Assembly: GCA_031254365.1 (NCBI GenBank) | Contig: JAIRUN010000188.1 | Coordinates: 1-41,005, forward strand | Reading direction: 5' to 3' | Length of the DNA stretch: 41,005 bases | From: Treponema sp. | Lineage (GTDB): Bacteria; Spirochaetota; Spirochaetia; Treponematales; Breznakiellaceae | Shown here: positions 1 through 41,005 of the stretch, in pieces | Numbering within the stretch: the first letter of the stretch is position 1 | Layout: every line of letters starts with the position of its first letter | Position numbers and translations under genes: made by a program | Notes under the pieces: model-generated | Databases searched by the model: none | What the model was told of the DNA's origin: nothing | What the model saw: only the letters and a program-made list of their open reading frames with translations

Positions 1-141
1 ATATTAGCTATTGAGTTGATTATTGAAATAGTATAAGGCTCGCTATGTGCCGCTGGCCGCCCCTACCGGGCTTTCCCGAAAGAATTTGCGGGTATCCTCT
101 AGTATTTTATGAGGCATACATCTTTGTTTTTGCTTAAGTAT

Positions 142-1572
142 TTATTTCTCAATGCGGCAGGATTCCAGTTCCCGCAGTCTGGTTTGATCAAGTTTTATAT
201 GCAGGTTTTTTTCCTGGGTGGGGATGACCAGCCCTTTGGGGCCATTTTTTGCCCTGCGCAGATATTTGACCGGAGTGTAAAATAAATCCGCTTGGCCGCT
301 GTTCCGGCCCTTTGAATAAAAAACCGCCAGATTTCCCGCGTCAAGCAGAATCTCCAAAGGAACAGTTTTGCCGGAACGCTGCTTGATAAACACATAGGAA
401 CCGGGAAAGTCCCGGACATGAAGCCAGAGATCATTGCCCTTAACGTGATGGCGGAGCAGGGCGTCATTCTCTGAAGCGTCCCTGCCTACAATGATAAGCC
501 AGTCCCCGCACCTGAATGACAGGCCGGGCCGTTTTTTATCTTTTTCGATGGCCGGGCCGGATTGCGCGCCGCCTGTTTTGAGGAGTTTCGCCAACACAAG
601 GGGGTTGGTTTCCGCAAGCAGCCGGGCCAGCTTGTTTTCCACTTCATGGAGTTCAGTTTCTCCGGCCTGTATTTCCGCCTGAATATTGGCAAGGCCGTTT
701 TTCGCCTTGTGGTATTGTTCGTAGTATTGCTCCGCCTGTGCCGCCGGATTTTTATGCGGATCGAGCTTGATACGGATTGATCCTTCGCCGTAAAAATTTT
801 CCGCCTCAAGCCATGCGCTGCCCGGCTGTATCGCGGCGGCATTTGCCAGAATAATGTCGCCATACTCTTTGAGTTTTTCCGCATTGGAGAATTCAGTTTC
901 CCTTGCACGCAGCCGTTCCAGCGCCGCGGTGATCCGCCCCATGCTGCCTTCGCAGTTCCGTCGGGCCTGCTCACGCAGGTTTTCAAGAGAAAGCGCGCTG
1001 CCCTGTTCCGCATAAAAAGCATCGATCTGTTCGTTAAAAGTACCGCCGTTACTGCCGGGCAGTTCCCGAATTTCATAATTGCGTTCAGGTTTTACAGATG
1101 TACCGGCGGCAGTTTTTTCAGGCTCATAATGGCCGCCTGAGACTTCTCCCTTTTTTGGAAGGCGGCGCATCGCGTCCAGTATGGTTCCGTTTTCTTCGGT
1201 AACAATACAATTCGCCGCGTTTGACCAGAGCCTGATGTATACCTTGAACCGGCTTTCACCCCGCCGCACTACAAGGCGTACAATGCGATTATCTCCCAAC
1301 TGCGCCGCTTCTTCTATCCGTCCGTTTACGATCCGTGAATTCAGAAACTGGGCGAAACGCAGGGGCTTGTCGCTTTTGGGAATGGGTTTGAAACTCTGGT
1401 GAATCCGGCAAGCGCCGGGGCTGAGGGCGATGAGTATATTTTTTGTTTCACCCTTTTTGTGTGTCCGTAAGCAAATCACATCAAACGCGCTTTGTACGGC
1501 ATCCTGAATCTGCGCGCCGCAGAGATCGAGTTCTTCCAGAATGAGGTTTATTTCTTTCCAGTTCAGGGACAT
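142..1572 (-). CDS. rqcH: NFACT family protein (RqcH / fibronectin-binding-like)
   Basis: 476 aa ORF; C-terminal NFACT-R (DUF814)-like segment 'GNDLWLHVRDFPGSYVFIKQRSGKTVPLEILLDAGNLAVFYSKGRNSGQADLFYTPVKYLRRAKNGPKGLV'. Confidence 0.85.
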   Translation of the reverse strand: MSLNWKEINLILEELDLCGAQIQDAVQSAFDVICLRTHKKGETKNILIALSPGACRIHQSFKPIPKSDKPLRFAQFLNSRIVNGRIEEAAQLGDNRIVRLVVRRGESRFKVYIRLWSNAANCIVTEENGTILDAMRRLPKKGEVSGGHYEPEKTAAGTSVKPERNYEIRELPGSNGGTFNEQIDAFYAEQGSALSLENLREQARRNCEGSMGRITAALERLRARETEFSNAEKLKEYGDIILANAAAIQPGSAWLEAENFYGEGSIRIKLDPHKNPAAQAEQYYEQYHKAKNGLANIQAEIQAGETELHEVENKLARLLAETNPLVLAKLLKTGGAQSGPAIEKDKKRPGLSFRCGDWLIIVGRDASENDALLRHHVKGNDLWLHVRDFPGSYVFIKQRSGKTVPLEILLDAGNLAVFYSKGRNSGQADLFYTPVKYLRRAKNGPKGLVIPTQEKNLHIKLDQTRLRELESCRIEK

Positions 1573-1590
1573 AATTTCGTATAACGGTTT

Positions 1591-2469
1591 CTACAATTCG
1601 CCGTGCAGCATTGAATCATCAATGACGATCACCACCCGGCCTTCGCGCAGGAGCCTCCGGTTTTCTTCGGAGGAAAGTATCTGTAATGCGTCTACACGGT
1701 CGATGATGGGATCAGTGGGCTGTGTGCCAAAGATACCCCGCGCGAAAATTCGCAAGGGTCTGTCACCGGTAATAGCAATAACTTCAGCGGAAAGCCCTGA
1801 GGGGTTTTCCTGAAATATGCTTTGCACCGGGGCATACCGGACCATGAAACTTTTGCCAGGATCAAGCATATTCCGTTCATAAATCAGATTCATTTCGCTG
1901 TCCCAGACTTTGGGGAACAGACAGGGTGTTGGCAGGGCTGTACTTTTCATGCCCCATACAGGCAAAGCCTCATTTGCGATGATGATGATCCCGGTATAGA
2001 CCGGGGCTGCGATAGGGCTTAAAATTCGCGGGGGTTCCGCCGCGAGGTTGTGGCGGATCAGCCGGGCGCTGATCCATTCCAGACCAATGGTATATGACGC
2101 GCGAAGATTATGGAGATCCGGTGAAAGCGATGGCGGTACACTGCGGGCCCGCAACGCGACGCGTTCGGTTTCCTGCAGGCTCCATTCCCCCCGCCGCACC
2201 AAATCCGCGACAGTTGACGAGGAATCCACTTGCAGTTTCAGGAGGCCGGGCAGAATAAGGCCGGGATATTCAGCGGTGATCAGCGCCTCGCCCTGACTTC
2301 TTCCGCCGGGCAGTCTAATATGTGCGGAGGCCATGTCCAGGGAGACCGCAGCATTGATCTCCATTGTATCCCACTCAAGCGCCCCAATAATACCAACCCT
2401 GGCCTGTCCAAAAACGGCTGTAGCGGCAAGCATCAATAAGGCCCCCAGCCCCGCTGTTATATTACGCAT
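1591..2469 (-). CDS. Conserved exported protein of unknown function
   Basis: 292 aa ORF with N-terminal signal peptide (MRNITAGLGALLMLAATAVFGQA); no family recognised. Confidence 0.7.
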   Translation of the reverse strand: MRNITAGLGALLMLAATAVFGQARVGIIGALEWDTMEINAAVSLDMASAHIRLPGGRSQGEALITAEYPGLILPGLLKLQVDSSSTVADLVRRGEWSLQETERVALRARSVPPSLSPDLHNLRASYTIGLEWISARLIRHNLAAEPPRILSPIAAPVYTGIIIIANEALPVWGMKSTALPTPCLFPKVWDSEMNLIYERNMLDPGKSFMVRYAPVQSIFQENPSGLSAEVIAITGDRPLRIFARGIFGTQPTDPIIDRVDALQILSSEENRRLLREGRVVIVIDDSMLHGEL

Positions 2470-2495
2470 TTTTATTCCTTTTATTTTCAGTGATA

Positions 2496-2644
2496 CACAA
2501 CTGAAGAAATTCAGAAATGTATGCCCAAATAAATTTTTACGGGGTGGCGGAGGTAAAAATGCCTTGCTTGCAAGGTGTTTTTGGCCTCCGTCAGGCCCCC
2601 AGGTAAATCATTGGGTATACATTTCTGCCCTTGCCTTAGTTGTG
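2496..2644. repeat. Long imperfect palindrome between two co-directional genes
   Basis: CACAACT(2496-2502)...CAGAAATGTATGCCCAA(2512-2528) pairs with TTGGGTATACATTTCTG(2611-2627)...AGTTGTG(2638-2644); further pairing inside (ggggtggcggagg/cctccgtcaggcccc; AAAAATGCCTTG-cttg-CAAGGTGTTTTT). Confidence 0.75.
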
Positions 2645-2646
2645 CA

Positions 2647-3984
2647 TCATTCTATTATCGGTACTTTTAGGACTTTTCCTTCGGGGAGAATTTGGTTAAG
2701 TTCCATGCCGTTTTCTTTGGCCAGACTTTGGGGATCAATGCCATAAAAGATCGCAAGGGACCAGAGGGTATCCCCCCTTTTGACAATATGGGTTCCTTCA
2801 AGGGAAAGAATATCTATATTTTTTCCCCCCTGATACGGCGCTATTGCTCCATCGGCTGGTATGATGATGGTTTCCCCTATTCTAAGGATACGGCTGAGGA
2901 TACCGGGATTATGCTGCTCAATCAGACTCAGGCTTACCCCATAATGACGGGACAGGGCCGAAAGGGTGTCTCCGTATTTTACTACATAACGGGAAAAACG
3001 CAGGAGATCGTTCCGTTTCAGGACTTCGCTGACCAGCGCCGCCTGTTCCGCCGGAACCTTGAGCCGGTAGCTGTTATCTGCCGGAGTGATACCCAAAAGC
3101 AGTTCCGTGTTCAGGCGGCCCAGCAAATCCCGGTCTATGCCGGTTTCTGCGGCAATAGCGTCCAGCGATGCCTGTTTTCCAACGGGAATGGCTGTCCATT
3201 CAAAGACATCAGGCCAAAAATCAACGCCAAAACGCCGGGGCTGGGACAGAATATAAGCGACGGCCAGCAGTTTTGGCACATAGTGAATGGTTTCATCCCG
3301 CAGTTCCTTTTGTTCGCAGAGCCGCCAGTAGTCGCGGCTTCCTGTCCGCTGCACTGTCCGGTTGATCGCGCCCAGCCCGGCATTGTAGGCAGCCAGCGCC
3401 AGCGGCCAGTTTCCCAAAAAGCGGTAGTTTTCCTCAAGTTTTCGCAATGCGCTAATGGTGGATTTCTGGAAATCACGGCGCTCATCCATCATGTCATTTA
3501 CTTTTATATCAAAGGGGGCGATGCTGTTCATCATAAATTGCCACAGCCCCACTGCGCCGGATCTGCTCCGCGCCGAGCTTTGGTAGCCGGATTCAATGAC
3601 CGGCAGGTACAAAAGTTCAGGCGGCAGGTTTCGTCGGGCGATTTCCTCCCTGATAAAAGGCAGGTAGAGGCTTCCCTTTTGGAGAACCGAGTTGAGCCAT
3701 GCGATTCCGCCGCGGCTGGAGTATTCGGCAATGTAGCGTTTGGTGAGCGGCTGTTCAAGGGCTTCGCTGGTCAGAAGCGGGTAAAGAGTGGCGGGTAAAG
3801 GATAGTGGGTAACAGACAGCGGGGCTTGTTCAGGCCGGATATTGCGCAGGGGACGGTTTATCACCGGGGAGGGCAGTGGCGAAACACCGCTTTCGTCATC
3901 CCCAGCCAAAAGACCGGCGACCATACACAGAAAGATAATCGCTGCCAGCAGTGTCCGCCCAAAGTGCGGGCTGTTCATAAGCAT
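2647..3984 (-). CDS. mltD: Membrane-bound lytic murein transglycosylase D-like protein with LysM domains
   Basis: SLT motifs (ESGYQSSARSRSGAVGLWQFM, LALAAYNAGLGAINR) and two C-terminal LysM repeats (YVVKYGDTLSALSRHYGVSLSLIEQHNPG; HIVKRGDTLWSLAIFYGIDPQSLAKENG). Start placed at 3984 (MLMNSPHFGRTLLAAIIFLCMVAGLLAG signal peptide) rather than the track's 4158, which overlaps alaS. Confidence 0.85.
   Translation of the reverse strand: MLMNSPHFGRTLLAAIIFLCMVAGLLAGDDESGVSPLPSPVINRPLRNIRPEQAPLSVTHYPLPATLYPLLTSEALEQPLTKRYIAEYSSRGGIAWLNSVLQKGSLYLPFIREEIARRNLPPELLYLPVIESGYQSSARSRSGAVGLWQFMMNSIAPFDIKVNDMMDERRDFQKSTISALRKLEENYRFLGNWPLALAAYNAGLGAINRTVQRTGSRDYWRLCEQKELRDETIHYVPKLLAVAYILSQPRRFGVDFWPDVFEWTAIPVGKQASLDAIAAETGIDRDLLGRLNTELLLGITPADNSYRLKVPAEQAALVSEVLKRNDLLRFSRYVVKYGDTLSALSRHYGVSLSLIEQHNPGILSRILRIGETIIIPADGAIAPYQGGKNIDILSLEGTHIVKRGDTLWSLAIFYGIDPQSLAKENGMELNQILPEGKVLKVPIIE
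3779..3813. repeat. Five heptamer units within the mltD coding region
   Basis: gggtaaa-gagtggc-gggtaaa-ggatagt-gggtaac; encodes LSVTHYPLPATLYPL on the minus strand. Confidence 0.7.
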
Positions 3985-3993
3985 TAGCAGATT

Positions 3994-4022
3994 ATTATAG
4001 AACATTGCGGCAATGTCGTCAA
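3994..4022 (-). promoter_or_regulatory. Putative sigma70-type promoter for mltD
   Basis: Minus strand TTGACG (4022-4017), 17 nt, TATAAT (3999-3994); ATG at 3984. Confidence 0.6.
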
Positions 4023-4023
4023 A

Positions 4024-4052
4024 TTGACCGCTTGTATTTGTTTTGCTATACT
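4024..4052 (+). promoter_or_regulatory. Putative sigma70-type promoter for alaS
   Basis: TTGACC (4024-4029), 17 nt, TATACT (4047-4052), 6 nt, ATG (4059). Confidence 0.6.
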
Positions 4053-4058
4053 GGAGCA

Positions 4059-5879
4059 ATGACAGCCGATGAACTTCGTACAAAGTATGTAGAATTTTTT
4101 GTGTCCAAAGGACACGTTCAGATTCAGGGAAAGTCCCTGCTGCCTGACAATGATCCAACGGTGTTGTTTACCACCGCCGGAATGCACCCGCTGGTTCCCT
4201 ATCTTTTGGGTGAGGAGCACCCCGCCGGAAAGCGGCTGGTTGATTATCAGAAGTGCATCCGTACCGGGGACATTGACAGTGTGGGCGATACCAGTCATTT
4301 GACCTTTTTTGAAATGCTGGGCAACTGGTCTCTGGGGGACTACTTTAAGGAAGGGGCCATTGAGATGAGTTTTGAATTTCTCACTTCCCCCAAATGGTTG
4401 AACATTCCCCCTGAAAAACTGGGGGTTACGGTTTTTGAAGGTGATGATGCGGTTCCCCGCGATGAGGAATCCGCCACAGTATGGAAAAAAATGGGTATCC
4501 CCGTAAACCGGCTCGCGTACCTTCCCCGCGCTGACAACTGGTGGGGGCCAGCGGGAAGCACCGGCCCCTGCGGGCCTGATTCGGAAATGTTCTACTATGT
4601 GGGGGAGGCTCCCTGCGGGCCTGAGTGCAAGCCTGGCTGTTCCTGCGGCAAGTGGCTGGAAATCTGGAACGATGTGTTCATGCAGTACAATAAAAACGCC
4701 GCAGGCGAGTATGTGCCGCTGACCCGCACCTGCGTTGACACGGGCATGGGCATTGAGCGGACAGTTACGATCCTCAACGGCAAGCAGTCCGTGTATGATA
4801 CGGAAATTTTTGCCCCCATACGCGGCGCGGTGGAAAAAGCGGCGAACTATGTCTATGGTTCTGACAGCGAGAAAGACAAATCCGTGCGGATCATCTGCGA
4901 TCATCTGCGGGCTTCGACTTTTATAATCGGCGACCCAAAAGCGGTCAGCCCCTCAAATGTGGGGGCAGGCTATGTGCTGCGCCGCCTTATCCGCCGGGCC
5001 GTGCGCCACGGCAGAAAGCTGGGTATTATCGGCCAAAGCCAGCAGGGAGAAGCCCCGTTCCTTCCACCCATCGCGGAAGTTCTTATTGAACAGATGAAGG
5101 GGCCCTATCCCGAACTGCTGGAAAACAGGGCCCGCATTATCGAAGAACTCAACCGGGAAGAACAAAAGTTCCTTGAAACCCTGCAAAAGGGCGAGCATGA
5201 ATTCGAGAAGCTCCTTCCCAATTTATTGAAAGACCCCCGCAAAATCATGCCGGGCCGCCTTGCCTTTAAGCTGTACGACACTTACGGTTTCCCCATTGAA
5301 TTGACCGAAGAACTGGCCGCTGAAAACGGAATGAAGGTGAACCGCCAGGAATTTGACGAGGCCTTCAAAAAACATCAGGAGCTTTCCCGCGCCGGAAGCG
5401 AGCAGGTGTTCAAGGGCGGCTTGCAGGATCACGGTGAAACGACCACAAAATACCACACGGCCACCCACCTTTTACATCAGGCCCTGCGCACGGTTCTTGG
5501 CGAACACATTGCCCAAAAGGGAAGCAACATCACCGCCGAGCGTATGCGCTTTGACTTTGCCCATCCCTCGGCCATGAGCCAGGAAGAAATCAAAAAAGTC
5601 GAGGATATTGTCAACGAACAGATTCAAAAAGACCTGCCCGTATCAATGGAAGTGATGGAACTTGACGCGGCAAAGGCCTCCGGCGCAATCGCCCTGTTCG
5701 GCGAAAAGTACGAATCCCAGGTGAGAGTTTATACTATCGGCTTACCGGATGTTTTTTTCTCAAAAGAAGTCTGCGGCGGCCCCCATGTGGAACGTACCGG
5801 AATTTTGGGGAAATTCAAGATACAAAAGGAGCAGTCCTCCTCGGCCGGAGTCAGGCGGATCAGGGCGGTTTTAGGGTAA
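4059..5879 (+). CDS. alaS: Alanine--tRNA ligase, short form ending at the editing domain
   Basis: MTADELRTKYVEFFVSKGHVQIQGKSLLPDNDPTVLFTTAGMHPLVPYLLG; editing motifs HTATHLLH and CGGPHV. Start corrected from the track's 4005. Confidence 0.95.
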   Translation: MTADELRTKYVEFFVSKGHVQIQGKSLLPDNDPTVLFTTAGMHPLVPYLLGEEHPAGKRLVDYQKCIRTGDIDSVGDTSHLTFFEMLGNWSLGDYFKEGAIEMSFEFLTSPKWLNIPPEKLGVTVFEGDDAVPRDEESATVWKKMGIPVNRLAYLPRADNWWGPAGSTGPCGPDSEMFYYVGEAPCGPECKPGCSCGKWLEIWNDVFMQYNKNAAGEYVPLTRTCVDTGMGIERTVTILNGKQSVYDTEIFAPIRGAVEKAANYVYGSDSEKDKSVRIICDHLRASTFIIGDPKAVSPSNVGAGYVLRRLIRRAVRHGRKLGIIGQSQQGEAPFLPPIAEVLIEQMKGPYPELLENRARIIEELNREEQKFLETLQKGEHEFEKLLPNLLKDPRKIMPGRLAFKLYDTYGFPIELTEELAAENGMKVNRQEFDEAFKKHQELSRAGSEQVFKGGLQDHGETTTKYHTATHLLHQALRTVLGEHIAQKGSNITAERMRFDFAHPSAMSQEEIKKVEDIVNEQIQKDLPVSMEVMELDAAKASGAIALFGEKYESQVRVYTIGLPDVFFSKEVCGGPHVERTGILGKFKIQKEQSSSAGVRRIRAVLG

Positions 5880-5943
5880 AAGATGGCGGTAAAATAGTAG
5901 AAATTTGTTGCCTTCTTGTGTATAATTTGTTTTAGGAATAAGG

Positions 5944-6993
5944 ATGATCATGAAACATATAGGATTTTTGGCGCTTTTTTGTATTTTTGGCGCAATATGT
6001 GGTTTTGCCCAATCGGACTTGCAGCCCGCAGCCATTGTCAACTTGATTAGAAGCGAGCCGATAACGGTCAAGCAGTTCCGTACTGAAGTAGAAAAAATGG
6101 AAAGGGCAGCCGGGCGGTCTCTGACTGAGCGGGAACAGCGGGATATTCTGGATCTGATGATCAATGAGCGGCTGGTAATTCAGGCGGCGGAGCGGGACAG
6201 GGTTACTGTTTCTGAAAGTGAAGTAAATCAGCAGATCAATCAACTAAGAGCCCAAATGGTTCAGACCATTGGCCGGCAGCCTACTGATGCGGAATTTAAT
6301 CAGGCGGTTAAAAATGAGACCGGTCTTGAGATGCCTGCGTTCCGGGAACAAATGCGCCGCCAGCTTCTGGTTCAAAAATACCTTACTTCCAAAAAGCAGA
6401 GCCTTTTTGAAAGCATAAGGGTTCCTACCGAGCAGGACATACTCAACACATACAATCTGGCAAGAGCCAATTTTGTCCGCCCGGATACGGTACGCTTTTC
6501 CATGATCCAGGTTGCCTATGGTGAAAATGCCGCTTCCAAGCTCAGGGCCAAAGAATTGGTTGACAGGCTGGACAGGGAGATTGGTTCCAATCCATCTAAA
6601 TTTGACGAAGCGGTTCTCCGGGGGCAGTCGCCCAATTCGGGCTATCAGGCCGGGGACGGCGGTTTTCTGCCCAGGAACATGGAAGCCGCGCAGGTTGTGG
6701 GTCCGGAATTTATCAATACCGCTTTTTCGCTCAGACAGGGAGAGGTATCCAAAACCCTGGAAGGCGCGCGGGGCTATCAGATCATCAAAGTTACCGAGAC
6801 CTATGCCATGAAAAATCTTGAATTGGATGATATTTTTCAGTTGGGAACCCGGATGACTGTCCGGGATTATATTGGCAATGTTCTGCTCCAGGAACGCCAA
6901 CAGGCAATCCTGACCCAGGCCACACAGGAGCTGGTTTCTGAACTGCGGGCCGGCAGAACCTTTCAGATTTTTGAAAGAAATCTGAACTGGTAA
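5944..6993 (+). CDS. SurA/PpiC-like periplasmic peptidyl-prolyl isomerase
   Basis: Signal peptide plus SurA-N-like region (VNLIRSEPITVKQFRTEVEKMERAAGRSLTEREQRDILDLMINERLVIQAAERDRVTVSESEVN) and parvulin-like segment (GDGGFLPRNMEAAQVVGPEFINTAFSLRQGEVSKTLEGARGYQIIKVTE). Confidence 0.85.
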   Translation: MIMKHIGFLALFCIFGAICGFAQSDLQPAAIVNLIRSEPITVKQFRTEVEKMERAAGRSLTEREQRDILDLMINERLVIQAAERDRVTVSESEVNQQINQLRAQMVQTIGRQPTDAEFNQAVKNETGLEMPAFREQMRRQLLVQKYLTSKKQSLFESIRVPTEQDILNTYNLARANFVRPDTVRFSMIQVAYGENAASKLRAKELVDRLDREIGSNPSKFDEAVLRGQSPNSGYQAGDGGFLPRNMEAAQVVGPEFINTAFSLRQGEVSKTLEGARGYQIIKVTETYAMKNLELDDIFQLGTRMTVRDYIGNVLLQERQQAILTQATQELVSELRAGRTFQIFERNLNW

Positions 6994-7006
6994 AGCGCGG
7001 GGAGAA

Positions 7007-7435
7007 ATGGCGTCCCGCAGAAAAGGCCGGATACTGGCGTTTCAGGCCCTGTACTGCTGGGAGACTACCCATGTTCCGGCGGATGAACTTGCGGCCTTTT
7101 TATGGCTGGAAAGCGGCAAGAAGGCAGCCCTTAATGAGAGCGTTGCTTCTTTTTCCCGTCTCCTGATTGCCGGTACTATCGAGAATATCAGGGCTATTGA
7201 CGATATGATTAAAAAACATTTGCAGCACTGGGACATTTCCCGCGTGGGCCGCGTTGATCTTGCGATACTGCGAATCAGCGTCTATACGCTGATGTTCCAG
7301 CCGGAAATTGCCCCTTCCATTGTTATTGATGAAGCCATTGGTATTGCGAAAGAATTCGGAACCGATGAGTCTTTTCGTTTTATTAACGGCGTGCTTGACA
7401 GTATACGCCGGACTCTGCAAGAGCCGCCGCAATGA
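7007..7435 (+). CDS. nusB: Transcription antitermination factor NusB
   Basis: MASRRKGRILAFQALYCWE ... WDISRVGRVDLAILRISVYTLMFQPEIAPSIVIDEAIGIAKEFGTDESFRFINGVLDSIRR is typical NusB. Confidence 0.93.
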   Translation: MASRRKGRILAFQALYCWETTHVPADELAAFLWLESGKKAALNESVASFSRLLIAGTIENIRAIDDMIKKHLQHWDISRVGRVDLAILRISVYTLMFQPEIAPSIVIDEAIGIAKEFGTDESFRFINGVLDSIRRTLQEPPQ

Positions 7436-9270
7436 ATATAGAGAAAATCAGCCGCTTTATAAAAGAAAAGCGGGAGGCTTTGTTCAAGAGCGCTTTTTTT
7501 CAAAGCGGCCTGCTGCGGGGCAGCCCATTACGCATAACATTATTTTCAGGTTTAATGCTGGTGGTTTTAATCACCGGAATACTTATCGTGGTTTTTTTTA
7601 CCGGGGGCAGATCCCGCAGCGGCGAAGGGGATGGTTTTTACCGTCTGCTGCATGAATATGACCTGGCCGCGGAACGCTATCTTGAACAGCGGGAATTTGA
7701 AAGCATGAACCGGGAACTTGATCGTCTGGAAAAAAAAGCCGGGGCTGTAGAATCCTGGCTTTCGGTTTTGAAACGCCGCAGACAGCTTGCCCATATCAAT
7801 CCCCGGCTGGTTCCGGCATGGCGGCAGTCCGCGCGGCGGGCGGCGCTTGCCTATCCCTGGTCAGAGCCGGTTGCGGCGCTTGCCGCCGAAGCTCTGATCC
7901 ATGAGGCTGCCATTACCCCTGAAGCAGAAACTGAACTGCGTTCATATCTCCGCCTCATGACTGATCCGGTTCTCAACCCCCTGCGTCTCAGTATCCATGT
8001 ACTGCTGGGCGATCTGAAAAATCCTGAACGGGCCGCAACCCTGCTGCCCCAGGATATGACAATGGAGCAGTTTTCCGTTGCCCTGTGGCGGGCGACACTC
8101 CCTTCAGCCCGCGAGATTGAGGCATTGGCAACTGACTTTGCCATTGTAAAAGTCTTGAGAGGAAATATCTCCGGGGCTGCGGCGGAGATTCAGGGTATTC
8201 TTTCCGGTTACTTCACCGGCCCTAATGTTCCTCCGTCGGCTGATTTTGTGCGTTTTGCCGCGGAGTTTGCCTATGATTTTGCCGATCTGTCGCGCTCTGC
8301 GGAACTTTTTTCCCGGCTGCCAGGCGCTGCTGCCCTGAGCCGTCAGGCGGACGCTCTGTGGCTTGCCGGATATTCCGGCAGCGCCCGTATGCTCTGGACA
8401 ATGCTGGCAACGCCGGAACCAGCGGCCAGCGATTCGGAATTGTCCGGCTTGTCCGACTTGTCCGCCGATGCCAATATCAGCGCCCGGAGCCTCTATAATC
8501 TGGCCCTGACTTCTGAAACGCCGAAAGAAGCAACGGTATTTTTGGAACGCCTTATCGCCCTGCGGGCGGCAAGCGGAAGTCCGGGCCGCATATACGGCTG
8601 TATCCGCTACAGCCGCCTTCTTAACGCGCCGCGGGCCATTGCGTTTTTGGAAGCCGGAAAAAGCGAAATCCTGCTGTCAAAAGAATCCGCTTTTCTGCTG
8701 GAACCTGAGTTTCCTGTAGAGGCCTTAATCGATCTGGAGATAATCAGGCGGCGGATGGAAATTGCGGAACAGGGGCGGCTGGTCGCTGAAACATGGCTGC
8801 TGCTGGGCCGTTATCCAAAAGCGGAGAGTCTGTACCGCTGGGCCGCGTGGTATTATAGCCTTCAACGAAACTACAACGAAACTGTTGTACTTCTAAAAAC
8901 CGCGGCCAGACATCAGTTTTCCGGTGAATGGATACAGCTTCACGAAGCATTACAACTCATCCGGGAGGACAATCTGGATCGCGCCGGGGAGATACTCTCT
9001 GCCATTCCCGCTGAAAACGCGGACTGGCCGGTTGCCGCAAATCTGGGCCGTATTCTTGAGGTTGAGCTTTCTCCGGTCAGGGCCATAGAAAAGTACGAAA
9101 CCGCCATTGCCGCGCTGCCGGGTAATCGTGAGATTGCCTCCCGGATACAGGTTCGCATTGCCCAATGCCTCAAATCAATGGGCCGGATCAGCGACAGCCG
9201 CCGCGTTCTTGAATACGCCCTTGACCTTAACCCCGATAATCTGAACGCCCGGCTGGAACTGAACCGGTAA
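7432..9270 (+). CDS. Membrane-anchored TPR-type protein
   Basis: 612 aa; one N-terminal TM segment (ITLFSGLMLVVLITGILIVVFFTGG); degenerate TPRs toward the C-terminus; ATGA overlap with nusB. Confidence 0.7.
   Translation: MNIEKISRFIKEKREALFKSAFFQSGLLRGSPLRITLFSGLMLVVLITGILIVVFFTGGRSRSGEGDGFYRLLHEYDLAAERYLEQREFESMNRELDRLEKKAGAVESWLSVLKRRRQLAHINPRLVPAWRQSARRAALAYPWSEPVAALAAEALIHEAAITPEAETELRSYLRLMTDPVLNPLRLSIHVLLGDLKNPERAATLLPQDMTMEQFSVALWRATLPSAREIEALATDFAIVKVLRGNISGAAAEIQGILSGYFTGPNVPPSADFVRFAAEFAYDFADLSRSAELFSRLPGAAALSRQADALWLAGYSGSARMLWTMLATPEPAASDSELSGLSDLSADANISARSLYNLALTSETPKEATVFLERLIALRAASGSPGRIYGCIRYSRLLNAPRAIAFLEAGKSEILLSKESAFLLEPEFPVEALIDLEIIRRRMEIAEQGRLVAETWLLLGRYPKAESLYRWAAWYYSLQRNYNETVVLLKTAARHQFSGEWIQLHEALQLIREDNLDRAGEILSAIPAENADWPVAANLGRILEVELSPVRAIEKYETAIAALPGNREIASRIQVRIAQCLKSMGRISDSRRVLEYALDLNPDNLNARLELNR
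8440..8466. repeat. Three in-frame 9-bp tandem units in the TPR gene
   Basis: ttgtccggc-ttgtccgac-ttgtccgcc; encodes ...LSGLSDLSA.... Confidence 0.6.
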
Positions 9271-9279
9271 GTTGTAAAC

Positions 9280-9308
9280 TTGACCCTTTTGGCTATTTTT
9301 TGTATATT
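9280..9308 (+). promoter_or_regulatory. Putative sigma70-type promoter for groES
   Basis: TTGACC (9280-9285), 17 nt, TATATT (9303-9308). Confidence 0.55.
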
Positions 9309-9387
9309 TGAAAAACGCAGTAAAACTCATTGGTTTTACAAGCGGTTCAAAACATACTTATTTTCTGCAATACGGAGGAAAGAAAGA

Positions 9388-9654
9388 ATGAAAGTAAGAC
9401 CTTTGGCAGACCGGGTTATGGTCAGGCTGGACAAAAATGAAGCGAAGACCGCCGGGGGGATCATTATCCCTGATACCGCCCAGGAAAAGACCCAGCAGGG
9501 TGTGGTAGTGGAAGTTGGCGATGACAAGGATGTAATCAAGGTAAGCGCCGGTCAGAAAGTGATGTACGACAAGTACGCCGGTTCCCCAATCAAGATTGAC
9601 GGTGTGGAACACCTGATCCTGAAAATGTCCGACATTATCGCGGTGGTAGAGTAA
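9388..9654 (+). CDS. groES: Co-chaperonin GroES
   Basis: MKVRPLADRVMVRLDKNEAKTAGGIIIPDTAQEKTQQGVVVEVGDD...; GGAGG ribosome-binding site upstream. Start corrected from the track's 9280. Confidence 0.96.
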   Translation: MKVRPLADRVMVRLDKNEAKTAGGIIIPDTAQEKTQQGVVVEVGDDKDVIKVSAGQKVMYDKYAGSPIKIDGVEHLILKMSDIIAVVE

Positions 9655-9682
9655 GTCCGCATCACCCTGTTACCTGCACGCA

Positions 9683-9707
9683 AGCCCGGCACTGCCGGGC
9701 TTTTTTT
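9683..9707 (+). terminator. Rho-independent terminator after groES
   Basis: AGCCCGGC-act-GCCGGGCT followed by a T run. Confidence 0.85.
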
Positions 9708-9716
9708 GTATGCAGT

Positions 9717-10784
9717 TTAATGCAATGAAAGCTGCCCAAGCTGCCCGCACGCGCCCATTATGCCCCGGCCCCTGCGGAAGCGGCGGGTAACGTTCAGTCC
9801 CAGCGATTCAAGCCGCTGGATAAAGGCCTCTGTTTCCCGTGTAGAAGGAGGGCGCAGGGGCAGGCCATCCGGTTCCAGCCCTTCAACCGGATTCCATGGA
9901 ATAACGTTCACCGCCGCATCCAGCCCTTTTGCAAATTCCGCAATGGATACCGCGTCCTCGCCGCGGGTGTTTATGCCCCCAAGCAAAACCACTTCCAGCG
10001 TTATGCGCTTGCCGCCCTTGCGCTGATAATAGCGGAGGGCCTCTTTGACGGTATGCAAGGGCTGTGCGGCTGTTATGGGCATGAGCTTTTGTCTGAGGGA
10101 TTCATCCGCTGTTGTCAGGGACAGGGCCAGCCGTATATCCGGCCCCTTATCAGCAAGATCGATAATGCCCTCCGCTATGCCGCAGGTGGACAGGGTGATC
10201 CGCCGTTTGGAAAAATTCATTCCCTGACCGGAAGTAATTATTGTCAGGGCCCGGCGCAGTTCCGCCAGATTGAGCAGGGCCTCGCCCATGCCCATAATGA
10301 CAATGTTGTCGATGACATGGCCGGCGGTTTTGTCTGCTGTGGCAGTATTGTTCGCAGCCGCTGTGAGAAACAGCAGCTGTTCCACAATTTCGGAGGAACT
10401 CAAATTGCGCAGGAAACCCAGACTGCCGGTTTTGCAGAATACGCAGCCAGCCGGACAGCCGGCCTGTGTGGAAATACAGGCAGTACGCCGTCCCGCGCTG
10501 TCCTCCAGCAGCACCGCCTCGATTATTGCGCCATCAAAAAGTTTGAGCGCCAGTTTTATAGTGCCGTCTGTATCTGTGTAAGTGTTTTCAACAGCGCTCA
10601 GGCGAATCGAAAAACGCCCGCTCAGTTCTGTGCGCAGCGGCTGCGGCAGGCTGCTCATTTCATCAAAGGACACTGCGCCTTTGGCTATCCATTTGAAGAT
10701 TTGCAGGGCGCGGAAGCGGGGCAGGGGAGCGAGCAGTTCAGCGAGTTCATTTAGGGGCAGGCCGCAGAGGGCTGAGGAGGCCAT
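9717..10784 (-). CDS. rlmN: 23S rRNA (adenine(2503)-C(2))-methyltransferase RlmN
   Basis: Radical-SAM CxxxCxxC motif (GCPAGCVFCKTG), VIMGMGEALLNL, WNPVEGLEPDG, RRFRRGRGIMGACGQL. Confidence 0.93.
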   Translation of the reverse strand: MASSALCGLPLNELAELLAPLPRFRALQIFKWIAKGAVSFDEMSSLPQPLRTELSGRFSIRLSAVENTYTDTDGTIKLALKLFDGAIIEAVLLEDSAGRRTACISTQAGCPAGCVFCKTGSLGFLRNLSSSEIVEQLLFLTAAANNTATADKTAGHVIDNIVIMGMGEALLNLAELRRALTIITSGQGMNFSKRRITLSTCGIAEGIIDLADKGPDIRLALSLTTADESLRQKLMPITAAQPLHTVKEALRYYQRKGGKRITLEVVLLGGINTRGEDAVSIAEFAKGLDAAVNVIPWNPVEGLEPDGLPLRPPSTRETEAFIQRLESLGLNVTRRFRRGRGIMGACGQLGQLSLH

Positions 10785-10786
10785 AC

Positions 10787-11887
10787 TCAGATTTTTTCCA
10801 GCATCTCGACAATACTGGCATTACGGATTCCCAGTTTTTGAAATTCTTCAAGGACTTCCTGTGCCTGACGTTTGTCGCCTTTTTTCAGATAACAACCGGC
10901 CAGTTCGATAAAGAGACGGTAGTTTCTGTTATCCTGCTGTAACATACGTTTGATTGAGGCAATGGCATCATCATAATTTTCTTTGGCCTTGGAAATCAGG
11001 GCCAGACCCAGCACCGCATAGGTGTCAAATTCGATGTTCAGGGCCCGCTCGTAGTAGACCTGGGCTTTTTCATAATCGCCCATGCTGCGGTAAGCGTCTC
11101 CGGCGCGGGTCAGGATTACCTTGTTCCGGGGGTCTTGCTCCAGAATACGGTTCCAGTAGTCCAGGGACAGTGTCTGCTGGTTCATGCCCCGGTAACAGTC
11201 AGCAAGGCCGAACAGGGCGTAAAAATTATTCGGCTCTTTTTGCAGGGCCTTTTCAAAATGGGGAACGCCTTCGCTGAATGTTTTGAGTTTGCGATGGCAG
11301 TTACCAATGGAAGTCAGTACCCGTATATCGACATTCTCCGGATTCATGCCAAGCATTTTTTCCCAGTAGAACAGAGCCTCCTGATATTCCTTGAAATCGT
11401 AGTGCAGATGCCCCAGGCCGATGATGGCGTAGGGGTTGTTCTCTTCCATTTCCAGCACCCGCAGGTATACGGCTTTGGAATGTTTGAAATTGTGTACTTT
11501 GCGGTAAGCGTCAGCTACTCTCGTAAGAACCGTAATGTTTTTATCGTCATGCAGCAGATACTGCTCCCAGATTTCAATAGCCTTGGCATACTGATTGAGG
11601 GCCTTGTAACAGTCAGCAAGGCCGAACAGGGCGTAGTTGTTTCCCGAATGATGATTCAGGCAGCGCTGGTAATATGATACTGCTTCCCGGCAGGCCCCGC
11701 GTTTGCGGGCGGCATCTCCCATACCGACCAGCGCGTAGTTATTGTTCTTGTCTACAAGCAAAATTTTTGTAAAGCAGTCAATGGCCTCATCGACTCTGTT
11801 TTCTCTGAGGAATTGATATCCCTTTTTGGAGATGTCAGAAATTCCGCCGGTTTCCTTCATGCTGTCATTTTGTTCATAGTTGCTCAT
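10787..11887 (-). CDS. TPR repeat protein
   Basis: Consecutive TPR units (NNYALFGLADCYKALNQYAKAIEIWEQYL etc.). Start at MSNYEQ chosen; the track start is 11908. Confidence 0.8.
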   Translation of the reverse strand: MSNYEQNDSMKETGGISDISKKGYQFLRENRVDEAIDCFTKILLVDKNNNYALVGMGDAARKRGACREAVSYYQRCLNHHSGNNYALFGLADCYKALNQYAKAIEIWEQYLLHDDKNITVLTRVADAYRKVHNFKHSKAVYLRVLEMEENNPYAIIGLGHLHYDFKEYQEALFYWEKMLGMNPENVDIRVLTSIGNCHRKLKTFSEGVPHFEKALQKEPNNFYALFGLADCYRGMNQQTLSLDYWNRILEQDPRNKVILTRAGDAYRSMGDYEKAQVYYERALNIEFDTYAVLGLALISKAKENYDDAIASIKRMLQQDNRNYRLFIELAGCYLKKGDKRQAQEVLEEFQKLGIRNASIVEMLEKI

Positions 11888-12227
11888 CAAAAAGGCCCTC
11901 TTCTTCATGGATTAGATTCTGCAATATTCCGGCAAGCTGCATAACCAGTGGCTCATACTTGCTGCGAGCAGGCGCGATCCAGTACATTTGCAGGGCATCT
12001 ATCAGCCGGTCTTGTGAACGATAGAAGTCTCCAATTCGGGAAAGACCATCTGAATATCCAGTTGTCATAAATATTCTGCGGGCACTCTCGATATCTCCGG
12101 AATTGAATAATACATTTCCTTTCCGGTTTAGAGCGGCTTTCTGCGCTCTGTCCATTGACGAGGGGACAGTGGTTTTTATAAACACATTGTCATCTTTGAA
12201 TTTTTCGAATATTTTTTTATGATTCAT
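11874..12227 (-). CDS. Hypothetical protein translationally coupled to the TPR gene
   Basis: 117 aa ORF; its 3' end overlaps the start of the following TPR gene (ATGAGCAACTATGA). Confidence 0.6.
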   Translation of the reverse strand: MNHKKIFEKFKDDNVFIKTTVPSSMDRAQKAALNRKGNVLFNSGDIESARRIFMTTGYSDGLSRIGDFYRSQDRLIDALQMYWIAPARSKYEPLVMQLAGILQNLIHEEEGLFDEQL

Positions 12228-12285
12228 AGTTTATAGGGCCGTACCCTGTCAATACAATAATTATATACCTTCTATAAAAAAATAA

Positions 12286-12825
12286 TCAATATTTTTTTTC
12301 TGTTTTGAAGAAATCGACAATTGAACGTCCATATTCGCGGGAATCATGCCTTGTCAGACAGTTAATATCTTCTTTTTGAAAGTCTTCACGTTGTCGATGC
12401 ATAAGTATTTTGCTTTCATTCGAAACCAGCGGCGATGCGGCTATATTCGACAATAATTCCCACTTAAATTGGTAAGGAAATGGAGGGTCCAGAAAAATAA
12501 AATCAAAATGTCTTTTGGCCCGTTTGACGTACAATTCCACGCTGATAAAATGGCAGTTGATCCGTACCGGGGCAATGGACACATTGTGCAACAGGGTCTT
12601 TCGCTTGAGGGGATCGCTTTCCACCGCCTCAATATAAGCCGCGCCCCTGGATGCGGCTTCAAGGGCAATAATCCCCGAACCGGTAAACAGGTCAAGAAAA
12701 GAGCATCCCGAAAGATCCCCCAGACAGGCGAACACCGATTCCCTCATGCGATCCATGCTGGGTCTGATGGTTCCCGGCGGTACTTCCACCTGTCTGCCCC
12801 GCAAAGAACCCCCGGTGATTCTCAA
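12286..12825 (-). CDS. rsmD: 16S rRNA (guanine(966)-N(2))-methyltransferase RsmD
   Basis: MRITGGSLRGRQVEVPPG..TIRPSMDRMRESVFACLGD..FLDLFTGSGIIALEAASRG..FDFIFLDPPF. Confidence 0.93.
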   Translation of the reverse strand: MRITGGSLRGRQVEVPPGTIRPSMDRMRESVFACLGDLSGCSFLDLFTGSGIIALEAASRGAAYIEAVESDPLKRKTLLHNVSIAPVRINCHFISVELYVKRAKRHFDFIFLDPPFPYQFKWELLSNIAASPLVSNESKILMHRQREDFQKEDINCLTRHDSREYGRSIVDFFKTEKKY

Positions 12826-12836
12826 TATAAAGAACC

Positions 12837-13298
12837 CTAAAAAGTTTGAAGCAGGCCGTTTAGTTCCGCCGAGCTGACCACCGGTTCCATCTGGGACTGT
12901 TCCCCCGGAATGATGGTTTCGGCAATGTTTTTTTCCCGTGTTGCGCTTGAACTCCTCAGCACGGCGATTTTTCCCCGTATTTGCGGAAACTGCGCCGCGG
13001 AGAATGGGCTGCGGTCGCCGGAAAATTCCGTAAGGAGCAGGTTAAACTGCCATTCAAGATCGGAAAGTTTGTCCAATTCCCCCTGCCGGTCACAGAGGCT
13101 TGTATTCTCAATAAGGCTTGCCGTAAGGATTTCCAGAATACTGTCGATAAATTCCAGATCATCCAGGGTTTTATCGAGAAAAAGCTCCGGGCCGGCATCA
13201 AGGAGTATCAGGTCCCGGACCATCCTGATCCGCATATTCAGAATGAAAATGGCATCCTCTAAATTGATGTATTTATCCATGATTTTATTATCGGCCAT
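12837..13298 (-). CDS. Hypothetical protein
   Basis: 153 aa ORF in line with rsmD and the ABC binding protein gene; no family recognised. Confidence 0.6.
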   Translation of the reverse strand: MADNKIMDKYINLEDAIFILNMRIRMVRDLILLDAGPELFLDKTLDDLEFIDSILEILTASLIENTSLCDRQGELDKLSDLEWQFNLLLTEFSGDRSPFSAAQFPQIRGKIAVLRSSSATREKNIAETIIPGEQSQMEPVVSSAELNGLLQTF

Positions 13299-13335
13299 TT
13301 TTGGGCGCTTTAGCAGGGCAAATGCTGCTGCCCTG

Positions 13336-15156
13336 CTACTTCAAATAGATAAAATTCGTTTCCGCGCCGTTCAGGTTGTCGTAATACACATTGGTAAAAT
13401 CCCAGCGGTTACGCAGGGCCCAAAAACTGCGGGAACGCATAAGGTATATCAGCGGACTCTGTTCCAGCAGAATGGCCTGAAACTCATCCCAAATAACCTT
13501 ACCTTTTGCCGGGTCTATGGTATAACAGCCTTCGTTATACAGATAATCAATACGGGCCTCCCATTCGGTGGCGGGCTCCTCCTGATTGGGATTCCACAGG
13601 TGGAGGTTGCCCGATGAGGACCATACGTTGCTTCCCTGACTGGGAAAAATGTTCGAGCCTGAAAGTCCCATTATCATGGAATCCCAGGTAAAATTTGAGA
13701 ATAATTCTTCCACCAGTTTCTGGAAATCCATGACACGGATATTCACCTTGATTCCCATTTTGGATAATTCATCCCTGATAATCGAGGCGATGTCGTTATT
13801 TATGGTACTCTCCGAGCGGATAGCAAGGTCAAACTCTATGGCGCGGTTTTTCGCATCGCGCATGATCCCCCTGCGGTCCCGCTTGATGTTTATTGAAGCG
13901 AGCAGTTCTTCCGCCCTGACCGTGTCATAAAGGTATTGCAGACTGATGGCGGGATTGTAATAAGGGTTGGGTTCGGGGAAGATAGTAAATTTCGGTTCGG
14001 ACAGCCCCCGGTAAACCTGAGCGTTGATCCGTCCCCGGTTAAGAAGGCAACTCATGGCTTGCCGGAATTCTTTTTGAGTGAACCATTCATACTGGGGCTT
14101 TTCTTTATTTTGAGGATTTTGGTTAAAGGTCCAAAAGTTTGCGGAGAGCGAGCCTTCGGCATTGAACACGGTATATGTCCCGTCATTCCGGTTCACGAGG
14201 CTGTCCAGGTCTTCGGGCCGCAGCCGGTATGATTCGCTTTGACCTTCCCTGAACAGCAGCAGTTGGGTATTTTCATCAGGGATGATCCGCACGATGTTCT
14301 CTTCGATGTAGGGGAGGGAAAGGCCGTTTGTGTCTTTGCGCCAATAATCGGGATTCCGTTTGTACACCAGTCGCTGACCGGGGGTATACTCAACCAGAAA
14401 CCATTCGCCCATTGAAGGAATTGTTTTGGGATCAACGGCCACGCTGAATAAATTTTTTACGCCGTCAACGCCGCCCTGAATTTTCGCCGGCTCGTAAATG
14501 TGCCGGGGGCCAAAGTCCATGTTAGTCGATAAAAGGGGTTCCGCTACAATCCGGGGGAAATGAAAGGCAAAGCGCCGCTCATCGATTTTTCGTATATCCA
14601 CATGGGCCTCGCTGCCGTCAGGCATGGTGAGGAACTGCTGATAATAGGAAGAACTCCCCATAGCTTCATCGCCTGAAATTTCATTGTACCAGAAGATCAC
14701 ATCATCACTGGTTACTTTTACTTTTCGAGCCGATTCGTAATAGCTCCAGTACAGATCATCCCGCAGGGTGTAAACAACCGTAAGGGTGTTTGCTGTTTCA
14801 TCAACGAAAATATCCGGTGAAGCGGCGTGGGCTTTCCATTCACGGGCTACTACATCGTAGTCAAGGAGGTAATTGTGCATACTGCTCATTACCGCGGTTG
14901 TGGAACTGTCCTGTTCGGCTATAAGCATATTAAAACTTTTCGGGTCTTCGGGCATTACCGAATGCCATGTTCCGCCCAATCTGCCGGGCGCGAAATCTTC
15001 ACCCCGCCAGGGCTTGCTTTCTGTTTTCGCCAGAATCGCTTCAAGCCCTTCGGCATTGAGGGCCTCAAGTTCTTCAAGGGAGAGTTCCTCATGTTTTGAG
15101 CAGGAAAAAAAAGCGCAGCACATACAGAGCAGCGCAATGATGGAAAAATGTTTCAT
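13336..15156 (-). CDS. ABC transporter substrate-binding lipoprotein (family 5, peptide/oligopeptide type)
   Basis: Lipoprotein signal MKHFSIIALLCMCCAFFSCSK; SBP family 5 features (FRQAMSCLLNRGRINAQVYRGLSEP, YLYDTVRAEELLASINI, SSGNLHLWNP). Start corrected from 15213. Confidence 0.88.
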   Translation of the reverse strand: MKHFSIIALLCMCCAFFSCSKHEELSLEELEALNAEGLEAILAKTESKPWRGEDFAPGRLGGTWHSVMPEDPKSFNMLIAEQDSSTTAVMSSMHNYLLDYDVVAREWKAHAASPDIFVDETANTLTVVYTLRDDLYWSYYESARKVKVTSDDVIFWYNEISGDEAMGSSSYYQQFLTMPDGSEAHVDIRKIDERRFAFHFPRIVAEPLLSTNMDFGPRHIYEPAKIQGGVDGVKNLFSVAVDPKTIPSMGEWFLVEYTPGQRLVYKRNPDYWRKDTNGLSLPYIEENIVRIIPDENTQLLLFREGQSESYRLRPEDLDSLVNRNDGTYTVFNAEGSLSANFWTFNQNPQNKEKPQYEWFTQKEFRQAMSCLLNRGRINAQVYRGLSEPKFTIFPEPNPYYNPAISLQYLYDTVRAEELLASINIKRDRRGIMRDAKNRAIEFDLAIRSESTINNDIASIIRDELSKMGIKVNIRVMDFQKLVEELFSNFTWDSMIMGLSGSNIFPSQGSNVWSSSGNLHLWNPNQEEPATEWEARIDYLYNEGCYTIDPAKGKVIWDEFQAILLEQSPLIYLMRSRSFWALRNRWDFTNVYYDNLNGAETNFIYLK

Positions 15157-15162
15157 GGTTTT

Positions 15163-15191
15163 ATAGTAAAGGCTGTGGGGCGTGGTGTCAA
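15163..15191 (-). promoter_or_regulatory. Putative promoter for the ABC binding lipoprotein
   Basis: Minus strand TTGACA (15191-15186), 17 nt, TACTAT (15168-15163), 6 nt, ATG (15156). Confidence 0.5.
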
Positions 15192-15245
15192 TTATGCTAA
15201 AACAGCAGGGCAACTGTATTTACTCTAATGTGGCATATCCCGTCC

Positions 15246-15495
15246 GAGGGGAGTCCGGCAGAGCGGCTAGCGGCAATGGCAAAAACCTGGAGGAATCTGC
15301 CTCCACAGCCCACATACGGCCTTTTTTCATACACGAATTACCTTACTGGTTCGAATATCTGGTATGTTCTCTTGCGATATGCGCCGTGCGTTATTTAGTC
15401 TACACACAGGATATGCCTTTGTTCACGGGTCTGCTCCGGCAGAGAATACCAGATAGTTTTTACCATTGCCGCTAGCCGCTCTGCCGGATCCCCTC
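15246..15495. repeat. 250-bp nested inverted-repeat element
   Basis: Outer arms 15246-15286 and 15456-15495 differ by one base and one indel; inner arms ATCTGGTATGTTCTCT (15357-15372) and AGAGAATACCAGAT (15441-15454). Confidence 0.85.
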
Positions 15496-15545
15496 AAGCG
15501 GCTTATACCCATTACTATAAATCAGGGTAAATGCGGTTGCCGGAT

Positions 15546-15595
15546 GTAATTCGTGGGGGAACAGGGCCAATCTTTGCCCCATTCCCACTACAATT
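15546..15595. repeat. Imperfect hairpin
   Basis: AATTcGTGGGgGAAcaGGGcc-aatctt-tgCCCcaTTCCCACtacAATT. Confidence 0.5.
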
Positions 15596-15857
15596 GGTAG
15601 CCGGTAATCTGCCTTACCATAGATACTGGCACTCTATTTCATATAAAATAAATTACGCTTTTATTCACAAATTTTTATTTTATGTTTGTAAAATTTCATT
15701 AACTTTGTAATATTTAATGAATTTTGTAAAAATAATTAAAATAACGCATGATAAATTTAGTAATATTTATATATATGATTTGTATGCGACTGGACCCGAA
15801 AACGCTGGATGGCAGAATGGTCGCAATATATGTGGGAAACAAAAAAAGGAACGGAAA

Positions 15858-16547
15858 ATGAGAAATGTAAATTTTGCGAAAAAACCCGTGTTGGTGTTTT
15901 TACTGCTGTTTGCGGCCGGGGCCGTTTTTGCGGATGACACAGAAGACGCAGATGAACAAATACCATTGCCAAAAAATACGATTACCATTGATGTTGGGCC
16001 GACAGCTTATTTCCTCATGCTTACAGGAATAATGAACCTGATCGATCCTGATTATTCACCATTTGCTATTGGAATTGCCGCCCAATATGAGAGACAGATA
16101 ACAGAAAAAGTAAGCATGGCAGGACGCTTTGAGTATGGCATGATAGACATGTCGGATAATGAGTCAAAATGGTATATGTCTTCAATTTCGGCGGAAGTTC
16201 ATGGACGGTATTACCCCATGCAGGGCACATTTTTTCTGGGCGGGATGATCGGTTATGCGAATGTTTTTATGGATAATTCTACCGTGGATACTGAGAGAAA
16301 ATCTCTAGCGCATTATTTTAAATTTGGCGGAAAACTGGGCTGGCGGATTGATTTTGGCAAGCCCGGCGGGTTTGTGCTTGAACCCGCGCTTGGTTATTAC
16401 GGCGCAATTGGGACGGCGTTCAAAACAGGTTACGAAAAAGATTTCCCGGTACTTGGCAATTTGCTCAATCTATTGAACAGCTATCTTGCAAGGGGGCTGT
16501 TTATAGAAGGCCCGCGCCTTTCCCTGGGCCTCGGTTACAGGTTTTAA
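15858..16547 (+). CDS. Putative outer-membrane beta-barrel protein
   Basis: Signal peptide (MRNVNFAKKPVLVFLLLFAAGAVFAD), alternating amphipathic/glycine-rich strands and a terminal aromatic residue (LSLGLGYRF). Start chosen at the SD-preceded ATG. Confidence 0.7.
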   Translation: MRNVNFAKKPVLVFLLLFAAGAVFADDTEDADEQIPLPKNTITIDVGPTAYFLMLTGIMNLIDPDYSPFAIGIAAQYERQITEKVSMAGRFEYGMIDMSDNESKWYMSSISAEVHGRYYPMQGTFFLGGMIGYANVFMDNSTVDTERKSLAHYFKFGGKLGWRIDFGKPGGFVLEPALGYYGAIGTAFKTGYEKDFPVLGNLLNLLNSYLARGLFIEGPRLSLGLGYRF

Positions 16548-16821
16548 GAGGAAACTACCCATGTATCACAATGTGGCAAATATGCGATATCATCAAATGC
16601 CTGTACCGTTACAGTACCTGCCAGCGCTATTCCGGCAGGATCATACCTGTTGATCCGGTAACAAAAGAAGCGGTTGTTTTTTTTGATCATTTTACTATTC
16701 CTTGTGATTCTTTGCTGACATTATATGCCGGTAAAAACAGCGGCAGCATTTTTTATGCTTACTAATATGCTCTGGGATATTTTTCTGATTGTTTTTTATT
16801 CGCAGGTTATCCTGAGTAATG

Positions 16822-18867
16822 CTAAAACAATTCGCCCGGCATGGCGGATGTTTCGCCGGTTTCGGTTGTACTCTGGGCCTTGCCTGATTTTTCCGGCGCG
16901 GCAAGCAGTGCGAGAAATCCTTTCTCGTCAATAATGGGAATTCCCAGATCGCGGGCTTTTTTGTTTTTTGCCGAGCCGGATTCGGGATCGTTTGTTACAA
17001 GGTACGAAAGGCCCTTTACTACCGATGATTTCGCGGAAGCGCCCAGCGCTTTGATTTTCTCTTCGGCCTGCCCCCGCTTCATTGAGGACAGTTCCCCGGT
17101 AAAACAGAAGGAAAGGCCGCGCAGGGGAAGGGACTCTTCAGGCGGGGGCAGCGCAATGCTGATAATGCCCGCCCCCAGCACCGCGTCCATTTTCCCGGCA
17201 GTTTCCTTAAGACCGTCCGCTATGACCGCCGCGGTAATTTCCCCCAGGCCATAGACCTCCGCAAGGGCTTGTGTTGATGCGGCGCGGAGTTTTTCCAGTG
17301 TGTTGAATCCGGCGGCGGCGACTTTTTCCATGGTGGTTTCGGCAACTCCCTCAAGATCAAAACCCGCGACAAAAGCGGCAAGGGAAAGTTCCCGCTGCGT
17401 TTGAATGTGGCGGATCACTTTGGCCGCAGAAAGTTCTCCCATGCGCTCATATCCGGCAAGTTCCTCTGTGGTGAGCGTGTAGAGTTCGTGTATGTGCCGC
17501 ACCCGCTCCTTGTCAAAAAGCTGGCGGATTAGTTTTTCTCCCAGTTCCCGGATGTCCAACACGGATATCCATTTTTCAAGCCGGTGAAGCAGACGCTTGG
17601 GACAGGCCGCGTTGGGGCAGTACAGGCGCGTCCCCGCGTCTACCAGATCGGAACCGCATTGCGCGCAGCGGCTGGGGAATTCAATTTCTTTAAGAGAAGA
17701 ATAAACCACGGAGGAACACGGAGTTTTAATAGTGTTTTTGTTTTCTCCGTGAAACTCCGTGGTAAGATTCTCCGGCAAGGCGCCTTCCGGGGCAAGTCCT
17801 TCAATCTTGGGAATGATCTCGCCGCGTTTTACCACGCATACTGCCGAGCCGATTTTCAGGCCCATGTCGCGTATCATGCCGGGGTTGTTGAGATTGGCCC
17901 GCTGTACCGTGGTTCCGGCAAGGCGCACCGGTTCAACAATGCCGATAGGGGTGTAGGTGGCCCCGGACTCGCTCCACTCCACGGCACGGAGTATGCTGAA
18001 AGCGGTTTCCAGCTCAAACTTGAAGGCAATTTGTTTTTCAGGGCGCGGGCGGCGGAGATCGGCCATGTCGGTAACAATGTCTTTTACCACGAGGCCGTCA
18101 ATGTCAAAGGGAAGCTGTTCACGCATGGCGGCAATTTCCGCGCGATAGGCGATGATGTCTTCGGCATTACTGAATGTTTTCCCCGGTGTGGTTTCAAAGC
18201 CCCGCTGTGTAAGCCACTTGATTTTTTGCACTTCATCCTGAAAATAACTGTCATCGCTATTTGCCGCCGCGTCGTACGCAATGAGTCTGAGATCCTCGCA
18301 GCCAATGCCGTCCTTGCGGCGCATGATCCCATTGGCGGCGTTGCGGCAGTTTGCCTTGGAAGCGTACTTGTTCTGCCAGACCTCGTGAGTCATTACCACT
18401 TCTCCCCTCACCCCGCCGGAAAACGCGGTATCCAGCTTATGCGGTACGCCTGCCATGCGCCGGGCATTGGCAGTGATTTCATCGCCAACGATTCCATCGC
18501 CGCGGGTAATTGCCCGTACCAGCGCGCCTTTTTCGTATTGCAGTTCAAGGCTGGCTCCGTCCAGCTTGTACTGGACAAGGAGTGTTGGCAGCCCCATTTT
18601 CAGCGCCCATGCGCGGAATTCTTCGGGGTTGGCGGCCTTGTCCTGACTGCCCATTGGGATCAGGTGTTTTGCTTTGGGAAAACCGTCAACGTTGTCCGCT
18701 CCGATTTTTTTGATAACCGGGCTGTCAGGGGCAATTCTTTTCAGTTCATCCCATAGCAGATCGAATTCGCTATCAGCTATTTCCGCTTCGCCATTGTAAT
18801 ACGATTGCTGATATTTCTGTATCAGTCCCTCAAGCTCCGCTATTCGTGTGTTTGGATTAGTTTTCAT
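16822..18867 (-). CDS. ligA: NAD-dependent DNA ligase LigA
   Basis: KLDG active site (VQYKLDGASLELQYEKG), Zn-finger CAQCGSDL..YCPNAACP, HhH region, C-terminal BRCT (LRGLSFCFTGELSSMKRGQAEEKIKALGAS). Confidence 0.95.
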   Translation of the reverse strand: MKTNPNTRIAELEGLIQKYQQSYYNGEAEIADSEFDLLWDELKRIAPDSPVIKKIGADNVDGFPKAKHLIPMGSQDKAANPEEFRAWALKMGLPTLLVQYKLDGASLELQYEKGALVRAITRGDGIVGDEITANARRMAGVPHKLDTAFSGGVRGEVVMTHEVWQNKYASKANCRNAANGIMRRKDGIGCEDLRLIAYDAAANSDDSYFQDEVQKIKWLTQRGFETTPGKTFSNAEDIIAYRAEIAAMREQLPFDIDGLVVKDIVTDMADLRRPRPEKQIAFKFELETAFSILRAVEWSESGATYTPIGIVEPVRLAGTTVQRANLNNPGMIRDMGLKIGSAVCVVKRGEIIPKIEGLAPEGALPENLTTEFHGENKNTIKTPCSSVVYSSLKEIEFPSRCAQCGSDLVDAGTRLYCPNAACPKRLLHRLEKWISVLDIRELGEKLIRQLFDKERVRHIHELYTLTTEELAGYERMGELSAAKVIRHIQTQRELSLAAFVAGFDLEGVAETTMEKVAAAGFNTLEKLRAASTQALAEVYGLGEITAAVIADGLKETAGKMDAVLGAGIISIALPPPEESLPLRGLSFCFTGELSSMKRGQAEEKIKALGASAKSSVVKGLSYLVTNDPESGSAKNKKARDLGIPIIDEKGFLALLAAPEKSGKAQSTTETGETSAMPGELF
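17705..17763. repeat. Palindromic repeat inside ligA, in frame
   Basis: ACCACGGAGgaaCACGGAG (17705-17723) pairs with CTCCGTGaaaCTCCGTGGT (17745-17763); encodes TTEFHGENKNTIKTPCSSVV. Confidence 0.85.
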
Positions 18868-19528
18868 ACGCTATAAAAAATAATTCCCTTACCTGATGAT
18901 TTTGTTCAAGCCCCTTGCGCTCAAACTTGGTTTGCGGACGCCAGGGCTGGGGCTGGGCAAAGCCGTCGTATTTATTACGAAGACACATGACGGCGTTTAA
19001 TTCATCCAGCGCCTGAAGCGCGTAATCCTCCCAATCGGTAACCATGTAGAGATAAGCGCCGGGCCGCAGCGCGGCGGCCAGTGTTTCCGTAAAAGGCCGT
19101 TTGATCAGCCGACGCTTGTGATGTCTTTTTTTGGGCCAGGGGTCAGGAAAAAAAATATGAATAGCGTCCAGAGAGCGGGGAGGAATCATCTTTTCAAAAA
19201 CTTCCGCCGCGTCATGTTCAATGATCCTGATATTGGCGAGGGAACGCTGTTCAATCTCCCAGAGCAGCCGCCCGATGCCGGGCCGGTGTACTTCAATGCC
19301 AAGATAATTGTTATGGGGATTTTCCGCGGCAATAATTGCGGTGGCAATACCCATGCCAAAGCCGATTTCAGCAATGACCGGATGAGCGTTGCCAAATACC
19401 GTTTCAAAATTGACAAAGCCCGGCGCAAAGGGAATGATACATTGTTCCGCGAGTGAATCGTATGAACGCCGCTGGGCAGCGGTAAAGCGGCCCGCCCGCA
19501 GCGCGTAACTCTTAATGCCCCGGTCCAT
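18857..19528 (-). CDS. trmB: tRNA (guanine-N(7)-)-methyltransferase TrmB
   Basis: VIAEIGFGMGIATAIIA, NYLGIEVHRPGIGRLL, IHIFFPDPWPKKRHHKRRLI. Confidence 0.93.
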   Translation of the reverse strand: MDRGIKSYALRAGRFTAAQRRSYDSLAEQCIIPFAPGFVNFETVFGNAHPVIAEIGFGMGIATAIIAAENPHNNYLGIEVHRPGIGRLLWEIEQRSLANIRIIEHDAAEVFEKMIPPRSLDAIHIFFPDPWPKKRHHKRRLIKRPFTETLAAALRPGAYLYMVTDWEDYALQALDELNAVMCLRNKYDGFAQPQPWRPQTKFERKGLEQNHQVRELFFIAYEN

Positions 19529-20199
19529 CAGCGAACAAAAGCCGCATTGGTAAAAGCGGAAGTGAAATACCCGGCATCCTCAGCCCAGAGCGCAACAGTT
19601 CGCGCGTTTGAAGGAAGATTCAATTCCCCAACAGTGCCTGAAAGGCGGGAAAGTGTTATGGTTGAAATATGGTTCCCCTGTTCATTGTAACAAACCAGCC
19701 GGTTTTCAGGATATGCGGAATCCACCGTATAATTGCCGCCGCCGATTTCAAGGGTGGGGAAGGGGAACCGGGGTTCTTCCGGCGCGTCAAAAGTGAAAGT
19801 CCGCTCCGAGCGTTCTCCCCCCTTGTTTACCAGTACCGCCCGGAACTGACCCCTCGGCAGACTTGCGCCTTCATCCATAGCAATACTCCGGCTGCCGATC
19901 CATGTATTCCCGTCATGCGTATATGTTACCCAGTCCGCGCTCGTGAGCAGCCAGCGGAATTGCTCCCGGTCATGGTACAGGTACAACTCATCAAGATTTT
20001 CAATTCCGTCCTCATCTTCAGGAAGAATAAAAAAAGAAAAACGTTCCTGCGGCCTTACCCTGTCCTGATAATATGTCAGCGCAATAAAACCGTAGCTGAT
20101 CTTCGGTTCAGTCCGCGTACAGGAAATCAGCGGCGAAAGAAAACCCGCCGCGCAGAACATGACAACCAAAATATTCTGTAATTGTTTACGCATAATCAT
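19528..20199 (-). CDS. Putative lipoprotein of unknown function
   Basis: N-terminal lipobox-like VVMFCAAGFLSPLISC; overlaps both neighbouring genes. Confidence 0.65.
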   Translation of the reverse strand: MIMRKQLQNILVVMFCAAGFLSPLISCTRTEPKISYGFIALTYYQDRVRPQERFSFFILPEDEDGIENLDELYLYHDREQFRWLLTSADWVTYTHDGNTWIGSRSIAMDEGASLPRGQFRAVLVNKGGERSERTFTFDAPEEPRFPFPTLEIGGGNYTVDSAYPENRLVCYNEQGNHISTITLSRLSGTVGELNLPSNARTVALWAEDAGYFTSAFTNAAFVR

Positions 20200-20699
20200 T
20201 CTATATATGATACTTTTGATTCCTCAAAAAAACCTCTCCGTTCAGGGGCTTCATCAGGAGTTCCGATAGCAATAACATTGAACGGAATTTTCGGTTCCGG
20301 TATATTAAAAAGCTGGCGGATGGAAATGATCCGCTGCTCTCTGGGATAGACACCGCACCAGCAAGTGCCAAGGCCCATAGAAGCGGCCTCAAGGAGTATA
20401 TTTTGCGTGGCCGCGCCGCAGTCCTGGGGAAAATAGCCCACAGGATCGCCGGTTTGCGGGACCGCCACCACAATAATAGCGGCTGCCGCGGTTTGGCACA
20501 TCATCGCATAGGGATGAACCCGCACAATTTCATCAAGCGTTTCCCTCCTGGTAACCGCGATAAATTCCCAGGGACGCGAATTACAGGCGGACGGAGCCAG
20601 CATCGCTGCTTCCAGAAGCCGGTTAAGCTGTTCTTTAGTAACCGGTTTATCAGACTGATACTTTCTGATACTGCGGCGCTTTTCAAACAGTACGTTCAT
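20196..20699 (-). CDS. Nitroreductase family protein
   Basis: MNVLFEKRRSIRKYQSDKPVTKEQLNRLLEAAMLAPSACNSRPWEFI ... LGTCWCGVYPREQR. Confidence 0.9.
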   Translation of the reverse strand: MNVLFEKRRSIRKYQSDKPVTKEQLNRLLEAAMLAPSACNSRPWEFIAVTRRETLDEIVRVHPYAMMCQTAAAAIIVVAVPQTGDPVGYFPQDCGAATQNILLEAASMGLGTCWCGVYPREQRIISIRQLFNIPEPKIPFNVIAIGTPDEAPERRGFFEESKVSYIE

Positions 20700-20705
20700 G
20701 CCGTT

Positions 20706-20734
20706 ATTTTTTCAGATTTAGCCCTGAAAGTCAA
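20706..20734 (-). promoter_or_regulatory. Putative promoter for the nitroreductase-lipoprotein-trmB-ligA operon
   Basis: Minus strand TTGACT (20734-20729), 17 nt, AAAAAT (20711-20706; weak -10), 6 nt, ATG (20699). Confidence 0.4.
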
Positions 20735-20742
20735 TGGGGCTC

Positions 20743-21162
20743 TTACGGTCTCCCATAAGATTTAATAGACCGGTCCTGTTCCAGGCTTAACCATATTTCG
20801 AAAACATCGCAGGCGTAATTAACCGCTTTTTCATTTGGGTTTTTATGTCCTTTGATATAATTGCCAATTCCCCAGTTGTACGCAATGCAGACCTGCCACC
20901 AGTTCCAGTCCGCGTAATCGTAGTATTCTTTCAGCAATTTGCAGCCGGCTGTAATGTTTGTCTCAGCGCATTTCCATTCGTCATTAAACCATGAACTGTT
21001 TAATTGCATTAAGCCGCCGTCAAAAGTACCGTCCGCGTTATGTCCGACAGCATTGGGATTTCCCTGGCTCTCTTTTATTATAATTGCCGCAACCAGGTAT
21101 GGCGGTACATCATATTGAGGTGCTATCAACAGTATCAGTTCCATTATCCATGCTGCCAGCAT
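20743..21162 (-). CDS. Small lytic transglycosylase (SLT-like) protein
   Basis: 139 aa; PPYLVAAIIIKESQGNPNAVGHNADGTFDGGLMQLNSSW..CIAYNWGIGNY. Confidence 0.75.
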   Translation of the reverse strand: MLAAWIMELILLIAPQYDVPPYLVAAIIIKESQGNPNAVGHNADGTFDGGLMQLNSSWFNDEWKCAETNITAGCKLLKEYYDYADWNWWQVCIAYNWGIGNYIKGHKNPNEKAVNYACDVFEIWLSLEQDRSIKSYGRP

Positions 21163-21173
21163 TGTCGCCCCAA

Positions 21174-21392
21174 TTATTTTGTTTTATTTTTTCGCCATTT
21201 ATTAAATTTTTTGTAATAATTTGACTTTTTATTTGCATTTAACATTACGTATAACAAATAACAGGTCATCGCGGCTATAATAAGGCACATAATCAAAAGC
21301 AGCCAGTCTGGGTTTTCATTCGTAAGTGTAATGATCCTCATTATCGCGGTTTGCGTATTTTTAATTTTCAGTTCAATTGTTGTGAATAACAC
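21174..21392 (-). CDS. Small single-TM protein of unknown function
   Basis: 72 aa (GTG start) or about 55 aa (internal Met); TM segment WLLLIMCLIIAAMTCYLLYVML and basic C-terminus; just upstream of the SLT gene. Confidence 0.5.
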   Translation of the reverse strand: MLFTTIELKIKNTQTAIMRIITLTNENPDWLLLIMCLIIAAMTCYLLYVMLNANKKSNYYKKFNKWRKNKTK

Positions 21393-21858
21393 TAATATAA
21401 ATTTAGCGCCACTAACTTTTTTTGCAATAATTATATCAACGATATTTGGTAGTTATTTCGTATAAGTTGATGAAAATTTTAATAATCTGACAATATTGTT
21501 ATGCAATTAAATTTATAAAAAAAGAATTATTTTCATTTTTACTATCAATTATTTTATTATTTCAAAACAAACAGCTTTTCTTTCATTGCAAAGAATATAG
21601 CTTACAAATGAAAACAGAGATAGATGTCAGGGACGGGTGTCAAACAATACGCTGCCAAGCATTTTATGCCGTTTTTTCTATGATTTGCGAAATTTAGCAA
21701 GCCTTAATTGCCATTTTTGTTCTTCGAAAAGGTAATATTGAACCATATGTACTTGTACTCTGTAACAACTAAAACTTTACTCTAGCAACCGTTCGACTGA
21801 AAAATCATTTCTGACACTTTTGGTCATGATTCAAGCTGTTTTTTCTCCCCTGCCAGGA

Positions 21859-21888
21859 TTGACTTGGGAAATGGCGAAGTGGTAAAAT
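21859..21888 (+). promoter_or_regulatory. Putative promoter for first DUF4230-like gene
   Basis: TTGACT, 18 nt, TAAAAT; GGATTGACTTGGGAAATGGCGAAGTGGTA is repeated upstream of the second copy. Confidence 0.55.
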
Positions 21889-21906
21889 AAGGAAAGGAGA
21901 TGAATA

Positions 21907-22518
21907 ATGAAATTTGCACAGGTACTAATAATTCTTATACTTGGTATTGTTGCCGGTATAGCCGGTGGCTTGTTTATAAGCAACAATCTCAATTTTGATT
22001 TTTTTAATAAAGAAACAAGTATGAATATTACTTCAACTGTTAAGGAAATCCTGCCCAATGCAGAATATGCAAGTCTGGTATATCATTATAGCAGCGTGAT
22101 TACTCATTCTGATTCAAATAAATTTTTCGACTTCAATATTCCTTTTACTGAAAAAAAAGCGATCTATACAATTGATGGCACAGTAAAATTAGGGTTGAAT
22201 TGCAAGGATATAAGTATTGACAATCGGTATAATAACATAATTCTACGTATGCCAGCAATTAAGATTTTATCGCATGAAATGTTTCCTGAAACATTTAGCC
22301 TGTATGACGAGCAGACAAGCATATTTAACAGATATGGCCTGAAGGATGCAAATGATATACAAATGGCGCATAAAAAAGAAATGGAAGAAAAGGTTAGTAA
22401 TAATTCAGGGTTATTTGTACAGGCAAGACAATCTGCTGAACAACAATTCCGTTTATTTATTGAAAGTATTCCGGGAGTAAAAACCCAATACGGTATTGTT
22501 TTTGAATGGCAAATGTGA
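21907..22518 (+). CDS. DUF4230-like membrane-anchored protein, copy 1
   Basis: N-terminal TM; IPFTEKKAIYTIDGTVKLGLNCKDI; paralogous to 22614-23237. Confidence 0.75.
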   Translation: MKFAQVLIILILGIVAGIAGGLFISNNLNFDFFNKETSMNITSTVKEILPNAEYASLVYHYSSVITHSDSNKFFDFNIPFTEKKAIYTIDGTVKLGLNCKDISIDNRYNNIILRMPAIKILSHEMFPETFSLYDEQTSIFNRYGLKDANDIQMAHKKEMEEKVSNNSGLFVQARQSAEQQFRLFIESIPGVKTQYGIVFEWQM

Positions 22519-22565
22519 AAGTGGTCGGTAGGGGAAAGCTGTATTTCACCATGAAGGAACCCGGA

Positions 22566-22595
22566 TTGACTTGGGAAATGGCGAAATGGTAGGAT
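22566..22595 (+). promoter_or_regulatory. Putative promoter for second DUF4230-like gene (duplicated)
   Basis: TTGACT, 18 nt, TAGGAT. Confidence 0.5.
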
Positions 22596-22613
22596 GTTCA
22601 AGAAGGAAAAAAG

Positions 22614-23237
22614 ATGTTCTCAGGGTTTGAATTCGTTGTGATATTTATTATTTTGATATTGGGACTCGGTGTTGGTATATTTGTCGGCAAAAAACTGAAA
22701 TTTCTCAGCAAAGAAACTCATATCAATATTACTTCAACCATAAAGGAAATATTACCTGTTTCTGAATTTGCGTGTCTTGTGTACCACTATCGTGATGTGG
22801 TCAAGCATAAAGACAAGGAAAAAATCTTAAGCTGGCTTACCGCGCCATTTACCGGAAAAAAGGCAATTTATACTATCGATGGTACTGTTAAACTTGGTTT
22901 TAACGGAAAAGAAATCAAAATTAAAACCTCATATAATAATATTGTTGTCTATATGCCAAAAATTACAATATTATCGCATGAGATGCATCCCGAAACATTT
23001 GAATTGTATGATGAACAAACCGGCTTATTTTCAAAATATACCTTAAAAGACGCTAACGATATTGAACTGGAGCGGAAAAACGAGATAGAATCGAAAATAA
23101 CCAAAAATATCGATTTGTTCCGGCAGGCAAGAGAATCGGCAAATCAACAGTTTGCGTCCCTGCTGGAAAATCTTCCGGGTATTAAAGGAATGTATTCGAT
23201 AGTTTTTGAATGGCCGCCGCTGACGGTTGAAAATTAA
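22614..23237 (+). CDS. DUF4230-like membrane-anchored protein, copy 2
   Basis: TM then APFTGKKAIYTIDGTVKLGFNGKEI...; full-length similarity to copy 1. Confidence 0.75.
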   Translation: MFSGFEFVVIFIILILGLGVGIFVGKKLKFLSKETHINITSTIKEILPVSEFACLVYHYRDVVKHKDKEKILSWLTAPFTGKKAIYTIDGTVKLGFNGKEIKIKTSYNNIVVYMPKITILSHEMHPETFELYDEQTGLFSKYTLKDANDIELERKNEIESKITKNIDLFRQARESANQQFASLLENLPGIKGMYSIVFEWPPLTVEN

Positions 23238-23302
23238 ATCGTATTTGTTATCTCAAAGCGTGTCTCGTAACGTATTTGTGATAAAATAAGGGGTGAAAGA
23301 AT

Positions 23303-24520
23303 ATGTTTGTAATTCTCTGTCGGATGTTCCAGTTTATTTTTAATTTTGTGGCGAGGCTGCTTCCCTGGCGGAAGGCGATTCCGGTTGAGGGGCCGGGCAG
23401 TACCGAAAAAATTCCTGAACTGCTGGGCGAACAAAAGGTGAAAAGGCCCTTGCTGGTAACGGATCAGGGGCTGGTCAGGGCAGGTATTGCGGGCCGGGTT
23501 ATTGAGGTGCTTGATAAGGCTGCCATTCCCTGCGTGGTGTTCAGCGATGTGGAGCCGAATCCTTCGGTGAATACGGTAAACGCAATTCAGCGGATGTATT
23601 TTTCCGAAGGCTGCGATGGTTTTATTGCGCTGGGGGGCGGATCTTCAATGGATGCGGCAAAGGGAGCGGCGGCCCGCGTGGTACGGCCCCGTAAAAGCAT
23701 AAACCAGTTGAGCGGCCTCTTCAAAGTCCTGAAAAGGCTTCCGCCTTTTATCGCAATACCTACCACTGCCGGAACCGGCAGCGAAACAACCGTAGCCGCT
23801 TTGATCACCGACACGGAAACTCATCACAAACACGCCATATTGGATCTCTGCCTTATTCCCCGTTATGCGATTCTTGATCCTGAACTGACAAGGGGCCTGC
23901 CCCAATCGATCACCGCCGCTACCGGCATGGACGCGCTGACCCATGCGGTGGAAGCCTACCTCTGCTGGACTTACAATACGCGGGAAAGTATCCGCTTCGC
24001 CCTTGATGCGGTAACCATGATTTTTTCGAATCTTGAGAAGGCGTATGCCGATGGAAATGATATTGCGGCGCGGCAGGCGATGCTGTTCGCTTCGTACAGG
24101 GCGGGTTTTGCGTTTACCCGCTCCAGCGTGGGTAATATTCACGCCATCGCCCATGCTATGGGCGGTCTGTATAACACTCCCCACGGTCTGGCAAACGCCG
24201 TCATTCTACCCAAAGTGCTGGAAGATTACGGAAAAAAAGTGCATGCAAAACTCGCCCGCCTCGCGGAAGCGGCAGGGCTGGTATCCGGGACAGACACAAA
24301 AACCGCAGCCGAAAAAGCCCGCGTTTTTATTGATACAATTTACGCCATGAACGGGCGCATGGGAATCCCCAAAGGCTTTGACTGTATAAGGAGCGAGGAT
24401 ATCCCGCAGATGATCAAATGGGCCGGAAAAGAGAGTAATCCCCTTTACCCTGTACCGCTTATCTATAATAAAGAACGCTTCCGCAGAGTAATCGAAAGTC
24501 TGCGGTTATCAGGGAAATGA
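23303..24520 (+). CDS. Iron-containing alcohol dehydrogenase family protein
   Basis: GFIALGGGSSMDAAKGAA, PTTAGTGSETT, GMDALTHAVEAYLC, AIAHAMGGLYNTPHGLANAVILP. Confidence 0.92.
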   Translation: MFVILCRMFQFIFNFVARLLPWRKAIPVEGPGSTEKIPELLGEQKVKRPLLVTDQGLVRAGIAGRVIEVLDKAAIPCVVFSDVEPNPSVNTVNAIQRMYFSEGCDGFIALGGGSSMDAAKGAAARVVRPRKSINQLSGLFKVLKRLPPFIAIPTTAGTGSETTVAALITDTETHHKHAILDLCLIPRYAILDPELTRGLPQSITAATGMDALTHAVEAYLCWTYNTRESIRFALDAVTMIFSNLEKAYADGNDIAARQAMLFASYRAGFAFTRSSVGNIHAIAHAMGGLYNTPHGLANAVILPKVLEDYGKKVHAKLARLAEAAGLVSGTDTKTAAEKARVFIDTIYAMNGRMGIPKGFDCIRSEDIPQMIKWAGKESNPLYPVPLIYNKERFRRVIESLRLSGK

Positions 24521-25477
24521 ATGTCGTATAGCAGCGAAGTTGCACAGAACATAAACAGGCATATTGAACGCCTCATGCCAATACTGTCCCCGCTGGGCAT
24601 TGTGCTGGGCTTCACCCTGCCCGGCATATTCATACATCTGCGCCCGCTGGTTCCCTGGCTCTTTGGTTTGATAACTCTTGCCGGCGCGCTGAGAATGCGT
24701 ACCGCTGAATTCGGCACAACCATACGCAGCCCATTGCCCATACTGTTGTTTTTTGTCACAGGCCATATACTCACGCCGCTGATTGGATTTGCCGTTGCGT
24801 CCCGGTGCTTTAGCAACATGGATACTGTCGCGGGTTTTGTTCTGCTGCTTTCAGGCCCCACAGCAGTATCGGGTTTTATGTGGGTGAGCATATACCGCGG
24901 TGACAAGGCCCTCTGCCTTACTCTGATTTTGCTGGATACCCTGCTTGCGCCGTTTGTCGTACCTGGGGCCATTTCAATTTTGATGGGCGCACACATAACA
25001 ATGGATATGACCGGCATCGCCATTTCCCTGCTCATGATGATAGTAATTCCGACCATTGTTGGCGTAAGCATAAACGAGGCCAGCCGGGGGAGTATACCCG
25101 CGCTTGTCTGCCCATACCTGGAACCATTTTCCAAAATCTGCCTGATGCTGGTTATCGCCGCCAATGCCTCGCCTGTCGCGCCCAGAGTTCGGCTTGATGA
25201 TCCCGGCGTATGGGGTGTCGCGGCGGTCTGTATTCTGCTGTCGGTTACCGGCTTTATAATCTCGAAAGCCGCCGCCATTGCCGGAAAATGTAACGCCGAG
25301 AAGGGTATAGCTCTGTTTTTTTGCGGCGGTCTGCGGAACATCAGCGCGGTTACTACTATTGCGGTTACTTTCTTCCCCGAAGCCGCGGCCCTGCCTGCCC
25401 TGCTGGGTATCGTGTTTCAGCAGTCCATCGCAGCGGTAATGGGGAACATAAATTCGCGCCTCGACAAGAGGCGTTGA
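24521..25477 (+). CDS. Bile acid:sodium symporter (BASS) family transporter
   Basis: Multi-TM; LITLAGALRMRTAEFGTTIRSPLPILLFFVTGHILTPLIGF and LSGPTAVSGFMWVSIYRGDKALCLTLILLDTLLAP; follows the Fe-ADH stop with no gap. Confidence 0.8.
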   Translation: MSYSSEVAQNINRHIERLMPILSPLGIVLGFTLPGIFIHLRPLVPWLFGLITLAGALRMRTAEFGTTIRSPLPILLFFVTGHILTPLIGFAVASRCFSNMDTVAGFVLLLSGPTAVSGFMWVSIYRGDKALCLTLILLDTLLAPFVVPGAISILMGAHITMDMTGIAISLLMMIVIPTIVGVSINEASRGSIPALVCPYLEPFSKICLMLVIAANASPVAPRVRLDDPGVWGVAAVCILLSVTGFIISKAAAIAGKCNAEKGIALFFCGGLRNISAVTTIAVTFFPEAAALPALLGIVFQQSIAAVMGNINSRLDKRR

Positions 25478-25537
25478 CCGAAAAATGCAGCACGTTCTGC
25501 TAAAGTTTACTTCTGATTCTGCCGATAGTATAAGGCC

Positions 25538-26593
25538 ATGACTATGCGCAACCTGCTTCAGAAAGGGGGTGAAGCTGTATTTATTTTGGTACTTTTTCTC
25601 TCTCTTGTTCCCGGCGGGGCAGGAGCGCAGGTCATTGCTTTGTCAAATCCGGAAACCGGAAGTAACCCTGAAACAATGATAAGGGAACAGGGCGGCCTGT
25701 TTCCCGGCGTGTATTTTACCGATGTCATCAATACTCTAAAGGAAGCGGAAGCGGCCCATCCCTACTGGGCGAATACCAGGGCCGAGATAGACGCAATTAA
25801 CCGGGTACATTCGGATTACGCTTCCATTTTACTCAACAGTGACATTCTGGCATTTTACGGCCACCCCAGATCGCGTAACATGGGAATCCTGGGCCGTTAT
25901 CCGATAGAAGAACTCGATCAAAGACTCAGCGCGCTTGCCGCTGAATACGAAGCTGAAAGCGGCGGGCGTACCGTGCGCAAGGCATTTTATATTATTTACG
26001 GAACTGTCTGGCCCGAAGGGGAAATCGGAATACTTGGTGAAGAAATTATCAAGCGGTACATTGATTATGCGCTGGAACACGACATTCTGATTTTCCTCGA
26101 TCATCAGATAGGCCGCTTTGATCCGGTTGATTCCCTCAGGCGGATGCTTCCCTGGCTGCGTTACCCCAACGTACATCTTGCGCTGGACCCGGAATGGCGG
26201 ACCACCAAACCGATGAAAGAGATCGGAAGCGTTACCGCCGATGAAATTAACCGGGCGCAGCAGGTCATGGAAGATTACATCATTGCAAATGATATACCCG
26301 GCGAGCGACTCCTTGTGATTCACCAGTTCAACTGGATCATGATCAGAAACCGCGATAGGGTAAGAAGCGATTTCCAGCGGGTGCGGCTGGTTCACTGCGC
26401 CGATGGTTTTGGCACGCCGCGCCTGAAACGCGCTTCATACGCCTTTAATGCCGAAGCTCAAAACATACCAATTAAAGGTTTTAAACTGTTCTACAACTTC
26501 GGCATTTCCGGCGCTGGTTATGATGAGCCTCTGCTCAGTCCCAAACAGGTATACGAACTCAACCCCCGTCCCTATGTTATTATGTATCAGTAA
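25538..26593 (+). CDS. Conserved exported protein of unknown function
   Basis: Signal peptide then ~320 aa including DILAFYGHPRSRNMGILGRYP and PWLRYPNVHLALDPEW; start may instead be the ATG at 25544. Confidence 0.7.
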   Translation: MTMRNLLQKGGEAVFILVLFLSLVPGGAGAQVIALSNPETGSNPETMIREQGGLFPGVYFTDVINTLKEAEAAHPYWANTRAEIDAINRVHSDYASILLNSDILAFYGHPRSRNMGILGRYPIEELDQRLSALAAEYEAESGGRTVRKAFYIIYGTVWPEGEIGILGEEIIKRYIDYALEHDILIFLDHQIGRFDPVDSLRRMLPWLRYPNVHLALDPEWRTTKPMKEIGSVTADEINRAQQVMEDYIIANDIPGERLLVIHQFNWIMIRNRDRVRSDFQRVRLVHCADGFGTPRLKRASYAFNAEAQNIPIKGFKLFYNFGISGAGYDEPLLSPKQVYELNPRPYVIMYQ

Positions 26594-26652
26594 TCCCCCC
26601 ACTCCCTGAAAAAATAAATTTATGCTACAGTAACATCACAAGGGAGAAATAT

Positions 26653-28947
26653 ATGATCGAGCTATATAACTCAGGGGCGTATCTCATTCGGGGTTCGCAG
26701 ATTATAAAAGATGACGCGGAAGCCGCCGCCAAACTGAAACAACTGGGGGTATCCGCCGCCAGAGATGAGGCCCGTAATGGCGCTATTTCCCAGGGGATTC
26801 TGTCGGCCCATAATTCGGGCGATGAGCAAAATCTCAGGCTGCGCTTTGATTCACTTACTTCCCACGATATTACCTATGTGGGGATCATTCAGACCGCCCG
26901 CGCCAGCGGTATGGAGAAATTTCCCATGCCATACATTCTGACCAACTGTCACAACAGCCTCTGCGCGGTTGGAGGAACGATCAATCAGGATGATCATGTG
27001 TTTGCCCTGAGCGCGGCGAAAAAATACGGAGGCGTGTATGTGCCGCCCCACCTCGCGGTGATCCACTCTTATAACCGGGAAATGATGGCAGGCTGCGGTA
27101 AAATGATCCTCGGTTCGGACAGCCACACCCGTTACGGTGCGCTGGGTACGCTGGCTGTTGGCGAAGGGGGCGGCGAGCTTGCAAAGCAACTAGTGGGCAG
27201 AACTTACGACATTGCCCGCCCGCCCGTGGTAGCGGTGTATTTGACCGGCGAACCAATGAAAGGTGTCGGCCCCCACGATGTGGCGCTGGCAATTATCGCG
27301 GCGGTATTCAATAACGGTTATGTGAAAAACAAGGTGATGGAATTTGTGGGCGATGGAATCGCAAAGCTGCCGGTTGATTTCCGCAACGGCATTGATGTAA
27401 TGACAACCGAAACCGCCTGCTGGTCCTCCATTTGGCAGACCGATGATCAGGTGAAGAATTATCTTGAAACGCGGGGACGCGGCGGGGATTACCACGAACT
27501 CAAGCCCGCTGATGTCGCGTATTATGACGGCCTCATTTATGTTGATCTCTCAAAAATTGAGCCGTGTATAGCCCTGCCTTTTCATCCGTCTAATGTCTAT
27601 ACGATTAAAGAATTGCAGCAAAATGCCGCTGACATTTTGGCAAAGACCGAAGCAGATGGATTAAAAGCTTTAGGTGTGCCGGGTCTCAATCTGGGTCTCA
27701 AGGCAAAGAACCGTAATGGCGGAGTCTGGGCGGATCAGGCGGTAATCGTTGGCTGCTCAGGCGGCATATTTGACAACGTCATGGCCGCGGCGGATATTAT
27801 CAAAGGCGCTTCTATCGGCAGCGGTAACTTTACCATGAGCGTGTACCCGGAAAGCCAGCCCACCTATCTGGAACTGCTGCGCAATGGCGCGGCGGAAACA
27901 TTTATGAGCGCCGGGATTTTAATGCGGGAAGCTTTCTGCGGCCCCTGTTTTGGCGCGGGGGACACTCCCGCCAACAGCGAACTTTCGATACGCCATGCGA
28001 CGCGCAACTTCCCCAACCGCGAAGGCTCAAAGCCCGGCGATGGGCAAATTGCGTCAGTGGCCCTGATGGATGCCCGTTCCATTGCCGCCACTGCGCGTAA
28101 CGCCGGCAGGATCACCGCCGCTACGGAACTTGACATTCCCTTTGGCAAATACAAATTCTTTTTTGAAAAGAGCGTGTATGACAAGCGGGTGTATAATGGC
28201 ATTGGAAAGCCCGCGCCGGAAACTGAACTTGCGTTTGGCCCCAACATTAAAGACTGGCCCGCAATGCCCGCCCTGCCGGAACATCTGCTCATTAAAATTG
28301 TCAGCTTCATCAGCGATCCGGTAACTACCACCGATGAGCTTATTCCTTCGGGTGAAACATCGTCATACCGTTCAAATCCCCTGCGCCTTGCGGAATTTAC
28401 CCTGAGCCGCAAAGACCCCTCTTATGTGGGGAAGGCAAAGGAAGTGCAGGGCTTTGAAGCGCAGCGGCAGGCCGGAACAGCATCTGCTGAAATAGATGCA
28501 ATGCTTAAAAAAATTCACAGCATTTCAGGATTCGGCGGAATTGGACTTTCCGGTGTAGGAATTGGCAGCGCGATTTTCGCCCGCAAACCCGGCGATGGTT
28601 CTGCCCGCGAACAGGCCGCATCCTGTCAGCGGGTGCTGGGCGCGGCGGCAAATTTCGCGCTTGAATACGCCACCAAGCGCTACCGCTCGAATCTGATCAA
28701 CTGGGGAATTCTTCCCTTCATCATCAGTGATGAAAAGGCTTTAAGTTCAGGTACATATCTGTTCTTCCCTGACATAAAAAAATCCGTGGGGGAAAAAACA
28801 GAACACATCACCGGCTATGTGTTAGGCGATCAAACAGCGGAAATTACCGCGACACTTGGAGAACTCACTGAAACGGAACGGCAGATATTGATTGACGGAT
28901 GCCTGATCAATTATTATGCGGCTGAAAACCGCCGGTCAGCTTCCTGA
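26653..28947 (+). CDS. Aconitase-family hydratase (YbhJ-like)
   Basis: LTSHDITYVGIIQTARASG, ILGSDSHTRYGALGTLAVGEGGGELAKQL, MREAFCGPCFGAGDTPAN, SIRHATRNFPNREGSKPGDGQIASVALMDARSIAATA. Confidence 0.88.
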   Translation: MIELYNSGAYLIRGSQIIKDDAEAAAKLKQLGVSAARDEARNGAISQGILSAHNSGDEQNLRLRFDSLTSHDITYVGIIQTARASGMEKFPMPYILTNCHNSLCAVGGTINQDDHVFALSAAKKYGGVYVPPHLAVIHSYNREMMAGCGKMILGSDSHTRYGALGTLAVGEGGGELAKQLVGRTYDIARPPVVAVYLTGEPMKGVGPHDVALAIIAAVFNNGYVKNKVMEFVGDGIAKLPVDFRNGIDVMTTETACWSSIWQTDDQVKNYLETRGRGGDYHELKPADVAYYDGLIYVDLSKIEPCIALPFHPSNVYTIKELQQNAADILAKTEADGLKALGVPGLNLGLKAKNRNGGVWADQAVIVGCSGGIFDNVMAAADIIKGASIGSGNFTMSVYPESQPTYLELLRNGAAETFMSAGILMREAFCGPCFGAGDTPANSELSIRHATRNFPNREGSKPGDGQIASVALMDARSIAATARNAGRITAATELDIPFGKYKFFFEKSVYDKRVYNGIGKPAPETELAFGPNIKDWPAMPALPEHLLIKIVSFISDPVTTTDELIPSGETSSYRSNPLRLAEFTLSRKDPSYVGKAKEVQGFEAQRQAGTASAEIDAMLKKIHSISGFGGIGLSGVGIGSAIFARKPGDGSAREQAASCQRVLGAAANFALEYATKRYRSNLINWGILPFIISDEKALSSGTYLFFPDIKKSVGEKTEHITGYVLGDQTAEITATLGELTETERQILIDGCLINYYAAENRRSAS

Positions 28948-28965
28948 AAATTTTATTCAGGGCTT

Positions 28966-31569
28966 ATGAGCTTTTCCGGCTTTATCGTCCACGCGTATCC
29001 GGACATCAGGCGGAACCGGCTCTACTGCGTAGGCCGCCTTGCGGACGGGCGTTCCTTTGCCGCGGTTGAGGAACACTGGCGGCCCTATATTCACATTTTT
29101 GAAGGCGACCGCTCTCGCGCGCTGCCCTTGCTTTCCGCATTGCGCTTTGAGGAATTTTCCTCCGAACTGGAAGCCTTTTCCGGTACGGAACCATTGCGTT
29201 GTCTGCGATTTTTCCGTTACGGCGACCGGTTAAAAGCCGTCAGTTTGCTGGAAGAAGCCGTCATTCAAAGCCCTGATGCCGGAATAAAACCCGCGGAACT
29301 TTTTCTGATTGAACGGCATATCCGGGGGCCGGTGATTGTGCAGGGACAGGATTCGCCGGGCAGACGGGTTGATCTGGTTATACGTAATCCTAAGTTTTTT
29401 GCGCCTGAACAAATGCTGCCTGAGCAGACCGCGCCTCAAAAGACAACGCCTCTTGAGGCGATTTCCCTGCGAATTGCTTCGGTTGATATTGAAACTGATG
29501 TAAAATCAGGTGTCATCCGCGCGGTAAGCGTGTCATGGGCAGATAATGTCGAAAATATCATTCAAGGCATAGTCCGGGTGGTATCCGGTGCCGAAAATCC
29601 GGCTTGTGATTTTATTTTTTATCACGTTGACGAAAAATCCCTGCTTTCCGCTTTTATCGAAGACATTCGCCGCGTTGATCCTGATGTGCTTACCGGCTGG
29701 AATTTTCTGGATTTTGATTTTCCCCGGCTGGCGGAACGCTGCGATTTTCTGGGCCTTCCATTTGTATTGGGCCGTTCCTCTGAACCGGCGAAATTTTTCC
29801 CCGGAGACGCGCCATCCAGCGGCTGGCAGTGGCGGCGCAGGTCAGCATCGGCCATTGTTCCTGGCAGGCAGGTTTTGGACGCATTGCGCATAATGCGGGC
29901 AGGAACTTTCGGCAGCACAGGCGGTTTGCGTGTTTCATGGGGAGATGAATCTGCCGCTGACTTTACACTGGAAACAGTGGCCCGAACCGTACTTGGAGAG
30001 GGAAAGATCGTCCATTCATCAGGTGAAGAAAAAATCGCCGAACTTGAAAAACTCTATACCGAAGACCCGCGGCGTTTTGGCGAATACTGTTTGCGGGACG
30101 CGGAGCTTGTTCTGCGGATTCTCGCAAAAACCGGCCTGTTTCGCCTGACGCTGGAACGTGCCTCATTGACCGGCGTTAGTCTGGACAAGGCGTGGACCAG
30201 CGTGGTGAGTTTTGAACGAATCTATGGAATGGAACTCAGGCGGAAGGGCATTGCCGCTCCTGCTGTTGATCCGGGGGCTGATGTTTCAGGCGCGGCCGGT
30301 GGAACCGTGCTTGATCCCATGCCGGGGCTTTTCAACAATGTGGCTGTTTTTGATTTTCGCAGCCTATACCCGACGATCATGCTGAGCTTTAACATTGATC
30401 CCCTTGCACACGCCCGCGCCGGAACACCGGGTGGCGCGGCTAACGACATGACAAATAACGCCGCGCCAATAATAGCACCTAACGGGGCGGCTTTCTCCCG
30501 CAACCCAGGACTGCTTCCCGCAATCATCGCCGAGTATTTTGCGGCGCGCCGCCGCGCCATTGATGCGGGGGATTCCATTGCCGCGCAGGTGTATAAAATT
30601 CTGATGAACAGTTTTTACGGCGTACTGGGAACCGGCGCGTGCCGTTACGGACGCACCGCGCTTGCCGGGGCAATCACATCATTTGCGCGGAAGTGGCTGC
30701 TCTTTTCGCGTGACTGGTTCAGCGAAAAGGGCTTCCGCGTACTGTACGGCGACACGGATTCCCTTTTTGTGGAGACGGATTTTAACGACAGCGCATCCTT
30801 TGGTGATTTTGCGGAACGCTGCGGCGGTCTCGCAAAAGAACTCAACAAGGTAATTGCGGAAAAAGTCCGCGCGGACTACGATCTGGAATCCCATATTGAG
30901 CTTCGTTTTGAAAAAGCCTACCGGCGTTTTTTGATTCCGCCCCTGCGGAATGTTCACGCTGATACATCCGAAGATTCTGAAGAAGTTTTGCGTAGCAAAA
31001 CTCCACGGGGCCGGGCAAAAGGCTATTCGGGTTATCTGATTCATGCTCCTGGCGAATCCGGTGAAACCCCGCCAAGTGTCGAGGTACGGGGCATGGAAGC
31101 GGTACGCAGCGATACCACTCCTTTGGCCCGCCGCCTCCAGCTTGAACTGCTGGAACTGGTTTTTTCCGGCTGCAGCGAGGAACAGTTCAGGGCCCAGGTG
31201 CAGCAGACAATAGAAGCAATGCGGGCGGGAAAACTCGACTCCGAACTGGTTTACCGCAAGCGCCTGTCCCGCTATCCTGAAACATACACCGCGTCAACGC
31301 CGCCGCAGGTAAAAGCCGCCCGCGCTCTGGGCTGGAAAAAACGGCGGGGAACCGTGGAATACCTCTGGACAGTAGATGGCCCGCTGCCAGTATCCCTTCC
31401 CCACGGAGCGATTGATTATGATCATTATGCCGCTTCGCAGGTTTTTCCCCTTGCCCGTTCAATCGCCGAGGCAGCGCATTGGGACCCTGATTTTTTCGCG
31501 CAGGGCAGGGCGCGTTCCGGGCGCGGTGCGGAATTCGCAAAAGGCCAGATAGAGATTGACTTTTCGTGA
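28966..31569 (+). CDS. polB: Family B DNA polymerase (DNA polymerase II-like)
   Basis: Exonuclease motifs SVDIETD, GWNFLDFDFPRL, YCLRDAEL; polymerase motifs FDFRSLYPTIMLSFNIDP, KILMNSFYGVLG, LYGDTDSLFVE; VRGMEAVRSDTTPLAR. Confidence 0.94.
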   Translation: MSFSGFIVHAYPDIRRNRLYCVGRLADGRSFAAVEEHWRPYIHIFEGDRSRALPLLSALRFEEFSSELEAFSGTEPLRCLRFFRYGDRLKAVSLLEEAVIQSPDAGIKPAELFLIERHIRGPVIVQGQDSPGRRVDLVIRNPKFFAPEQMLPEQTAPQKTTPLEAISLRIASVDIETDVKSGVIRAVSVSWADNVENIIQGIVRVVSGAENPACDFIFYHVDEKSLLSAFIEDIRRVDPDVLTGWNFLDFDFPRLAERCDFLGLPFVLGRSSEPAKFFPGDAPSSGWQWRRRSASAIVPGRQVLDALRIMRAGTFGSTGGLRVSWGDESAADFTLETVARTVLGEGKIVHSSGEEKIAELEKLYTEDPRRFGEYCLRDAELVLRILAKTGLFRLTLERASLTGVSLDKAWTSVVSFERIYGMELRRKGIAAPAVDPGADVSGAAGGTVLDPMPGLFNNVAVFDFRSLYPTIMLSFNIDPLAHARAGTPGGAANDMTNNAAPIIAPNGAAFSRNPGLLPAIIAEYFAARRRAIDAGDSIAAQVYKILMNSFYGVLGTGACRYGRTALAGAITSFARKWLLFSRDWFSEKGFRVLYGDTDSLFVETDFNDSASFGDFAERCGGLAKELNKVIAEKVRADYDLESHIELRFEKAYRRFLIPPLRNVHADTSEDSEEVLRSKTPRGRAKGYSGYLIHAPGESGETPPSVEVRGMEAVRSDTTPLARRLQLELLELVFSGCSEEQFRAQVQQTIEAMRAGKLDSELVYRKRLSRYPETYTASTPPQVKAARALGWKKRRGTVEYLWTVDGPLPVSLPHGAIDYDHYAASQVFPLARSIAEAAHWDPDFFAQGRARSGRGAEFAKGQIEIDFS
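30984..31002. repeat. Perfect small palindrome within polB
   Basis: AGTTTTGC-gta-GCAAAACT; encodes part of 'EEVLRSKTPR'. Confidence 0.65.
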
Positions 31570-31584
31570 TTATTGTAATATATT
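31556..31584 (+). promoter_or_regulatory. Putative promoter for the PTS EIIA gene, overlapping the polB 3' end
   Basis: TTGACT (31556-31561), 17 nt, TATATT (31579-31584), 6 nt, ATG (31591). Confidence 0.6.
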
Positions 31585-31590
31585 GGTAGT

Positions 31591-32037
31591 ATGAATCTGA
31601 AAACTGTACTCACAGCGGAAACTATCAGCCTTCATCTGAAAGGTTCCTCCAAAGATGAGATCATCAACGAATTACTCGATATATTGGTTGCCGCGAAGAA
31701 AATTCCGGACAGGGCAGCCGCACATAACGCAATATTGGAGCGGGAACAGAAGATGTCCACCGGCATGAAGCACGGCATCGCCATTCCGCACGGCAAGAGT
31801 CCTACCATTAGCGAACTGGTTGCCTGTATCGGAATTTCCGACCATGCGGTGGATTTTGATTCTCTGGATCATGAGCCCTGCCGGATTTTCATTATGACCC
31901 TTTCTCCGGTAGAAAAAACCGGTCCGCATTTGCAGTTTCTCGCGGAAATCAGTCTGCTCTTCAAGAGTTCTGAAAAACGCCGGGAGATACTCAATGCTGA
32001 TTCGGCAGAAATGATTATGCGGATACTTTCCGAATAA
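31591..32037 (+). CDS. PTS EIIA component (fructose/nitrogen type)
   Basis: ILEREQKMSTGMKHGIAIPHGKSPTISELVACIGISDHAVDFDSLDHEPCRIFIMTLSP. Confidence 0.88.
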   Translation: MNLKTVLTAETISLHLKGSSKDEIINELLDILVAAKKIPDRAAAHNAILEREQKMSTGMKHGIAIPHGKSPTISELVACIGISDHAVDFDSLDHEPCRIFIMTLSPVEKTGPHLQFLAEISLLFKSSEKRREILNADSAEMIMRILSE

Positions 32038-32047
32038 ATTCTACCTT

Positions 32048-33250
32048 TTAATTCTGTAACGCTTCCCGCGCGAGATTTTTGACCGCAGGGGTCCAATCCA
32101 GAGCGAGAACGGAGTTCAGGGCAGGTCTGCCTATCGCATTTTTGGTAGTCCCCAAAGCGGAGATGATCGCCCTGACCATATCTTCGTCCCCCCGTCTGAT
32201 GTCGCCGATCTGCCGTTTGCCATTAAGCTCCATAAGGTATCCTGAAAGCAGCTGGGCGGCTTCATCAGTACCCAGAGAAGCAAGGGCGGCGACAACAGCG
32301 AAGCGTTCATCTTGATCGCCTCTGGTATAGGAACGATCCAGTGATGTATATACCGAATCGTCAGTGGTTTTATACTTGTTGATCATGGCAATCGCCATCT
32401 TCCTCATGCTGATAATCGTACCTTGCGCCTGCCTGTCGGAGGTGTTAACTCTCCAGCCTTCGGCAAGGGCCGCTACCGCTACGGATGCTTTTGATTCATT
32501 GGATACATTGACTCTTCTGGTTGAACCATCTTCTTCGGGAGCCTGGTAATTTTCAATGAACTGCAAGGCGGTGAATTTTTCCGCGTAATTGAAACTCGAA
32601 CCTTTAACAACATTTATCATAGGGGTTGTGGGATCATCCATGATATAGGAAAGCGACCGTAAGGCCTGATTTTTGATCCGTGATGAATACCAGCCGGTAG
32701 CGGCAGAGAATACCGGAAGGATGCCATCGGGATCCTGATATTTTTCAAGGGCAATGATCGCGCCAAAGGCAATGCGTTCTCCATTCAGGACATCTCTGGT
32801 AGGGCCCGCATTGGTAGTTCTCAGAATCTGGATCACAGGGGGAAGATAGTCTTTCGCTTCCACTCTGCCCAGCGCTATCATTGCTTCGGCCTTTACCAGC
32901 GGAGCCGGAAAAACATCCACTAACTGCCAGAGATCCGGAGCGGCCTCGGTATATTTTTCATCACCCAGAAGCTGCGATATAATTATAGCCTGATCTTCGG
33001 CGGCATTTCTCTCGGTAGCGTTTCTGACAAGCCTGTAATCCGCAATCAGGCGGTGAAGTATTCTTGCGTAAAATTCCCCTGCTCCGGTCAGCCGAGCTTC
33101 CTTTATATTCTGCAGAATGACAAGCTGCGCCATATGGGTTGAGGTATTGCGGTAGAGCGTATCGTACATCATCACTTCTTCTGATTGGGCAAAAACCGTG
33201 GCCGCTGTAACCATCGATAGTACAAGAACAACAATAATAATCTTTTTCAT
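32048..33250 (-). CDS. HEAT-repeat exported protein
   Basis: Signal peptide MKKIIIVVLVLSMVTAATVFAQ; HEAT-like repeats (KAEAMIALGRVEAKDYLPPVIQIL; AVVAALASLGTDEAAQLLSGYL). Start corrected from 33298. Confidence 0.75.
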   Translation of the reverse strand: MKKIIIVVLVLSMVTAATVFAQSEEVMMYDTLYRNTSTHMAQLVILQNIKEARLTGAGEFYARILHRLIADYRLVRNATERNAAEDQAIIISQLLGDEKYTEAAPDLWQLVDVFPAPLVKAEAMIALGRVEAKDYLPPVIQILRTTNAGPTRDVLNGERIAFGAIIALEKYQDPDGILPVFSAATGWYSSRIKNQALRSLSYIMDDPTTPMINVVKGSSFNYAEKFTALQFIENYQAPEEDGSTRRVNVSNESKASVAVAALAEGWRVNTSDRQAQGTIISMRKMAIAMINKYKTTDDSVYTSLDRSYTRGDQDERFAVVAALASLGTDEAAQLLSGYLMELNGKRQIGDIRRGDEDMVRAIISALGTTKNAIGRPALNSVLALDWTPAVKNLAREALQN

Positions 33251-33260
33251 TTTAACCCCT

Positions 33261-34103
33261 TTATCTGGTCTGTTGACCCGGTCCAAAGCTGTATCCATAG
33301 GCTATTCTCCGGGTAGACTTTCCCTGGATATTTTCGATAATTTTGCTGCGTAATAAGCCGTCTCTATACTCGTTGATTTCCTCCATCTGTATCGTACCAT
33401 CCGCCGCGAGTATTTCCTTTTTTATTTCAAGCCCGTCCTGCCATGTCATTCTGATAGTAGAAGCGATCTGCCCTTCGGCATTATGTACCAGTTGTACGCT
33501 GAGATTGCCCTGGCTGTTGTATTGATATTCGGTATAACTGATCCTGTTTCCTCCGCTGTCTCTGGTTTCGGAACGGGTTATCCTTCTGTTATCAAAAGTA
33601 TACACCGTTTCGGCCATTGTTATACCCTGAGCGTCCTTGAAGATCCGGCGTATCTGGTTTCCCGCGCTATCATAGGTATATTCATAACTGGAGATGGCCC
33701 TGTTTCTCTCATCAACTATTGCTTCACGCGAGAGTCTGCCTTGCGGGTTGTATTCGAATATCACGCTGTTTCTGATACGATTTTCAGCGTCTCTGGTGAT
33801 TTTTTTGATCAAAGGGCCTCTGCTGTCCTGATAGACAAATTCGATCTGTTCCAGTATAGTACCGGAAGCGGAACGCCGAACTTGACTCTCTTCGCGGGAA
33901 TAGGAAGCGTCCCAATAAAAAAAGATGACTTCGTCTATTCTGCCATTGGCATTAAAAATTGATTCCCTGGACTTGAATGCTTCACGGCCCTGTCTGTCAA
34001 CAGAGACCCGAATGGTTCCTCCGGGTAATGGTTCACCTCCTGTTTGGGAATATACGCCAGCCGCCAGAAAAACGGCGCATATACAGAGAATAAACTTTCT
34101 CAT
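33261..34103 (-). CDS. Exported repeat-rich protein (YD/MORN-like short repeats)
   Basis: Signal peptide; repeated Y..D..G..I...D..G pattern (YEYTYDSAGNQIRRIFKDAQGITMAETVYTFDN, YTEYQYNSQGNLSVQLVHNAEGQI). Confidence 0.65.
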   Translation of the reverse strand: MRKFILCICAVFLAAGVYSQTGGEPLPGGTIRVSVDRQGREAFKSRESIFNANGRIDEVIFFYWDASYSREESQVRRSASGTILEQIEFVYQDSRGPLIKKITRDAENRIRNSVIFEYNPQGRLSREAIVDERNRAISSYEYTYDSAGNQIRRIFKDAQGITMAETVYTFDNRRITRSETRDSGGNRISYTEYQYNSQGNLSVQLVHNAEGQIASTIRMTWQDGLEIKKEILAADGTIQMEEINEYRDGLLRSKIIENIQGKSTRRIAYGYSFGPGQQTR

Positions 34104-34200
34104 TTTTTATACTCCCCCTTATACAGCAATATGCTATACTTCAATATATAATACCTCAATACTGAATATCAGACAAGCCTGAAATACCGGAGGAAACAAG

Positions 34201-36078
34201 GTGCGTATTATCAATAACAGAATACTGGACTCCGAGGGAAGAACCCTGATACTGCGGGGGGTGAATTTGGGAGGCAACTCCAAAAACCCCTTTGGTCCGC
34301 CGGGCTGGGGCTTGAGTCCGGAATCCCTTAAAAAACCCGCGGAAGTCTCTTTTGTGGGCCGGCCGTTTCCGCTGGAGGAGGCGGACAGCCATTTTGAGCG
34401 CCTCAGCCGGGCCGGAATGACCTTTTTGCGGCTGGTAATTACCTGGGAGGCCCTGGAACACGCAGGCCCCGGCCAATATGACGAGGCTTTTTTGGCCTAT
34501 CTGCGGAGAATCCTCCTTGCGGCGGAACAAAAGGGCGTTTCGGTTTTTATTGATCCTCATCAGGATGTGTGGAGCCGCTGGACCGGCGGCGATGGCGCAC
34601 CGGCCTGGACAATGGAATTACTCGGCATGGACATTGAAAAGCTGGATACTACCGGCGCGGCCATTACCCGGCAACGCTACGCTGAATTCCACAAAAGCCA
34701 CAAACACCCCGAAGGAGAGTCCTTTCCCCGCATGATCTGGCCCAGTAACTACAACCGCTATGCAGCGGCCACCATGTTCAGCCTTTTTTTTGGCGGAAAA
34801 ACATACGCCCCTGATCTGAGAATCGAAGGCGAAAATGTCCAGGACTGGCTGCAGGGCCGCTACATTGCCGCTTTCCGCCACTGTTACCGCCGCCTGAAAA
34901 ACTGCGCGGCCATTGCCGGCTGGGGCGTGATAAATGAGCCTCATTGCGGTTTTATCGGTTACAGAAATCTGGAGCAAACGGAAAAACCCATGTTACCGTC
35001 CGGGCCGCGGCCCAGTCCCTGGGATACCATGCGTTCCGCTTCCGGTTATACGGTGAAAGTACCGGTACATAATTTACTTGGACAGCAAACTTCAAAACAC
35101 GAAATTCTTAACCCCGGCGGTCATTCGCTTTTCAGGGAAGGCTGTGCCTGCCCCTGGAAGCAGGCCAGGGTCTGGACTGACGAAGGAGATAATCCGCGCT
35201 TGCTGCGAAATGATCATTTTGCCATGTTTGAGGGACGGCAGGCGGACTTTTTGAAAGATTTCCATAAGCCCTTCACGCTTCGTTTTATTGAACAGATGAA
35301 AGAAGCGGATGAACATACATTCTTCTTTATTGAGGGAATGCCTCCGGGATTGAAGGGCTCGGCCCATCCCTCATGGGGGAAAAATGATCCGCCAAACACG
35401 ATCAACGCCTTTCACTTATACGATGGTTTTTCCCTGTTTACCAAACAATTCCGGCCCTGGTTTACGTTCAATCCTGAAAACACAAAACTGATTGCGGGCA
35501 GGGAAAAAGTACAGGTATTTTTTAACGGATGTCTGGCAAAAGATATCAAATGGTCCAATGAACACATGGGCGGGATGCCCTGCCTGCTTGGTGAATTCGG
35601 ACTTGCCTTTGACATGAACAACCGCCGCGCTTTTGCCAATGGAGATTATTCCCTGCACGAAGAAGCCCTGTCCATGTATTACAACGCAGTGGATGCAAAT
35701 CTTCTTCATTCAACAATCTGGAATTACACGGCGGACAATACCAACAAAACCGGCGATGGCTGGAACGATGAAGACCTTTCGATTTTTTCAGAAGGAAAGG
35801 AGCGGGCCATCGCGGGCTGGAAGCGGCCCTATCCCATGGCTACTTCCGGTCAGCCGCTTTCGATACACTGGGATCGCAAGCGGGGCATTTTCCGTTACCG
35901 CTTCAATGCGGACAGCGGCATTGCCGCGCCTACGATTATTTATCTTCCGGCGGAAAGGTTCGGGCCACAGGCGAACATTACCACCGTCCTGCGTTTTGAA
36001 CACCGGCATGAGGAACAGCGGCTGCTGGTATTTAACGAGGGCCGCGGCGGTGAAACGGAACTGACAGTTTCTACATGA
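34201..36078 (+). CDS. Glycoside hydrolase family 5 (endoglycoceramidase-like)
   Basis: GTG start with GGAGGAAAC SD; LRGVNLGGNSKNPFG, FIDPHQDVWSRWTGGDGAP, GWGVINEPHCGFIG, CLLGEFGLAFD. Confidence 0.85.
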   Translation: MRIINNRILDSEGRTLILRGVNLGGNSKNPFGPPGWGLSPESLKKPAEVSFVGRPFPLEEADSHFERLSRAGMTFLRLVITWEALEHAGPGQYDEAFLAYLRRILLAAEQKGVSVFIDPHQDVWSRWTGGDGAPAWTMELLGMDIEKLDTTGAAITRQRYAEFHKSHKHPEGESFPRMIWPSNYNRYAAATMFSLFFGGKTYAPDLRIEGENVQDWLQGRYIAAFRHCYRRLKNCAAIAGWGVINEPHCGFIGYRNLEQTEKPMLPSGPRPSPWDTMRSASGYTVKVPVHNLLGQQTSKHEILNPGGHSLFREGCACPWKQARVWTDEGDNPRLLRNDHFAMFEGRQADFLKDFHKPFTLRFIEQMKEADEHTFFFIEGMPPGLKGSAHPSWGKNDPPNTINAFHLYDGFSLFTKQFRPWFTFNPENTKLIAGREKVQVFFNGCLAKDIKWSNEHMGGMPCLLGEFGLAFDMNNRRAFANGDYSLHEEALSMYYNAVDANLLHSTIWNYTADNTNKTGDGWNDEDLSIFSEGKERAIAGWKRPYPMATSGQPLSIHWDRKRGIFRYRFNADSGIAAPTIIYLPAERFGPQANITTVLRFEHRHEEQRLLVFNEGRGGETELTVST

Positions 36079-36109
36079 AGATGTTCCACAACAAGCGGAT
36101 AATTACTTA

Positions 36110-36136
36110 TTGACAATACTCATTTCAGGATATAAT
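36110..36136 (+). promoter_or_regulatory. Putative promoter for the GNAT gene
   Basis: TTGACA (36110-36115), 15 nt, TATAAT (36131-36136); an alternative -10 TAATGT gives 17 nt spacing. Confidence 0.45.
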
Positions 36137-36209
36137 GTATTATTATCCATATTTAATACATTGAAATATAAATTGATAAAATGATATGACAAAACATTGG
36201 AGGAAATAA

Positions 36210-36755
36210 ATGCTGGAAAAGATTGAAATAAAAGAATTAATATCTGATGATATTAATGGGAGTTTATTGAATAATTTTGACAGGTATCAGAAAGTAACAA
36301 GACACTGGAAAAATAAAAACGGAGAATGGATTTTAATAGATGAAGAATATGTTGTGGATTGGGACAGAAAGAAAAAAAATAATGTAGTGAAATTTTTCTT
36401 AAATACGATAAAAGAAGGGAAAGGTTATATTTTTGGGGCGTATGAGAAAGAAGAATTAATCGGATTTTCAGTTTTGTTAAATAATAAATTCGGAACAAAT
36501 GAACAATACAGTCAATTAAAATATTTGCAGGTATCATACGGTCATAGACATCAAGGAACAGGTAAAGAATTATTCAGACTATGTGTAGAAAAAGCCAAAA
36601 AGATTGGTATTACAAAGATATATATTTCGGCAAATGATTCAGAAGAAACACAAAAATTCTATTTGGATATTGGGTGTAAAGACGCGGAAGAAATAAATTC
36701 AAAATTGGCGGAAGAAGAACCGTATGACAGACAAATGGAATATGTTATAGAATGA
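36210..36755 (+). CDS. GNAT family N-acetyltransferase
   Basis: LKYLQVSYGHRHQGTGKELFRLCVEKAKKIGITKIYISANDSEETQKFYLDIGC. Confidence 0.88.
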   Translation: MLEKIEIKELISDDINGSLLNNFDRYQKVTRHWKNKNGEWILIDEEYVVDWDRKKKNNVVKFFLNTIKEGKGYIFGAYEKEELIGFSVLLNNKFGTNEQYSQLKYLQVSYGHRHQGTGKELFRLCVEKAKKIGITKIYISANDSEETQKFYLDIGCKDAEEINSKLAEEEPYDRQMEYVIE

Positions 36756-36760
36756 GAAAA

Positions 36761-38908
36761 CTACAAACGATCAGCTAATCTTTCAATCATCGCTTCAAAA
36801 CCGGCGGCATCAGCGCGGGCCAGCCGCACAAAAGAACCGCTGCCGACTTTTCCCAGCACCTGCTCCATTTCCGCCTGATTGCGGAACGTGGCCTTTTTAA
36901 AGGGATCGCGGAAATCCTTTGCTCTGGTTTTGTGAATTTGACCGCTGATCCAGCGCCGGATTTCCAGTGCCGCGGCAAGTTCCTTTTTGAAACTGGCGGC
37001 ATCTAACGGAGCGGCATCAGCGCGCAGCAGGGCAAGCACAGCCCATGCGTGGCGGGCCCTGTCCATTGAATATGCCTCCTGCCAGAGACCGTAGGCGCGG
37101 TGGATTTCATTCCAGTCTTGATATTTTCCTTCGCCAATATCTTTTCGCAATTCATCCACCCGAAAGGCCGGAGCGATTTGCCCGCCGATATTAACCCATT
37201 CCCGAATCCGCTGTTCAGGCGCGGCAGGGCCAAGCAGATCCATGAGACCTCTGAAATCAAGATCAGGCTGCGAGTCTGCAAGCGCGGCAAGGGTTTTTAC
37301 CGCATAGTAACGGAGCATCTGGCGGTAGGCGGCAATAGCCTCAAGCGGTTTGAGGATCACCTGTCCCCGCTTGCTGTACTCAAGATGGCGGCAGGGGATC
37401 ATACGGAGTTCCACGCTGCCCGCGCCCGTCATATCTCCGGGTGAAAAACCCGCTTCGCCAAGCCAGCCGTCCAGGAGCGACAGGGCGGAGATAATTTCTT
37501 CCGCTGTGTCAGGCGCGAGATAGTCAGATTCAATGTGCTGTATTTTAATTTTACGCTGGTCGCGGCTGCGGGTTTTCCATGAATTCCGTTCCAGCGCGTA
37601 GAGATTGTGAATCCAGTAATAGGCGGGCATCACTTCAAGCCGGTTCTTGTGAACATTATTATTTACAAGGGAGAAGGGCAGGGGGATGTTGAGTTCAGAG
37701 GGGTATTCGCCCTTGGCAATGATCACAAAGGACGCGAAACAGCTTGAGTGTTTCAGGCTTACCGCCAGTCCCGGCCAGAATCCCCGCTTTGCCCGTATTT
37801 CGCCGTCATTGGCCCGGCTGTTGTGGTTGCTGCCAATGGTGGCCGCGGCGGCTATGTTTGACATTCCCTGAACAAGACTGGCGATAAGAAAGGAATTGTT
37901 GTGGTGCTGTTCATGCACGGGGAAGATCAAATTGTTGAGCGTTTCGCAGCAGGACATGGTTGAATTGTCGCCTAACACCGAATGTATCAGCCGCGCCCCG
38001 TATTTCAGATTACAGTTTCTGCCCATGACAAAGCGTACCGCTTTTGAACCGTAAAATATTTTTCCGCCATACCCTATAATACCGTTTACCAATTCCACCC
38101 CTTCGCCGATTTGGGTAGGCTCGTCCGCAGAAGAAAGGATCGTCAGATTCTTGAGTTTGTTCGCGCCCTTGATGTAGGCGCAATTTCCTATTGCCGCGTC
38201 TTTGATAATGGCGCAGCTTTTAATCACCGTACCTGACCCTATTGTCCCGTAGCAGCCGCGGCTGCCGCCGTACTGTTTCTGGGTGATCTCTTTCAGTTTG
38301 TCCGTTAATGCCGTGTCATCGCGGTACGCGGCCCAGAGAAAGGCATCGGCGGTGATCATGTCCTCAAAAGGCAGAATTGATCGCCCGCCCGCCTCGTTCA
38401 TCACATCGATACATATCCGCACTTCTTCTTCCTCGCCATCCTTGACAACGCCATTGCCGAATTTCGCGTGATTGGTGGCCTGTAGTTCATCAACTTTGGA
38501 AAGTATGCAGTTATCGCCGGTGATGTAATGGGAAATGTACGCGCAGTCCTGTATGACCGTATCATCGCCGATGTCGCAGGAAATTATTGTGCTTGAGCGA
38601 ATCCCCGCCGGTACGCAGAAGTCGTGATATTTGAGCAGCACATTCCGCAGGGTTCCCAACCTGACAAGACCATAAAAATTCGAGCCGCGAATCAGATCAG
38701 GTTCAAAGGGATCGCACACAAGAAAATTATTCCAGTTGGGACAGTAATTTCCGTTCTGTGTCAAAATATCAATTTCATGGGATTTGAGATTCCGCCAAGG
38801 CCGCTCAGTCTGCTGCGCGTTACGCAGCCAGTATTCATCAGCGCCCGGAGGCAAAAAAGAGGCGGGAATAAAATCATAGCCGTAACGTTCAGGAGATACT
38901 ATGTTCAT
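36761..38908 (-). CDS. DUF4954-like protein with left-handed beta-helix (hexapeptide) repeats
   Basis: 715 aa; hexapeptide-like stretches (CDIGDDTVIQDCAYISHYITGDNCILSK; GSGTVIKSCAIIKDAAIGNCAYIKGANKLKNLTIL). Confidence 0.75.
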   Translation of the reverse strand: MNIVSPERYGYDFIPASFLPPGADEYWLRNAQQTERPWRNLKSHEIDILTQNGNYCPNWNNFLVCDPFEPDLIRGSNFYGLVRLGTLRNVLLKYHDFCVPAGIRSSTIISCDIGDDTVIQDCAYISHYITGDNCILSKVDELQATNHAKFGNGVVKDGEEEEVRICIDVMNEAGGRSILPFEDMITADAFLWAAYRDDTALTDKLKEITQKQYGGSRGCYGTIGSGTVIKSCAIIKDAAIGNCAYIKGANKLKNLTILSSADEPTQIGEGVELVNGIIGYGGKIFYGSKAVRFVMGRNCNLKYGARLIHSVLGDNSTMSCCETLNNLIFPVHEQHHNNSFLIASLVQGMSNIAAAATIGSNHNSRANDGEIRAKRGFWPGLAVSLKHSSCFASFVIIAKGEYPSELNIPLPFSLVNNNVHKNRLEVMPAYYWIHNLYALERNSWKTRSRDQRKIKIQHIESDYLAPDTAEEIISALSLLDGWLGEAGFSPGDMTGAGSVELRMIPCRHLEYSKRGQVILKPLEAIAAYRQMLRYYAVKTLAALADSQPDLDFRGLMDLLGPAAPEQRIREWVNIGGQIAPAFRVDELRKDIGEGKYQDWNEIHRAYGLWQEAYSMDRARHAWAVLALLRADAAPLDAASFKKELAAALEIRRWISGQIHKTRAKDFRDPFKKATFRNQAEMEQVLGKVGSGSFVRLARADAAGFEAMIERLADRL

Positions 38909-38910
38909 TA

Positions 38911-40569
38911 TCAGGCTTTCACCCTTCGCAGCCGCACATTTTCAATATCGTTACTGAATAGTTCCCGTATATCGTTTATTCTCAAAGCCATCATAGCCAT
39001 GCGGTCAATGCCGATGCCCCACGCCGCGACCGGCACATTCACTCCCAGGCTGTCGGTAACTTCCGGACGGAAAATACCGGAGCCACCCAATTCAAACCAG
39101 CCCAGTGTCGGGTGTTTGATATGCACTTCTACCGAAGGTTCGGTAAACGGAAAATAACCGGGTACATATTTTACTTCATCCGCTCCGGCAACCTCACGGG
39201 CAAACATTTCCAGCATACCGAGGAGGGTGCGAAGGTTTACATCTTCGCCTAACACTATGCCCTCGGTCTGGTAAAAATCAGGAAGATGACTCGCGTCAAC
39301 CTGATCATAGCGGAAGCAGCGCACAATGCCGAAGTACTTGCCGGGGACTTTCGCGGCAGGCAAAGTTTTTGCGGAAAGCACTGTCCCCTGCGAACGGAGA
39401 ATAAGCCGCCGCGTAAACTCACGGTCAAAGGTATAGTTCCAGCCCCGGCTGCCGGTTTTGCCGCCGTTTTCATGTGCGGCGGCGATGTTGGAAAGCCAGG
39501 GTTCTTCGATAGCTTTTGCCTTTGCGAACCCATCCGGGTTCGATGGATTTGCGAGGCGGTATACATCGTGAATATCTCTGGCTGAATGGAACTGCGGCAT
39601 GAACAGGGCATCGGAATTCCAGAACTCGGTTTCGACCAATGGGCCGTCAAATTCTTCAAAGCCCAGAGAAACCAGTTTATCTTTTACGTTCTCAAGAAAT
39701 TTCGCGTAGGGGTTACTGCGGCCCGGCGTTAACCGTGTGGGGGGCGTTTTAACGTTATACGATCTAAAAGTCTTGCCTTTCCAGCTTCCGCTTTCGAGCA
39801 TTTCCGGCGTAATGGTTCCGATTTCGTCACCGGTGATTCCGGCGGCTTTGAGCGCGGCGGCGGTCAATGCGGCGGGAACGGCGCCGTCCTCCGCCGTGGT
39901 AAAACCGTACACCACGGTTTCGCGGTCTATCTGGCGGAACGGCGCATCGGCGGCTCCGCGTTTTTTGGCATGGTTCGCGATAATAGCTTTTTCTTCGTCA
40001 TTCAGCGACGCCTCGGCAAGCAGGCCGCCGGTTGCCGCGATTTTGTGCAATAAGCCCCGGATAAGGGCAAAACGCTTAAACACCGGATTCTTTGCCGGGT
40101 CCTGAATCGCGTCCAGCGGAAAGGTGAGTGTAACATTTTTTTGCTCGTCCATTTTCAAAGCGCCGAGTTTGGAAAGACTGCCAAACGCGCTACCAATGTC
40201 CTTGTTTTCCATGCCCAGCGCCTGGGCAATTTCCGGCAGTTGGGGGCCGCTGGACGGTCCTTGGCCGCTTTTTGCTTTTTCCATACCTTGTCGTATCAAC
40301 TCAAGGATTCGCTCTTCGGGGCTACCCTTCTCTTTCCATTCGCTACCCAAAACGGTCAACTCGTAAAAAACAGCCGTCTCCCGCCTAAGTTCACCGACCA
40401 GACCCTTCCCCGCCAGCCAGGACAGCGCCTGATTGCCGTTGCCGGGCTTGAAGTCAAGCTCTTTCTCGACTTTTTCAATGGTCAGTTCATCGCCCTTCTT
40501 GTACGAAAGGAGAATCCGTATTTCCAGAGGATGCAGATTTTTTACCGTGTTTTGAATGTCAACTGCCAT
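38911..40569 (-). CDS. pheS: Phenylalanine--tRNA ligase alpha subunit, archaeal/eukaryotic-like
   Basis: HP.PLRDIHD-equivalent 'QFHSARDIHDVYRL', RCFRYDQVDASHLPDFYQTEGIVL, GWFELGGSGIFRPEV, VAAWGIGIDRMAMM; long N-terminal helical/winged-helix extension. Confidence 0.92.
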   Translation of the reverse strand: MAVDIQNTVKNLHPLEIRILLSYKKGDELTIEKVEKELDFKPGNGNQALSWLAGKGLVGELRRETAVFYELTVLGSEWKEKGSPEERILELIRQGMEKAKSGQGPSSGPQLPEIAQALGMENKDIGSAFGSLSKLGALKMDEQKNVTLTFPLDAIQDPAKNPVFKRFALIRGLLHKIAATGGLLAEASLNDEEKAIIANHAKKRGAADAPFRQIDRETVVYGFTTAEDGAVPAALTAAALKAAGITGDEIGTITPEMLESGSWKGKTFRSYNVKTPPTRLTPGRSNPYAKFLENVKDKLVSLGFEEFDGPLVETEFWNSDALFMPQFHSARDIHDVYRLANPSNPDGFAKAKAIEEPWLSNIAAAHENGGKTGSRGWNYTFDREFTRRLILRSQGTVLSAKTLPAAKVPGKYFGIVRCFRYDQVDASHLPDFYQTEGIVLGEDVNLRTLLGMLEMFAREVAGADEVKYVPGYFPFTEPSVEVHIKHPTLGWFELGGSGIFRPEVTDSLGVNVPVAAWGIGIDRMAMMALRINDIRELFSNDIENVRLRRVKA

Positions 40570-40585
40570 ATATTACTTTAGCCCC

Positions 40586-40828
40586 TTATTGCGTCACCGC
40601 AGATGCGGCAATCTTTTCCCGAACCATATCACCGATAATTTGCGTAGGTAATTTGTGGGCTTGAAGCGCACGGCTTACAATATAATCAGCAGAAGCCCTA
40701 TCCAACACGTCAAGCAATTCCCTCTGGCGGGTAAAATAACCGCCTTTTCTGTTGGGATCAACCTTAGGTGGATTTTTTGTAAAAAAATCATCCCAATATT
40801 CGGCTTCTTCGTCAGTCATTTCAGACAT
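40586..40828 (-). CDS. Putative antitoxin (small CopG/BrnA-like protein)
   Basis: 80 aa; strong SD AGGAGG; acidic N-terminus and C-terminal helix 'PTQIIGDMVREKIAAS'; directly downstream of a small toxin-like ORF. Confidence 0.4.
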   Translation of the reverse strand: MSEMTDEEAEYWDDFFTKNPPKVDPNRKGGYFTRQRELLDVLDRASADYIVSRALQAHKLPTQIIGDMVREKIAASAVTQ

Positions 40829-40837
40829 AGGATCCTC

Positions 40838-41005
40838 CTACTCCTTGAGCAAAGGCAAAAAAATATTACGACACGGCTGAGCATGAAATACATTCAAAGC
40901 GCCGTCTTCCATTTCATTATACATGATTTCAAGCAAATTTCCAGCTAGGTCTGTTCCAAGCACAATATACTTGTTTTCATAACCCTCAAGCGCCCCTTCA
41001 TACCA
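40838..41005 (-). CDS. Partial small protein, putative toxin partner (5' end beyond window)
   Basis: Manual minus-strand translation: ...WYEGALEGYENKYIVLGTDLAGNLLEIMYNEMEDGALNVFHAQPCRNIFLPLLKE*. Confidence 0.4.
   Translation of the reverse strand, partial: WYEGALEGYENKYIVLGTDLAGNLLEIMYNEMEDGALNVFHAQPCRNIFLPLLKE

Follow-up and report, generated by a model that had tools for sequence, protein, structure and literature searches.

Promoters that abut start codons and predicted leaderless mRNAs at conserved genes of Treponema-like spirochaetes

Leaderless genes are already known as a kind, including in Leptospira. In Leptospira interrogans, dRNA-seq revealed about 440 mRNAs with leaders of <10 nt, 184 of which, at 30 °C, begin precisely with the start codon (PMC5243855). 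In Deinococcus-Thermus, a TANNNT −10 hexamer adjoining open reading frames (ORFs) serves as the promoter of leaderless mRNAs, as tested experimentally (PMC12340547). Zheng et al. 2011 surveyed TA-like signals in silico and, in the passages covered here, report leaderless genes in 6 of 18 Spirochaetes genomes, at a mean of 3.9% (PMC3160421). A leaderless route of translation is likewise known in bacteria, according to the portions of a review on which we draw (PMC9031893).

Here, we analyze a 41,005-nt stretch of Treponema DNA (hereafter the window), in which promoters are found immediately before start codons. The case resembles L. interrogans in that a spirochaete would have many transcripts that begin on the start codon or no more than 10 nt away from it. 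In that organism, transcription start sites (TSSs) were mapped and no −35/−10 motif was recognised, whereas here, in another order, there is a clear sigma-70-type promoter, from which start sites are predicted (PMC5243855). With Deinococcus-Thermus, our genome shares the placement of the −10 box next to the ORF, as well as a second, Shine-Dalgarno (SD)-type gene class in the same genomes; the layout there concerns ~30% of ORFs, whereas here it concerns ~11% of first genes and includes a strong −35 TTGAC (PMC12340547). The signal and the inference are the same as those of Zheng et al. 2011, although the passages of that survey covered here hold no Spirochaetes genes, orthologue conservation or order-level pattern (PMC3160421). 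Mycobacteria, as described in the covered parts of two reports, also have a substantial fraction of leaderless transcripts beside SD-led ones, but there the evidence consists of TSS maps and ribosome profiling, and the phylum is a different one (PMC3898074, PMC4633059). Our literature search found no TSS map for Treponema. The additions made here are the Treponema-like clade, the clear promoter, and conservation at the level of orthologues at alaS and EIIA.

The window corresponds to contig C9 in a metagenome-assembled genome (MAG) that is 84% complete and comprises 1.67 Mb in 191 contigs, with a GC content of ~49–50%. Its alanyl-tRNA synthetase (AlaRS) is 89% identical to that of the MAG Treponema sp. 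Nl494_bin32, and its other best matches are to Treponema/Spirochaetaceae MAGs, for which the bin names suggest a termite-gut origin. A preliminary description of the window had singled out four genes that share the layout TTGAC-N17-(−10)-N6-ATG. All four spacings proved, letter for letter, to be present as described. The features concerned, together with a divergent promoter beside alaS, are as follows.

3994–4022, minus strand: divergent promoter TTGACG-N17-TATAAT of the SLT/LysM protein gene (PF01464, PF01476), with no SD and a start codon at either 3984 (d = 9) or 3978 (d = 15)
4024–4052, plus strand: promoter of alaS, TTGACC-N17-TATACT, then GGAGCA and the ATG at 4059
4059–5879, plus strand: alaS, alanyl-tRNA synthetase (PF01411, by Pfam), predicted leaderless
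13336–15156, minus strand: family-5 extracellular solute-binding lipoprotein (PF00496, by Pfam), predicted leaderless
15163–15191, minus strand: promoter of the solute-binding lipoprotein gene, TTGACA-N17-TACTAT, followed by AAAACC and the ATG at 15156
20196–20699, minus strand: nitroreductase (PF00881, by Pfam), for which the leaderless assignment is weak
20706–20734, minus strand: weak promoter-like layout of the nitroreductase gene, TTGACT-N17-AAAAAT, followed by AACGGC and the ATG at 20699
31556–31561, plus strand: TTGACT, the −35 box of PTS EIIA, within the final codons of the preceding gene, for DNA polymerase B (28966–31569)
31579–31584, plus strand: TATATT, the −10 box of PTS EIIA, separated from the ATG by the 6 nt GGTAGT
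31591–32037, plus strand: PTS EIIA (type 2, PF00359, by Pfam), predicted leaderless, with an N-terminus conserved among orthologues

Here and below, d is the number of nucleotides between the end of the −10 box and the start codon. The boxes are TTGACA/TATAAT-like and lie 16–18 nt apart, as in sigma-70-type promoters. Three of the four named genes have a good −10 hexamer (TATACT, TATATT and TACTAT) at d = 6. The fourth box, AAAAAT of the nitroreductase gene, is weak, matching at 4 of 6 positions and missing the first T of TANNNT; to this extent the preliminary description has to be qualified.

It had also proposed that the genome be scanned for a spike at 6 nt, and such a spike is found. The exact pattern TTGAC-N18-TANNNT-N6-ATG has 11 matches in the 1.67-Mb genome, compared with 0 for the reversed pattern. 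With the last gap allowed any length between 0 and 30, the sole peak in the host genome is at d = 6 (11 versus a mean of ~2 at other spacings). Three of the 11 exact matches fall within the window, which makes up 2.5% of the genome, so the layout is over-represented there. About half of the genome (818 kb) was analyzed with genes called by a coding-potential model blind to upstream motifs. In this set, TANNNT lies at −12 in 41 of 575 genes, versus 12.4 expected (Poisson p = 1.2e-10). The spike is seen in first genes (31 versus 8.1 expected) and is absent from genes inside operons in the same half of the genome (3 versus 2.4). It has a companion at −35, where TTG[AC] occurs 22 times versus 6.9 expected. 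E. coli K-12, handled identically, has no spike of TANNNT at −12 (1 versus 4.1 expected).

A sigma-70 weight matrix, applied at 8 bits with dinucleotide shuffles as control, gives the same picture. In first genes it finds 15 sites at d = 6, 8 at d = 7 and 5 at d = 8, compared with 0.30 per position in the shuffles; few sites lie at d = 9–15, and a second group begins at d = 16. The counts at d = 6 and 7 are 6 and 6 in T. vincentii, and 0 and 1 in E. coli. Enrichment at d = 6 is thus above the shuffled, positional and reversed controls alike, and is confined to promoter-proximal genes, to the exclusion of those within operons.

Each first gene was also assigned its best promoter at 7 bits (272 first genes, 145 of them with a recognisable promoter). 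This promoter lies at d = 5–8 in 32 of the 272 (11.8%, or 22% of the 145), a fraction that is approximate and probably a lower bound, because the gene caller gives the exact start in 24 of 37 E. coli genes (~65%) and errs mostly downstream. The genes with d = 5–8 include those for AlaRS, LeuRS, HisRS, MutL, Lgt and HPr kinase, as well as V-ATPase subunit D, citrate synthase, DAHP synthase and a U32 peptidase. An SD core precedes only 1 of the 32 genes with d = 5–8, compared with 19 of 35 at d = 15–29 and 31 of 67 at d = 30–94, in line with the earlier suggestion that the genome uses two modes of translation initiation. The paucity of SDs at d = 5–8, like their absence from three of the four window genes, stands as an observation, but geometry accounts for part of it: a −10 box at −12 to −7 sits where the SD would be, and we therefore rejected SD absence as independent support. 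As a separate matter, the second promoter group among first genes of the host, at d of ~16–28, predicts leaders of ~10–20 nt, with the SD close to the 5′ end of the mRNA; predicted leaders of 3–9 nt look rare in these genes.

In sigma-70 promoters, transcription normally begins at a distance from the −10 hexamer that, for a hexamer at −12 to −7, coincides with the A of the ATG. We propose that, in a subset of genes, housekeeping-sigma promoters (TTGAC-N17-TANNNT) place the −10 hexamer at just this position, such that transcription by RNA polymerase would begin at the A of the ATG or no more than a few bases away. The resulting mRNAs would have essentially no 5′ leader and no SD, and their 5′-terminal AUG would be recognised by a 70S ribosome with initiator tRNA, through leaderless initiation. 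The ordinary SD route would be used by promoter-distal genes and by first genes with leaders of ~9 nt or more. Leaderless transcription from promoters that abut the start codon is, very probably, the correct explanation of the layout, with the start site on the A deduced from the position of the −10 box, and as the best explanation it is predicted for at least ~11% of first genes. The preliminary description had come to the same reading, which gains support from the confinement of the spike to first genes, the companion spike at −35, the absence of the TANNNT spike from E. coli and the recurrence of the d = 6 excess in all of the 100 genomes described below, the nitroreductase gene being a weak case.

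Orthologues were compared for EIIA and alaS, rather than for the lipoprotein or nitroreductase; for the latter, a degenerate N-terminus pattern proved too strict and matched the window's own gene alone. Sequences in this comparison are related and not independent, and the counts that follow describe conservation and are not probabilities. TTGAC is kept in 30 of 30 EIIA orthologues, down to 68% protein identity. In 29 of the 30, the best-scoring promoter lies before the conserved ATG at d = 6 (16 orthologues), 7 (6), 9 (6) or 10 (1). In the exception, locus L258, the top score is at d = 1, although TTGACTTTT is also present upstream. An alignment of the EIIA sequences anchored at the −35 box shows no variation in TTGAC and 1.65–1.79 bits at the T, A and last T of the −10 box, as opposed to 0–0.3 bit over most of the spacer and upstream flank. 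For alaS, a −10 box is found at d = 6–10 in 19 of 24 spirochaete orthologues versus 2 of 31 scorable outgroup genes. The N-termini of AlaRS and EIIA are conserved from residue 1 in relatives.

The same layout is seen well beyond the host. In 100 genomes (the host and its relatives), TTGAC-N18-TANNNT occurs 1731 times at d = 6 versus 333 times at d = 12, the corresponding reversed patterns giving 88 and 86; the count at d = 6 exceeds that at d = 12 in 100 of 100 genomes. Across the phylum (247 genomes), the excess at d = 6 is broad but uneven. By family, the counts at d = 6 versus d = 12 are 529 versus 79 in f3, 431 versus 111 in f22 and 83 versus 19 in f42. Family f7 (16 genomes of 0.9–1.8 Mb) shows no enrichment of the layout (17 versus 12 at d = 6 versus d = 12); it is possible that the layout was lost there, or that the promoter consensus is different. 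At the other extreme, a separate genome of the same family as the host, G250, has 106 sites at d = 6 versus 8 at d = 12, far above the other relatives, and among the sites listed for it there are peaks at d = 6 (24) and d = 7 (12). The G250 lineage may use leaderless mRNAs heavily.

Several other explanations can be considered. One is that the transcripts have very short leaders (1–5 nt), or that most translation uses SD-independent (e.g., S1-assisted) initiation on longer transcripts, from read-through or from upstream, with the close promoter in a secondary role. In some EIIA and alaS orthologues d is as high as 9–10, and EIIA lies 21 nt downstream of a same-strand gene, such that a read-through transcript from the latter is possible. 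Against this, the mode is at d = 6–7 and the spike appears in first genes, not inside operons. At alaS, moreover, the neighbouring gene is divergent, and the gap of 53–74 nt is occupied by the two back-to-back promoters, with scant space for another. We regard this account as unlikely in general, although individual EIIA and alaS orthologues, with d of 6–10, may carry leaders of 1–4 nt. We give considerably less credence to the idea that the promoters are real but the true translation starts lie further downstream, which would make the transcripts leadered. Start choice by coding potential is indeed imperfect, as the E. coli benchmark indicates, but conservation of AlaRS and EIIA from the first residue argues against misplaced starts, and the spike was measured with starts picked blind to upstream motifs. 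Coincidence, whereby AT-rich DNA before starts would yield TANNNT and TTGAC by chance for a reader to pick out, can be discounted almost entirely: upstream regions do tend to be AT-rich and 3 of the 11 exact genome matches are in the window, but the peak is one position wide, occurs in first genes only, has a counterpart at −35, is missing in E. coli, and stands far above the dinucleotide shuffles, reversed patterns and positional control; EIIA orthologues conserve the boxes and not the flanks, and the excess of d = 6 over d = 12 recurs in every one of the 100 genomes.

On the evidence of the genome comparisons, the promoter-on-start-codon layout appears to be widespread and to be retained at the same genes throughout the order. 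A further proposal, which we make tentatively and with somewhat less than even confidence, is that leaderlessness is conserved and selected at particular orthologues (at least alaS and EIIA) throughout Spirochaetales while the flanks turn over, and is strongly expanded in some lineages (G250) and not enriched in f7. Leaderless mRNAs would then be a maintained class, and not a product of promoter drift. If our interpretation is true, core genes of Treponema-like spirochaetes (those for AlaRS, LeuRS, HisRS, MutL, Lgt, HPr kinase, EIIA and others) are expressed from leaderless mRNAs, which would bear on gene-start annotation, on start-codon choice by the ribosome, and on which genes stay translated under stress. 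Conservation at the level of orthologues provides a short list of candidate genes for cultured Treponema, and the families that differ provide a natural comparison.

Finally, several smaller features deserve mention. In the EIIA orthologues (window positions 31556–31564; loci L239–L268), TTTT is conserved just 3′ of the −35 box, at 1.3–1.4 bits, and further promoters of G250 also contain TTGACTTTT; the TTTT is possibly an extended −35 element. The gene directly upstream of EIIA encodes a bacterial family-B DNA polymerase (PF00136, PF03104). A single nucleotide separates the −35 boxes of alaS (4024, plus strand) and the SLT/LysM gene (4022, minus strand), which belong to back-to-back divergent promoters within window positions 3976–4059. 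Elsewhere in the window, two adjacent DUF4230 genes have a nearly identical promoter stretch, TTGACTTGGGAAATGGCGAARTGGTA (21859–21911 and 22566–22616), and the pair apparently arose by a tandem duplication that took in the promoter.
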